Source: Ignavibacteriota bacterium (GTDB taxonomy: Bacteria; Bacteroidota; Ignavibacteria; UBA10030). From it: 53,629 nt of DNA. A program made the translations under genes and the position numbers. The stretch covers positions 1 through 53,629 of the forward strand of contig PMML01000026.1 of NCBI GenBank assembly GCA_003162695.1, read 5' to 3'. How positions within the stretch are numbered: position 1 is the stretch's first letter; the number at the start of each line of letters is the position of its first letter. The notes below the pieces were generated by a model. The model was not told where the DNA came from, did not search any database, and saw only the letters and a list, made by a program, of their open reading frames with translations. Shown here one piece after another: positions 1 through 53,629 of the stretch.

Positions 1-123
1 AATATACTCCCAATGCGTTCCGCGATAGCATCAGGCAATGAGCGGTATGCAGGAGTGGCGATAGCATTGTGGGAATAAGCCAATATAGAATTCGTTAAGC
101 GGCGTTTATAATTGGAGAAGAAG

Positions 124-576
124 ATGAACAAAACGTTTAAAGCACATATTAATACTCTGGAAAGAAAGCATCGTGATCTTCTTATATCAAAGCAAAATGG
201 AATTAGTGACATTCCCAAATTACCTGGAATTTATCTTTTTTCTAAGGGAAAGAAACATTTATATGTAGGCAGAACAAATAACCTTAAGCGTCGGCATAGA
301 GAACATCTTAGTTTCTCAGTTCTAGATGCGCCGTTTGCTTTTAAAATGGCACGAAAAGCAACTGGTAACAAAAAAGCAACATATAAAGAGAAAGGTTCTA
401 CAAAACATTTATCGTCTCAAAGCAAATTTCGGAGAGAAATTAAAAGGGCAAAGGAAAAAATTAGAAAAATGAATTATCGTTACGTTGTTGAAAAAGATCC
501 TATAAAGCAGACACTTTTAGAAATCTACGTAGCGATTGCCTTGAAGACACCATATAATGATTTTGATACGCATTAA
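124..576 (+). CDS. GIY-YIG nuclease-domain protein (stand-alone, 150 aa)
   Basis: A small protein built around one GIY-YIG nuclease fold. The GIY triplet is at residues 35-37, the YVG counterpart of YIG at 47-49 followed by RTNNLKRR, then a Lys-rich insert, a Glu in LLEIY (residue 133) that fits the catalytic metal-binding glutamate, and the late Asn in PYND (145). No second DNA-binding domain is visible, so it is not UvrC and not an obvious homing endonuclease. ATG at 124 is preferred over TTG at 112 because GGAG at 114-117 lies six bases before it. Base composition is AT-rich and the gene sits beside a broken integrase, suggesting accessory origin. The fold assignment is firm; the substrate is unknown. 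Confidence 0.8.
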   Translation: MNKTFKAHINTLERKHRDLLISKQNGISDIPKLPGIYLFSKGKKHLYVGRTNNLKRRHREHLSFSVLDAPFAFKMARKATGNKKATYKEKGSTKHLSSQSKFRREIKRAKEKIRKMNYRYVVEKDPIKQTLLEIYVAIALKTPYNDFDTH

Positions 577-597
577 ATACCACCTAAGTAGGTGCTC

Positions 598-928
598 ATG
601 CGTCATAACAGAAAATCTGCATTTAAAGAATTTCTTAGAGTCGAAGGAAATCACCTTTTAGGTCCTATCGGAATTCGGGAGATCGAACATTTTTTTAAGC
701 GTAAAGAAGCGGGAAGCATCCGACTGGACAGCGCGGAAATATTTCGGATACCTTGCCTCTGCATTTGAAAAGGCTGTCCAATGGAATTACATCGAAGAGA
801 ATCCGTTCCGGCGGATAGTAAAACCGAAAGGGATGGAAAGATTGCCAATAATCTTTTTCGAAAACGATTTTCACCTTTTCCTTCCAATTGTTGAAGATAG
901 AGATTTTAGGGAATCCTGCCCATCATAA
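598..928 (+). pseudogene. Tyrosine recombinase (phage-type integrase) fragment, frameshifted
   Basis: Two reading frames together spell the SAM-like core-binding half of a tyrosine recombinase. The first frame (from ATG 598) carries LLGPIGIREIEHFFKRKEAG. A one-base shift near 713-716 moves into a second frame with WTARKYFGYLASAFEKA, then QWNYIEENPFRRIVKPK and ERLPIIFFENDF, ending at a TAA at 926-928. The catalytic domain (R...H-x-x-R...Y) is absent, so the gene is both frameshifted and truncated. The motif order fits the family well; a sequencing error could explain the shift but not the missing C-terminal half. It marks an old integration event. Confidence 0.7.
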
Positions 929-1102
929 AATAGATGTCAGCATCGATTAAAAGTGGGCAGGAGTGAAAATATTCCACCCCTGCAGGTAGGACTGTCATGT
1001 TTCACCATTGAGAAATGGCGGGGATCGAAACACATTGAGGGAACTATCATTAGATCGTACAATGTTACAAAATATCATTATCAAACAATAAACGGAGGTC
1101 AG

Positions 1103-1465
1103 GTGTTTCAAGGTTTAAGGACCGTCATATATCATGTGGACGACATTGAAAAGGCAAAACAATGGTATTCAAAAATTCTTGATGTACAGCCTTATTTCGA
1201 TCAGGCCTATTATACCGGATTTAACATCGGCGGATATGAATTGGGTCTAGATCCCGATATGACCGGAATAATTAAAGGGAACAATGTTGTCGCTTATTGG
1301 AGCATTGAGAAAATCGAAATTGAATATGCCCGTATCCTGGCTCTTGGTGCGAAGGAAAATGGCGAGATTCAAAATGTGGACGGAAACATAAGAGTTGCAA
1401 CTGTGATCGATCCTTTTGGCAATGTGTTCGGTTTAATCGAAAATCCGGATTTCAAGATCGGATAA
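1103..1465 (+). CDS. VOC (glyoxalase/bleomycin-resistance/dioxygenase) family protein
   Basis: A 120-residue single VOC module. It starts with the usual beta-alpha-beta opening (RTVIYHVDDIEKAKQWYSKI) with His11 as a likely metal ligand, and ends with DPFGNVFGLIENP, where Glu113 fits the second conserved ligand. Proteins of this size act as dimers; members include glyoxalases, fosfomycin or bleomycin resistance proteins and dioxygenases, and nothing here separates them. GTG at 1103 is chosen because GGAGG at 1094-1098 precedes it by four bases; the frame stays open upstream to 953 but that extension looks non-coding. It stands alone downstream of the integrase fragment. Confidence 0.75.
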   Translation: MFQGLRTVIYHVDDIEKAKQWYSKILDVQPYFDQAYYTGFNIGGYELGLDPDMTGIIKGNNVVAYWSIEKIEIEYARILALGAKENGEIQNVDGNIRVATVIDPFGNVFGLIENPDFKIG

Positions 1466-2030
1466 AAAAACAAGCTTGCGGCCTTGTGAGGGGAAGAAGA
1501 ATGGAAAAGCTCTAAGGCCGCTGCCGGCTTCACAATAGTGCCTCGCCGCCCGTAACTCAGGCCTGAATTCCAAACACCCCGGCTTTAGTTGTGCAGAACC
1601 GATCGCTGTTGCAAACACCAAAATGAATCCAGCTCTGAGCATACGCTTCCTTGAGTACTTTATTGCTTTTCATCTTCCATTACATTAGCTTAAGACTGTT
1701 CCAAAAAAACATAATTTCAAATTGTAGCATCTACATCAAGTCTCGAGGACTTTTGTAGTAGTACTATTATACATCCTCTGGATTCGACGAATCGCGAAGA
1801 AAGAGGATTTTGTGTTCTATTGGTATTATGCACCTTCGTTTCGGAAGTCTAAGAATGCAATTGTATTATCCATACATAAGTATATGGTCATAGACAATGG
1901 ATATCGAATCAGTAGTTCAAGCGGCGGCAATATATTGTATCATCATTAAAATAAGTTCGTTCGTGTTCTGACTGATACGATAGAAGGAATCATAAACGCT
2001 GCTAACCGTAAATGCTCTTATGATTACAAT
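1466..2030. other. Gene-poor stretch, about 0.6 kb
   Basis: No convincing gene is seen. On the minus strand, 1642 back to about 1500 encodes a signal-peptide-like start (MLRAGFILVFATAIGSAQ) which, after frame changes, could continue as VFGIQA and VTGGEAL. This could be the decayed 5' end of an exported protein, but the frames are broken and the match is only suggestive. The rest (1676-2030) is AT-rich and holds only small inverted repeats such as GATTCG-A-CGAATC. The promoter of the downstream outer-membrane gene must lie here but no clear -35/-10 pair stands out. Confidence 0.3.
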
Positions 2031-2045
2031 TTGGAGAATTCAGTC

Positions 2046-2753
2046 ATGAAAAAATCTTCCCTTTATCTTTATCTGCTTTTAGCTGCTCTTCTTTTTTCCT
2101 TCACATCGTATGTACTCGGACAATCGGCTGTAAAACCCGTTAAGCAGACGACAGAACAGGTTAAAAAGACAAAATCGAAGATTCCCGTGTTATCCATATT
2201 TATTGAGGGCAGCTATTACGGATCAAAAATGAACGAAATCAACGACGAATATAGAACAATCGAAAAGACCTATTCATTGCCTGCGGGAAGCGATTTTAAA
2301 AATTACTGCTTCGCGCTCGTAGGAGTGCGCTTTACTCCTGAAAATGCGCAGGGGCAGTCCGTACAGGGTGAATTTGGGGGAAGTTTATTGAAATCGGTGA
2401 AAGATAATTCTACAAATTTTATGCAATTATATTATACCGGTGGTTCCTATATTCTCAGTTTACCGGTTTCCCTGGTTTCAGCCTACTGCGGCGCTGGGCT
2501 TGGATATATCTGGTTAAATACACAGCGCACGTATACTTCAAATCTGGGGGTTGCCGCCGTTAACGCTCAACTGGCAGAACTCCACGGAATGTTTGGAATA
2601 GAATTTTTTTCCTCCACCGGTGTTTCATTCGCTTTTGAAGGAAGGTACACCTATGCGGCAACCATCGTGCCGCAGCGTGCTGATCTTGATTTTACCCTGA
2701 AGGGGATTACGGCCGGGATTCGCATCGGCATCCCTTTGCTCATGTTGTATTAA
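2046..2753 (+). CDS. Predicted outer-membrane beta-barrel protein
   Basis: A 235-residue exported protein. The N-terminus is a signal peptide (MKKSSLYLYLLLAALLF to about residue 26, cleavage near VLGQS), followed by a Lys/Thr-rich linker. The rest is a run of alternating polar and hydrophobic strands with aromatic girdle residues (IFIEGSYYGS, YIWLNTQRTY, FAFEGRYTYAA) and a final strand GIRIGIPLLMLY, a pattern typical of small outer-membrane barrels. ATG 2046 is used because GGAG at 2033-2036 lies nine bases upstream. It is followed after 43 bp by a large surface-type lipoprotein, so both may be co-expressed. No specific function can be assigned. Confidence 0.65.
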   Translation: MKKSSLYLYLLLAALLFSFTSYVLGQSAVKPVKQTTEQVKKTKSKIPVLSIFIEGSYYGSKMNEINDEYRTIEKTYSLPAGSDFKNYCFALVGVRFTPENAQGQSVQGEFGGSLLKSVKDNSTNFMQLYYTGGSYILSLPVSLVSAYCGAGLGYIWLNTQRTYTSNLGVAAVNAQLAELHGMFGIEFFSSTGVSFAFEGRYTYAATIVPQRADLDFTLKGITAGIRIGIPLLMLY

Positions 2754-2796
2754 ACTTATTTTTATGGACAATAATAATCACTTTAAGGAGATTATC

Positions 2797-4944
2797 ATGA
2801 TCAGAATACCCTGGCTTATAAGATTTTGTACTGTTTGCATCATTGCCGTTATGGCCGGATGTACACGAGAAGCCTCTACGCCGGTCGAGGTTGAACAAAC
2901 CTTGCAGCCTAAAGGAACGATCACCGGATTGATAAATAACAAGGCAACACAAACACCTATAGCAGGCGCATTTTTTTCCCTTGGATTCGACGGCAGCGTA
3001 CAGTCGGCAACCTCCGATAGCGAAGGCGCTTTTTCCATCGCCAACGTGCCTGTGGGGGAATATAAGATTGTCAATGGAGGCGCCGTCTTCACCGGCCAAT
3101 ATACGCTTACCGTTTCTTTGGTGAACGACAATATTTCACAACCCGACCCTTTAAAAAAATATCGTGATTACTACTTCGACACGCTTACAATCGCGTTTAC
3201 ATCTCTTGCCCCAGGTGATTCCTTTGCTGTGAGCGATATGATGGGAAGTGTGCGGCTGCAAATTTCATATCTCAACACGACAGTCATCGGACAAGTTGTC
3301 GATCAAGCGATGCAGCCCGTTGCCGGCGCTGCTGTTACGCTCTTTGATGCAACAACGATCCCGAATATTGCGCTAGCCCAGACAAATACATCGACGACTG
3401 GTATGTACCAATTTACTCATGTCGATAACGGATTGTCAATAAACGTCAAAGCAATCAGCAGCGACGGTTCTCTTCAGGGCGGCTTGTCGCATATATTAAC
3501 ACTGCCGCTCAACGTGACGATCGATTCGCTTCGGTCTCAAGTTGCTGCCGAACAAATAATGCTCGCACCCGCTGATGATGTGAGTCCCTATGTCATTAAC
3601 ATTACACCGGCAAATAATGCCGTTGTCTCCCCCAACAATCTTCAAATAGTTTACACGTTTTCAGAACCCATTAAGCAAACTGCCTATACACGAACCGATT
3701 TACCGGTCGGGCAGAATACCATGATAGATGGTATTCTTATAAACTATACAGACCCGAACAAAGCTGCAGGCGCTATTCCTTTCTCGATGCAATGGAATCC
3801 GATGTTCACACAGCTTACCATTACGCCCCAAGGAGCGATCGGTTCGGCGCATTATACCGCCGATTTGCGAACGGCATTTAACTCAGGTAATATTACCGAT
3901 TTGGCCGGCAATAAATTGGTAAATGAGCCCGACATCGTCGGCGACTTTGAAGTTCTCAATTTCACGACAAACGGCGCTGTCGTTCCTGCCGCACCAACAC
4001 TTGTGCGAAGAAACGTGCAAGGGCTTTACGGGCCGCTGGATTATTCGGGAGGTATCGTCGGTCTGGAGTGGAACAATGTAGCTAATGCACAAAGTTATAA
4101 TCTCTATCGCAGTGTAGACAACGGTCCGTTTGAATTACTGCATAAAAACATTTTTTCTCTCCAGGATACAAATAATATTGTGTCGCTCTGTTTCCCTTCA
4201 ACGGGGAACAATCCTTTGTCATCAATTTCGGTAAGTTATCAATTACATTCGGTCAACTCCGATCTTGTTGAAAGTCCCGCCAGCAATACCATTACAATTA
4301 CCGATGAAGTGCCGCCTGCGCTTATTTCTGCATCGATAACAAGCGGAACCGGTTCGGCTCCATTGCATTGGTGGAACTATACACTTCAATTCTCCGAACC
4401 ATTAATCATAAGCAATGCTGAAGCGGTAACAAATTATGCGATTCTCAATCCGGATACGGTTACATTTACAATCACAAAAGCCGATTATCTGGGATATGAT
4501 GCAGGTTCAGGACGCTATATTGTCCAGCTTTTAATTTCCACGGATCTAGCGATACCTGCCGGCTATTCCATCAACATTAAAAATGGTATTGCCGACCTTG
4601 CGGGAAACCCTATTTCAGCGGTTGCAAATACGATTACTCTCTCTGTTCCGCCGCCGCCATTATTATTGAGTCCCGGCAATGGCGCTGTGGCTGTCGGTTT
4701 ACCGGCTATATTGAGCTGGAACGCATCGAATGGTGCAACATCATATAGGCTGCAAGTGTCTTCGAATCCTGGATTTACCGGAATTGTGTTTGACAGCAAC
4801 AGTCTTCCTAATCCAATCAATAGTACATCTTATGCGGTTTCATCCGCATATTTAACGGCCGGCCTTACATATTACTGGCGAGTATCTGCAGCCAATAATG
4901 CCGGTTCAAACGGATATTCTGCTTTTAGGACTTTCCAGCCTTAA
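2797..4944 (+). CDS. Large Ig/FN3-like surface lipoprotein (715 aa)
   Basis: A lipoprotein signal with a lipobox at VMAGC (about residue 21) is followed by repeated beta-sandwich modules. Two carboxypeptidase-regulatory-like modules come first (GTITGLINNKATQTPIAGA and TTVIGQVVDQAMQPVAGAAV). A Big_5/Ig-like segment follows (SPYVINITPANNAVVSPNN ... YTFSEPI), then fibronectin-III-like segments, and a last one of the ATSYRLQVSSNPGFTG ... TYYWRVSAAN type. No catalytic domain and no type-IX sorting domain is seen at the C-terminus. ATG 2797 is chosen for its AAGGAG at 2785-2790; an ATG at 2764 lacks one. Probably a surface-exposed, possibly adhesive or polymer-binding protein; the exact role is unknown. 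Confidence 0.7.
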   Translation: MIRIPWLIRFCTVCIIAVMAGCTREASTPVEVEQTLQPKGTITGLINNKATQTPIAGAFFSLGFDGSVQSATSDSEGAFSIANVPVGEYKIVNGGAVFTGQYTLTVSLVNDNISQPDPLKKYRDYYFDTLTIAFTSLAPGDSFAVSDMMGSVRLQISYLNTTVIGQVVDQAMQPVAGAAVTLFDATTIPNIALAQTNTSTTGMYQFTHVDNGLSINVKAISSDGSLQGGLSHILTLPLNVTIDSLRSQVAAEQIMLAPADDVSPYVINITPANNAVVSPNNLQIVYTFSEPIKQTAYTRTDLPVGQNTMIDGILINYTDPNKAAGAIPFSMQWNPMFTQLTITPQGAIGSAHYTADLRTAFNSGNITDLAGNKLVNEPDIVGDFEVLNFTTNGAVVPAAPTLVRRNVQGLYGPLDYSGGIVGLEWNNVANAQSYNLYRSVDNGPFELLHKNIFSLQDTNNIVSLCFPSTGNNPLSSISVSYQLHSVNSDLVESPASNTITITDEVPPALISASITSGTGSAPLHWWNYTLQFSEPLIISNAEAVTNYAILNPDTVTFTITKADYLGYDAGSGRYIVQLLISTDLAIPAGYSINIKNGIADLAGNPISAVANTITLSVPPPPLLLSPGNGAVAVGLPAILSWNASNGATSYRLQVSSNPGFTGIVFDSNSLPNPINSTSYAVSSAYLTAGLTYYWRVSAANNAGSNGYSAFRTFQP

Positions 4945-4957
4945 GAACCGGTTCTTA
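4942..4957. repeat. Perfect 16-bp palindrome on the stop codon
   Basis: TAAGAACC/GGTTCTTA is a perfect palindrome whose first three bases are the TAA stop of the Ig-like lipoprotein gene. With a one-base bulge it extends to CCT...AGG. It has no loop, so it is a poor RNA hairpin and could instead be a protein-binding site. Confidence 0.5.
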
Positions 4958-5003
4958 GGAATTTTGGAATTTCATATAAGCATATTCTAAAGGAATGGAA
5001 TTC

Positions 5004-5040
5004 AAAGCGGTCTCTGGATTTTTGAGGCCGCTTTGTTGTA
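5004..5040 (+). terminator. Probable rho-independent terminator after the Ig-like lipoprotein
   Basis: AAAGCGGTCTC at 5004-5014 pairs with GAGGCCGCTTT at 5024-5034 (one G-U pair) around a 9-nt loop. The T tract is weak (TTTGTTGT). The rest of the 318-bp gap between 4945 and 5262 shows no gene or other clear signal. Confidence 0.55.
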
Positions 5041-5262
5041 CTATGCATTGAAAATGCTGCCGCGCAATCGTTTTAGATATCGGATGGCCGCTTTAGAGAT
5101 TTCCTCGATAATTAAAAAATTCAGCTGCTTTCCGTTCTCAGTCGAATCGTTGGCATAAATCAAAAAACCTGCTGTAGTCCACCTTAAGAACGGGACAAAA
5201 TGAAATGAAAACAGATCATAAGCTGTAACTGCAGCATCACACTGAGCGACGACAGGATAGCA

Positions 5263-7005
5263 ATGAAAAAATATTTGGTTGTTTTTATCTCAACATTTCT
5301 CTCTCTTCCGTCAATATTTTTCTCACAGCCGAAGAAAACGGCTGCAGATTTATTCGAGCATGCAAATAAAAATTACGAATGTAAGGATTATCAGGGAGCC
5401 ATCACTGATTACTCCGATGCAATTAGGCTTCAACCGGATTATGCCGAAGCCTACTACGGCAGAGGGTTGACCAAGTTTAAACTGAACGACTTTCAGGGAT
5501 CTGCTGCCGACAATGCCGAGGCGATTAAGCTGAAACCGGATTATGGCATAGCCTACTATGGCAGAGCATACGCAGAATTTAAGCTTAACGATACTCAAAA
5601 ATCTCTTGCCGACTATACGGAGGCAATCAGACTCAAACAGGGTTTTACAGAAGCCTATTACGGCAGAGGGTATGCAAAGTTTAAGCTTAAAGATAATCAA
5701 GGGGCGATTGACGACTACACAGAGGCGATCAAGCTGAAACCGGATTATGCAGAAGCTTACTACGGCAGAGGAAATGCAAAGTCCGAACTGAACGACAACC
5801 AGGGAGCGATTGCCGACTATACGGAAGCGATTCAGATCAAACCGGATTATGCTGAAGCCTGTTATAGTAAAGGGCTGGCCAGGTTTAAACTTCATGACTA
5901 TCAGGGATCTGCTGCTGATTTTATGGAAGCGATTAAGTTTAAGCCGGAGTATGCAGAAGCCTTTTATAACAGGGGGTACGCAAAGTTCAAACTGAACGAC
6001 TATCAAGGATCTCTTGCGGACTACACAGAGGCAATCAGGCTTAAAGCGGATTATGCCGAAGCTTTCTACGGCAGAGGATATGCGAAGTTTGCATTGAACG
6101 ATTTTCAAGGAGCCATCGCCGACTATACTGAGGCTGTAAAAGTGAAGCCGGACTTTACAGAAGGTTACTACGGCAGAGGGTTGGCAAAGTTTAAGTTGAA
6201 CGACAATCAAGGATCAATTGTTGATTATACCGAAACACTCAAGCTTAAACCGGATTATGCCGAGGCCTGTTATAACAGGGCTTACGCAAAGTTTAGACTG
6301 AACGATAATCAAGGAGCCATCGCCGACTATACGCTGGCAATGAAACTGAAACCGGATTATGCAGAAGCCTACTACGGCAGAGGGTACGCAAAGTTTAAGC
6401 TGAAAGACAATCAAGGAGCTCTTGCTGATTTCACGGAGGCAATGAAGTTGAAACCGGATTATGCTGAAGTCTACTGCGGCAGAGGTTATGTAAAATCCGA
6501 GCTGAAAGATAATCTTGGATCTCTTGCTGATTTCAAGGAGGCAATAAAACTCAAACCGGATTATGCTGATGCCTACTACGGCAGGGGATATGCAAAGTCT
6601 GAATCTAACGACAATCAGGGATCTCTTGCTGATTTCAAGGAGGCAATAAAACTCAAACCGGATTATGCCAATGCTTACTACGGCAGAGGGCTGGCAAAAT
6701 TTAAGCTTAACGACCTTCAGGGGTCTCTTTCTGATTATACGGAGGCAATCAAGCTTCAATCCAATTATGCAAGCGCTTACTACGGCAGAGGGTATGCAAA
6801 GTTTAAGCTCAAGGACAATCAGGGATCTGTTGTCGATTATACTGCAGCAATCAAGCTCAAACCGGATTATGCGAATGCATACTACGGCAGAGGGCTTGCA
6901 TATCTTTCTCTCGATTTAAAAACCGAAGCGAAGGCGGATTTCATGAAAGCAAATGAATTGGGTCTTCGGATTCCTCAGAAGATTTTGGATATGTGCAATG
7001 AGTAA
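5263..7005 (+). CDS. Exported protein of sixteen near-identical TPR repeats
   Basis: A 580-residue protein with a signal peptide (MKKYLVVFISTFLSLPS, ending near FFSQP) and then tetratricopeptide repeats almost to the end. The unit is 34 residues, of the form YAKFKLNDNQGAIADYTEAIKLKPDYAEAYYGRG cut into shorter identical blocks; I count fourteen full internal copies plus a leading and a trailing variant. The regularity gives a solenoid for protein-protein contact, probably in the periplasm. At DNA level the units are 102 bp and very alike, so copy number may change by recombination. The long antisense frames across it are a by-product of the repeat. No enzymatic domain is present; the partner is unknown. 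Confidence 0.85.
   Translation: MKKYLVVFISTFLSLPSIFFSQPKKTAADLFEHANKNYECKDYQGAITDYSDAIRLQPDYAEAYYGRGLTKFKLNDFQGSAADNAEAIKLKPDYGIAYYGRAYAEFKLNDTQKSLADYTEAIRLKQGFTEAYYGRGYAKFKLKDNQGAIDDYTEAIKLKPDYAEAYYGRGNAKSELNDNQGAIADYTEAIQIKPDYAEACYSKGLARFKLHDYQGSAADFMEAIKFKPEYAEAFYNRGYAKFKLNDYQGSLADYTEAIRLKADYAEAFYGRGYAKFALNDFQGAIADYTEAVKVKPDFTEGYYGRGLAKFKLNDNQGSIVDYTETLKLKPDYAEACYNRAYAKFRLNDNQGAIADYTLAMKLKPDYAEAYYGRGYAKFKLKDNQGALADFTEAMKLKPDYAEVYCGRGYVKSELKDNLGSLADFKEAIKLKPDYADAYYGRGYAKSESNDNQGSLADFKEAIKLKPDYANAYYGRGLAKFKLNDLQGSLSDYTEAIKLQSNYASAYYGRGYAKFKLKDNQGSVVDYTAAIKLKPDYANAYYGRGLAYLSLDLKTEAKADFMKANELGLRIPQKILDMCNE
5365..6900 (+). repeat. 102-bp tandem repeat array inside the TPR gene
   Basis: Repeated blocks such as TACTACGGCAGAGG and AAACCGGATTATGC recur every 102 bp from about 5440 to 6890, matching the 34-residue TPR unit. 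The copies are in frame and differ by scattered substitutions. Confidence 0.8.
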
Positions 7006-7071
7006 CGCTTCAAATAATTAAAGTTGTATTCCATTGATGGAAATGATATGGTCTTCGCGGCGCTGTGCCTC

Positions 7072-7215
7072 ATGGAATAGGACATCATTTCTTTAAAAAC
7101 GGCGATAGGCCGTTGTGCGAAAACGAGAGCACAAGTTCAATGATCCGGTGTCATCCCGAAGATATACGACATTGTCTCCGGGACAACACCGGCCGCGGCT
7201 GTCATGGCCTTCATT
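7072..7215 (+). promoter_or_regulatory. Structured leader of mntP, candidate manganese (yybP-ykoY) riboswitch
   Basis: The 333-base gap before mntP can fold into several stems: ACGGC/GCCGT at 7099-7103 and 7109-7113; TTGTGC/GCACAA at 7113-7118 and 7129-7134; and a long stem CCGGTGT...TCCCG (7145-7158) with CGGGA...ACACCGG (7179-7192). The mntP family is classically controlled by the yybP-ykoY Mn2+ riboswitch. The 5' part (GGAATAG at about 7074) resembles the conserved GGAGTAG core and the 3' part (CATGGCCTT) resembles CAAGACCTT, but neither matches exactly. The assignment is inferred from gene context plus foldability. Confidence 0.35.
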
Positions 7216-7338
7216 GCATTGTTACGCGTTGTTCCGTACCTTGATGCTGTTGTCGCAATCATTTATTCGCTCGTAAAAATAAAATCCCAATGCTCATGCC
7301 CCATTTTTGATTCTGAAAATGGTATTCAAAACTGGAAT

Positions 7339-7890
7339 ATGAAATTTATTGAAATAATCCTGCTCGCTTTCGGATTGGCTGCCGATGCGTTCGCCGTTTC
7401 CGTCTGTGTAGGTGCGGGCGGGCATGCTCGAGATCTGCGGTCGATACTGCGCCTTTCATGGCATTTCGGTCTTTTCCAATTTATTATGCCGGTCTTTGGA
7501 TGGTTTGCAGGTCTTTGGGCTTCACAATGGATACGGCCATTCGATCAGTGGATAGCATTCGTACTTCTGGCGTTCGTCGGCGTGAAGATGGTGTATTCAG
7601 CACTCTATCCGGAAGAGCCTCATCTTCAAAAAAATCCAACCAAGGGTTCCTCTCTTGTTGTTTTATCCGTTGCTACGAGTATAGATGCATTCGTCATCGG
7701 ATTAAGCCTTGCATTCATGAATATTTCCGTTTGGTATCCCGGCTTCATTGTCGGTCTTATTACGGGCATTGTATCATATCTTGGAATCCGAATCGGAGAA
7801 AGATTTAATCGCATGCTTGGAAGAGCGGCTGAAGCGGCAGGAGGATTGGCTCTTATCGGACTCGGCTTGCGTATGCTTGTTTTTGGATAA
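7339..7890 (+). CDS. mntP: Manganese efflux pump MntP
   Basis: A 183-residue, six-helix inner-membrane protein of the MntP (YebN) family that exports Mn2+. The two family motifs are present: GLAADAFAVSVCVG in the first helix and SIDAFVIGLSLAF in the fourth, each with the conserved Asp. The length equals that of known MntP proteins. ATG 7339 fits the family N-terminus (MKFIEIILLAFGLAADAF); the frame is open to 7204 but that part is untypical and overlaps the structured leader. The Shine-Dalgarno is weak (TGGA), which would suit control of initiation by the leader. It stands alone, upstream of atpDC. Confidence 0.92.
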   Translation: MKFIEIILLAFGLAADAFAVSVCVGAGGHARDLRSILRLSWHFGLFQFIMPVFGWFAGLWASQWIRPFDQWIAFVLLAFVGVKMVYSALYPEEPHLQKNPTKGSSLVVLSVATSIDAFVIGLSLAFMNISVWYPGFIVGLITGIVSYLGIRIGERFNRMLGRAAEAAGGLALIGLGLRMLVFG

Positions 7891-8022
7891 GACGAATGCA
7901 TTGCACAATGTGAAGGTAAAAGCGCTGTTTCAAACGGAGAAAAATTCCTTGATTGTGGCGGCATCTTTTTATAACTTAACAAGGATTTTAACTCAACAGC
8001 GTATATTAAATATGCTCATTTC

Positions 8023-8040
8023 TCCCCTTTGAGAAGGGGA
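8023..8040. other. Inverted repeat downstream of mntP
   Basis: TCCCCTT (8023-8029) pairs with AAGGGGA (8034-8040) around a 4-nt loop. No T tract follows on either strand, so it is a weak terminator candidate. The rest of 7891-8142 shows no gene. Confidence 0.35.
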
Positions 8041-8127
8041 CTAAAAAATGGAAACTGATTACAGCATATCAACATATAATAAGCTGAGCAGCTCATAAAG
8101 ATTTTGATTCGATGATGATCCAATTGA

Positions 8128-9552
<1,425 letters not shown>

Positions 9553-9558
9553 AGCGGT

Positions 9559-9969
9559 ATGGCGGATAAAAATTATTATCTTGAAATCGTAACACCGAAG
9601 CGTATTGTCTTTAAGGGCGACGTCAGCAGTTTTACCGCACCCGGTGCATTGGGAAGTTTTCAGGTTTTGCGAAGTCATGCTCCGCTGCTTTCCAACATTC
9701 AAGCGGGTGCAGTGAAATTGACTGATGCTTTGGGAAAAGAGATTCATTACGCAACAAGCGGCGGTGTGGTTGAAGTGCGGGACAACAGGGTTGTTCTCCT
9801 TGCAGAAACAGCTGAAAATGTGCAGGAAATCGATGCAGACCGAGCAAAAGCTGCGCGGGATCGTGCGCAGAAACGGCTGAAGGAACGAGCGCACGATGTA
9901 GATATCGAGCGTGCCCAGCTTGCATTGCAGCGAGCGCTCAATCGGTTAAAACTTTCCGGTACAAAATAA
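9559..9969 (+). CDS. atpC: F1Fo ATP synthase subunit epsilon
   Basis: The 136-residue epsilon subunit of the F1 central stalk. It begins with the beta-sandwich (YYLEIVTPKRIVFKGDVSSF, PGALGSFQVLRSHAPLLSNI) and ends in the two-helix regulatory domain (ADRAKAARDRAQKRLKERA). The C-terminal helices that can inhibit ATP hydrolysis are therefore present. It lies six bases after atpD and is closed by a strong terminator, so the two form a bicistronic unit. Confidence 0.95.
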   Translation: MADKNYYLEIVTPKRIVFKGDVSSFTAPGALGSFQVLRSHAPLLSNIQAGAVKLTDALGKEIHYATSGGVVEVRDNRVVLLAETAENVQEIDADRAKAARDRAQKRLKERAHDVDIERAQLALQRALNRLKLSGTK

Positions 9970-9974
9970 TTTAG

Positions 9975-9999
9975 ACCCACCTTTCGCGGTGGGTTTTTT
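9975..9999 (+). terminator. Rho-independent terminator of atpDC
   Basis: ACCCACC (9975-9981), loop TTTCGC, GGTGGGT (9988-9994), then a run of six T. It closes the atpDC transcript. Confidence 0.9.
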
Positions 10000-10081
10000 A
10001 TATCTCTGCAGGCATTGATATTCAAGAGCGGATACAGTATATTCAAAACAATTCTCACAAGTTCGTTTATTCAAAAAGCCG

Positions 10082-11209
10082 GTGCAAAAAGACACTCGTT
10101 CGACGTTTGCAGAAATAAATCTTAAGGCTATTGGTTCCAACTTACTGCGCATCCGTGAAAAAATCGGTAAACATGTAAGTATCATGGCAGTCGTAAAAGC
10201 CAATGCCTATGGACACGGCAGCGCTTCCGTTGCGAAGTATATCGAAAAAAAATATGCCGATGCATTCGGGGTCGCCTTTCCCGAAGAGGGAGTTGTGCTG
10301 CGGAAAGCAGGCATCAAACTGCCGATTCTTGTGCTTGTCAATTTGCTGACGAGAGAACAGGCAAAGGTCTGCATCGATCACAAACTCCAACCGGCCGTTT
10401 GTTCTATTTCCGAAGCTGCAACGCTTGATACGCTCGGACGGAAAATGCGTCGAACGATTCCGGTTCATCTGAAAGTAGATACCGGAATGAATCGTGCCGG
10501 TGTAAAAGTGCACGATCTTGAAATGTTTTTATCGGGCATACAAAAGACCATGCGCATCGAAATACAAGGTGTCTTTACACATTTTGCGACATCTGATTGG
10601 CATGATAAAGTATTTGCAAGAGAACAGCTGCGGCTATTTCAGCAGGCATTGGAGATTTTGAGAAAGCACGGCATTGAACCGGAATGTGTTCACGCCGCCA
10701 ACAGCGCGGCAATCCTTGATTTTCCGGAATCGTATTTTTCAATGGTGCGTCCCGGATTATCAATCTACGGCTATTATCCGTCGGATGAAGTGAGCAGAGA
10801 ATTGCCGTTGACTCCGGCGCTGTCGTGGAAGACGCGCGTTTCTCTGGTAAAAAAAATAGGCGCAGGTGAAAGCGTCAGTTACGGCCGCAGATATATTGCA
10901 CAGCGTCATACAGGCATCGCAACGCTGCCTCTTGGATACGGAGACGGTTTTTCCCGCTTGCTTATGGGAAAAGCACGGGTTATTATCCATGGCCGGAAAT
11001 TTCCCGTTGTAGGCGCCATTTGCATGGACCAATTGATGGTGGATACAGACGATGCCGATATTTCTCCCGGTGATGAAGCGGTTATTATCGGCTCTCAAGG
11101 AAAAGAGACCATTTCCGCACTGGATCTGGCGAATCATCTGGGAACGATACCCTATGAGATTTGCACGGCTATTACTTCGAGAGTTCCCCGTATCTATATA
11201 AAGAAATGA
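10082..11209 (+). CDS. alr: Alanine racemase
   Basis: PLP enzyme interconverting L- and D-alanine for peptidoglycan, 375 residues. The PLP lysine is in AVVKANAYGHG (Lys39). The second catalytic residue is the Tyr of SVSYGRRY (Tyr267). CMDQLMVD near 314 is the conserved loop of the C-terminal domain. The start is taken as GTG 10082, which gives the family-typical N-terminus (STFAEINLKAI), though no strong ribosome site is visible and the start is less certain than the identity. The stop overlaps the next start as ATGA, so the unknown protein downstream is probably translationally coupled. Confidence 0.95.
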   Translation: MQKDTRSTFAEINLKAIGSNLLRIREKIGKHVSIMAVVKANAYGHGSASVAKYIEKKYADAFGVAFPEEGVVLRKAGIKLPILVLVNLLTREQAKVCIDHKLQPAVCSISEAATLDTLGRKMRRTIPVHLKVDTGMNRAGVKVHDLEMFLSGIQKTMRIEIQGVFTHFATSDWHDKVFAREQLRLFQQALEILRKHGIEPECVHAANSAAILDFPESYFSMVRPGLSIYGYYPSDEVSRELPLTPALSWKTRVSLVKKIGAGESVSYGRRYIAQRHTGIATLPLGYGDGFSRLLMGKARVIIHGRKFPVVGAICMDQLMVDTDDADISPGDEAVIIGSQGKETISALDLANHLGTIPYEICTAITSRVPRIYIKK

Positions 11210-12009
11210 CGCACGCACAACAATATATCGACACATTGCTGGGACATATTCCCACGTGGGAACTGAAGTCCATCGATAATCGCAACATGCTGGATGAAAT
11301 CAAAGAACGTCTGGCGACCTGTGAAAACCTGCAGATTGACCTGATCGCTCTCTATCGTGTGAAGGGGCTTGCAGACTTCGCTTTAAGCCTTCTCTGGATT
11401 ATGGAAAAAGCAGAATCGAATCCGTCATTCTACTACGATCCATCCGCCGATGAGGAAAAATTGGTATTTTCGATTTTTAAAAAGGCGGCAGGAGAGGAGT
11501 CCGCTTCCTCTCTTCTTGATTCTTTCGGTTCCGGTGCAGCCTCTGAACCCGCTCCTGAACAGGGGCAACAGGGATCAAATCCATTTGCCGGTTTTTCCTT
11601 TGAGTCTTCTGCATCGCCACAGAAAAGCGATGCCATAGAACAAAGCACCGCAGGTGCGGTTACTCCCGAACAAGAACGCAGCCTTGCAGATTTGCTGGAA
11701 AAGTTTTTAGAGGCCATTCAAAATGCGGCCGAAGATAGAACAGTGCTGATGGAGTCGGTGAAAACGGAATGCCGCACATTCCTCGCCTTATCATCCGGCA
11801 CGGAACTGCATGAATTTTGCCGGATTATTCTGGAATTCCTGGACTACGTCGATACCAATCAGTTTATTGATGATATCCGTGTTATGAATATCATCTCCAA
11901 TATTCAAGGACCCTACCTTCAATGGAAAGACAGTGCACCGGAAAATCGCGCAGGCATTTTGGATCCTGCTCTGGAAATCCTTCGCGATTTTAAATCGATG
12001 TTCGAGTAA
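11206..12009 (+). CDS. Conserved-looking hypothetical protein between alr and manC
   Basis: A 267-residue soluble, acidic protein that I do not recognise. Residues 1-80 look helical (YIDTLLGHIPTWELKSID, LATCENLQIDLIALYRVKG). A low-complexity linker rich in Ser, Ala, Gln and Pro spans about 105-160. The last 110 residues are again helical (ERSLADLLEKFLEAIQNAA, ELHEFCRIILEFLDYVD). There is no signal peptide and no membrane segment. ATG 11206 overlaps the alr stop by four bases and the stop lies four bases before manC, so it belongs to the alr-manC-rlpA run and might serve envelope metabolism; that is context only. Confidence 0.75.
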   Translation: MTHAQQYIDTLLGHIPTWELKSIDNRNMLDEIKERLATCENLQIDLIALYRVKGLADFALSLLWIMEKAESNPSFYYDPSADEEKLVFSIFKKAAGEESASSLLDSFGSGAASEPAPEQGQQGSNPFAGFSFESSASPQKSDAIEQSTAGAVTPEQERSLADLLEKFLEAIQNAAEDRTVLMESVKTECRTFLALSSGTELHEFCRIILEFLDYVDTNQFIDDIRVMNIISNIQGPYLQWKDSAPENRAGILDPALEILRDFKSMFE

Positions 12010-12013
12010 ACAC

Positions 12014-13102
12014 ATGAAATCCACCTTGTATGCCGTTATTATGGCGGGCGGAGTCGGATCGCGATTTTGGCCGCGCAGCCGTGAACGCACGCCCAAACAA
12101 GTCCTGGAAATTGTCGGTTCCGGAACGATGATTCAAAATACGGTCAAGCGGATTGAATCACTCGTTCCGATAGAGAATGTTTGTATAGTCACCAACCGTC
12201 TGCAAAAAGAACTCATTGCAAAACAGCTGCCGAAAATTCCGGATGAGAATATTCTGGTCGAACCGGTTGGACGCAACACCGCTCCATGTATCGGACTGGC
12301 AGCTCAATGGGTGTTCCATAAAGATCCGCATGCTGTGATGGTCGTCCTTCCGGCCGATCATATTATTCAAAACGAAAAAGAATTCCTGATTGTTCTTCGC
12401 AGGGCAATTCGTGCTGCTGAGGAAAATGAAGCGCTGGTAACGATCGGGATCAAACCGACGCATCCTGAAACCGGATTCGGATATATCCAGTTCGACGATT
12501 CCGACGATCAAAATATCAATGTATCGGAAGGGATTTACCGGGTTAAAACTTTTGCGGAGAAACCCAACATCGAGACTGCAGAAAAATTTTTAAAATCGGG
12601 CGATTTTGTCTGGAATAGCGGCATGTTTATCTGGCGTGCTTCCGTTATTCTTGATGAAATTGAACGACTGCTTCCTGAACTGGATGTTCAGTTAAAAAAG
12701 ATCGCATCGACTGTAGGCACACCCCAATTCAATCATGCAATAGAAGTCGCGTATGGTGTTTTACGAGGTGTTTCCATCGATTACGGAGTAATGGAAAAAG
12801 CGAAGAATGTGTATGTCGCAAAAGGCGATTTTGGCTGGAGCGACGTGGGTTCGTGGGATGAAGTGATACGGCTGACTCCTGTCAATGGGGACGGAAATAC
12901 AATGCGCGGAAACGTTATTGTCAAAGATGCCATTTCCAACTATATCGACGCCGGCAATAAAATGATTGCCATCGTAGGAGCGGAGGATTTGATCGTTATC
13001 TCAACCGACGATGCGATTTTGATATGCAAAAAAGGTCATTCCCAGGATGTTAAAGAAATTGTCGATTACTTGCGCCGTAAGCAAATGAATGATTTCTTAT
13101 AA
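12014..13102 (+). CDS. manC: Mannose-1-phosphate guanylyltransferase
   Basis: Makes GDP-mannose from mannose-1-phosphate and GTP, feeding polysaccharide and glycan synthesis. The nucleotidyltransferase signature AGGVGSRFWPRSRERTPKQ is at residues 11-29. Further conserved blocks are VEPVGRNTAPCIGLAA, VVLPADHII, FAEKPNIETAEKFL, FVWNSGMFIW and GDFGWSDVGSWDE. At 362 residues it has only the guanylyltransferase domain and lacks the C-terminal phosphomannose isomerase domain of bifunctional proteins. ATG 12014 gives the family N-terminus. The next gene, rlpA, starts inside its 3' end. Confidence 0.95.
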   Translation: MKSTLYAVIMAGGVGSRFWPRSRERTPKQVLEIVGSGTMIQNTVKRIESLVPIENVCIVTNRLQKELIAKQLPKIPDENILVEPVGRNTAPCIGLAAQWVFHKDPHAVMVVLPADHIIQNEKEFLIVLRRAIRAAEENEALVTIGIKPTHPETGFGYIQFDDSDDQNINVSEGIYRVKTFAEKPNIETAEKFLKSGDFVWNSGMFIWRASVILDEIERLLPELDVQLKKIASTVGTPQFNHAIEVAYGVLRGVSIDYGVMEKAKNVYVAKGDFGWSDVGSWDEVIRLTPVNGDGNTMRGNVIVKDAISNYIDAGNKMIAIVGAEDLIVISTDDAILICKKGHSQDVKEIVDYLRRKQMNDFL

Positions 13103-13583
13103 AAACATTCGATATTCGCCTGCAATTTTCTTTCTGGCGATTATCCTGGCCGGATGCTCGTCGACTCCCCGTTTTGCCGAAAAAACACGTATGGAACCGC
13201 CAAAGACTTCCCCTTCTTCACAGCAATCACGCCCGGAAGCCGGTTCTACCGCAGAAAATGGAGGGGGGAGAATCCTTTTAACCTTGACCGGAATAACTTC
13301 CTATTATGCAGAAGATTTTAACGGAAAACAGACTTCCAGCGGGGAAGTTTACGACATGAATTCTCGTACAGCCGCACATAGGACATTTCCTTTCGGAACA
13401 AAGGTCCGTGTTGTAAATACGGATAATAACAAGAGTGTTATTGTCCGTATAAATGATCGGGGTCCTTTCCACGAAGGAAGAATCTTGGACCTCTCGTACG
13501 GAGCAGCGAAAGAAATAGACCTCATCCGACTGGGAACCGCTCGTATCCGGCTCGAAGTACTGGAATGGGGAAAAGGAAAATAA
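13089..13583 (+). CDS. rlpA: RlpA-like septal lytic lipoprotein
   Basis: A 164-residue lipoprotein with lipobox LAGC at about residue 22, a short Pro/Ser linker and then the double-psi beta-barrel of RlpA: GITSYYAEDFNGKQTSSGE, FPFGTKVRVVN, VIVRINDRGPF and RILDLSYGAAKEI. RlpA proteins act on glycan strands or bind peptidoglycan at the septum. The usual C-terminal SPOR domain is missing, so septal targeting by SPOR is not expected. It overlaps manC by 14 bp and is followed 45 bp later by a YggU-family gene. Confidence 0.9.
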   Translation: MISYKNIRYSPAIFFLAIILAGCSSTPRFAEKTRMEPPKTSPSSQQSRPEAGSTAENGGGRILLTLTGITSYYAEDFNGKQTSSGEVYDMNSRTAAHRTFPFGTKVRVVNTDNNKSVIVRINDRGPFHEGRILDLSYGAAKEIDLIRLGTARIRLEVLEWGKGK

Positions 13584-13628
13584 ACTCGATAGCGTCAATC
13601 CTATTCAATAAAGCTCCGCAGGAAGTTT

Positions 13629-13850
13629 ATGAAGATAAAGGTCCTCGTTAAGCCGAACGCAAGAGAAAATCAAGTTCTTCCAATGCCGGATGGTTCTTTC
13701 TCCGTTCGACTCTCGGTTCCACCGATTGAGGGGCGCGCCAATATTGAGCTCGTTGCCCTTATCGCCGCGTATTTTCATGTACCGAAGAGTTCTGTCTTAA
13801 TAAAAAGCGGAATTAAAGGCAGAATAAAGATTTTAGAAATAAATCAGTAA
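13629..13850 (+). CDS. DUF167 / YggU family protein
   Basis: A 73-residue DUF167 protein. The family core is visible: VLVKPNARENQV, SVRLSVPPIEGRANIE and the later LIAAYFHVPKSSVLIKSG followed by GRIKILEI. AGGA lies upstream of ATG 13629. The fold is known from the family but the biochemical role is not established. It closes the alr-to-yggU gene run. Confidence 0.88.
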   Translation: MKIKVLVKPNARENQVLPMPDGSFSVRLSVPPIEGRANIELVALIAAYFHVPKSSVLIKSGIKGRIKILEINQ

Positions 13851-13907
13851 TAAAAAAAGGCTTATTTTGATCCAAAATTGCTGGTACTGATTTTTTTATG
13901 ATTTAGG

Positions 13908-13940
13908 TTGTTGCTTTATCGTTTTTTCCTTATATATTTG
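13908..13940 (+). promoter_or_regulatory. Promoter of the lytic transglycosylase gene
   Basis: TTG at 13911-13913 and TATATTTG at 13933-13940 are separated by 19 bases, matching the Bacteroidota -33/-7 pattern TTG-N19-TAnnTTTG. The same bases can be read as TTGCTT-N16-TATATT for a sigma70 type. The start codon follows about 70 bases later. Confidence 0.5.
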
Positions 13941-14012
13941 TATAGACATACATCGCGAGGCGCGAAACAGAGGACATAATTTGAATGTATGTTCAACAAT
14001 ACTTAAGGAGCT

Positions 14013-14762
14013 ATGAGTAAAACCACTAACCAAGTCGTTTTCGGTCTCTATATAGTTATACTGGTCTCTTTGATATTACTTCTGACAGGGTGCTCGCAAT
14101 TGACTCCGGGGGGCACATTTACGCAGAAACTTGAACAACCAAACGATATTATTCAGAAAAGAGCTGCTCTTATAGGCGAATCACGGCCTGAGTTCAGCTT
14201 TCTTGGTAATGCTGATCAATATATCCCCCTTGTCAAGAAATATGCTGAAAAATACAACGTCGATTGGGTTCTTATGCTTTCCACGATAAGGCAGGAATCT
14301 CGTTTCCACAGCGACGCTATCAGTAATCAGGGAGCGGGCGGGTTAATGCAGATTATGCCGTTGACGCAAATAGACCTGTCTGAAAAGCTGGGGATGAGAG
14401 AGGCAATGTCGCCGAGGAATAACATCATCGCGGGAGTCTATTATTTTAGTTCCTTATATCAGACGATAAAAGGATCCACCAAAGAAGATCGTTTACGTAT
14501 CACGCTTGCAGCTTACAACGCCGGGTTGGGACGTATTCAAGATGCGCAAACAATAGCCCGATATCTGGGTGAAGATCCGCATCGCTGGTCGTCGGTAAGC
14601 AACGCACTTTCGCTTTTAGCGAAGAAAAATTATACGCTGCATCAGCTTGTATGGGAAGATTACAGACCTCCAAGCGGGTATTTCAAGGATTCCAAGCAAA
14701 CGATCGGTTACGTCGATGATATTATGAATCGATTTAACGGTTACAGTCTTGCATTGCGATAA
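14013..14762 (+). CDS. Lytic transglycosylase (SLT domain) lipoprotein
   Basis: A 249-residue membrane-anchored murein lytic transglycosylase. The signal ends in a lipobox (LLTGC at 23-27). The SLT goose-lysozyme-like fold has the catalytic Glu in STIRQESRFHS (Glu95), then NQGAGGLMQIMP, NIIAGVYYF and LAAYNAGLGRI. It cleaves glycan strands to 1,6-anhydro products. The AAGGAG motif at 14005-14010 lies only two bases before ATG 14013, unusually close, but no alternative start keeps the signal peptide. It is monocistronic with its own promoter. Confidence 0.92.
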   Translation: MSKTTNQVVFGLYIVILVSLILLLTGCSQLTPGGTFTQKLEQPNDIIQKRAALIGESRPEFSFLGNADQYIPLVKKYAEKYNVDWVLMLSTIRQESRFHSDAISNQGAGGLMQIMPLTQIDLSEKLGMREAMSPRNNIIAGVYYFSSLYQTIKGSTKEDRLRITLAAYNAGLGRIQDAQTIARYLGEDPHRWSSVSNALSLLAKKNYTLHQLVWEDYRPPSGYFKDSKQTIGYVDDIMNRFNGYSLALR

Positions 14763-14836
14763 AACGTGTCTCCTGCACTTAGAAAATAGCTGTTCGAAAT
14801 GCACGATTCATTTCTTTGTTTTATCGTAAAACTTTC

Positions 14837-14865
14837 TTGACATTTATGTATTGTTAGAATATATT
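14837..14865 (+). promoter_or_regulatory. Sigma70-type promoter of the barrel protein gene
   Basis: TTGACA (14837-14842), 17-base spacer, TATATT (14860-14865). The start codon is 75 bases downstream, with AAGGAG at 14926-14931. Confidence 0.75.
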
Positions 14866-14939
14866 TTCATCGACTTCCCGTTTTCATTAAATAATGTTTT
14901 TCTACTATATATACCACCAATAAATAAGGAGCTAAATCC

Positions 14940-15476
14940 ATGAAACGTTTCTTAGCAGTTGTCATTGCAGTAGTTGTTGTGACCTCGTTGGTCTCTGCCC
15001 AGAGTACATGGGGCCAAGGATTAAAAGCATGGGGCGGTGGTCTTGAACTCTCCTTGCCGACAGGCGATCTCGGTAATGTAGTGGGAGTCGGGGTTGGTCC
15101 TTTTGCCAAATTTCAATATGGCATAAATGAAGATATTGCCTTAATAGGTTCTTTGGGATATACATATTGGACAAAAAAGACTGTTAATTCTTATGATTGG
15201 ACTGCAAGTGCGGTTCCTTTGCTCGTCGGTGCAAAATATAATCTCAGCAAGCAGGTAACTCCTGGATTCTATGGTTTTGCAGAAATCGGATTTTATTTCT
15301 TCTCGACGTCTCGAAGTTATGGTGGGTATACTATTTCAGGCAGTGCAACAGATTTTGTGATTGCTCCGGGTGTTGGTTATGAATTCGGCAATTTTGATGC
15401 ATCTCTGAAATACGTCATCAATGGCGACGTCAGTGATTTTGCAGTTCGTATTGCTTATCAGGTTCCTTTGCGATAA
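14940..15476 (+). CDS. Outer-membrane beta-barrel protein (178 aa)
   Basis: A small exported protein with a clear signal peptide (MKRFLAVVIAVVVVTSLVSAQ), then about eight amphipathic strands: GGGLELSLPTG, GPFAKFQYGI, IALIGSLGYTYW, PLLVGAKYNLS, GFYGFAEIGFYFF, FVIAPGVGYEFG, FDASLKYVI and FAVRIAYQVPLR, ending without a tail. This is the architecture of eight-stranded outer-membrane barrels. It is monocistronic between a strong promoter and a strong terminator with a good ribosome site, so it is probably abundant. The specific function is unknown. Confidence 0.8.
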   Translation: MKRFLAVVIAVVVVTSLVSAQSTWGQGLKAWGGGLELSLPTGDLGNVVGVGVGPFAKFQYGINEDIALIGSLGYTYWTKKTVNSYDWTASAVPLLVGAKYNLSKQVTPGFYGFAEIGFYFFSTSRSYGGYTISGSATDFVIAPGVGYEFGNFDASLKYVINGDVSDFAVRIAYQVPLR

Positions 15477-15493
15477 TTTTTTTAAAAAACGAA

Positions 15494-15528
15494 AAGGAGA
15501 AACTCTTTTTCGAGTTTCTCCTTTTTTT
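15494..15528 (+). terminator. Strong rho-independent terminator
   Basis: AAGGAGAAACTC (15494-15505), loop TTTTTC, GAGTTTCTCCTT (15512-15523), followed by T residues. Perfect 12-bp stem. Confidence 0.95.
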
Positions 15529-15576
15529 GTTTTTCATCCGCTTGGAAGCCCGCTCATTTTTTTGTAAATTGTATCT

Positions 15577-17073
15577 ATGAGAGAATTCGCACGCATCGAA
15601 GGCAAGCCCGCATGCCATTGCGGAGTTTTCGGCATCTATGGACATCCTGAAGCGGCTGTTCTGACTTTTTACGGTCTCCATGCATTGCAGCATCGGGGAC
15701 AAGAAGCAGCAGGAATTGTTTCCTCAGAGTTTGTCGCTGAAAAGCAAAAACAACATTTTAACGTTTACAAAGGGGAAGGTCTCGTCGCCGATGTTTTTAA
15801 GAACGGCAGCGTATTGACCGGCCTTCTGAAGGGTTCGGCAGCCATCGGACACAACCGCTATTCGACGACCGGCTCTGCCGATAATAAAACGAATATTCAG
15901 CCGTTTGTCGTCAATTACAAATCCGGCAATCTCGCTCTCGGGCATAACGGCAACCTTACCAATTTTAGATTCCTTCGCAACAAATTGGAGCAAGAGGGCA
16001 CAATTTTCCAATCGACCTCCGACAGCGAAATTATTCTTCACCTCATAGCGCGGAGCGCACAAAAAGATCAGATCGAACAAATCCGCGAAGCGCTGCGTAC
16101 CGTCGCGGGCGCGTATTCGTTTGTCCTTTTGACCGATACGGCGCTCGTCGCTGCGCGCGATCCATACGGCATCCGTCCCCTGGCTCTCGGAAAAATGAAA
16201 GATGCCTATGTCGTGGCTTCGGAAACATGCGCATTCGATATTATCGGGGCGGAGTATATCCGTGATGTCGCTCCCGGTGAATTGCTGGTAATCGACCGGA
16301 GTGTTCTGGAAACCGGAACGGTGATCTCTTCGCGCATCGACGACCGGCCGGTACAGCCGCATCATTGCATCTTCGAATATGTTTACTTCTCACGTCCCGA
16401 TAGTAAAATTTTTGAGGATAACGTCGATAAAGTCCGGCGCAAACTTGGAAAACTCCTTGCTGAAGAAGCGCCGGTCAAGCCCGATTCCGAAGACGATCGT
16501 GTTATCGTGATCAGTGTCCCCGATTCCAGCAACACGGCGACTCTCGGATACGTATCGAAAAGCCAGAAGATGGGATACGATGTCCGTCTCGAATTGGGAC
16601 TTATTCGAAACCATTATGTCGGGCGAACATTTATTCAACCGGAACAGAACCACCGCGAAATCAAGGTAAAGACAAAGTTCAATACCGTGAAAGGCGTGTT
16701 GAAAGGACGGAAGGTCGTCATCGTCGACGATTCTATCGTTCGGGGAACAACGTCGAAATTATTAGTTAAGATGATCCGGGATGCGGAACCGAAAGAAGTT
16801 CATTTCCGCGTTACAAGTCCGCCTATCAAATTTCCCTGTTATTACGGCATGGATTTTCCGAGTAAAGAGGAACTCATAGCAAATCGCTGCAACGGCGAGA
16901 TCGAAAGAATCCGTGAGGATTTGGGTGTCGACAGTCTTGTCTACCTTTCTATGGAAAAACTTCTTGAAGCGGCTTCCGCTTCAGAAACGAGACAATATTG
17001 CACAGCCTGTTTTAGCGGTGTCTATCCAATTCCTATCGACGCTGAAGCGACTAAAAATCAAAACGATCAATAA
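15577..17073 (+). CDS. purF: Amidophosphoribosyltransferase
   Basis: Catalyses the first committed step of purine synthesis, PRPP plus glutamine to phosphoribosylamine; 498 residues. The Ntn-hydrolase start CGVFGIYG puts the nucleophile at Cys15 after a 14-residue propeptide. HALQHRGQEAAGI and GHNRYSTTG follow. The PRPP loop is VVIVDDSIVRGTTS. Cysteines at HHCIFEY, FPCYYGMD and YCTACFSG fit the ligands of the [4Fe-4S] cluster, so this is the iron-sulfur type that matures by self-cleavage. Its stop TAA shares a base with the ATG of the next gene. Confidence 0.97.
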   Translation: MREFARIEGKPACHCGVFGIYGHPEAAVLTFYGLHALQHRGQEAAGIVSSEFVAEKQKQHFNVYKGEGLVADVFKNGSVLTGLLKGSAAIGHNRYSTTGSADNKTNIQPFVVNYKSGNLALGHNGNLTNFRFLRNKLEQEGTIFQSTSDSEIILHLIARSAQKDQIEQIREALRTVAGAYSFVLLTDTALVAARDPYGIRPLALGKMKDAYVVASETCAFDIIGAEYIRDVAPGELLVIDRSVLETGTVISSRIDDRPVQPHHCIFEYVYFSRPDSKIFEDNVDKVRRKLGKLLAEEAPVKPDSEDDRVIVISVPDSSNTATLGYVSKSQKMGYDVRLELGLIRNHYVGRTFIQPEQNHREIKVKTKFNTVKGVLKGRKVVIVDDSIVRGTTSKLLVKMIRDAEPKEVHFRVTSPPIKFPCYYGMDFPSKEELIANRCNGEIERIREDLGVDSLVYLSMEKLLEAASASETRQYCTACFSGVYPIPIDAEATKNQNDQ

Positions 17074-17627
17074 TGCTCCGTAGATTCTGGACTATTTCGA
17101 ATTTCTTCAGTTCCCTTCGCATCGTTCTTATCTTACCGGTAAGCTATTGCTACCTTGCTGGCTTTCCGCATCACCGGCTCTGGACGGTGATACTTTTACT
17201 GGCGGCGATAGGCACCGATTTTCTCGACGGTTATTGTGCAAGGCTGTGGCATCAGGTGACCGATTGGGGAAAAATCATAGATCCTCTTGCCGATAAAATT
17301 GCCGTTACATTCTATGCAATCCTTCTGGTTTCTACACATGCCATCCCTCTCTGGTATTTTATCGCCGTCGTTGCGCGCGACGTACTGCTTTTCTTCGGCG
17401 GCATTTATATTCTAAAGAAAAAAAGAATCGTTCCTCAATCCAATATTGCCGGGAAAATAGCAGTCGGTTCTGTTGCGATCGTCTTTTTACTTGCCACACT
17501 TCAGATCGCCCGGCTGGATGAGTTGCAGGCTGTTGCTCTCTGGTCGAGTGTTGTGATTCTTGCGTGGTCGTTTGTCCTGTACACAAAACGATTGTGGATA
17601 GGCCGGGACGCTCGGACGGAAGGATAG
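17073..17627 (+). CDS. pgsA: CDP-alcohol phosphatidyltransferase (PgsA-like)
   Basis: A 184-residue inner-membrane enzyme of phospholipid synthesis. The complete CDP-alcohol signature D-G-x2-A-R-x8-G-x3-D-x3-D reads DGYCARLWHQVTDWGKIIDP and continues LADK, with further hydrophobic helices on both sides. Size and sequence favour phosphatidylglycerophosphate synthase, but related synthases share the motif, so the substrate is inferred. It starts on the last base of the purF stop (TAATG), implying coupling, and is followed six bases later by ftsY, linking membrane synthesis with membrane protein targeting. Confidence 0.88.
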   Translation: MLRRFWTISNFFSSLRIVLILPVSYCYLAGFPHHRLWTVILLLAAIGTDFLDGYCARLWHQVTDWGKIIDPLADKIAVTFYAILLVSTHAIPLWYFIAVVARDVLLFFGGIYILKKKRIVPQSNIAGKIAVGSVAIVFLLATLQIARLDELQAVALWSSVVILAWSFVLYTKRLWIGRDARTEG

Positions 17628-17633
17628 GCAGGA

Positions 17634-18569
17634 ATGGGTTTGTTCGATACATTGTCGAAATTTACAGAAGGATTATCGAAAACACGCATATCTCTTATAG
17701 GCCGCGTGCAGAAGCTTATCACGGCGCAATCGAAAATCGACGATGCAACCTTCAATGAACTGGAACAGATCCTTCTCGAAGCGGATGTAGGATTTGCTAC
17801 GACGTCGGAAATCCTTACCCGCTTGCGGCACCGGGTGAAAGAGGAGCGCTTTGAAGACACATCCGCATTGCTTGCCCTTCTGAAAGAAGTTGTCCTTGAA
17901 ATTCTCGGCCCGCAATCTATTCCTTCGATGCCGCCTGCGGAACTCAGACCTTTTGTGATCATGGTTGTCGGCGTCAACGGCGCAGGCAAAACGACCACTA
18001 TCGGAAAAATGGCTTACCAGTACCGCCAGGCAGGATATCGCGTCGTGATCGGCGCTGCAGACACGTTCCGCGCAGCGGCAAATGAGCAATTGGAAATATG
18101 GGCGAAGCGGGCCGGGGTAGAACTTGTTCAGCAATCTCAGGGTTCCGATCCGGCCGCCGTGGCGTTCGATGCGCTCAACTCCGCTCTTGCAAAGAAAGCG
18201 GATATTGTTATTATCGATACGGCGGGACGCCTGCATACGAAAGTACCGTTGATGGAAGAACTGCGGAAGATCAAACGAGTGCTGGAGAAACGCCTGCCCG
18301 GTGCTCCGCATGAAGTCCTCCTTGTTCTTGATGCTGCAACCGGTCAAAACGGTCTTCAACAGGCAAAAGTATTCTCCGCCGCAGTTGAATTGACCGGTTT
18401 GGTCCTGACAAAAATCGACGGTACGGCAAAAGGCGGAATTATTCTGGCTATTGCCTATGAACTGAAACTCCCGGTCAAGTTTGTCGGCATGGGGGAAGGT
18501 ATTGACGATCTGCGGTTCTTCGATACTCACGCATTCGTTGAAGCCCTGTTTGCATCAGGCGGAAAATGA
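17634..18569 (+). CDS. ftsY: Signal recognition particle receptor FtsY
   Basis: SRP receptor GTPase that docks nascent membrane proteins; 311 residues. The N domain (residues 1-90) is followed by the G domain with G1 loop GVNGAGKT at 113-120, ADTFRAAANEQL, DTAGRLHTKVPLMEEL, TKIDGTAKGG and GEGIDDLRFFD. The long acidic A domain of enterobacterial FtsY is missing; only a short N-terminal helix remains, as in many bacteria. AGGA precedes ATG 17634. Confidence 0.96.
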   Translation: MGLFDTLSKFTEGLSKTRISLIGRVQKLITAQSKIDDATFNELEQILLEADVGFATTSEILTRLRHRVKEERFEDTSALLALLKEVVLEILGPQSIPSMPPAELRPFVIMVVGVNGAGKTTTIGKMAYQYRQAGYRVVIGAADTFRAAANEQLEIWAKRAGVELVQQSQGSDPAAVAFDALNSALAKKADIVIIDTAGRLHTKVPLMEELRKIKRVLEKRLPGAPHEVLLVLDAATGQNGLQQAKVFSAAVELTGLVLTKIDGTAKGGIILAIAYELKLPVKFVGMGEGIDDLRFFDTHAFVEALFASGGK

Positions 18570-18596
18570 GTATAAATTGTCTATGAATTCTTAAAT

Positions 18597-20465
18597 ATGC
18601 CGACAAAAATACATATTATGTCTCCCGATCTGGCAAATAAAATCTCAGCAGGAGAAGTGGTACAGCGGCCGGCATCGGCCGTGAAAGAGCTTATCGAAAA
18701 CGCTCTCGATTCCGGCGCGACACGTATTCAGGTGATTATAAAAGATGCGGGCAAAGTGCTGATTCAAGTTGTCGATAACGGCACGGGTATGGGGGAAGAA
18801 GATGCTGTTCTGGCGTTCCGCCGTCATGCAACGAGCAAAATATATTCTTCTGCCGATCTTGAAAATATTCTTACGCTCGGTTTTCGGGGAGAAGCGCTTG
18901 CATCGATTGCCGCAGTTTCCCAGGTAGAATTGAGGACGCGGCGCGAAGGCGACGATATGGCTGCGCTCATCAGAATCGAAGGGGATGAAATCAAGGAACG
19001 TTCGAAAACGGCTTTTGAAAAAGGTACCAGCATCGCGGTACGGAATTTATTTTACAATACTCCCGCCCGCCGGAATTTTTTAAAAACGCGGCATACGGAA
19101 TTAAAGAATATTACCGATGTCGTGGTTCGGTATGCACTTGCGTATCCGGAGATCGAATGGCTCTATATGAGCGATGAGGAAACCCTTCTTTCGCTTTCCA
19201 AAGCATCTCTGAGCGCACGTGCTTCCGATGTGTTCGGGAAAAAACAATTCGAATCGATGATCGCATTCGAAGAAAAAACAGAGTTGATGACGGTAATCGG
19301 TTTTTTAGGGAAACCCGATTTCGTCCGCAAGAGCCGCGCCGAACAGTTTGTATTTCTCAATCGCCGCTTCATTTTCAATAAAATGATCAATCATGCCGTT
19401 TTCCATGCATACGAACATCTGCTGGAGCATGGGATGTTTCCGACGTTCGTTCTTCTTCTGACTATCGATCCGCATAAAGTGGATGTCAATGTGCATCCGT
19501 CGAAAATGGAAATAAAATTTGAGAACGAATCGAATATTTATCGCGTCGTTCTCTCGGTCGTTCGAAAGGCGCTGGCGGCGAACGATCTTGTACCGTCCGT
19601 ATCATTTAAAGAAGGAACGGCTGTCGATACCACAGGCGAAAAACTGCGCTTCGGTTCTGCCTCATGGGATTCCTACCGGCCGCCGCAGGAATCGGCAGCG
19701 CCTGTTTTTCCCATCCAGCGGGGACGTCCGCTTGCCGGCGGAACGATCGAAGGAAGTGCACCGATCCTGGGTCTCGATGAGATGTTCCCGTCTTCGGCCG
19801 GGAACGAGAGGGGCGCCCAGGCTATAAAGTTTCCACCGGCTTTTTCTCCTGATACGCAGAACCGCATTCTTGCTCATACGACTGTCGAGTCGCAGGAAGG
19901 CCGTGCTATCTGGCAGGTGCACAACAAATATATCCTTTCACAAATTCGCTCCGGGCTGATGATTATCGATCAACATGCAGCGCACGAGCGCATTCTTTAT
20001 GAACGGGTTTTGAGTAATTTTGAAAACAGCCTGCCGACTTCGCAGCAATTGCTCTTTCCGGAAACCATCGAGTTCAGTATTTCCGATTACTCGCTTGTCA
20101 AAGAGCTGCAGCTCAATTTGGAGCGTCTCGGTTTCGATGTCAAACTGTTCGGAAAGAATACGGTCGTTCTCGAGGGCATTCCTGCGGATGTCAGGCTCGG
20201 AAACGAACGTAAAATTCTTCAAGACGTCCTGGATGAATACAAGAACAACGAACATGCGGGAATCATCGATGTCCGGGACAATCTGGCAAAATCGTTCGCA
20301 TGCAAAGCGGCTGTCAAGGCAGGCGACAAATTGAATATGATAGAGATGATTATCCTGATCGATCATCTGTTTGCAGCGAAAATGCCGTATGTTTGTCCGC
20401 ATGGAAGGCCTGTCATTATCAAAATTCCATTAGAAGAACTGGATAAACGGTTCGGACGTACATAA
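18597..20465 (+). CDS. mutL: DNA mismatch repair protein MutL
   Basis: A 622-residue MutL. The GHKL ATPase motifs are intact: ELIENALDSGATRI, DNGTGMGEEDA, RRHATSKI and GFRGEALASIAAVS. After a variable linker (about 360-420), the C-terminal dimerisation/endonuclease domain has DQHAAHERILYE, the DQHA-x2-E-x4-E metal site, from residue 458, and CPHGRP from 600. It is therefore the nicking type used by organisms without MutH. No strong ribosome site is seen before ATG 18597, but the N-terminus matches the family. Confidence 0.97.
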   Translation: MPTKIHIMSPDLANKISAGEVVQRPASAVKELIENALDSGATRIQVIIKDAGKVLIQVVDNGTGMGEEDAVLAFRRHATSKIYSSADLENILTLGFRGEALASIAAVSQVELRTRREGDDMAALIRIEGDEIKERSKTAFEKGTSIAVRNLFYNTPARRNFLKTRHTELKNITDVVVRYALAYPEIEWLYMSDEETLLSLSKASLSARASDVFGKKQFESMIAFEEKTELMTVIGFLGKPDFVRKSRAEQFVFLNRRFIFNKMINHAVFHAYEHLLEHGMFPTFVLLLTIDPHKVDVNVHPSKMEIKFENESNIYRVVLSVVRKALAANDLVPSVSFKEGTAVDTTGEKLRFGSASWDSYRPPQESAAPVFPIQRGRPLAGGTIEGSAPILGLDEMFPSSAGNERGAQAIKFPPAFSPDTQNRILAHTTVESQEGRAIWQVHNKYILSQIRSGLMIIDQHAAHERILYERVLSNFENSLPTSQQLLFPETIEFSISDYSLVKELQLNLERLGFDVKLFGKNTVVLEGIPADVRLGNERKILQDVLDEYKNNEHAGIIDVRDNLAKSFACKAAVKAGDKLNMIEMIILIDHLFAAKMPYVCPHGRPVIIKIPLEELDKRFGRT

Positions 20466-20488
20466 ACAGCAGATCAAGAGGAGGTCGC

Positions 20489-21397
20489 TTGAAACAAAAA
20501 ATGAGAGCAGTCATTCGTCTCTTGCGTCCCGTTCAATGGATCAAGAACGGTCTCGTCTTTGCCCCCCTTGTTTTTTCCAAACACCTTTTTGATTTTTCCT
20601 ACATCGTGCAGGCGATGCAGGCATGTTTTGCATTCTGCCTTGTTTCCGGAATAGTCTATACGTTGAACGATATAGCAGACCGGGAGAGCGATCGCCTGCA
20701 CCCGCAAAAAAAACTAAGACCTCTCGCTGCCGGCACTCTCGAAGTACGCGATGCATATCGAGTGATAGTTTTCCTTCTTGCTGCGCTCTTCTTTTGCGTC
20801 CTGCATCTCGGAACTCGTTTTATCATCGTCATTTTCCTGTATGCAGTTATCAATGCTGCGTACTCGATATTCTTAAAAAAGGTCGTTCTGGTTGATGTCT
20901 TCGTCATTGCGGCAGGTTTCATGCTCCGTGTTCTCGCCGGTGTCTTTGCCATCGATGTCGAGATTTCTTCATGGCTTGTCCTCTGCACATTATTTATGTC
21001 CGTCTTTCTGGCTATTTCCAAACGGCGGAGCGAATTGATTCTCAATATCGATTCCCATGCTTCGACGGGACGCGGTGTGCTGGAGATGTACGATATTGCA
21101 TTTATCGATCAGATCATGACGATTGCTGCATCCGGCATGGCGATTTCATACGCACTCTATACCGTGGCAGAACGAACCGTCCGAGTTTTCGGAACGGAAA
21201 ACCTGATCTTTACCACCATATTTGTCTTGTTTGGTATTTTTCGTTACATTTTTCTCATTCGAATAAGAAAAACAGACGATAATCCGACTCATGTCCTGAC
21301 GTCGGATGCTGCTATGCTGGTTAATATTGCGCTCTGGTTTGCCGTCTGTGTTGTTATCATATATTTTCAAGAAATCAAAAATTTGCTTTTATTATGA
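20489..21397 (+). CDS. UbiA-family prenyltransferase, decaprenyl-phosphate phosphoribosyltransferase-like
   Basis: A 302-residue polytopic membrane protein. The N-terminus LRPVQWIKNGLVFAPLVF and the prenyl-diphosphate site NDIADRESDRLHPQKK followed by LRPLAAG are typical of the UbiA subgroup that transfers 5-phosphoribosyl to polyprenyl phosphate. In mycobacteria this leads to arabinogalactan; homologues elsewhere have unclear products. TTG 20489 is taken as start because AGGAGG at 20479-20484 lies four bases before it; ATG 20501 is the alternative. The stop overlaps the ATG of the DUF362 gene. Confidence 0.85.
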   Translation: MKQKMRAVIRLLRPVQWIKNGLVFAPLVFSKHLFDFSYIVQAMQACFAFCLVSGIVYTLNDIADRESDRLHPQKKLRPLAAGTLEVRDAYRVIVFLLAALFFCVLHLGTRFIIVIFLYAVINAAYSIFLKKVVLVDVFVIAAGFMLRVLAGVFAIDVEISSWLVLCTLFMSVFLAISKRRSELILNIDSHASTGRGVLEMYDIAFIDQIMTIAASGMAISYALYTVAERTVRVFGTENLIFTTIFVLFGIFRYIFLIRIRKTDDNPTHVLTSDAAMLVNIALWFAVCVVIIYFQEIKNLLLL

Positions 21398-22542
21398 AAT
21401 TTCCGGAACCCAAAAAACCCACGAAAATTGCCGGCCTTGAAGCTGCTTCTTCAAAAGTTGCCGTCCTTCGAACTACCCCGCAGACTGTGCTTGCCGATAT
21501 CCAGCGCGCCATGGAAATGGCCGGTATCCGGGATGCGCTCAAACCGTCGGCGCCGACAATTCTGAAAGACAATATTTCCTGGCATTTTCCTTTTCCTGCG
21601 GCCAACACGACCCCGTGGCAGATGGAAGGCGCCATTCTCGGCCTGAAAAATGCGGGCATAAACGACATCATTTGCGTACAAAATAAAACGGTAGTGACCG
21701 ATGCGTTTAAGGGAGAAGACCTGAACCGCTACACGCCGATTTTCAAAAAATATAAAATTCCCGTCCTTTTTAATTTCAAACCGGGAGACATGACCTGGGT
21801 AGAATACAAGCCAAAGACGCCGATGCTTGTGCTGGATCAGATCTTTGCGGAGGGCATTCGAATTCCCGATTATTTCTTTGCCCGGAACATTGTCCATCTT
21901 CCCACCGTGAAGTGTCATATCTATACGACTACAACCGGGGCTATGAAAAATGCATTCGGCGGGCTTCTCAATACGCATCGTCATTATACCCATACATGGA
22001 TCCATGAGACGCTCGTCGATTTGCTTGCGATTCAAAAGGAAATCCATGCCGGAATTTTTGCGGTGATGGACGGCACAACAGCCGGCAACGGCCCGGGTCC
22101 GCGGACCATGATTCCGGTCGAAAAAAACATAATTCTTGCCGGGGCGGATCAGGTTGCCATCGATGCGGTTGCCGCAAAAATGATGGGATTCGACCCCCTG
22201 AATATCAAATACATCAATCTTGCTCATCAGCGCGGACTCGGATGCGGTGATCCCCGGGACATTCAATTGGCGGGTGACGATATTCAAGGAGAAAATTGGA
22301 AATTTTCCGTTGGGGATAATATGGCAAGCATGGCGGGGGATATGCTCTGGTTCGGACCGCTCAAAAGGCTGCAGCGCCTGTTCTTCCATACGCCGCTTGT
22401 TCATATGTTTATTTTCGGATCGGAATGTTATCACGATTATTACCGATGGCCCCTCAAGGATCAAAGGGTTTTCAAACACTGGAAAAAAGAATCGCCATGG
22501 GGAAAATTATTCGATTCCTATCCTGAAACGTCGAAAGTATAA
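21394..22542 (+). CDS. DUF362 domain protein
   Basis: A 382-residue cytoplasmic protein. The DUF362 pattern is seen in PTILKDNISWHFPFPAANT (N-terminal part), ARNIVHLPTVKCHIYTTTTG, MKNAFGGL and ILAGADQVAIDAVAAKMMGF. The last is the DxVAxDAVAA block typical of the family. Family function is not established; some members carry ferredoxin domains, which are not seen here. It overlaps the preceding prenyltransferase gene by ATGA, and an EamA transporter follows eight bases later, suggesting a shared pathway with a lipid-linked product. Confidence 0.85.
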   Translation: MKFPEPKKPTKIAGLEAASSKVAVLRTTPQTVLADIQRAMEMAGIRDALKPSAPTILKDNISWHFPFPAANTTPWQMEGAILGLKNAGINDIICVQNKTVVTDAFKGEDLNRYTPIFKKYKIPVLFNFKPGDMTWVEYKPKTPMLVLDQIFAEGIRIPDYFFARNIVHLPTVKCHIYTTTTGAMKNAFGGLLNTHRHYTHTWIHETLVDLLAIQKEIHAGIFAVMDGTTAGNGPGPRTMIPVEKNIILAGADQVAIDAVAAKMMGFDPLNIKYINLAHQRGLGCGDPRDIQLAGDDIQGENWKFSVGDNMASMAGDMLWFGPLKRLQRLFFHTPLVHMFIFGSECYHDYYRWPLKDQRVFKHWKKESPWGKLFDSYPETSKV

Positions 22543-22550
22543 TCCTGCAG

Positions 22551-23429
22551 ATGAAAATCAGTGCGAGATCCCGTGCAGAGTTATTCCTGCTTTCGATGAG
22601 CATTGTGTGGGGCAGCACGTATGTTTTTGTAAAGCTTGTTCTTATCCACGCTTCTCCCTTTGTGTATACTGCAATACGGTTTGCGATAGCAGCGCTTCTC
22701 TTTGGTTTGCTGTTTTTTAAACGGCTGAAAAATATAAACCGGCTCACTGTTCTTCGCGGCGGCTTGCTCGGATGTTTCCTCTTCGTCGGAATTGTACTGC
22801 AGACCGAGGGTCTGCAGTACACCAGTGTATCGAAGTCCGCATTTATAACTGGGATGATGGTCGTTTTCACGCCGGTTTTACAGCTGTTTATCGATCACCG
22901 CCGGCCGCAGGCGGGAAATATTGTCGGCGTTCTTCTGGTGATTGCAGGACTTTATTTTTTGACTTCGCCTCAGGGTGCGCAATTCAATAAAGGGGATTTG
23001 ATGTCCCTTGGCTGTGCTTTGAGCTTTGCTTTATATCTCGTTTATCTGGGGATGTTCGGGGAGATGCATGATCCTTTCCATCTCACGTTTATGCAATTTA
23101 TTACTGTTGCGCTTTTTTCGGTTCCATTTATCTTCGTCGAGCACGCATATCTTGACTTGAACGGAAACAGTATCCCGGTTTTATTGTATCTTGCCGTTAT
23201 GCCGACTATTGTGGCCCTTTATATCCAGACAAAATATCAAAAGGATACGACGCCGACACGGTGTGCAGTTATCGCATCGCTGGAACCGCCGATAGCGGCC
23301 ATTTTTGCTGCCGCTCTTCTGGGAGAGAGCCTCGGTCTTGCAGGAATTGCCGGAGGCGCTTTGATATTGATCGGAGTTCTGGTCTCCGAATTTTCGGAAT
23401 TCATTTTTAAAAACATTCATACGGTCTGA
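22551..23429 (+). CDS. EamA/DMT family transporter
   Basis: A 292-residue drug/metabolite transporter with two EamA repeats and ten predicted helices. The first repeat starts LLSMSIVWGSTYVFVKL and contains the conserved GLQYTSVSKSAFITGM; the second ends with SLEPPIAAIFAAALLGESL. Substrates of the superfamily range from amino acids to nucleotides and lipid sugars; none is indicated. It is tightly packed between the DUF362 gene and maf. A perfect 13-bp inverted repeat lies inside its coding sequence at 22793-22821. Confidence 0.88.
   Translation: MKISARSRAELFLLSMSIVWGSTYVFVKLVLIHASPFVYTAIRFAIAALLFGLLFFKRLKNINRLTVLRGGLLGCFLFVGIVLQTEGLQYTSVSKSAFITGMMVVFTPVLQLFIDHRRPQAGNIVGVLLVIAGLYFLTSPQGAQFNKGDLMSLGCALSFALYLVYLGMFGEMHDPFHLTFMQFITVALFSVPFIFVEHAYLDLNGNSIPVLLYLAVMPTIVALYIQTKYQKDTTPTRCAVIASLEPPIAAIFAAALLGESLGLAGIAGGALILIGVLVSEFSEFIFKNIHTV
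22793..22821. repeat. Perfect 13-bp inverted repeat with 3-nt loop inside the EamA gene
   Basis: TGTACTGCAGACC at 22793-22805, loop GAG, GGTCTGCAGTACA at 22809-22821. It encodes part of the conserved VLQTEGLQYT segment, so codon choice on both sides makes the palindrome. Confidence 0.9.
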
Positions 23430-23431
23430 CT

Positions 23432-24046
23432 ATGTCCTCTTTTCCGACGCCCCTCATCCTTGCTTCCCGGTCCCCGCGCAGAAAAAAATTATTGCACCAG
23501 ATCGGTTTGCGTTTTCGGATTATTCCGAGCGGTGCCGACGAAACATTCCAAAAAGGAATATCTCCGGCGCAAAATGCGCGCCGTGTTGCACTGCGGAAGG
23601 CTCGGGATGTTGCAGGGGGACTGAAAAATGGGATTGTCATCGGCGCCGATACAATCGTTGTTCTCAATAGGCATATTCTCGGCAAGCCGGTTTCTTTAAA
23701 GGATGCAAAGAGAATGCTGTATCTGCTGAGCGGAAAAAAACATTGCGTTTATACCGGTATCGCCCTTGTGGATGTCCGGTCGAGACAGGAATGGAGTGCA
23801 GTCGAGCGTACCTTTGTGAAATTCCGGAAACTTTCTTCGGAGGAAATCGACCGTTATGCCGCTTCCGGTTCGCCGATGGATAAAGCGGGAGCGTACGGGA
23901 TCCAAGACGATTACGGAGCGGTTTTTGTAGAAGAAGTGAATGGATGCTTCAATAATGTCGTCGGGTTTCCGCTTGCCCGTTTTTCTCTTCTTCTGGAATC
24001 GGCTCTGTCTTCGCTTCGGACGAAAAAAAAATCCCTTCTGCTTTGA
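23432..24046 (+). CDS. maf: Maf-family nucleotide pyrophosphatase
   Basis: A 204-residue house-cleaning pyrophosphatase that hydrolyses dTTP/UTP or modified nucleotides and has been linked to septation. The family start LILASRSPRRKKLLHQIGL, the GADTIVVLN motif with the catalytic Asp and the SGKKHCVYTGIAL block are present. It starts two bases after the EamA stop. The terminator that ends the operon begins within its last codons. Confidence 0.94.
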   Translation: MSSFPTPLILASRSPRRKKLLHQIGLRFRIIPSGADETFQKGISPAQNARRVALRKARDVAGGLKNGIVIGADTIVVLNRHILGKPVSLKDAKRMLYLLSGKKHCVYTGIALVDVRSRQEWSAVERTFVKFRKLSSEEIDRYAASGSPMDKAGAYGIQDDYGAVFVEEVNGCFNNVVGFPLARFSLLLESALSSLRTKKKSLLL

Positions 24047-24062
24047 GCAGAAGGGATTTTTT
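24029..24062. terminator. Bidirectional terminator between maf and cspA
   Basis: ATCCCTTCTGC (24031-24041) pairs with GCAGAAGGGAT (24047-24057), with T residues after it on the plus strand and a run of A before it, so it serves both maf (plus) and cspA (minus). It overlaps the maf stop codon. Confidence 0.93.
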
Positions 24063-24082
24063 ACTGATGTATTGCTCTTGAC

Positions 24083-24286
24083 TTAAGCTTGCTTTGAAAC
24101 TTTGACGGCCTGCAAGCCCTTCGGTCCTTCTTCAACTTCGAATTCGACTTTATCGCCCTCGACGAGAGTTCGATAGCCGTCTCCGTTGATCGATTTATAA
24201 TGTACGAAAACGTCTTCATTGGAATTACGTGTGATGAAGCCGTATCCTTTGGCATTATTAAACCATTTCACCGTACCCTGCTCCAT
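24083..24286 (-). CDS. cspA: Cold-shock domain protein
   Basis: A 67-residue single CSD protein that binds single-stranded RNA/DNA. RNP1 is KGYGFI, RNP2 is VFVHY, and the start [16 protein letters not shown] is family-typical. The start at 24286 is set by that pattern; the frame is open to 24319. Its leader is long and structured: a promoter at 24511-24539 would give about 215 bases of 5' UTR, as in known cold-shock genes where the leader controls translation with temperature. Confidence 0.95.
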
Positions 24287-24339
24287 AAGGTCAGTCCCCA
24301 TATAAGTTAAACAGCACACCGTTTTTTTGTCCTGGCAAT

Positions 24340-24370
24340 AAATGCATAGGAAACTCGTACCGATGCATTT
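24340..24370 (-). promoter_or_regulatory. Hairpin in the cspA leader
   Basis: AAATGCAT (24340-24347) and ATGCATTT (24363-24370) form an 8-bp stem with a 15-nt loop in the transcript about 55-85 bases before the cspA start. Confidence 0.5.
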
Positions 24371-24510
24371 CTTGCTTGGTCTGACACGAAATCTTGAAAG
24401 GATGCTCAGGTTTACTTCCTCACCGAGGTTTTACCATAGAACACACATCTGAAACGCGACAGTTCAAACAAATTGCACGAAACAAAACCGGTGCAGTGAA
24501 TTACGAACAA

Positions 24511-24539
24511 AGTATACAATTCAACTTTGATAAAAGCAA
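24511..24539 (-). promoter_or_regulatory. Promoter of cspA
   Basis: On the minus strand, TTGCTT (plus 24534-24539), 17-base spacer, TATACT (plus 24511-24516). It is the only good -35/-10 pair between the polymerase-like gene and cspA. Confidence 0.6.
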
Positions 24540-24564
24540 GTAGTTTAAGTTTAATGTAATAACT

Positions 24565-26916
24565 TCATTCGTCTTTATCGGCGAGCCATATCCCGGGTTC
24601 TTCCGGCATAGAGGCCTGATTCTCCGTCAAAAACGCCTCTTTTGAAGGCTTTCGTAAAATATTTACCGGAGGGGAATAGCCGAAAAGATCGTCGCCGGAA
24701 AAAATTTGATCGAAAGCTGCCGGTTCGAAAAAATCACTATAATGAGCGGCTACTTCCCGGAGGCGGGAGAGGTAATAGGCGGAGTTTTCATTCGGCATAC
24801 CCGGGTTCCATTCTTCTGCCAGCGTGCAATTTTCAAAAATCTTTACATCGGGATGAGAACCGGTGATATAATACCATAGTTCATCCCCCAGAGCAACATA
24901 GGTCTTCGTGCGCCGGGCTGCTTCCATTGCGGGAGCAGGGGTTCGTACGCCGGCAGCCGTTCCTTTTTCATAGTCTGTCAAATTTTCTTTTGCCGTCTCC
25001 ATCCTGCAGAAGTCTCGCGGGGTCCATTTGTGCTGTATGATGATTGTCGAATAGGATGAGTAGAGATGATGCAGACGTGTAAAATCTTCCGTCAGGATGC
25101 ACCCAATGCACCGGAGTGCGAATTGCTGTAAAAAATGCTCCGGTGTGCGCGGAATGAGTGCGCTTCCGCTCAGAAGTACGTTCTCCGTCGGATCGAGAAG
25201 TGCATAGCTTTTTCGTTTATGGCTCAGCATTGCTTGGTATCTTCCCGTGATCCTGATTTTTACCGGTGCGGCAAGATTATCGTTAAGACGATCGATGAAT
25301 GCCTGCTCGTTCTTATCTCCCAAAATGTTGTCGGGCAATGCAAAGAAAATATTCTCTCCATCTATTTGGAGAACCGGGGCATTGAATAGTTCAAGCTGCT
25401 GCACGATTTTTGCCGAAAGAATTCTGCTCTCTTCCTCAATATGCAGCGCGCTTACGGGGTCGTTGAATAGTCCTCTGGGCGAACCGAGATAATCTGCGAT
25501 ATGGTTGAGGAGGCTTTGCGCCGCCCACCGGCCGGCTCTTTGCTCCTGCCCGTCCATGCCGGAAACGATGATTTCTTCAAGATCGTGAACAAGCCGAGGA
25601 AGGATAGAAAGTGTGTCGGATGCGGATAGAGTTTTTTGTGCAAGAATAACCGACCGGCGGATCGATTCGATTTCCGCTTGCATCACATTCTTGAATAGTC
25701 CGGTCTGGAACGCTTCGGCAAAACTCGAAACCGGCTGTACAACCGGGCACGGCTGCGGAAGGGAATGACGCTGCCGTATATACTCGCGGGCCATCATCGA
25801 TTCAATGCGAATCTGAGCGCTTGCAGAAATGAGGGTTGTAAGATTAAGCGGGCACATGCGCGCCAGAGCGATATGCGGATTCAGAACTGCAGTGCTCAGC
25901 GATCGTACAAGGAGAGCAACGCGGCGGGAGTAATCTTTCAACTGCCGCGGATCGTCCTTCCACCATGTCTCAATTTCTCTCGGTGCGGCAAAGTTCATAT
26001 CCGGTATGATGTTGAACCGCTTTGCAAGATACCGGAGTGAATGATTGTGAAGGTTCCGTCTGGAACCGGCACATGAATCCGCGGCGCTGCCGCAATCGAC
26101 CACATGCCTGCCGAAAACTTCGTACTGGGCCGCGCCGCTTTCAACCGGGGGAAAGTTCACGGAACGCAGAAGGCTGCCGTTGCGCCCGAGAGTCAATGCG
26201 ACATTGAGTTCTTCCGCGCGGCGGAGAAGGAATGGAATTTGCCGGGTCAAAAGCTCATGCCCTTCAATAATATCCGGATCGATCCTGCCGACGAGATCGA
26301 CAAATGTTTTTAAAATCGATTCTTCATCTTCACGGGATGCATCCAGACTGAATTCCTGTCCGTCATTAGTTGTAACAGTCAGGATTCGGAGCGAACGGGT
26401 GAGCCTCTTTTTCCGCTCTCTCGGGAGCGGCCGGCCGAACTGTATATCGATCTGCATGCGCCGGATATCTTCATATGCCATTCCTTTAAAGAGTGTGGCG
26501 CCGGATTGCTGAAGATAATGACGCACCGGATCGTTGCGAAGGAGCACGGCAGGAATGTCCGTATAAGAATCGGCATGCACTTGAGATGAAGAATTGTAAC
26601 GTTTTAAGATATAATGAACCGCCTCCCACATTTCGCTCCATCGATGGAATACAGCTATCGAATGAAAATAATTTGTTCCGGAGAGTTCTTTAAGCCAGTG
26701 CGGTTTAGGAAATTGATCGAGAAGGTTCGGCTGTGAAAGCAAAAAAAACGGGAAAAAATCCGCATCCCGGTGTTCGACAATGCCGCCGATTCGCTTGTAG
26801 ATGCGTACGGTTTGGTCATTCAGCTGATTGACCGCAACAATGCATTCTTCCGTGCTTTGCCCATAGAGGAGGGTATCCATAGGAATATCTTGTCTCTCGG
26901 CTGCCGGCATTGTCAT
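24565..26916 (-). CDS. Catalytically inactivated family-B DNA polymerase homologue (783 aa)
   Basis: A full-length relative of bacterial family-B DNA polymerases in which the catalytic sites are lost. ExoI D-I-E reads DIQ (157-159); ExoII has EGHE in place of GxN and lacks the FD pair (218-226); ExoIII Y-x3-D reads YSRRV (329-333). Polymerase motif A, normally D-x2-SLYPS, reads EIESIRRS (415-422). Motif B K-x3-NS-x-YG reads QSLLNHIAD (467-475). Motif C DTD reads DGE (519-521). The KxY segment (569-571) and the surrounding scaffold remain: FKGMAYEDIRRMQ, RMCPLNLTTL, MMAREYIRQRHSLP, the thumb-like region and the C-terminal YYITGSHPDVK ... AYYLSRL. The intact length and open frame argue for a selected, non-enzymatic role. 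Starts at 26916, 26910 or 26880 are possible. It lies downstream of nfeD-slipin on the same strand. Confidence 0.82.
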   Translation of the reverse strand: MTMPAAERQDIPMDTLLYGQSTEECIVAVNQLNDQTVRIYKRIGGIVEHRDADFFPFFLLSQPNLLDQFPKPHWLKELSGTNYFHSIAVFHRWSEMWEAVHYILKRYNSSSQVHADSYTDIPAVLLRNDPVRHYLQQSGATLFKGMAYEDIRRMQIDIQFGRPLPRERKKRLTRSLRILTVTTNDGQEFSLDASREDEESILKTFVDLVGRIDPDIIEGHELLTRQIPFLLRRAEELNVALTLGRNGSLLRSVNFPPVESGAAQYEVFGRHVVDCGSAADSCAGSRRNLHNHSLRYLAKRFNIIPDMNFAAPREIETWWKDDPRQLKDYSRRVALLVRSLSTAVLNPHIALARMCPLNLTTLISASAQIRIESMMAREYIRQRHSLPQPCPVVQPVSSFAEAFQTGLFKNVMQAEIESIRRSVILAQKTLSASDTLSILPRLVHDLEEIIVSGMDGQEQRAGRWAAQSLLNHIADYLGSPRGLFNDPVSALHIEEESRILSAKIVQQLELFNAPVLQIDGENIFFALPDNILGDKNEQAFIDRLNDNLAAPVKIRITGRYQAMLSHKRKSYALLDPTENVLLSGSALIPRTPEHFLQQFALRCIGCILTEDFTRLHHLYSSYSTIIIQHKWTPRDFCRMETAKENLTDYEKGTAAGVRTPAPAMEAARRTKTYVALGDELWYYITGSHPDVKIFENCTLAEEWNPGMPNENSAYYLSRLREVAAHYSDFFEPAAFDQIFSGDDLFGYSPPVNILRKPSKEAFLTENQASMPEEPGIWLADKDE

Positions 26917-26928
26917 TGGCCTTCATCG

Positions 26929-26960
26929 CCGTTGTCCCGGTTTGAAAGCCGGAACAACGG
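26929..26960 (-). other. Hairpin between the slipin and polymerase-like genes
   Basis: CCGTTGTCCCGG (26929-26940) pairs with CCGGAACAACGG (26949-26960), 12 bp with one G-U in RNA and an 8-nt loop. No T tract follows on the minus strand, so it may be an attenuator or processing site rather than a terminator. Confidence 0.55.
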
Positions 26961-26979
26961 GACTTTGACAGGATTGATA

Positions 26980-27744
26980 TTATTTCTTTACTTTTGCCAT
27001 TTCGAGGAACGGCGTAATCAAGTCGATCGGAACCGGGAAGATGGTCGTGGAGTTGTTCTCGGTTGCGATTTCGCGGAGCGTTTGCAGATAGCGCAATGTA
27101 AGAGCGCTCGGCTGCTCGCTCAATATTTTTGCAGCATCGGAAAGGCGCTGCGAGGCCTGAAATTCACCTTCGGCGGCAATGACTTTGGATCGGCGTTCGC
27201 GTTCTGCTTCCGCCTGTTTTGCCATGGCACGCTGCATTTCCTGCGGCAGGTCGATCTGCTTCACTTCGACGTTGGATACTTTAATGCCCCATGGCTCCGT
27301 ATGCGAGTCGATGATCTGCTGCAATTTCTGGTTGATTTTATCGCGCTGCGAAAGCAGATCGTCTAATTCCGATTGTCCCAAAACGCTTCGCAGGGTCGTT
27401 TGTGAAAGCTGGGAAGTGGCAAACAAATAATTCTCTACATCGATAACAGCTTTCTCCGGCTGCATGACGCGGAAGTAAATGACGGCATTGACCTTGACGG
27501 AAACGTTGTCCTGTGTGATGATATCCTGAGAAGGGACATCCATAACGACCGTGCGCAGGCTGACCTTGACCATGCGGTCGATACCGGGCCATAGCCAAAT
27601 AAGGCCGGGTCCCTTGACGCCGATCGAACGGCCGAGGCGAAAGATAACGCCGCGTTCGTATTCCCGCAGAATTTTAATGGAATTGCTGGCGAGGATAATA
27701 AAAAAAAGAACAAGAACAAAAGTCAAAAGAAAATCGGGTCCCAT
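26980..27744 (-). CDS. Slipin / stomatin-like SPFH protein
   Basis: A 254-residue membrane scaffold protein. One N-terminal helix ([19 protein letters not shown]) is followed by the SPFH domain: [36 protein letters not shown]-type strand [20 protein letters not shown], a coiled-coil [18 protein letters not shown] and the C-terminal [16 protein letters not shown]. Such proteins form oligomeric rings in the inner membrane. The NfeD partner lies three bases upstream, and AGGAG inside the nfeD end serves this start. NfeD proteases are known to cleave their slipin partner. Confidence 0.93.
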
Positions 27745-27747
27745 AAA

Positions 27748-29040
27748 TTACTCCTTTGTTTGTGGTAAGGGTTCGACAGAGAGGGTTAAATTTTCGATTC
27801 GTACGACGCGAACAGGCGTGCCCCGTGCGATCTTTCCGGAAATTGAAACCGCATTCCAGATTTCGCCGCGGATATGAATGGTGCCGCTGGGATTCAGCAC
27901 TTCGGCGGTTTCACCGGTCATGCCGATGATAGCTTCCTGGCCGTTCACGGGTTTGAGCCGCTGCGCTCTGAGTCCGAGACCGATCAGAAAAATAAAAAAG
28001 GCAGCCGTCGCAATTACGGTGAGAGCAACCACCGACCATGAAAGCTCGACGACTTCCAGTGCAGAATGAACGCGTATAAGCATAAGAGAACCGAGAATGA
28101 GTGATAGAATTCCGCCGGCAGTCAGCATACCGTGGCTGGTTATTTTAATTTCAAGGACAAAAAGGATAACGCCGAAAACAATCAATCCAAGTCCTGCATA
28201 ATTAATCGGCAGGGTCTGCATGGAATAGAGCGCCAGCGTCATGCTGACAACGCCGACAATTCCGGGAAAGATCAATCCGGGATTGTACAGCTCAAAGAGC
28301 AAACCGAAAATACCCAGCATAAATAAAATATACGTAATGTTTGGATCGCTGAGAGTGTCTAAAAATTTTTCAGTAAAATCCATTTCGATGACGTGTACCG
28401 ACGAACCGCGTGTGTGAATCGTTCGGATTCCTGCAGCCGTTTCGACCTGTTTTCCGTCGATCTGGATAAGAAGGCTGTCCAGATTCTTTGCAATGCAATC
28501 GATTACGTTCTTTTGCAGCGCTTCGGTTTCCGTAATTGCCTTGCTTTCGCGCACTGCCTCTTCCGCCCATGCAAGATTGCGTTTGCGCTTTTCGGCAATC
28601 GTACGTATAAACGCGGCGGCATCATTCGTGACTTTCTCGTTCATGACGGAATCTGTTTTTCCCTGCATATCGACAGGATGAGCTGCGCCTATATTGGTAC
28701 CCGGAGCCATGGCGGCGATATGCGCTGCCATCGTAATAAAGGCGCCGGCGGAACCGGCATGAGCGCCTCCCGGAGAAACATAGACAACGATCGGAATTTC
28801 GGATTCGAGGAATGACCGGACGATAGCGCGGGTCGATGTCAGCAACCCGCCTGGAGTATTTAATTGGACGACGACACATTCCGCATGCTGGTCCTGTGCC
28901 TGCTCTATACCATGCTGGAGGTAGTCTGCGGAAGCCGGATCTACCATCCCCTCAAGTTTCAAGACGACGACAGATTGGCCGTGGAGGACCGATGGAGAGA
29001 AGCAGGCATAAAGAAAGAAGGAGATAAGCAGATGTTTCAT
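27748..29040 (-). CDS. nfeD: NfeD-family membrane serine protease (long form)
   Basis: A 430-residue long-form NfeD. A signal peptide (MKHLLISFFLYACFSPSVLHG) precedes a ClpP-class protease domain: VVVQLNTPGGLLTSTRAIV, VYVSPGGAHAGSAGAFI with Ser97 as nucleophile, and MNEKVTNDAAAFIR with Lys136 as candidate partner of the Ser-Lys dyad. Four or five membrane helices and a C-terminal OB-fold (GMTGETAEVLNPSGTIHIRG) follow. GGAGG six bases before ATG 29040 sets the start; the frame runs on upstream only because it passes through two tRNA genes. It pairs with the slipin downstream. Confidence 0.93.
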   Translation of the reverse strand: MKHLLISFFLYACFSPSVLHGQSVVVLKLEGMVDPASADYLQHGIEQAQDQHAECVVVQLNTPGGLLTSTRAIVRSFLESEIPIVVYVSPGGAHAGSAGAFITMAAHIAAMAPGTNIGAAHPVDMQGKTDSVMNEKVTNDAAAFIRTIAEKRKRNLAWAEEAVRESKAITETEALQKNVIDCIAKNLDSLLIQIDGKQVETAAGIRTIHTRGSSVHVIEMDFTEKFLDTLSDPNITYILFMLGIFGLLFELYNPGLIFPGIVGVVSMTLALYSMQTLPINYAGLGLIVFGVILFVLEIKITSHGMLTAGGILSLILGSLMLIRVHSALEVVELSWSVVALTVIATAAFFIFLIGLGLRAQRLKPVNGQEAIIGMTGETAEVLNPSGTIHIRGEIWNAVSISGKIARGTPVRVVRIENLTLSVEPLPQTKE

Positions 29041-29100
29041 AAACGACCTCCGGCGGCATTGATGGATCAGGTTTGGTGTGTCAGCCGCTTTGAATGTCAG

Positions 29101-29187
29101 CGGAAGGGGAGGGATTCGAACCCTCGATAGCCTTGCGGCTACTCCGGTTTTCGAGACCGGTCGATTCAACCACTCTCGCACCCTTCC
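29101..29187 (-). tRNA. tRNA-Ser (anticodon CGA)
   Basis: An 87-base class II tRNA. Acceptor GGAAGGG/CCCTTCC, D-arm GTGGTTGAATCGACC, anticodon stem CCGGT/ACCGG with loop CTCGAAA (CGA), variable arm TAGCC-GCAA-GGCTA, T-arm GAGGGTTCGAATCCCTC, discriminator G. CCA is not encoded. It reads UCG. Confidence 0.95.
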
Positions 29188-29199
29188 AAGTGGTTTCTG

Positions 29200-29286
29200 C
29201 GGAGAGAGTGGGATTCGAACCCACGGTACGGTTTCCCGCACACACGCTTTCCAGGCGAGCCAGTTCAACCACTCCTGCATCTCTCC
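29200..29286 (-). tRNA. tRNA-Ser (anticodon GGA)
   Basis: An 87-base class II tRNA. Acceptor GGAGAGA/TCTCTCC, loop CTGGAAA (GGA) between CTCGC and GCGTG with one T-T mismatch, a long variable arm, T-arm GTGGGTTCGAATCCCAC, discriminator G, no encoded CCA. It reads UCC and UCU. It is 12 bases upstream of the other tRNA-Ser, so both are likely processed from one transcript. Confidence 0.95.
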
Positions 29287-29361
29287 AAAAGTCTGTTCTC
29301 GCCCTGAAAAAAGGGAAAAAATAGAACTCCGATCAATGTGTTTTTCCTTAATCGGACTTTT

Positions 29362-29389
29362 AATATACGCAGAAGTAGAGAAAAATCAA
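29362..29389 (-). promoter_or_regulatory. Candidate promoter of the tRNA-Ser pair
   Basis: On the minus strand, TTGATT (plus 29384-29389), 16-base spacer, TATATT (plus 29362-29367), about 75 bases before the first tRNA. It may also drive nfeD. Confidence 0.45.
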
Positions 29390-29475
29390 AGAAACCTTCT
29401 TCCGGGTTCCGTTGTTTAATCCATTGGATGGGAGATTCAAATTAAAAACAATCAATAAAACGGAAGGAAATGCTC

Positions 29476-29940
29476 ATGGCGCTTACGATCGGAAATGACG
29501 CCCCTGATTTTTTACTTTTTGATACGGACAAAAAAGAACGAACACTCAAGGAATTTGCTTCTCGAAAAGTGGTTCTTGTATTTTATCCCGGGGCATTTAC
29601 AAGTGTCTGCACAAAAGAATTATGCACGTTCAGAGATTCTCTCGCACAGTTTAATTTGCTCGAAGCTCAAGTCCTCGGTGTGAGCGTCGATGCACCGTTT
29701 GCCAACAAGGCTTTTGCAGCCGAGAATCATTTGCAGTTTCCCTTGCTGAGCGATTATACCCGGGGAACCAGTAAGGCATACGGCGGCGTGCATGAAGATT
29801 TTGCCGGACTGAAAGGCTATTCGACTTCCAAGAGAGCGGTCTTTATTATCGATGAAGAGGGGAAAATTCTCTATCGCTGGGTATCGGAAAATCCCGGTGT
29901 TGAACCGAACTATGATGAAGTGATTAAAGCTCTCGCATAA
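29476..29940 (+). CDS. Peroxiredoxin (AhpE/BCP-like)
   Basis: A 154-residue thiol peroxidase. The peroxidatic cysteine is Cys45 in YPGAFTSVCTKELC, and Cys50 five residues on may be the resolving cysteine (numbering from ATG 29476). It starts with the usual IGNDAPDFLLFDTDK strand. ATG 29476 is preferred over 29470 because AAGGA at 29464-29468 lies seven bases before it. The gene appears monocistronic and is followed by an inverted repeat (29951-29983). It shares the function of the next gene but is clearly divergent from it. Confidence 0.92.
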   Translation: MALTIGNDAPDFLLFDTDKKERTLKEFASRKVVLVFYPGAFTSVCTKELCTFRDSLAQFNLLEAQVLGVSVDAPFANKAFAAENHLQFPLLSDYTRGTSKAYGGVHEDFAGLKGYSTSKRAVFIIDEEGKILYRWVSENPGVEPNYDEVIKALA

Positions 29941-29950
29941 TCGATTCCCG

Positions 29951-29983
29951 GCGTCCGGGACTGCAGCGCACGTTTCCGGACGC
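29951..29983 (+). other. Inverted repeat between the peroxiredoxin genes
   Basis: GCGTCCGG (29951-29958) and CCGGACGC (29976-29983) flank a 17-nt spacer, just after the first peroxiredoxin stop. It lacks a T tract. The rest of 29984-30169 shows no gene. Confidence 0.4.
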
Positions 29984-30169
29984 GCGCTCCTGACATCTCT
30001 GTTTTATCAAAACCATGAGATGTGGACGAGAACTCATAAATTGAAAAGAGAAGCCGCGAATCCGTCCTGCCGTTTTGTAATGGAAGGGAAATTTATTGAA
30101 AACAGGCTCTTCGTCAGCATCTCGCGATTGAATTTCTCGAATTAATTCTGCTTCTTAAGGATAAGAACA

Positions 30170-30622
30170 ATGATAAAGGTCGGCGATAAAGCTCCGGATT
30201 TTCATCTCCCGGCTTCCGGCGGGAAAACTGTAAGCCTCCATGATTATAAAGGCAAAAAAATTATTCTGTATTTTTACCCTAAGGATATGACCTCCGGCTG
30301 TACAAGAGAGGCCTGTGCGTTTCAGGAAGCTCTTCCGGTGCTTTCCCGAAGGAAAACAGTCGTTATCGGTGTAAGCGCGGATAGCGCCGTATCGCATGAT
30401 AAATTTTCTCAGAAGAATAATTTACGCTTCATACTGGCCAGCGACGGGCAAAAAGAAACGGCAAAAGCGTATGGCGTCTGGAAGGAAAAATCGATGTACG
30501 GGAGAAAATATTTCGGCATCGAACGCACGACTTTCATTCTTGACGAAGACGGTGTTGTCCGTTATATTTTTCCCAAAGTGAAAGTGGATGGGCATGTGCA
30601 AGAACTTTTGAAAGTGCTGTAA
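30170..30622 (+). CDS. bcp: Thioredoxin-dependent thiol peroxidase (BCP/PrxQ)
   Basis: A 150-residue peroxiredoxin of the BCP/PrxQ class reducing hydrogen and organic peroxides with thioredoxin. The active site is FYPKDMTSGCTREAC, with peroxidatic Cys44 and resolving Cys49, the C-x4-C spacing of this class. VGDKAPDFHLPASGG and the late RTTFILDEDGVVRYIF strand are also typical. AAGGA lies upstream of ATG 30170. queD follows after two bases, so peroxidase and pterin genes share a transcript. Confidence 0.95.
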   Translation: MIKVGDKAPDFHLPASGGKTVSLHDYKGKKIILYFYPKDMTSGCTREACAFQEALPVLSRRKTVVIGVSADSAVSHDKFSQKNNLRFILASDGQKETAKAYGVWKEKSMYGRKYFGIERTTFILDEDGVVRYIFPKVKVDGHVQELLKVL

Positions 30623-30624
30623 CG

Positions 30625-31032
30625 ATGCCAGTTGTCTATATTACAAGGCGGGAATGTTTTTGTGCCTCACATATCCTGGGCAGCGAGCATTATTCCCGCG
30701 AGCGCAACCTTGAAGTGTTCGGATCGTGCGCGGCGCTCCATGGACATAATTATGAAATGGAAGTGACCATTGCCGGTGAAGTTCAGGAAGAAACCGGCTA
30801 TGTCGTCGATTTAAAAAAAATTAAAGAATTGATCAGGTCGGAGATCATCCGCAAGGTCGATCACCGTCATCTCAATACGGATGTCGATTTCTTGAAGGGA
30901 GTCAACCCGACAGCCGAGAATCTGGCGCGGATATTCTGGGATATTTTGAAACAGAAGATTCCTTCCGGAGCATTGTACTCCATCCGTTTGCGTGAAACGG
31001 AAAATAATGTGGTCGAATACCGAGGCGGGTAA
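30625..31032 (+). CDS. queD: 6-carboxytetrahydropterin / 6-pyruvoyltetrahydropterin synthase family protein
   Basis: A 135-residue T-fold enzyme acting on 7,8-dihydroneopterin triphosphate. Zinc ligands are His16 (CASHIL) and His39 and His41 in CAALHGHNY. The C-x3-HGH pattern is the QueD signature, with Cys35 as catalytic thiol. DHRHLN and the Glu near RLRETENN complete the site. QueD serves queuosine synthesis; close relatives (PTPS) serve biopterin. The neighbours folE, which makes its substrate, and an SDR leave both readings open. Confidence 0.9.
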
Positions 31033-31613
31033 TGGCAAAGAAAGAGAAGAAAAGAACGGAATATCTGGTGCGTGAACTGCTCAAGGAGATCGATAAGGAC
31101 CCGGATCGCGAAGGACTTCAGAAAACGCCCCAGCGCGTTGCAAAAATGTACGACTTTTTAACCCGCGGCTATCATCAGGATGTTGACGTTGTTATTAATG
31201 GGGCTATTTTTAACGAGCGGTACAGTGAAATGGTCATCGTCAAGGATATCGATTTCTTTTCCCTCTGCGAGCATCATCTTGTCCCGTTTTTTGGCAAAGC
31301 ACATATTGCGTATATACCCAACGGAAAGATTATCGGACTGAGCAAGCTGCCCCGGATTGTGGAAATTTTTGCTCGGCGCCTGCAGGTGCAGGAACGAATG
31401 ACCCAGCAGATTGCAGAAACGATTTATACGCATCTCAATCCGCTCGGCGTTGCTGTCGTACTGGAAGCTCATCATCTGTGCATGATGATGCGCGGAGTGG
31501 AAAAAATCGGCTCCATTGCAACGACCAGCGCAATGCTCGGTGCATTTCGCAATGATGTCAAAACACGAAGCGAATTCCTGACTCTCATCAACCAGCGGCA
31601 CGAAAATGACTGA
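31032..31613 (+). CDS. folE: GTP cyclohydrolase I
   Basis: A 193-residue zinc enzyme converting GTP to 7,8-dihydroneopterin triphosphate, the shared first step of folate, queuosine and biopterin synthesis. Zinc ligands are Cys79 and His82 ([10 protein letters not shown]) and Cys150 ([11 protein letters not shown]). [20 protein letters not shown] is the conserved helix. It begins on the last base of the queD stop (TAATG) and its end overlaps the SDR start by eight bases, so the three genes are coupled. Confidence 0.97.
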
Positions 31614-32331
31614 CCAGGGGCGCAGAATCTGGATTACCGGCGCCAGCAGCGGCATCGGTGCGGAAACGGCAAAATGTTTTGCAATCCACGGCGATCGAGT
31701 CTTTGCGACAGCACGGTCGGAAGAAAAGCTTCGGCATCTGAAAACAGAAATCGAAGCTTCGCATGCTTCATGTGAAATATCGGTCTGCGATGTCTGCGAT
31801 GAATCGTCTGTTGCCGGAGCCGGGCGGAAAGTTCTTGAACGCTTCGGCGGTCTGGATATGCTGATCAATAATGCCGGAGTGACTTACTTTAAAGATTTTA
31901 TAGAAACAACGGTTCAAGAATTCGATCATGTAGTCAACACGAATCTTCGCGGCCCGTTTTTATGCACACAGGCGGTTCTGCCAGCGATGATTGCACAAGG
32001 AAGCGGCCTGATCCTGAATGTTCTTTCGTTTGTTACAAAACAAGTGTATACGAAATCCGCAGCCTATGCAGCATCCAAAGCGGGAGCGGAAGCGATGATG
32101 AATGTCCTTCGTGCGGAAGTACGACGGCGTGGAATTCGGATCGTGAATATTTATCCCGGTGCCGTCCGGACTCCCATCTGGCCGGAACAGCAGCGCCGCA
32201 AATATGCCGATCAGATGCTTGATCCGCAGGAGACCGCGGAAATGCTGTACCAAATCTCCCTGCAACCCTCTTCCCTCATGGTCGAAGAATTAACGTTCCG
32301 CCCGCAAGGTGGGGATATATCGTTTCATTAA
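31606..32331 (+). CDS. Short-chain dehydrogenase/reductase
   Basis: A 241-residue classical SDR. The NAD(P) loop TGASSGIG is at 11-18, NNAG at 88-91, and the catalytic triad is Ser141, Tyr154 and Lys158 (YAASK). The substrate loop ends with PGAVRTPIW. By itself the sequence does not give the substrate. Coupling to folE and queD suggests a pterin substrate, for example a sepiapterin-reductase-like step, which is inference. Reductases of fatty-acyl or sugar substrates would look alike. Confidence 0.85.
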
Positions 32332-32428
32332 AAAATGCAGCTCTATGATTCTTTGCTAAAAGGTTGAATATCGGCGGTTTTTGAAGAGTCTTTCCGGAGT
32401 AGAAAATCGGAAAACGATGATTTGAATC

Positions 32429-32457
32429 TTGAAAGATGCCGGTGTGTTTGGTATATT
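32429..32457 (+). promoter_or_regulatory. Promoter of the TPR lipoprotein gene
   Basis: TTGAAA (32429-32434), 17-base spacer, TATATT (32452-32457), 15 bases before the start codon. Confidence 0.6.
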
Positions 32458-32472
32458 GAAAGAGCAAAGACG

Positions 32473-34620
32473 ATGAGCAAGCAATTCTTTTGGCTGACCC
32501 TTTTGACGCTCCTTCTCCTTTTATGTTTCCTGATGGGAGGATGTGCTGTTTTATCGCCTGTCGGAAAGGCAATCGCATCCGGGTACGATAATATGGTTGC
32601 GTATTTTAATACCTATTACGATGCCAAGCAGACATTCGATGAGGCGGAAGAAGATACAAAGGCCTTTCTCCTTACACAACGGGGGAAAGAGGTCTTGCCG
32701 CCGCTTCCTGCCGACCTATTAAAAAGATTTGATAAAGTTATCGATAAGTGCTCTAGTATTTTAGCATTCCACAGGACCAGTTCGTCGGCAGACGATGCGC
32801 TGTTTTTGATCGGCAAATCGTTTTTTTATCAGCAGGAATATATAAAAGCAGAAAAAAAATTCAACGAGTTAATTTCACGATATCCGAACGGCGACAGGTA
32901 TTCTGAAGCGTGTCTTTGGTCGATACGGACATTGGAACGGCAAAACCGGACAGCGGAAGCGATGGAGGCGGCAGAAACTTTTCTGGTGAGAATGGAACAG
33001 GAAAAGAACCGGGAACTGCAGTATCAATGCCTTCTTGAAATCGGGGTGATGAATCAACAGCAAAGACTATTTGCCGAAGCCGCGGATCAATTTTCAAAGG
33101 CGCAGTTGGTGGCGGGCAGCGACAAAGATCAAATTCCTCTCTTGTACGGATTGGGAGATTGTGCGTATGCGCAAAGGAATGATACGGCGGCAGCGGAATT
33201 CTACCTTGCTATTCCAAAGCTCGATCCCGACTTGTACGATCTTTTCAGAAGCAGAATGAATGCAGCTATTGTCTATCGGCAGGGAGGAATGCCGGCTAAG
33301 TCGCTTGCCCTTCTCAATGTAATGATTGACGATTATCGCATGAAGGAATATAGAGGATATTTATATCTTGAACGAGGACGCACCGAGCGTAAACTTTATA
33401 GAATGCAGGCCGCTCTCGACGATTTTCACTATGTTGATACTACATCCCGACAAAATTCCCTTACGTATGAAGCCTCGTATGAAATCGGTTCTCTCGATGA
33501 AAAAATAATAAGAGATTATCCGGCTGCATTGATTGCGTATACGAGATCCACTGCAGCGCCCGGCGGCTGGTATATCGATTCTGCCCGTCAAAGGACCCGG
33601 GCTTTGAGCCTCTATTTGGAAGCACAGCAGAGATTATGGAAGGCAGACAGTCTTCTCAGCATACGCTGGGATACGGTGACGGCTTTTCGTATCGATTCTT
33701 CCGTATCTGTCTCCAGGGATTCTGTGAGCAGGGGAAAAAGGGCTCAAAAATTTATTCCCCCGTCCCCCGATTCTCTACAGGCGGTCAAATCCGTTTCTTA
33801 TCAGGAAATTGGAGACGTGCTGTACGCTGAAATGGATATGCCGGATTCTGCCCTCAGTTCGTATCTCAAAGCAGAGGCGCTCTGCAGGGACAGTGTGCAG
33901 CTGCCGCGCATCCTTTTTGTTCTTTCTGAACTGGCAAACATCGATTCCGTCAAAGCGCCGCTTTCTTCTGCTGAATATTTGAAAAGCATTATTCGCCGAT
34001 ATCCGGAGTCGCCTTACGCCAATCAGGCACGCCGCAATTTGGGATGGGCCGTTGTAGAAGAAAAAACGGATTCTGCAAAAGGATTCTACGAACAGGGAGA
34101 ACATGCGATCGACAAGGGGCAGTTTGTGCAGGCTCTTGAAAATTTCAGCGAGATAGAAAAACGGTATCCCTTGTCTCCTCTCGCAGCGAAGAGTGTGTTT
34201 GCAAAAGGATGGATATATGAGTATAGATTAAAAAAATACGACAGCGCTGCGGTCCAGTATAAAATTTTAGAGAGAAAATATACATCCTCCTCTTTTGCCC
34301 GAATCGTTCACGGCCGGACTCTCGAAGAGAATTTGACCGATGCTCATTCTGATACGCTTAAAAGAGCTCTTCCCGATACAGCCAAAGGGATTTTTCCCGG
34401 CGTGCTTAAAAGAACTCTTCCCGATACGGTCAAAGGGATTCTTCCCGGCATGCTTAAAAAAACTGTTGTTGACACGGTTAAGAGGGCTTTTCCTGATACA
34501 CTCAAAAACGTTTTGCCTGATACACTGAGCGGATCTGTCCCTATACGGCAAAAACAGGCAGTCCCTGCAGAGCATGATACGATTCGTAAAGTCTCACAAA
34601 GCAAAATCATGGTGGATTGA
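32473..34620 (+). CDS. TPR-rich lipoprotein with octapeptide-repeat tail (715 aa)
   Basis: A lipoprotein (lipobox LMGGC about residue 24-28, after MSKQFFWLTLLTLLLLLCF) followed by many TPR-like helical repeats. The opening ASGYDNMVAYFNTYYDAKQT is of a kind I associate with long outer-membrane TPR lipoproteins of the Bacteroidota/Chlorobi group, some acting in gliding or secretion. The TPR part includes FLIGKSFFYQQEYIKAEKKF and KGQFVQALENFSEIEKRYPL. The tail contains eight consecutive 8-residue units such as DTLKRALP and DTVKGILP, then a short basic end. ATG 32473 is chosen because the lipoprotein signal starts there. Likely an outer-membrane scaffold; the function is unknown. Confidence 0.8.
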   Translation: MSKQFFWLTLLTLLLLLCFLMGGCAVLSPVGKAIASGYDNMVAYFNTYYDAKQTFDEAEEDTKAFLLTQRGKEVLPPLPADLLKRFDKVIDKCSSILAFHRTSSSADDALFLIGKSFFYQQEYIKAEKKFNELISRYPNGDRYSEACLWSIRTLERQNRTAEAMEAAETFLVRMEQEKNRELQYQCLLEIGVMNQQQRLFAEAADQFSKAQLVAGSDKDQIPLLYGLGDCAYAQRNDTAAAEFYLAIPKLDPDLYDLFRSRMNAAIVYRQGGMPAKSLALLNVMIDDYRMKEYRGYLYLERGRTERKLYRMQAALDDFHYVDTTSRQNSLTYEASYEIGSLDEKIIRDYPAALIAYTRSTAAPGGWYIDSARQRTRALSLYLEAQQRLWKADSLLSIRWDTVTAFRIDSSVSVSRDSVSRGKRAQKFIPPSPDSLQAVKSVSYQEIGDVLYAEMDMPDSALSSYLKAEALCRDSVQLPRILFVLSELANIDSVKAPLSSAEYLKSIIRRYPESPYANQARRNLGWAVVEEKTDSAKGFYEQGEHAIDKGQFVQALENFSEIEKRYPLSPLAAKSVFAKGWIYEYRLKKYDSAAVQYKILERKYTSSSFARIVHGRTLEENLTDAHSDTLKRALPDTAKGIFPGVLKRTLPDTVKGILPGMLKKTVVDTVKRAFPDTLKNVLPDTLSGSVPIRQKQAVPAEHDTIRKVSQSKIMVD
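34351..34542 (+). repeat. Eight tandem 24-bp repeats in the TPR lipoprotein gene
   Basis: Exactly 192 bp encode DTLKRALP, DTAKGIFP, GVLKRTLP, DTVKGILP, GMLKKTVV, DTVKRAFP, DTLKNVLP and DTLSGSVP. The units are diverged but in frame. Confidence 0.85.
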
Positions 34621-34623
34621 TTT

Positions 34624-35391
34624 ATGATTCATGAAATTCTAAAAGTTCAGAGCGTTGAAAAAGTTGCCGTTACGATGTTCCTGCTGCGCCTGCAATCCGC
34701 TGCGATTGCCGGCACGGCAAAGCCAGGTCAATTTCTCAATATCCGAATCGACAGCGGATCGCTGCAGCCTCTTCTGCGCCGTCCCTTCAGCATATCGCGG
34801 ATTGAAGGCGATTCAATCGAACTGCTTATCAGTATTGCAGGCAAAGGGACCGCGAAATTATCGGAAAAGAAAGCCGGCGACACCATCGATGTTATCGGGC
34901 CTTTGGGAAATTCTTTCCGCATCGAAAGCGAGCACACAATGTCTTTGTTGGTTGCAGGCGGCGTAGGCATAGCGCCGTTCCCGTTCCTCTCAAGCGAATT
35001 GCAGAAGAGAGGGAAAAAAGTGGCGGTCTTTGCAGGATTCAGAAGCGCGTCGTTTGTGTTTACACGTTATCTGGATCCTGTGTTGATAGCGACTGAAGAC
35101 GGTTCACAGGGACGCAAAGGAACGGTTATCGATTTGCTGCAGGAGTATGTGCGGGAAAAGCCGATTGGTAAAGCCAAAATATTCGCATGCGGCCCAACGG
35201 CAATGTTGCGTGCGCTGACAGAGTTTGCAAGGCGGGAAGCCTTGTGTTGTGAAATGTCCCTTGAAGGAGAGATGGCCTGCGGTGTAGGTCTCTGTCAGGG
35301 CTGCCCTGTTGAACGCATAGATGGACATCCGAAATTTGCACTCACCTGCAAAGACGGGCCTAACTTTTTTTCAGCGGAAATACGGATATGA
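34624..35391 (+). CDS. pyrK: Dihydroorotate dehydrogenase B, electron transfer subunit
   Basis: A 255-residue FAD and [2Fe-2S] protein that passes electrons from PyrD to NAD+. FAD binding is seen in RRPFSISRI and the NAD part in LLVAGGVGIAPFPFL. The cluster ligands are Cys219, Cys224, Cys227 and Cys242 in ACGVGLCQGC ... TCKDGP. The stop overlaps the pyrD start by ATGA, matching the 1B complex of two subunits. Confidence 0.96.
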   Translation: MIHEILKVQSVEKVAVTMFLLRLQSAAIAGTAKPGQFLNIRIDSGSLQPLLRRPFSISRIEGDSIELLISIAGKGTAKLSEKKAGDTIDVIGPLGNSFRIESEHTMSLLVAGGVGIAPFPFLSSELQKRGKKVAVFAGFRSASFVFTRYLDPVLIATEDGSQGRKGTVIDLLQEYVREKPIGKAKIFACGPTAMLRALTEFARREALCCEMSLEGEMACGVGLCQGCPVERIDGHPKFALTCKDGPNFFSAEIRI

Positions 35392-36347
35392 TTGAATCTG
35401 TTAAAACATCCTGGACATTGCGCGGGGTTGAATTCAAAAATCGCGTTTTTACCGCCTCAGGCACATTCGGCTATGGAGATGAAGTGCGCGATTTGACCGA
35501 CGCCGGCGCTCTCGGCGGTGTGTGCACAAAATCGCTCTCCCGAAAACCGCGCGACGGCAATCCTCCTTCCCGGATTGTCGAAACTGCCGGCGGCATGCTG
35601 AACTCTATAGGCCTCGCCAATATCGGAGTCGAATCGTTCCTTCGGCAGAAGCTTCCTCTTCTGCGTGAATTAAAGACCCGTATCATTGCTAATATCGCCG
35701 CCAGTTCGGTGGAAGAATATTGCGAGGTGTTGGATATGCTCGAACCGGAGTCGGGAATCAGCGCGTACGAAATCAATGTTTCATGTCCAAACGTAAAAGA
35801 AGGGGGACTTAATTTCGGCACGAATTGCCGAAAGACCGCCGAAATAACTTCGATGCTTCGATCCCGTACAGCCAAACCGTTGATAATAAAACTGACGCCG
35901 AATGTTACGCATGTTTCCGAGTTTGCTCGTGCTGTCGAAGATGCGGGAGCGGATGCTGTTTCGCTGATTAATACGGTTATCGGTATGGCGGTCGATGTCA
36001 GAAGCCGCAAGCCGAGACTTTCCACCGTCACCGGCGGGCTTTCAGGTCCGGCGATTAAACCGATAGCACTTGCTAAAGTATATGAAACGGCACAGGCCGT
36101 AAAGATTCCGATCTTCGGAATCGGCGGCATTGCGACGGTGCAAGATGCCCTTGAATTTCTTCTTGTCGGCGCAGCGGCGGTTCAGGTCGGGACGATGAAT
36201 TTTATCGATCCGAATGCTGCGGCATCAATTGCCGCAGAAATGGAAGACTTTTTCAAACTGAACGGTATCGCCGATGCACAAGATTTTGTCGGGACACTTA
36301 AAGCCGATATCGGTTTTTCCATTCTTCAGTCATGGTTATCCTCGTGA
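35388..36347 (+). CDS. pyrD: Dihydroorotate dehydrogenase B, catalytic subunit
   Basis: A 319-residue FMN barrel enzyme that oxidises dihydroorotate to orotate in pyrimidine synthesis. The catalytic base is Cys133 in EINVSCPNVKEGG, which marks class 1. TASGTFGYG, TKSLSRKPRDGNPPSRI, LIIKLTPNVT and FGIGGIATVQDALEFLLVGA complete the FMN site. Coupling to pyrK identifies the 1B, NAD-dependent type. Confidence 0.97.
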   Translation: MIESVKTSWTLRGVEFKNRVFTASGTFGYGDEVRDLTDAGALGGVCTKSLSRKPRDGNPPSRIVETAGGMLNSIGLANIGVESFLRQKLPLLRELKTRIIANIAASSVEEYCEVLDMLEPESGISAYEINVSCPNVKEGGLNFGTNCRKTAEITSMLRSRTAKPLIIKLTPNVTHVSEFARAVEDAGADAVSLINTVIGMAVDVRSRKPRLSTVTGGLSGPAIKPIALAKVYETAQAVKIPIFGIGGIATVQDALEFLLVGAAAVQVGTMNFIDPNAAASIAAEMEDFFKLNGIADAQDFVGTLKADIGFSILQSWLSS

Positions 36348-36368
36348 TGATCTGAGCAGGCTTGCAGC

Positions 36369-37673
36369 GTGAGATATTCAGAATCTATTCTCTTTTTATA
36401 CGGACTTCAAAAGTTCGGCATGAAGTTCGGGCTTCAGGGTATTCAAAGGATTCTTGCCGAAATCGATGAACCGCAAAACAAGTTTCCATGCATTCATATT
36501 GCCGGAACAAACGGCAAAGGATCTACGGCCGCGATGGCCGCATCGATATTGACGGCTGCAGGATACCGAACGGGACTCTATACTTCGCCGCATCTTCTCA
36601 ATTTTAATGAACGCATCAGGATCGACGGCCGGCCGATTCCCGCCCGGACCGTTGCACGATTGGCCTCGCGCATTCGCCCGGTGGTAGAGCAATGGCATTG
36701 TACGTTCTTTGAAGCGGTAACGGCAATGGCTTTCAGGTACTTTGCCGACGAGCGGGTTGATATTGCCGTTATTGAAACGGGACTTGGCGGAAGATTAGAT
36801 GCAACGAATACCGTCATTCCGCTTGTTTCCGTAATTACGACGATCGGATTGGAACATACGCATATTCTCGGAAAAACACTTCGGAAGATTGCGCGTGAAA
36901 AAGGGGGGATCATAAAGCCGGGAGTTCCTTGCATAACCGGAGTCCGGTCTCCGGAGGCGTTGAGCGTTCTCCGTGATATTGCACGACGGAATCATGCGCC
37001 GTTTTTAACATCGGAAAACAATTCCGTCGTCTGTCGTCTCTCGAATATAAAAGAGAGCATCCTCGATGTCCGGATCCAAAAAAAAAGCTGGAAGGGATTG
37101 CATCTTTCACTGGCGGGAAATTTTCAGTTTCAGAACGTTCCTCTCGCATTGCATGCGGCCGGCATCGCTGCGCAGCGGGGAGGAATGAAAATTCCGGAAT
37201 CGGCTGTCCGCAAGGGCCTGAGCCGGGTTCAGCATTATACGGGTATTTTTGCCCGATGCTCCATTCTTCAAAAAAGACCTTTCATCATTGCCGATGTTGC
37301 GCACAATCCCGATGCCGTTAAAAATCTTGTCGATTCGCTCAAGCGGCTCGGTTATTTCCGCGTTCATGTTGTTTTTGGTGCAATGAAGGATAAAGATGTG
37401 CTCTCAATGGCCAAAGCGATTGCCCCCGTTGCCTGTACCGTTCTTGCTGTGTCGCCTCAAACCGAGCGTGCCATGCCGGCAGAAGAAATAGAGCGTATTT
37501 TCAAGAATCTCGGCATTTCCGTTCGGCAGGCGCGTTCCGTCGCTTCCGCACTCTCCTTTATTAAACGAAAGCGGAGATTTGAGCATCCAATCATTGTGAC
37601 AGGTTCACATTTTGTCGTAGGGGAAGCGTTGGCTTTTTTCCGCGGCAAAAAATACTTGACAATAAACCAATAA
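36369..37673 (+). CDS. folC: Folylpolyglutamate synthase / dihydrofolate synthase
   Basis: A 434-residue Mur-ligase-fold enzyme adding glutamate to (dihydro)folates. The start RYSESILFLYGLQKFGMKFG is typical, the P-loop GTNGKGST is at 46-53, then YTSPHLLNFNERIRI, ETGLGGRLDATN, GLEHTHILG and the C-terminal DVAHNPDAVKNL. GTG 36369 is the only start giving the family N-terminus. The rho promoter overlaps its last codons. Confidence 0.95.
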   Translation: MRYSESILFLYGLQKFGMKFGLQGIQRILAEIDEPQNKFPCIHIAGTNGKGSTAAMAASILTAAGYRTGLYTSPHLLNFNERIRIDGRPIPARTVARLASRIRPVVEQWHCTFFEAVTAMAFRYFADERVDIAVIETGLGGRLDATNTVIPLVSVITTIGLEHTHILGKTLRKIAREKGGIIKPGVPCITGVRSPEALSVLRDIARRNHAPFLTSENNSVVCRLSNIKESILDVRIQKKSWKGLHLSLAGNFQFQNVPLALHAAGIAAQRGGMKIPESAVRKGLSRVQHYTGIFARCSILQKRPFIIADVAHNPDAVKNLVDSLKRLGYFRVHVVFGAMKDKDVLSMAKAIAPVACTVLAVSPQTERAMPAEEIERIFKNLGISVRQARSVASALSFIKRKRRFEHPIIVTGSHFVVGEALAFFRGKKYLTINQ

Positions 37674-37684
37674 TGCATTATAAT
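37656..37684 (+). promoter_or_regulatory. Consensus sigma70 promoter of rho
   Basis: TTGACA (37656-37661), exactly 17 bases, TATAAT (37679-37684). The -35 box lies inside the end of folC. It leaves a leader of about 135 bases before rho, long enough for autoregulation as known for rho in other bacteria. Confidence 0.85.
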
Positions 37685-37826
37685 TGGAAAGGTAGTTGGT
37701 AAGCCAATCAGGACTGTACCACTGATTCATCTCGAAAATCTGTTCCAACCGAATTGAATTCAAAAACGTAGCGAAAAATATCTTTTATCGTATTTTCAAA
37801 ATCCTTTTATACTAAATTTATGAGGT

Positions 37827-39089
37827 ATGCCTTCCATGACCATGGACATCACTGAATTAAAGTCCAAAAAAATAGCCGAGCTTAATGCGATCGCAAAAGA
37901 TCTGAACATTGTCGGTTATACGGAACTTCGCAAGCAAGACCTGATTTTTAAAATCCTTGAAGCACAAACACAGAAAGACGGATTGAGCTTCAGCAAAGGC
38001 GTTCTGGAGGTATTGCCGGATGGTTATGGGTTTCTTCGCTCGGTCGACTACAATTATCTCCCTTCGCCCGATGATATTTATGTGTCGCCGTCGCAAATTA
38101 AAAAGTTCGGTTTGCGGACAGGCGATTCGGTGAACGGTCAGGTCCGTCCGCCGAAAGAAGGAGAACGGTTCTTTGCGCTGCTGCGCGTGGAAGCGGTCAA
38201 TGACGATCATCCGGATGTCATCCGGGACCGGGTCCTCTTTGAAAATCTTACGCCGATGTATCCTACATCGCGTGTGAAACTGGAAACTATTCCCGGCGAA
38301 TATGCCATGCGCGTTCTTGACCTGCTTGCACCCATTGGTAAAGGACAACGCGGCATGATTGTCTCTCCTCCCAAGGCCGGTAAAACGATCCTTCTTCAGA
38401 AAATTGCGAACAGCATCACGCGTAATCATCCCGAAGTAAAACTCATCGTTCTTCTGATCGATGAGCGTCCGGAAGAGGTTACGGATATGGAACGTTCGGT
38501 GAGCGCGGAGGTCGTCAGCTCGACCTTCGACGAACCGCCCGAGCGCCACGTGCAGGTCTCCGATATGGTGCTGGAAAAAGCCAAACGTCTTGTCGAAGCC
38601 AAGAAAGATGTCGTCATCCTGCTTGACAGCATTACGCGTCTTGCGCGGGCGCACAACACGGTGGTTCCGCACAGCGGAAAAATTCTTTCCGGCGGCGTGG
38701 ATGCCAATGCACTGCACCGGCCCAAACGGTTTTTCGGCGCAGCCCGAAACATCGAAGAGGGAGGAAGCCTTACAATTATTGCGACTGCTCTGGTCGAAAC
38801 CGGCAGCCGCATGGATGAGGTAATCTTTGAAGAATTTAAAGGCACCGGCAACAGCGAAGTCGTGCTCGATCGGGCATTGAGCGATAAGCGCATCTTTCCG
38901 GCTATTAACGTGAACCGTTCCGGAACACGAAAAGAGGAAATGCTGATGGAACCGGAAGATCTGAACCGTGTTTGGATCCTGAGAAAATTTTTAAGCGATC
39001 TCAGTCCCGATGAAGCGATGGAGCTTTTGCTTGACAAGATGCGGGGAACGAAGACCAATAAAGAATTCCTCAAAGTTATGAACAGTTGA
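37827..39089 (+). CDS. rho: Transcription termination factor Rho
   Basis: A 420-residue RNA-dependent hexameric ATPase. The N-terminal helix bundle ([19 protein letters not shown]) and the RNA-binding OB fold ([15 protein letters not shown]) precede the ATPase with P-loop PPKAGKT at 181-187, Walker [14 protein letters not shown] and the Q-/R-loop region. No insertion domain is seen, in contrast to some Bacteroidota. The start may be ATG 37827, 37836 or 37842; GAGG at 37822-37825 fits 37836 best by spacing. It is closed by a good terminator. Confidence 0.97.
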
Positions 39090-39115
39090 GGATTTTTCGA
39101 AAACAGATTCGGAAC

Positions 39116-39147
39116 GTAAAAAGCCGCGAAAAAACCCGCGGCTTTTA
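39116..39147. terminator. Bidirectional terminator between rho and panD
   Basis: AAAAGCCGCG (39119-39128) pairs with CGCGGCTTTT (39137-39146). A and T runs flank it on both sides, so it can end both rho and the convergent panD. Confidence 0.88.
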
Positions 39148-39222
39148 TGTTGAAGATTCTCATGGAAAACGACAGCGATCATCCGGTACATATCCGGACA
39201 TTCTCTCTCTGTGAAGAGATAT

Positions 39223-39600
39223 TCAACATCCGTCCGAGTCGCGCATTTCTGCTTTTTCTTTCAAAAATTTCAAAAATTTATTCTTTTCATCGACCAGGAT
39301 GTTCTTTGGTCTCGAAGGGCGGTCGGCTATTTGAAAGGTCATAATGATGACCTCGTCGCCTTTATGAATCAGATGTGCTGCCGCTCCGTTCATGCCGATA
39401 ATTCCGGAGTTCTCCCTGCCCTTGATGACATACGTTTCCAGCCTGCATCCGTTCGTATTGTCGACGACAAGAACTTTTTCGTACTCGGCAATATCGGCAC
39501 GCCGCATGAGGGTTTCGTCGATCGTGATGGAACCGACATAGTGGAGATTCGCTTCCGTGACGGTCGCTTTGTGGATCTTTGAACGAAGATACATGCGCAT
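39223..39600 (-). CDS. panD: Aspartate 1-decarboxylase
   Basis: A 126-residue pyruvoyl enzyme making beta-alanine for pantothenate and CoA. It is made as a proenzyme that self-cleaves at Gly23-Ser24 in [10 protein letters not shown]; the length equals that of E. coli Pan[15 protein letters not shown] and [17 protein letters not shown] are typical. Start 39600 is preceded by AAAGAG at five bases; the frame is open to 39669. A basic tail after 110 ([19 protein letters not shown]) is usual for the family. Confidence 0.95.
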
Positions 39601-39685
39601 GAATACTCTTTCAAAAAAACAATTAAAAATACTCAAACTTTGACCAAATACCAATCCTTTGCGGATCAAATAAGCTCAGTTGTTT

Positions 39686-39713
39686 TTGGATCGAAGATTT
39701 GGTACCATATAAC
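39686..39713 (+). promoter_or_regulatory. Candidate promoter of the first CapA-like gene
   Basis: TTGGAT (39686-39691), 16-base spacer, TATAAC (39708-39713). The predicted transcript start is almost at ATG 39721, so either translation is leaderless or begins at ATG 39742, which has GAGAG ten bases upstream. Confidence 0.4.
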
Positions 39714-39720
39714 GAGTCGT

Positions 39721-40767
39721 ATGAGAGAGAGCTTGCAAAGAATGGGATCATTGTTCTATTTTCTTGTTTTTTGGATCGTTCCCATGAGCGGATCGTCTTC
39801 GGGGACAGCGTCAGTGCAATCCGCCGGACCGGTTCCCGATACCGCTTTGAGTATGGTTTTTGCCGGCGATTTGAATTTGTCCGATCGATTTGAACAGTAC
39901 ACAGGCGCGAACGGAGAATTTGCATTCACGGAATGGCAGAAGATCGGACCGGTCGACGCCCAGATGGTGAATCTTGAAAATCCGGTAACATTTTCATCGG
40001 ACAGTTCGGACAAGGAATTTGTTTTTCGAATGCACCCGCGCTATTTAAAGATGATAAAAATGGCCGGAATTTCCATCGTCAATTGCGCCAATAATCATCT
40101 CGGGGACTTTGGTTGTGCCGGTATCGTTGAAACGCTCTTCTGGCTCGACTCTCTTGGAATCCGGCATACGGGAGCAGGCAGAAACAGTTCCGAAGCGAGA
40201 AAGCCGGTCGTGATTTCTTTCCATCACAAAACAGTAGGAATACTTGGTTATGGCGGCGACGGAATTCATTATGCCGGACATTCGGCTGCAGGGACAATGC
40301 CGTGTGATGAATCGACTATCGTCCATGATGTTCGTGCGCTCGCCGGAACGGTGGACCTTGTCGTTGTCAATTTCCACTGGGGAGATGAAAATGCTGTTGT
40401 GCCCGGCGACGCCCAGATTCGGCTTGCACATGCAGTGATCGATGCCGGTGCAGATTTAATAATCGGGCATCATCCGCACGTTTTACAGGGAATTGAATAT
40501 TATAAAAAAGGAGTGATCGCATATTCGCTGGGAAATTTTGTCTTTGGCGGCAATGCCCGTGAGATCAACAGCGAGACGATCGTGCTGAAAATTGAAGTAG
40601 AAAAGTCTTCATGGCGCTGTACAACGATGCCGGTGATGGTCGTCCAATGGAAACCGCAGCCGGCGGACAGTGTAAAAGCCCGGCGGGTTCTGGATTTGGT
40701 GGCCGCACGATCAAAAATATTAAATCAACAGATGGCATTACACATGAGAGGAGTTGCGTATGAATAA
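39721..40767 (+). CDS. CapA-family (poly-gamma-glutamate synthesis type) metallophosphatase-like protein
   Basis: An exported protein of about 348 residues with the PGA_cap/CapA fold, related to calcineurin-like phosphatases. A hydrophobic N-terminal segment (GSLFYFLVFWIVPMSG) is followed by FAGDLNLS, VNLENPV, NCANNHLGDFG, NFHWGDE, IIGHHPHVLQG and AYSLGNFVFG, the usual metal-site motifs in order. CapA acts in capsule polyglutamate export, but most homologues, including single-copy ones without capB/C as here, have unknown roles. ATG 39742 is another possible start. The end overlaps lemA by eight bases. A second copy lies at 45167. Confidence 0.85.
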   Translation: MRESLQRMGSLFYFLVFWIVPMSGSSSGTASVQSAGPVPDTALSMVFAGDLNLSDRFEQYTGANGEFAFTEWQKIGPVDAQMVNLENPVTFSSDSSDKEFVFRMHPRYLKMIKMAGISIVNCANNHLGDFGCAGIVETLFWLDSLGIRHTGAGRNSSEARKPVVISFHHKTVGILGYGGDGIHYAGHSAAGTMPCDESTIVHDVRALAGTVDLVVVNFHWGDENAVVPGDAQIRLAHAVIDAGADLIIGHHPHVLQGIEYYKKGVIAYSLGNFVFGGNAREINSETIVLKIEVEKSSWRCTTMPVMVVQWKPQPADSVKARRVLDLVAARSKILNQQMALHMRGVAYE

Positions 40768-41365
40768 AGGGTTGCTTATTGCTTTGGCTGTCATCGGTGT
40801 CGTACTTTTGATCGGTGCAAGCTTTGCCGGCTGGGGGATCGGCGTGTACAATAAAATTGTTTCGTATGATGAGGCGGTTCATGCAGGATGGAGTCAGGTA
40901 CAGAATCAATATCAGCGCCGGTATGATTTAGTTCCGAATCTTGTTGAATCGGTAAAAGGATATGCAAAACAGGAAAAAGATGTTTTGATCGGAGTCACGG
41001 AAGCGCGAGCCAGCGTCGGTCAGATGAAGGTGACTCCGGAAGTGCTCCGTGATCCCCATGCTTTTGCCCAATTCCAGCAAGCTCAGGACGGACTGGGATC
41101 TGCTTTATCGCGTTTAATGGTTGTAGTGGAAAAATATCCGGAATTAAAATCGAACGAAAATTTTCTTGAATTACAGGCGCAGCTGGAAGGGACTGAAAAC
41201 AGAATAGCCGTTGCGCGCATGGGATTTAACGAGAAGGTAGAAGTGTACAATGTTATGATCCGCCATTTTCCCGGGTCGTTTGTAGCAGGTTTCGGCGGTT
41301 TCCGGGAAGCTCAATATTTCCAATCAGTTCAGGGTGCGGAAAAAGCGCCTCAAGTAAAATTTTGA
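40760..41365 (+). CDS. lemA: LemA family protein
   Basis: A 201-residue protein with one N-terminal membrane helix (KGLLIALAVIGVVLLIGAS) and the LemA helical bundle: YNKIVSYDEAVHAGWSQVQN, QRRYDLVPNLVESVKGYA and YPELKSNENFLELQAQLEGT. The family anchors to the inner membrane with the bundle outside the helix; the function is not settled, though it often pairs with TPM or protease genes. AGGAG six bases upstream fixes ATG 40760. The TPM gene follows after eight bases. Confidence 0.94.
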   Translation: MNKGLLIALAVIGVVLLIGASFAGWGIGVYNKIVSYDEAVHAGWSQVQNQYQRRYDLVPNLVESVKGYAKQEKDVLIGVTEARASVGQMKVTPEVLRDPHAFAQFQQAQDGLGSALSRLMVVVEKYPELKSNENFLELQAQLEGTENRIAVARMGFNEKVEVYNVMIRHFPGSFVAGFGGFREAQYFQSVQGAEKAPQVKF

Positions 41366-41373
41366 GTAATGAT

Positions 41374-42114
41374 ATGAAAGCTAAATATTTCCTTCCGATT
41401 CTTTGCGTTTGTTTGACCGCAGTCTCCGTACTCCATGCGGAAAAAACAATTCCGAAACTCGAACAGCGTGTCACCGATTTGACCAATACGCTGAGTTTTC
41501 AGGAGTGGCAGGCATTGGAAAAAATGGTGAAGTCTTATGAGGACACGACATCGAACCAGATTGCCATTCTTATGATTCAAACACTGGACGGCTGGTCTAT
41601 AGAAGAATATGCGAATAAGGTCTTTACCGAAAACCGCATCGGTGCGGAAAAGAAAAACAACGGTGTTTTGCTCGTTGTGGCAAAAAATGAACAGACGATG
41701 AAAATCGAAGTAGGGTACGGCCTCGAAGGTGTTCTGACCGATGCTCTTGCTTCCAGAATTATCCGCGATGAAATTGTTCCCTCTTTTCGGCAGGGAAATT
41801 ATTTTGCGGGATTAATTTCGGGGACGGATGCCGTCATGCGCGCATGTGCCGGAGAATATCATGCCGATGAGAAGAGCGGCAGAAGGCACGGGGTTCCGGG
41901 CAATTTAGTGCTGTTGATTATTGTCTTTATTTTGTTTTTCCTTACTCCGCTGTTTCCCTCAAGACGCAGGCATATTATCGGTTCCGGAGGACCGTTCTAT
42001 TATTCCGGCTGGGGCGGCGGTTTTGGAAGCGGACTCGGCGGGGGGTCGGGCGGCGGCTGGAGCGGCGGCGGCGGCGGAATGTCCGGCGGCGGAGGCGCTG
42101 TCGGAAGCTGGTAA
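41374..42114 (+). CDS. TPM-domain membrane protein with Gly-rich tail (YgcG-like)
   Basis: A 246-residue protein. Signal peptide MKAKYFLPILCVCLTAVSVLHA, then the TPM domain (VTDLTNTLSFQEWQALEKMV, NQIAILMIQTLDGWSIEEYA, RIGAEKKNNGVLLVVAKNE, KIEVGYGLEGVLTDALASRI), one membrane helix (LVLLIIVFILFFLTPLF) and a long Gly/Ser tail ending in AVGSW. This is the classic partner of LemA. The family has been linked to phosphatase or membrane-quality roles; the function here is inferred. The tail is encoded by a GGC-rich low-complexity stretch at 42000-42110. Confidence 0.9.
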   Translation: MKAKYFLPILCVCLTAVSVLHAEKTIPKLEQRVTDLTNTLSFQEWQALEKMVKSYEDTTSNQIAILMIQTLDGWSIEEYANKVFTENRIGAEKKNNGVLLVVAKNEQTMKIEVGYGLEGVLTDALASRIIRDEIVPSFRQGNYFAGLISGTDAVMRACAGEYHADEKSGRRHGVPGNLVLLIIVFILFFLTPLFPSRRRHIIGSGGPFYYSGWGGGFGSGLGGGSGGGWSGGGGGMSGGGGAVGSW

Positions 42115-42121
42115 GTATACT

Positions 42122-42799
42122 ATGAGCGAACAATTTGTCAAAATACTGCTGGTAGAAGAAAGCCCTGAAACAGCCGGGATAATACGGGAAAGCCTTGAAA
42201 AATTCGATAAAGCTGTTTTTATGGTTCACTGGGTGCAAAGCGGTGAAGAAGCTCTCCGAAAAATCGACGAGCAGCCGGATTTTGATGTTATCGTAACCGA
42301 TTATTATATGGCCGGTATGAACGGTCTGGATTTTACAAGAATTGTCCTCAAAGAGAAAAAAATCGATATACCGGTCGTATTCTTGACTACGAATAAAGAC
42401 ATGGAAATTGTCATCAAGATCATGAAGCTTGGCGTCAAAGATTATTTGTTCAAAGAATCTGTCGGATCGCCGGCTTTCCCGCAGGCCATACTGAGTCAGG
42501 CCGCAAAAAATCGACTGAAGAAAGAAGTGAATGAGCTTGAGGTAAAACAGCGACGGCTGGATGCCATGCAGGAAATTGTTTTGCAGATTTCGGATGAAAT
42601 CAGCTCTCCGCTGGAAAGCATGAAGTCCATAGCATGTGAATTGATGGCAGGCGATCAATCGGAAAAAGCACAAAAGTATTTGCAGATTATGAAAGAAAAT
42701 GTTGAGCGGATGGAAATGAAATTGGAGAAGCTGAAGAATTTGAAAGACGATAAAACGATTCAGTATATCAAAGACATCCGGATGATCGACTTGTCGTAA
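42122..42799 (+). CDS. Response regulator fused to a His-less DHp-like helix pair
   Basis: A 225-residue two-part signalling protein. Residues 1-125 are a receiver domain: acidic pocket Glu12/Glu13, phosphoacceptor Asp60 in VIVTDYYM, Thr89/Thr90 and Lys111. Residues 145-210 look like a histidine-kinase dimerisation (DHp) helix pair, QISDEISSPLESMKSIA, where the H-box of the form SHELRTPL has Asp158 in place of the phosphorylated His. No ATPase domain follows. So it can probably receive a phosphate but not autophosphorylate, and may dimerise. It lies seven bases after the TPM gene. Confidence 0.8.
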   Translation: MSEQFVKILLVEESPETAGIIRESLEKFDKAVFMVHWVQSGEEALRKIDEQPDFDVIVTDYYMAGMNGLDFTRIVLKEKKIDIPVVFLTTNKDMEIVIKIMKLGVKDYLFKESVGSPAFPQAILSQAAKNRLKKEVNELEVKQRRLDAMQEIVLQISDEISSPLESMKSIACELMAGDQSEKAQKYLQIMKENVERMEMKLEKLKNLKDDKTIQYIKDIRMIDLS

Positions 42800-42825
42800 G
42801 CCGGAACAGTAAAGGAACCGTGAAT

Positions 42826-43284
42826 ATGAAAAAATCGGTAAAATATTTTTTCCCGCCGGAAGATTTAAAAGCTATCGCAGATGCGATTGGTGAAGCGGAA
42901 AAAACGACGCTTGGCGAAATTCGTGTCGATGTCCGCCAGCGAAGGAATTGGCTGGAACGAAAACTTTCTGTAGAGGCGATGGCGCGCCGCGAATTTAAAA
43001 AACTGGGAATGATGCAGACAAAGCAAAGAACGGGTATTTTAATCTTCCTCCTGCTCCAGGACCGGGCATTCTACATTCTTGCCGACGAAGGAATTCACAG
43101 GAAGGTCGAAGACGGAACATGGGATGCAATCGCCGGAGAAATGTCGAAACATTTTTCTCAAAAGAATTTCCGATTCGGGATTATCCACGGTGTAAAACGA
43201 GTCGGTGAAATTCTGACACGCCACTTCCCGGAAGATCCGAAGGACAAGAAAAACGAATTGCCGAACGAAGTGAGCATTCGCTGA
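42826..43284 (+). CDS. Second TPM-domain protein (cytosolic, short)
   Basis: A 152-residue TPM-domain protein with no signal peptide and no membrane helix: YFFPPEDLKAIADAIGEAEK, TTLGEIRVDVRQR, TGILIFLLLQDRAFYILADE and KNFRFGIIHGVKRVGEIL. It resembles a soluble version of the larger TPM protein two genes upstream. AAGGAA sits upstream of ATG 42826. Its stop overlaps the ATG of the nitrilase gene by one base (TGATG). Confidence 0.85.
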   Translation: MKKSVKYFFPPEDLKAIADAIGEAEKTTLGEIRVDVRQRRNWLERKLSVEAMARREFKKLGMMQTKQRTGILIFLLLQDRAFYILADEGIHRKVEDGTWDAIAGEMSKHFSQKNFRFGIIHGVKRVGEILTRHFPEDPKDKKNELPNEVSIR

Positions 43285-44144
43285 TGCCGGCGATGAATTG
43301 TACTGCCGCTCTTGCCCAGATCGATTCCCGCGTCGGAGACGTGAAGGCCAATCTTGAACATCATCTTGAATTTATCGACACGGCGATTGCACAAGGGGCG
43401 CAGCTTATCCTCTTTCCCGAACTCAGTCTCACAGGTTATACGCTGCGCGATCTTGCATGGGATGTAGCTCTTGATCCTGGAACCTCCCCCGTGTTTGCTC
43501 AACTCATGGAAAAGAGCAGGAAGATTTCTATCGTTGTCGGGTTTGTCGAGAGCGCTAAAAATCACGGCTTGTACAACAGCGCTGCATTCCTGGAAGACGG
43601 GGCGATACGCTCCATTCATAGAAAAATATATCCGCCAACGTACGGCATGTTCGAAGAGGGCAGGTACTTCAGTCCCGGGAAATCTCTTCGCGCTTTCGAT
43701 TCCAAACTTGGCCGCTTCGGCGTCCTGATTTGCGAAGACCTCTGGCATATCTCGCTTCCGTATCTTCTTGCCGCGGACGGTGCGGAAGCAATCTGCGTAC
43801 TGACGGCAAGCCCGACCCGTCTGGGAGGTGAAAGCAAAATCCTCGATAACATGGTTGTAAACCATGAACATCACCGCACCTATGCGCGATTGTTGAATAC
43901 CTATATCCTCTTTTGCAATAGAGTCGGTTTTGAAGACGGCGTGAATTTTTGGGGAGGATCTGCTGTGACCGCCCCCGACGGCACGATGATAAAAACCGCT
44001 CAAATTCTTTCGGAAGAAATTATATACGCCCCTCTTAATTCGCTGGAAGTCCAGCGTGCCCGACGCTTTTCCCGTCATTTCCTCGATGAACGCACCGAAT
44101 TGGTCTTGGAAACTCTTCAGAGGCTTCTGAAGTCTAAGGAGTGA
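43284..44144 (+). CDS. Carbon-nitrogen hydrolase (nitrilase superfamily)
   Basis: A 286-residue amidase of the nitrilase superfamily. The Glu-Lys-Cys triad is Glu46 (FPELSLTGY), Lys114 (HRKIYPP) and Cys150 (LICEDLWH). The sequence is closest in style to the glutaminase-like or N-carbamoyl-type amidases; similar domains form the N-terminal half of glutamine-dependent NAD synthetase, but no synthetase domain follows. The substrate is undetermined. It closes the lemA operon before a terminator. Confidence 0.9.
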   Translation: MPAMNCTAALAQIDSRVGDVKANLEHHLEFIDTAIAQGAQLILFPELSLTGYTLRDLAWDVALDPGTSPVFAQLMEKSRKISIVVGFVESAKNHGLYNSAAFLEDGAIRSIHRKIYPPTYGMFEEGRYFSPGKSLRAFDSKLGRFGVLICEDLWHISLPYLLAADGAEAICVLTASPTRLGGESKILDNMVVNHEHHRTYARLLNTYILFCNRVGFEDGVNFWGGSAVTAPDGTMIKTAQILSEEIIYAPLNSLEVQRARRFSRHFLDERTELVLETLQRLLKSKE

Positions 44145-44153
44145 GAAAATGGT

Positions 44154-44186
44154 GCGGGAGAATGATTGAATCTCCCCGCTTTTTTT
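44154..44186 (+). terminator. Rho-independent terminator after the nitrilase gene
   Basis: GCGGGAGA (44154-44161) pairs with TCTCCCCGC (44171-44179) with one bulge, followed by seven T. Confidence 0.88.
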
Positions 44187-44227
44187 CATAAATTTACAAG
44201 AATGCTTACGGAATATCGAGGTTGAAT

Positions 44228-45085
44228 ATGTCAAATTCATTAAAAACAGTCGTTCTGATGGCATCCTTAATGGGCCTGTTCCTCTTTCTGGGTCAGGCTC
44301 TTGGAGGTGAAAACGGCTTGATTCTGGCTTTCATGTTTTCTCTTCTTATGAACTTCGGAGCTTATTGGTTTTCCAGTAAAATTGTATTGATGAGTTACCA
44401 TGCCCGCGAGGTGACCGAAGCGGAATCTCCCCGCCTCTACGGAATCGTCCAGCGTCTCGCTGTGCAGGCGCAATTGCCGATGCCGAAGGTTTATATTCTG
44501 CCGGGCGAAACGGCGAATGCCTTTGCAACGGGAAGAAATCCGGAACATGCTGCCGTGGCTGCAACAGAAGGCATCTTGAGCATGCTCAACGACGAAGAAC
44601 TGGAAGGAGTGATCGGGCACGAACTTGCTCACGTCAAGCATAGAGATATTCTCATCTCTACGGTTGTCGCGACGCTTGCCGGAACGATTACTTTCGCCGC
44701 ACGGATGGCGATGTATGCAACAATTTTTACGGGCGGCTCCCGTGATCGCGAAAATTCGAATCCGATCGGCGGGATTGCAATGATTATTCTCGCACCGATT
44801 GCAGCGATGCTGATTCAGCTTGCGGTTTCGCGCAGCCGTGAATTTGCCGCCGATGAAGGCGGAGCGCGCATCAGCGGGCATCCGCTCGGACTGGCCAACG
44901 CATTGCGCAAACTTGAAGCCGGGGCGGTGCAAACTCCGATGGAAAATGCCGGGACGGCGACGGCTCACATGTTTATCGTTAATCCACTTTCCGGCGGAGG
45001 CATTGCCAAATTATTCTCGACGCATCCGCCTACGGATGCACGCATCGAGCGGCTGGAACAAATCGCTCTGGGTGGGGCCCGTTAG
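44228..45085 (+). CDS. htpX: Membrane zinc metalloprotease HtpX
   Basis: A 285-residue M48 protease of membrane-protein quality control. Two N-terminal helices, the zinc site HELAH at 131-135 in [13 protein letters not shown], two more helices and the third ligand Glu205 in [13 protein letters not shown]; the end [19 protein letters not shown] is characteristic. GAGG at 44218-44221 supports ATG 44228. It follows the lemA-TPM group after a terminator, so it is near but separately transcribed. Confidence 0.96.
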
Positions 45086-45166
45086 CATGCTTCCACAACT
45101 GACGGATGAACCGTGTTTTGCGGATCACTGTTCTTTGAAAACGGATCGAAGATCTTCGATGTGACA

Positions 45167-46207
45167 ATGAAAAGACGTTTTTTGTTCAGTGCAATTGTTC
45201 TCTGCGGAGTTTTTGCTTCGGTATATGCACAACAAAAAGACACGGCTTCGGCGGTACGTCTTCTGTTCTTCGGCGATATCAATCTCGGACGAACGATCGG
45301 TCAGAAATTGCTGCAGGGAAAGACGGACTATCCGTTTGCAGAGATTCGGGATGGTTTGGCGGAAGCGGATTTTGTGTTTGCGAATCTCGAAAGCGTAATC
45401 TCGGATCAGCATGGAGAAACGCAGAGCAAAAAATCGAATATCGTCTTTTGCGCTCCGCCGATAGCGGGAGCCGTGCTGCGTGATGCGCATATTGCGATTG
45501 TGTCGACAGCGAACAACCATGCATACGATTACGGCATCAAAGGCATCGTAGAGACGGTGCACGCTTTAAACGATGCAGGCGTTCTCTTTGCTGGAACGAC
45601 TGCCGACAGCACCACGGGATTCCCTCCCGTCATTGTTGAAAAATATGGAATTCGAATCGGCTTTATAGCATATACTCAATTCGTCAATTTCCGCGGCCAT
45701 TGGCACGGTTATATTTCTCTCTACGACAGTCTTCGTGCCCGGAAGGAAATCGATTCTTTGAAACGGAAGGTTGACCTTGTTGTGGCGAGCTTTCACGGAG
45801 GGGAAGAATATAAAGATACGGCAGATGCTAAAACGATGCATCAATTGCATCAGCTTGCGGAATACGGAGCCGATATCGTTATCGGTCACCATCCGCATGT
45901 ACCGCGTGGAGTTCAAGCATATGGACGCAGCCTTATTTTTATATCGCTCGGTAATTTTGTATTTTATCAGCCGCAGCTCGTATGGACACAGCGTTCATAC
46001 GGTGTAAGCGTAGCAATTAAGAAAGAACACGGTCATTTGCAAAGTCCGGTGTTCCGGCTGCTTCCGTGTTCTGCAGGCTATCAGCCTTCTTTTATGACCA
46101 CACGCGAGGAAGAAGATTTACTGGTTCAGCATATTCAAAGTTCTTCGAATGTTACATTTGAACAAACAGAAAGAGGTTATCTTGTACAAATACCAGATCA
46201 TCATTAA
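45167..46207 (+). CDS. Second CapA-family metallophosphatase-like protein
   Basis: A 346-residue exported protein. Signal peptide MKRRFLFSAIVLCGVFASVYA, then RLLFFGDINLGRTIG, FVFANLESVISD, VSTANNHAYDYG, VVASFHGGEEY, VIGHHPHVPRG and IFISLGNFVFYQ, the complete CapA motif series. It shares the motifs with the copy at 39721 but differs strongly in between, so they are old paralogues. ATG 45167 lacks a strong ribosome site. The 3' end overlaps the BamD-like gene by 26 bases. Confidence 0.87.
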   Translation: MKRRFLFSAIVLCGVFASVYAQQKDTASAVRLLFFGDINLGRTIGQKLLQGKTDYPFAEIRDGLAEADFVFANLESVISDQHGETQSKKSNIVFCAPPIAGAVLRDAHIAIVSTANNHAYDYGIKGIVETVHALNDAGVLFAGTTADSTTGFPPVIVEKYGIRIGFIAYTQFVNFRGHWHGYISLYDSLRARKEIDSLKRKVDLVVASFHGGEEYKDTADAKTMHQLHQLAEYGADIVIGHHPHVPRGVQAYGRSLIFISLGNFVFYQPQLVWTQRSYGVSVAIKKEHGHLQSPVFRLLPCSAGYQPSFMTTREEEDLLVQHIQSSSNVTFEQTERGYLVQIPDHH

Positions 46208-47039
46208 GCGGGCTCTTGAGGGTCTCTTCGTCATTCTGCTTATAGGAGGCTTTACGGGCTGCAGCAGCGATGAGGCCGTAAAACAGCTCAGCGCGGCCCA
46301 GCAATTTGAAATCGGCATGAAAGCGTTCCGGAATGAAGATTACCTGGATGCAATCGATGCTTTCAAAGTAATTACGCTGCAATATCAAGGTTCGCGGTTC
46401 GCGGATGCTGCACAGTTTTATATGGGCGAATGTCGTTTTTTGCGTGAAGAATATGTGCTGGCGGCCTATGAATACGATCTTCTGATTAAAAATATGCCGA
46501 TGAGTAAATACGTGCTCAATGCACAGTTTCGAAAAGGGACATCCTATTATGAGTTATCCCCAAAGTCGTATCTCGACCAGGAGTATACTAAAAAAGCCAT
46601 CGATGCTTATCAGGCTTTTCTCGAATACCATCCGACCGATTCTTTAGCCGCGATTGCCGATACCCGAATCCGGGAATTGGAGCATAAATTGGCGAAGAAA
46701 GATTATGAGAACGGCGTCATTTATATGAAGATGGAGTATTATAAAGCATCGACCTATTATTTTGACCTGGTACTGGATAAATATTACGATACTGAATATG
46801 CAGAGCCGGCATTTTTTAAAAAAATTCAATCGCTCTATTTTAGAAAAAGATATCCCGACGCTGTAAAAGAACTGGATGTTTTTGTAAAAAAATACCCCAC
46901 GGGTTCTTTTATATCCGAAGTGCCGCAGCTGCGCGAAGATATAAAAGCGGGAATTCTGCTGGCAGCGGCGGAAGCCAAGAAGCTGAAAAAAGTTCTCATG
47001 AATATGCCTCTGCAGCCGGGGGGGAGCAGCAAGCAATGA
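46182..47039 (+). CDS. bamD: BamD-like outer-membrane assembly lipoprotein
   Basis: A 285-residue TPR lipoprotein. The lipobox is FTGC (LLIGGFTGCSSDE), followed by five TPR-like repeats (QFEIGMKAFRNEDYLDAIDA, AQFYMGECRFLREEYVLAAY, QFRKGTSYYELSPKSYLDQE), as in BamD. BamD is an essential part of the beta-barrel assembly machine. TTG 46182 is preferred because GAGG at 46173-46176 lies five bases before it and the lipoprotein signal then has a normal length. It starts inside the CapA-like gene and is coupled (ATGA) to the thioesterase. Confidence 0.85.
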   Translation: MYKYQIIIKRALEGLFVILLIGGFTGCSSDEAVKQLSAAQQFEIGMKAFRNEDYLDAIDAFKVITLQYQGSRFADAAQFYMGECRFLREEYVLAAYEYDLLIKNMPMSKYVLNAQFRKGTSYYELSPKSYLDQEYTKKAIDAYQAFLEYHPTDSLAAIADTRIRELEHKLAKKDYENGVIYMKMEYYKASTYYFDLVLDKYYDTEYAEPAFFKKIQSLYFRKRYPDAVKELDVFVKKYPTGSFISEVPQLREDIKAGILLAAAEAKKLKKVLMNMPLQPGGSSKQ

Positions 47040-47515
47040 ATAAGCGTAAGGTAAAACAGGTGTCTACATCTCAAGTCGAGATGACCGAACTCGTGCTTCC
47101 GAACGATACGAACCGGTTCGGGAGTCTTCTGGGCGGACGTATGATGCATTGGATCGATATCGCCGGTGCGATAGCCGCTTCCCGTCATTCCAATAAGCTG
47201 TGCGTCACCGCCTCGGTCGATGAGATTCAGTTTCATCATCCTGTGAAACAGGGAGAAATCGTGATTTTAAAAGCATCGGTCAACAGGGTGTTCAGAACAT
47301 CCCTGGAAGTCGGTGTTCGTGTTTTGAAAGAAGATTCGTTGACAGGGGACCGGAAGCATACGAATACTGCATATCTCACATATGTTGCTATCGATGAACA
47401 AGGAAAACCGGCAGAAGTTCTTCCTGTCCAGCCGGTCAGCCGCGACGAACAGCGGCGCTATGCGGATGCGGCAAAAAGACGCCGGCTTCGATTGAAACAC
47501 AGACAAAAAAAATGA
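47036..47515 (+). CDS. Acyl-CoA thioesterase (hotdog fold)
   Basis: A 159-residue hotdog thioesterase of the YciA/BACH type that hydrolyses acyl-CoA. The signature is LPNDTNRFGSLLGGRMMHWI followed by DIAGAIAASRHS; RTSLEVGVRV and the basic C-terminal tail (RRRLRLKHRQKK) are also seen. It overlaps the BamD-like gene by four bases. Substrate chain length is unknown. Confidence 0.92.
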   Translation: MNKRKVKQVSTSQVEMTELVLPNDTNRFGSLLGGRMMHWIDIAGAIAASRHSNKLCVTASVDEIQFHHPVKQGEIVILKASVNRVFRTSLEVGVRVLKEDSLTGDRKHTNTAYLTYVAIDEQGKPAEVLPVQPVSRDEQRRYADAAKRRRLRLKHRQKK

Positions 47516-49780
47516 TTGGATAGAAAGGGGAACGTCTACAATTCCGTGTTACAGCTTTGGCGGTGTCGTGTCAGTTATTTATATGTCCTCCGTTTTTTTG
47601 TTTTGCTCTTCTGGATGCTTGACGGTATAAGTTACGTCTATGCGCAAGAATCGGTCTTCGGTGAAATGCAGAAAGTGAGCATTCCGCTGCATGCGGCAAA
47701 ATGCAGGCTTCTGGATTATTCTAAGCATGAAACGACGCTCCTTTTCTGGACTCCCGGCAGTAAAATATTTTTCACTGTTTCACTCGATGAAGACTCTGCT
47801 TTGCCTCGCACCGCTTCACATATTGCGAAGACGACAATTGACGATATCATTCCGGGGACAATCGAACCTGACGGCAGCCGATGTTTGTATCTCTCATGCT
47901 TCAGCGATAAAACTATTTCTGTCCTTCTTCACTTCGACGGCGATACCGTCTCACCGTCCAAAGTTCTTCATGTGCCCTTTCCCCCTTTTCATTGCATAGA
48001 AGCGGATATCAATAACGACGGCAAACCGGATCTTCTTGTTTTCGATTCAAGAACTCCCGGCATCCAGCCGTATATCGGGGACGGCAGGGGAAATTTCAGG
48101 CCTGGAAAGACAATTGCGCCCGAAAATTCCGTGGAAACGCTTGCCTGTGCATTTTTCAATAATGACAATATTTTGGATCTGATCCTTTATGACTGGATAA
48201 AAGGGGAACTGCATGTTCTTTATGGTGTCGGCCGAGGTAGATTTATCGACCAGAGCACATTTCCGGTACAAGCGGACATTGGGGAAATAACTGTTGTTCC
48301 CGCAACGATAAATCATCCTGTGCGGCTTCTTCTCCTCCAGGCAAAAAAACCCGGTCTGCAGACATGGGAGGGGAACGATTTCGGCGATTTTAAAATGATC
48401 TGGCACATTGCCTTCGGCTCGCCGCTGCAGGAATTTTCTGCCGCAGGTCTCAGCGCCGGCGATATGCCGGAGTGTATTTTTTCGACCGACTCTTCTCTTG
48501 TGAATGTATCCGTCTATGATGATACGACAGGTTATTTGCCGGCACTTCGGTACGGGTCAGGCGCTTTCATCTCTTCCCTAATTGCCGTTCCTTCTTATCG
48601 GGGAGGGAAGGGAGATGTCATTGCGTGGGATTCCCGGCAGCAGATTCTTACTCTCCTGCTCCCCGGGGACAGGTCGTTTCCTCTGGGGGATTCGATTCTT
48701 TTCACGGCCGGAGTCTTTCCGACGGATATTATCGTTCAGAAAAATATGTCCTGTTCAGCGGGGGATATCATTGCAACGGACGAAGTAAGCAATTCTCTCG
48801 TGTGGCTGCCGGGAATGCATGGCTCCGTCCCTTCCGGAGCTGTCATGCATCCGATTTCCGATTCGCCGCATTCGATAGCCGTTCGCTCGCGGAACGATTC
48901 GGTGACCAACCTGCTTGTTTCCTATCCGGACGATCAAAAACTCGCTTATATTTCCATCGCTTTCAATGGATCGCTCAACGAAGCGGTCATTCCTTCCGAG
49001 GGAAAACCGGAATTTCTTTCGGTAAAAAATAAATCCTTGAAAAACGACAATGTCATATCGCTCAACATGCAGTCTCCCACAATAGCGGCATCGCTCAGTT
49101 TTTATGAACGGCTGGAACCGTCTGAATTCATTGAACGAACATTCCGCCTCTCTTCCCCTGCAGTATTGCTGGGAGCTGCCGTTGACGATCTTAACCGGGA
49201 TTCTATCCCCGACATCGTCTATGCATATCGTTCGACGGATACTGCTGCCGTCGAACTGGGAGTTGCATTGGGCGATTCGGCTCTGAGCATGCTTCACCGA
49301 AGTGTCGTACTGGATTTTCATCTGCCGGAAACCAATACGATCGATCTCTGGCTTGCGCATCTTTCCCGGAGTGATACGCTCGATCTTCTCTATTATGCAG
49401 GAGCGCCTTTTTACCAGCTCTGGTGTGCCCGCGGGAAAGGGGACAGTGTCTTCACGGATCCCGTCTTGATCGTTCCACACCTGATATTATCGGAACGAAG
49501 TCAGTTGAAAATTATCGATGTCGATCAGGATGGACGCGGCGATATTGTCGTTCTGTCGGAGGAAGACCATGCGGTTGTTTGGTTCCGGGCAGTCGGCGAC
49601 CGGGCATTTGACAACGGAACGAAATTATCCGATAGTTACAGGGACGGACATTTTGCAATCGGCGATATCGATGGGGACGGTATCAATGATCTGGTTCTCA
49701 CTTCGCCGCACGGCGGCTTTGTGAAGATCGTCAATGGAGCGGTATGGTTCCGGCATCAAAAGGCCGCAGAAAAAAAATGA
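47516..49780 (+). CDS. Exported FG-GAP/VCBS repeat protein (up to 754 aa)
   Basis: An exported beta-propeller-like protein. A hydrophobic N-terminus (YVLRFFVLLFWMLDGISYVYA) resembles a signal peptide. Later come calcium-binding FG-GAP/VCBS motifs: ADINNDGKPDLLVF, DDLNRDSIPDIVYAY, DVDQDGRGDIVVLSEED and GDIDGDGINDLVLTSP, each with the D-x-(D/N)-x-D-G pattern or a variant. No sorting domain is visible at the end. The start is uncertain: TTG 47516 has no ribosome site, and GTG 47546 is an alternative. Likely a surface or periplasmic binding protein of unknown ligand. Confidence 0.8.
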   Translation: MDRKGNVYNSVLQLWRCRVSYLYVLRFFVLLFWMLDGISYVYAQESVFGEMQKVSIPLHAAKCRLLDYSKHETTLLFWTPGSKIFFTVSLDEDSALPRTASHIAKTTIDDIIPGTIEPDGSRCLYLSCFSDKTISVLLHFDGDTVSPSKVLHVPFPPFHCIEADINNDGKPDLLVFDSRTPGIQPYIGDGRGNFRPGKTIAPENSVETLACAFFNNDNILDLILYDWIKGELHVLYGVGRGRFIDQSTFPVQADIGEITVVPATINHPVRLLLLQAKKPGLQTWEGNDFGDFKMIWHIAFGSPLQEFSAAGLSAGDMPECIFSTDSSLVNVSVYDDTTGYLPALRYGSGAFISSLIAVPSYRGGKGDVIAWDSRQQILTLLLPGDRSFPLGDSILFTAGVFPTDIIVQKNMSCSAGDIIATDEVSNSLVWLPGMHGSVPSGAVMHPISDSPHSIAVRSRNDSVTNLLVSYPDDQKLAYISIAFNGSLNEAVIPSEGKPEFLSVKNKSLKNDNVISLNMQSPTIAASLSFYERLEPSEFIERTFRLSSPAVLLGAAVDDLNRDSIPDIVYAYRSTDTAAVELGVALGDSALSMLHRSVVLDFHLPETNTIDLWLAHLSRSDTLDLLYYAGAPFYQLWCARGKGDSVFTDPVLIVPHLILSERSQLKIIDVDQDGRGDIVVLSEEDHAVVWFRAVGDRAFDNGTKLSDSYRDGHFAIGDIDGDGINDLVLTSPHGGFVKIVNGAVWFRHQKAAEKK

Positions 49781-49855
49781 ACGCGCATGGTGTCACTTAC
49801 GCGGAGAGTTATTCCGCCGGATTTTGTATGTGAAAAATCGGTCAATGATAAAAGC

Positions 49856-50491
49856 ATGGCAATAATGACAGGTACGATCATCCTCAGCGCTCAGTCGCTT
49901 GGAAAAAAATTCAATCGCAGAACTATCCTCGACAATATATCGTTTTATCTGTCGGCCCCTTCTTCTCTGGCGCTGACAGGCAAGAACGGATCGGGTAAAT
50001 CGACTCTCTGCAAAATGATTGCGGGGATTCTGGAGCCATCGGCCGGCTCCGTTTCGATTCGGTGGGAAGGGCAAATCGGTTCGGCTGCACAGTGCATCGG
50101 TCTTGTTGCGCCGTACCTGAATTTATACGACGAGTTTACGGCGGCGGAAAATATCCGCTTCCTTTCCCGGATCCGGTCTCGAATGCCGAATGAAAAAAGG
50201 TTTCGAATTCTTATGGAGCAGGTCGATCTCTGGAAGCGGCGCGACGATGAGGTCGGAACATTTTCTTCCGGAATGAAACAAAAACTGAAATATGTTTTTG
50301 CGCTTGTCCATGAGCCGCCAGTTCTCGTCCTGGATGAGCCGACCAGCAATCTCGATGACGACGGCGTCCGGTTTGTCGGGAATGTTGTCGAAGACCAAAA
50401 ACGAAACGGCTTGCTCGTTGTTGCGACGAATGATGCCGATGAATCGTCATGGTGTTCGGAACAAATCCATCTCGGGGAGCATGAGCTGTGA
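49856..50491 (+). CDS. ccmA: Heme exporter ATP-binding protein CcmA
   Basis: A 211-residue ABC ATPase of the cytochrome c maturation system that releases heme-CcmE from CcmC. Walker A GKNGSGKST is at 42-50, the signature FSSGMKQKLKYV replaces the usual LSGGQ-type motif, and Walker B is VLVLDEPTSNLD. Start 49856 (or 49865) fits the family; the frame is open upstream to 49787. Its stop overlaps the GTG of ccmB, matching the ccmA-B-C-D-E order. Confidence 0.93.
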   Translation: MAIMTGTIILSAQSLGKKFNRRTILDNISFYLSAPSSLALTGKNGSGKSTLCKMIAGILEPSAGSVSIRWEGQIGSAAQCIGLVAPYLNLYDEFTAAENIRFLSRIRSRMPNEKRFRILMEQVDLWKRRDDEVGTFSSGMKQKLKYVFALVHEPPVLVLDEPTSNLDDDGVRFVGNVVEDQKRNGLLVVATNDADESSWCSEQIHLGEHEL

Positions 50492-51159
50492 ATATGATAG
50501 TCCAAACATTCGCGATTGCCTCCAAAGACCTGCGGTCGGAACTGCGGACCCGCTATGCAGTCAATGCACTTTTGATGTTCGTGGTTACATCGGTGGCTAC
50601 GATTCTTTTCGCATTGCGGGAAGACAGAGTCAGCACGGATGTCCTGTCCGGTATGTATTGGGTCGTCGTCTTTTTCTCCGGCACGGCGGGACTGTCCAGA
50701 ATATTTGTCGGTGAAGAAGAACGGGGAACGGCATTGACGCTTCGGCTGATCGCTTCTTCATCTGCCGTGTATTTCGGCAAACTTCTCTTCAATTGTCTGC
50801 AAACAATACTCTTAGTTCTTGCGGCAACTGTTCTCTATCTCATTGCATTTCCGGAATTTGTCATTCGTTCGGCGGCGCTCTTTGCAGCAACCGTTTTTTT
50901 AGGAAGCCTGGGGTTTGCCGCCGCCGCAACGATTATTGCGGCTATCGTCGCAAAAGCGCAGGCAAAAGGAACTTTGTATACGGTGCTGTCGTTCCCAATT
51001 TTAGCCCCGCTGCTCCTGACAGTGATTCAAACGACCGCAATGGCGCTCGACGGAGCGGAGTTCTCGGCTGCTCTCGGTCAGTTTCAAATTTTATTCGGAT
51101 ATATATGTGCGGTCGTGGGTCTTTCCTTTATTCTGTTCGATTATATCTGGAAGGATTAG
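50488..51159 (+). CDS. ccmB: Heme exporter membrane protein CcmB
   Basis: A 223-residue polytopic protein with about six membrane helices. The N-terminal part (FAIASKDLRSELRTRYA) and FFSGTAGLSRIFVGEEERGT, with the conserved cytoplasmic loop, match CcmB. It forms the membrane part of the CcmAB exporter. GTG 50488 overlaps the ccmA stop (GTGA), and GGAG nine bases upstream supports it; ATG 50494 is possible. Confidence 0.93.
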   Translation: MNMIVQTFAIASKDLRSELRTRYAVNALLMFVVTSVATILFALREDRVSTDVLSGMYWVVVFFSGTAGLSRIFVGEEERGTALTLRLIASSSAVYFGKLLFNCLQTILLVLAATVLYLIAFPEFVIRSAALFAATVFLGSLGFAAAATIIAAIVAKAQAKGTLYTVLSFPILAPLLLTVIQTTAMALDGAEFSAALGQFQILFGYICAVVGLSFILFDYIWKD

Positions 51160-51160
51160 C

Positions 51161-51868
51161 GTGAAAATTGTCAAACTTCTATCGATTGTTCTGATTTCTT
51201 TTGTTCTCTGTGCGGGAATTGCAGTACCTATGGTTCCGCAGCCGCACGGATTTTTTCAATTTCCTATTATTCCGGGACTTGAAAATAAAGCGCGCAATAT
51301 TTTTTTTCATGTTCCCCTTGCGTGGACAGCGGTGCTGGCTTTCTTAGTTGCGCTGTGGCATGGATTCCGGTACCTCCGGACACAGGATATTATGCACGAT
51401 CATCAATCGGTTGCCTCGGCCGGCCTCGGCCTGATGTTTTGCCTGCTGGCCACAATAACCGGTTCCATCTGGGCTAAATTTAATTGGGGATCGTTCTGGA
51501 ATTGGGATCCGCGAGAAACGTCGATCTTTATTCTTCTTCTGATCTATGGCGCATATTTTGCGCTCCGTTCGGCTCTGGCTTCGGAAGAAATTCGCGCACG
51601 GCTTTCCGCCGTTTACAGTATGATTGCAGGAGTAACGGCTCCGTTTTTTGTCTTCGTTATGCCGCGCCTCTTTGCCGGATTGCATCCCGGCGCCCGCGGG
51701 GATGAAGCCGGTTCCACTCCGGTTGCACAGCTTCATATGACCGGTCCGATGCGCATCGTCTTTTTTTCCGGATTGCTTGGATTTTCCCTGCTCTTCTTTT
51801 GGCTCCTGAATCTCCGCGTGCGCGTTGCACGCTTGGAGGAACAGCATTCGATCAATCTTCAACCATGA
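51161..51868 (+). CDS. ccmC: Cytochrome c maturation protein CcmC
   Basis: A 235-residue six-helix protein that loads heme onto CcmE. The tryptophan-rich WWD motif appears as WGSFWNWDPRETS. The conserved heme-ligating histidines are candidates in FFHVPLAW and in the QLHMTGPM segment. GTG 51161, with AAGGA six bases upstream, starts one base after ccmB. It is the key interaction partner of CcmE. Confidence 0.94.
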   Translation: MKIVKLLSIVLISFVLCAGIAVPMVPQPHGFFQFPIIPGLENKARNIFFHVPLAWTAVLAFLVALWHGFRYLRTQDIMHDHQSVASAGLGLMFCLLATITGSIWAKFNWGSFWNWDPRETSIFILLLIYGAYFALRSALASEEIRARLSAVYSMIAGVTAPFFVFVMPRLFAGLHPGARGDEAGSTPVAQLHMTGPMRIVFFSGLLGFSLLFFWLLNLRVRVARLEEQHSINLQP

Positions 51869-51889
51869 ATTATCAACGATGAGGCTGCT

Positions 51890-52033
51890 ATGGAAGATTT
51901 TTTAAGTCAAAATCAGATGTATATCGTTCTTGTTATCACGATGATAACATGGGGGGGTATTGCATTCTATCTTTTCAAAATAGAAAGAAAGATCAAACAC
52001 CTTGAAGAACAATTAAAGAAAGAAGAACGATGA
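51890..52033 (+). CDS. ccmD: CcmD-like small membrane protein (47 aa)
   Basis: A tiny single-helix protein: MEDFLSQNQMYIVLVITMIT with the helix continuing WGGIAFYLFKIERK, then a charged cytoplasmic tail KIKHLEEQLKKEER. GAGG at 51881-51884 lies five bases before ATG 51890, and its stop overlaps the ccmE start as ATGA. Position between ccmC and ccmE, one helix and a basic/acidic tail are the marks of CcmD, which helps release heme-CcmE from CcmABC. Confidence 0.85.
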   Translation: MEDFLSQNQMYIVLVITMITWGGIAFYLFKIERKIKHLEEQLKKEER

Positions 52034-52419
52034 AGTTAAAAATTATTATCGGAGGAGTTGTCGTTGTCGTTGGTATTGCACTTGCAGCAGTGAATTTTAT
52101 GAACTCGACAGTCGAATACGGAACATTCATGCGGGCAAAGGAGACCGGGAAACGGATGCAAGTAAAGGGAGAATGGGTGAAGGAAAAGGGATTCTCGTTC
52201 GATATGCAAAATGTGAGATGTACCTTTTATATGAAAGACGATAACGGAGATGTGGAGCGCGTTATGCTCGACGGCGCGAAACCGAACAACTTCGATATTG
52301 CTCCGAGCATCGTTGCAAAGGGCATGTATATGGAAGATCATTTCCACGCCACGGAAATATTAACCAAGTGCCCGTCAAAATATCAAGATACGCCAGTGAA
52401 GCAGTCAATTACAATGTAA
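52030..52419 (+). CDS. ccmE: Heme chaperone CcmE, Cys-type
   Basis: A 129-residue periplasmic heme chaperone tethered by an N-terminal helix (KIIIGGVVVVVGIALAAV). The OB fold follows (QVKGEWVKEKGFSF, VRCTFYMKDDNG, IVAKGMYMEDHFHATEIL). Where the enterobacterial protein has the heme-binding HxxxY, this one reads CPSKY, with Cys114 and Tyr118, the C-x3-Y variant known from some archaea and sulfate reducers. No ccmF follows within the window. Confidence 0.92.
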   Translation: MKLKIIIGGVVVVVGIALAAVNFMNSTVEYGTFMRAKETGKRMQVKGEWVKEKGFSFDMQNVRCTFYMKDDNGDVERVMLDGAKPNNFDIAPSIVAKGMYMEDHFHATEILTKCPSKYQDTPVKQSITM

Positions 52420-52435
52420 CGGCATTGTAAAACCA

Positions 52436-52515
52436 CCGGGGAATAATGCTTCGTCTCGAATTGTGCATTTTCATAATCAATTCGAAATAAGCTGCCAGGC
52501 TGCATTATTTGCCGG
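52436..52515. repeat. Nested inverted repeat between ccmE and bshB1
   Basis: The outer arms CCGGGGAATAATGC (52436-52449) and GCATTATTTGCCGG (52502-52515) pair except at two positions. Inside them TCGAATTG (52456-52463) and CAATTCGA (52478-52485) pair perfectly around a 14-nt loop. It lies between convergent genes and could form an 80-base hairpin. Confidence 0.7.
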
Positions 52516-52521
52516 GATGTT

Positions 52522-53250
52522 CTATCCTTGAATGATCGTAAAATCGAAAGGGTTTTGAATTCCCAAAGAAAAAGGGGAAATAAACGGCTCGCCGTATTTG
52601 ACGCCTATCTTAGATCCGAAGTACCTGCAGCGGGTTGCGATGACTTCTAAGAAATCCGGACGTGTAAGTTTCGTCTCCGGTTCCTTGCTTTGCGGGTTGT
52701 GAAATTGCGAGGTATGCGCGCGGACGGATTCCATCTTGGTTTCAAACGTATCGGTTATGTCCACGATGAAGCTCGGTTCGAATTCGTGCCATTGAATGAA
52801 TTCAAAATAATGATGCGGACGGTGCCGCTTTTGTTCCGTGCCGGCGAGAGTGGTTTTTAATTTTGCCAGTCCGCTGTAATACCAGGCTTCTTTGCAGATC
52901 TCATGCGTGTGAACATGATCCGGATGCCGTTCGATGGAATAGGGTATGAGCAATATGGAAGGCCTGAATTCCCTGATAAGTGAAACGACCTTTAGAAGAT
53001 TCTTCCGGCTCAATTCGATGTTCCCGTCCGGTATGCTCAAATTACGCCGATCGACAACGCCGAGAATCTCCGCTGCTTTGGCCGCTTCTTCTGCACGGAT
53101 CTCCTTTGTGCCGCGTGTTCCGAGTTCGCCCCGTGTAAGGTCGCAAAGGGCTACTTTAGAACCTTGCTGCACGAGTTTCGCGATTGTGCCTCCGCATGCC
53201 AGCTCCAGATCGTCCGGATGCGCTCCGATTGCCAAAACATCTGCCTGCAT
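52522..53250 (-). CDS. bshB1: Bacillithiol biosynthesis deacetylase BshB1
   Basis: A 242-residue zinc deacetylase of the LmbE/PIG-L family that removes acetate from N-acetylglucosaminyl malate in bacillithiol synthesis. The metal site is AHPDD (10-14) and HPDHVHTHE (from 109), and LTRGELGTRGTKEIR and PYSIERHPDH are typical of BshB1. GGAG five bases before ATG 53250 sets the start. Its presence suggests the organism uses bacillithiol as low-molecular-weight thiol, relevant to the peroxiredoxins in the window. It is convergent to ccmE. Confidence 0.92.
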   Translation of the reverse strand: MQADVLAIGAHPDDLELACGGTIAKLVQQGSKVALCDLTRGELGTRGTKEIRAEEAAKAAEILGVVDRRNLSIPDGNIELSRKNLLKVVSLIREFRPSILLIPYSIERHPDHVHTHEICKEAWYYSGLAKLKTTLAGTEQKRHRPHHYFEFIQWHEFEPSFIVDITDTFETKMESVRAHTSQFHNPQSKEPETKLTRPDFLEVIATRCRYFGSKIGVKYGEPFISPFSLGIQNPFDFTIIQG

Positions 53251-53396
53251 ACATTCTCCGCATTTGTATAAAAGTAATATACTCAAGGGGAGGACGAAAG
53301 ACAAGATGAGAATATGGGATTCTTAGGTACATTGAAAAAATACACATTTCTCTTTCCGGTTGCTTGTGGGTTGAACATTCGGTACTTTTATTCTCT

Positions 53397-53629
53397 ATGA
53401 TTCAACAAAAGAATATTCTCTCCGTGACCGAAGTAACGCGGCACATTAAGACATCGCTGGAAACAGCATTTGTCCGCATCTGGGTGCAGGGAGAGCTTTC
53501 CAATTTTAAACAGCATACTTCCGGCCATCTCTATTTTTCCCTCAAAGATGAAGGAGCACAGCTTTCCGGTGTGATGTGGAGGAGCCGTGTCCCGTCTCTC
53601 GGATTTGCTCCTGAAGACGGCATGAAGGT
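53397..53629 (+). CDS. xseA: Exodeoxyribonuclease VII large subunit (N-terminal part, cut by window edge)
   Basis: The first 77 residues of XseA, which forms a single-strand nuclease with XseB. The N-terminal OB-fold reads ILSVTEVTRHIKTSLETAF, VRIWVQGELSNFKQHTSGHL and YFSLKDEGAQLSGVMWRS, a very characteristic block. ATG 53397 fits the family start. It is divergent from bshB1. The rest of the gene lies beyond the window. Confidence 0.9.
   Translation, partial: MIQQKNILSVTEVTRHIKTSLETAFVRIWVQGELSNFKQHTSGHLYFSLKDEGAQLSGVMWRSRVPSLGFAPEDGMK

Follow-up and report, generated by a model that had tools for sequence, protein, structure and literature searches.

The window, that is, the whole 53,629-nucleotide stretch analysed here (contig PMML01000026.1 of an Ignavibacteriota bacterium), carries an intact open reading frame for a homologue of B-family DNA polymerases, accompanied by genes for a membrane-protease-like NfeD protein, an SPFH protein and a Maf-like protein (Table 1). 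Translation probably starts at the thirteenth codon, giving a product of 771 aa, because this is where the homologues begin. The domain order of the protein is canonical (N-terminal, exonuclease, polymerase); Pfam matches the exonuclease family PF03104 at 6e-6 and the polymerase family only at 0.038, as expected of a degenerate palm. In the AlphaFold model (50 aligned sequences, mean pLDDT 85.7, pTM 0.78), PolB structures align to residues 22-743 with Z of about 29-32, so the fold is predicted to be complete. The Pol epsilon core aligns with Z 26.5 in the same comparison, and no Pol epsilon structure stood among the best 60 of 117 matches of a sequence-profile search. Homologues are present in 49 of 61 related genomes (absent from 12); together with the Pfam exonuclease match and the fold match, this shows that the homology is not a matter of chance. 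Frame, fold model and structure matches agree with the initial annotation, which had described an intact PolB-like frame of about 783 codons with the domain order of PolB.

Table 1. Features of the locus, with residue numbers referring to the 783-codon frame
Feature	Coordinates	Strand	Remarks
Degenerate G3 B-family DNA polymerase frame	24565..26916	(-)	783 codons, conserved start probably Met13 at 26880
N-terminal domain, residues 13-150	26467..26880	(-)	90% of active-orthologue conserved positions retained
ExoI, residues 156-159	26440..26451	(-)	DIE -> DIQ (D157-I-Q159)
ExoII, residues 215-227	26236..26274	(-)	Asn -> Glu221, catalytic Asp -> Gln226
ExoIII	25918..25932	(-)	YxxxD -> Y329-SRR-V333; Tyr kept, D -> V333
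Motif A, residues 415-422	25651..25674	(-)	DxxSLYPS -> EIESIRRS; D -> E415
Motif B	25492..25518	(-)	K..NSFYG -> Q467...N-H-I-A-D475; K -> Q467, Y -> A474, G -> D475; N471 retained
Motif C	25354..25368	(-)	ExDTD -> Q517-I-D-G-E521
KxY motif	25204..25212	(-)	Retained, K569-S570-Y571
Thumb, residues 591-748	24673..25146	(-)	75% of active-orthologue conserved positions retained
D-D-L-F, residues 742-745	24682..24693	(-)	Candidate clamp-binding motif in flexible coil after thumb
C-terminal I-W-L, residues 776-778	24583..24591	(-)	End of disordered tail
SPFH/stomatin-like gene	26980..27744	(-)	Upstream syntenic neighbour
NfeD-like membrane protease gene	27748..29280	(-)	Upstream syntenic neighbour
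Maf-like gene	23432..24046	(+)	Convergent syntenic neighbour

The relatives were found with an alignment query, a contig search with the single protein having matched none, and those named are MAGs of Ignavibacteria, Kryptonia, Chlorobi and unplaced Bacteroidota. A few of their homologues are fragments and one is frameshifted; the others are full-length frames, so that the prospect of mostly frameshifted or absent homologues, raised in the initial annotation against its own reading, did not materialize. The frameshifted copy (L048:2068-4427, in G016, a 69% complete MAG) consists of two overlapping frames, through either an error of assembly or recent decay to a pseudogene. The order NfeD>SPFH>PolB>(B12)<Maf, whole or in part, is common to the intact forms in the order, to those lacking the exonuclease site and to those lacking both sites, which we refer to as dead. 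This shared arrangement indicates that the window gene occupies the same locus and is neither a paralogue nor a recent import; it is a vertically inherited, in-place orthologue of the active G3 PolB group. The Chlorobiaceae and part of family f5 lack the upstream NfeD/SPFH pair or the whole arrangement, and in many f5 orthologues NfeD and SPFH do not adjoin PolB. Most relatives have a B12-binding gene between PolB and Maf; the window's spacer (24047-24564) lacks it, with no detectable remnant, and it is missing at this place also in G001 and some g8 genomes. The neighbours were considered as a functional clue and offered none, the conserved order holding only membrane-protease-like, SPFH, B12-binding and Maf genes. 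The first ~80 residues of the NfeD-like frame (MQEWLNWLAWKACVRETV...) are unlike a signal peptide and are probably untranslated; the true start may be a later Met preceding KHLLISFFLYACF.

The assignment to G3 follows from the presence of Chlorobiaceae in the family. The window protein belongs with the Chlorobiaceae PolB, for example that of Chlorobium ferrooxidans (L156), and every Chlorobi species has one G3 PolB (PMC12926913); the group is therefore G3, or Pol-epsilon-N-like. An extra Glu in motif C is the signature shared by G3 and Pol-epsilon-N (PMC7544198), and in most of the intact orthologues this place has E[VA]DTDG. In many of them Exo I-III and motifs A-C are flawless, and the published description of G3 polymerases is of enzymes in which both the exonuclease and the polymerase site are conserved (PMC12926913).

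Read from the alignment to intact orthologues, all six catalytic motifs of the window protein are altered, each in the manner that the initial annotation had claimed. The Glu typical of G3, present in most intact orthologues (IEVDTDG), has become Q517. Because neither the exonuclease nor the polymerase active site is intact, the protein is, by its motifs, a degenerate G3 orthologue and not a G3 enzyme, apparently inactive in both capacities. All three metal positions of its palm are still acidic (E415, D519, E521), which may leave it a weak activity; the argument for inactivity also draws on the missing Lys and Tyr/Gly of motif B and the missing YP of motif A. Intact carboxylates at other positions, which the initial annotation had named as telling against its reading, are not seen: no replacement carboxylate is conserved in the palm of the dead homologues, and compensation elsewhere in the palm was rejected on that ground.

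Could the protein nonetheless be an altered polymerase, using the three acidic residues for slow or specialised synthesis such as translesion extension? Besides these residues and the retained KxY motif, there is a precedent. The archaeal 'inactivated' PolB (PMC2527604) is PolB2, for which a role in translesion synthesis has since been demonstrated (PMC7390963, PMC8764526, PMC11791011), so that the label of inactivity was wrong (PMC11791011); its history advises caution in judging activity by motifs. In PolB2, by contrast, motif A reads D.xSMYPS, motif B still has a Lys and motif C its second Asp. The window case goes further: Lys and Tyr/Gly of motif B and YP of motif A are lost, and the fingers have ceased to be conserved. 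The exonuclease residues are gone as well, and the clade-mates L044, L045 and L046 have no carboxylate in motif A and retain at most the second one of motif C. We consider such altered synthesis improbable, and the pattern of domain conservation described below also weighs against it.

The loss of the sites is not confined to a single lineage. On a tree of 83 aligned homologues, built with the motif columns excluded and rooted on Chlorobiaceae, 46 keep both sites, 19 have lost the exonuclease site only and 18 have lost both; loss of the polymerase site only was found in none of the 83. The fewest changes on the tree amount to at least five exonuclease losses and at least four polymerase losses. 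The dead forms of the window's family f1 make up a clade of 12 (SH-aLRT 94), whose inner order is unsure because of the long branches in f1, and other dead groups are L121 (f2), L124/L125/L126/L036 (f3) and L041 (f5). A single dead clade is rejected: a tree constrained to unite the dead rows is worse by 352 log units (AU p 0.00035). The tree shows that the predicted proofreading site was lost first and the predicted polymerase site afterwards, repeatedly within the order. This repeated loss is absent from the surveys of PMC7544198 and PMC12926913. Literature searches in openly accessible main text yielded no report of inactive G3 polymerases and nothing relevant on inactivated PolB in Ignavibacteria. 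Conserved inactive polymerase homologues are already known; of a conserved G3 homologue with both sites lost we found no report, and it appears to be new.

Selection was assessed by pairwise Nei-Gojobori dN/dS, the dead pairs representing clade-mates and an independent dead lineage rather than the window's own branch. The ratio is 0.130 for L083/L097, 0.154 for L006/L082 and 0.125 for L036/L126, the last pair being independent of the other two. When the pairs are pooled by class, the ratio is highest in the dead forms (0.134), followed by the exonuclease-minus (0.102) and the active ones (0.070). The higher ratio of the dead forms and the long branches within the dead clade are what would be expected if the gene were being lost, its frame remaining open by chance under relaxed selection after the need for it had ended; its absence from 12 of 61 relatives and the frameshift in L048 point the same way. 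However, all 18 dead forms of the tree have full-length frames on branches of up to 1.5 changes per site, synonymous and nonsynonymous differences are unequal in the dead pairs with p from 6e-43 to 3e-90, and the N-terminal domain and thumb remain constrained, which makes ongoing loss very improbable. A pseudogene was rejected on the full-length frames together with dN/dS of 0.13-0.15, on which the reading of the initial annotation, a conserved and apparently inactive bacterial PolB under selection, is likewise borne out. We regard it as highly probable that the protein is conserved and non-catalytic.

The constraint is unevenly distributed. Pooled over the dead pairs, dN/dS is 0.082 in the N-terminal domain, 0.125 in the thumb, 0.152 in the exonuclease domain and 0.178 in palm/fingers, which indicates that selection retains the protein in its entirety, the catalytic core least strictly, and that at about 0.18 the palm/fingers fold is still needed. 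Mean pairwise identity among active, exonuclease-minus and dead forms runs 0.44/0.49/0.46 in the N-terminal domain and 0.49/0.52/0.39 in the thumb, compared with 0.58/0.39/0.29 in the exonuclease domain and 0.60/0.58/0.28 in palm/fingers: each catalytic domain is relaxed only once its own site is gone. The core-shell difference in identity has a Mann-Whitney p of 1.6e-31, in a comparison whose columns are not fully independent and whose groups differ in depth. The drop in palm/fingers beside an unchanged N-terminal domain is the further argument against an altered polymerase. The window protein itself keeps 43% of the conserved positions in the exonuclease domain and 42% in palm/fingers, lower than in the two outer domains (Table 1).

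Two short motifs follow the thumb. The DDLF motif is conserved across the family, with an [LMI]F variant in 17 of the 18 dead homologues, and may by analogy be assigned a clamp-binding role from PMC12926913; it has no Gln, unlike the other candidate clamp motifs of the genome, QSNLF of DnaE, QTSLPLF of PolY and QELPLF of PolB2. The terminal IWL recurs in most G3 proteins of the Ignavibacteria type, whether dead or intact. We take this tip of the G3 tail to resemble the terminus of the PCNA-binding tail in archaeal PolBs. In place of IWL, the G3 C-termini of L134, L142 and L146 (Salinibacteraceae, Chloroherpeton-type) have E-E-V-P-F-like tips, which resemble the acidic C-terminal tip of SSB.

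What could a polymerase without catalytic sites be retained for? The absence of decay, together with the domain-specific retention, indicates that selection keeps a non-catalytic function, and on balance we favour the interpretation of the gene as a G3 polymerase with lost sites, under purifying selection for a non-catalytic function of its N-terminal domain, thumb and tail. The thumb and N-terminal domain would keep their grip on primer-template or gapped DNA, and the tail, through DDLF, IWL or both, would tether the protein to a partner, most simply and probably the sliding clamp; so bound, the protein could provide a platform, or hold a place, for a repair factor or a different polymerase. 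This last step, a platform on DNA and clamp, we propose only tentatively.

Among the other polymerases of the genome there is one DnaE, with no DnaE2, and one Y-family polymerase. The initial annotation had suggested a subunit working with an active polymerase, and a search for a paralogue did find another B-family polymerase, a PolB2 at G000:C59 (L049:9209-12588). It lies in an iRadA-PPB2-PolB2 operon with the bacterial gene order and an adjoining S24/LexA-like gene, the layout being that of PMC11791011; iRadA and PPB2 were assigned by position and resemblance. The motifs of this PolB2 read LDFVSMYPS (motif A) and IVDCVW (motif C). Two copies of a palindrome, AYGACA-N4-TGTCRT, occur in the shared upstream region of the operon, and the whole genome has four exact sites; the palindrome is likely a damage-response operator. 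None of the exact sites lies by the window gene, and shared control with the PolB2 operon was rejected, no common operator having been found. In the f5 genome that has a dead G3, PolB2 is itself broken into two pieces with a stop (G056:C113:3065-5258).

A dedicated subunit of the PolB2 mutasome, giving clamp or DNA binding to iRadA-PPB2-PolB2, would fit the presence of the operon in the window's genome. It would also fit the correlation of G3 and PolB2 presence across 53 near-complete genomes of the order, each at least 90% complete (counts 40/4/3/6; p 6e-4, kinship ignored), which has no parallel in the Y-family control (p 0.35), and the location of the operon a few kb from dead G3 genes in the f3 genomes G033 and G058. 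However, such proximity holds roughly for an intact G3 as well, the operon being about 18 kb away in G040. PolB2 presence does not differ between dead and living G3, and G001 (98% complete) and G052 (100%) have a dead G3 and no full PolB2 match, which leaves PolB2 as one client at most. Each of the two is also found without the other in the wider class, and the missing common operator counts against the subunit too. We therefore find a dedicated PolB2 subunit unlikely, and the same doubt applies to PolB2 as the main client, judged only by co-occurrence; in genomes having PolB2 it is, on that same ground, the most likely client. Of the suggestion of a subunit beside an active polymerase, the second PolB stands; a partnership may exist, but the two near-complete genomes keep a dead G3 without PolB2.

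The Ignavibacteria locus offers, within one bacterial order, a natural series from the intact polymerase through loss of the exonuclease to loss of both sites. This series separates catalytic from non-catalytic function in a widespread, uncharacterised G3 group related to Pol epsilon, and it documents that B-family polymerases with lost sites can persist in bacteria outside the PolB2 group. It also leads to the prediction that active G3 enzymes have a structural function too, borne by the N-terminal domain, thumb and tail. We venture, with less than even confidence, that G3 in the order is selected mainly for a non-catalytic, structural role of N-terminal domain and thumb, bound to DNA and clamp, with copying an option discarded at least four times. 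If true, this would be a bacterial parallel to eukaryotic Pol epsilon, whose non-catalytic function is the essential one.

How does the window protein compare with known systems? With its intact G3 relatives (PMC7544198, PMC12926913) it shares fold, domain order and gene position, whereas their E-x-DTD motif C and clear Exo I-III have no counterpart in it, both sites being lost. The kinship with archaeal inactivated PolBs that the initial annotation had drawn on does not hold, for those are PolB2 and active. Like the window protein, PolB2 (B2/G2; PMC2527604, PMC11791011) has a B-family scaffold with altered motifs and is conserved over long distances; it differs in keeping motifs A and B and the second motif C Asp, in its iRadA-PPB2-PolB2 operon and in its work in translesion synthesis. 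Against EIESIRRS, Q...NHIAD and DGE of the window protein, PolB2 has only the first motif C Asp replaced, and the neighbours at the window locus are SPFH, NfeD and Maf in place of that operon. Motifs and operon thus rule out membership in the PolB2 family, which is represented in this genome by the polymerase at C59. The C-terminal half of eukaryotic Pol epsilon is also an inactive PolB module, retained as a structural element beside active polymerases (PMC7544198), but it is fused to an active enzyme and its kinship is with Pol alpha, not with Pol-epsilon-N, whereas the window protein stands alone and has a separate origin. A DnaE2/ImuB mutasome is ruled out by the single DnaE and the PolB fold. 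The closest functional analogy is ImuB, a bacterial polymerase homologue without activity that acts as a clamp-binding scaffold; ImuB belongs to the Y family and works with DnaE2 and ImuA, while the window protein has the fold of PolB in a genome without DnaE2.
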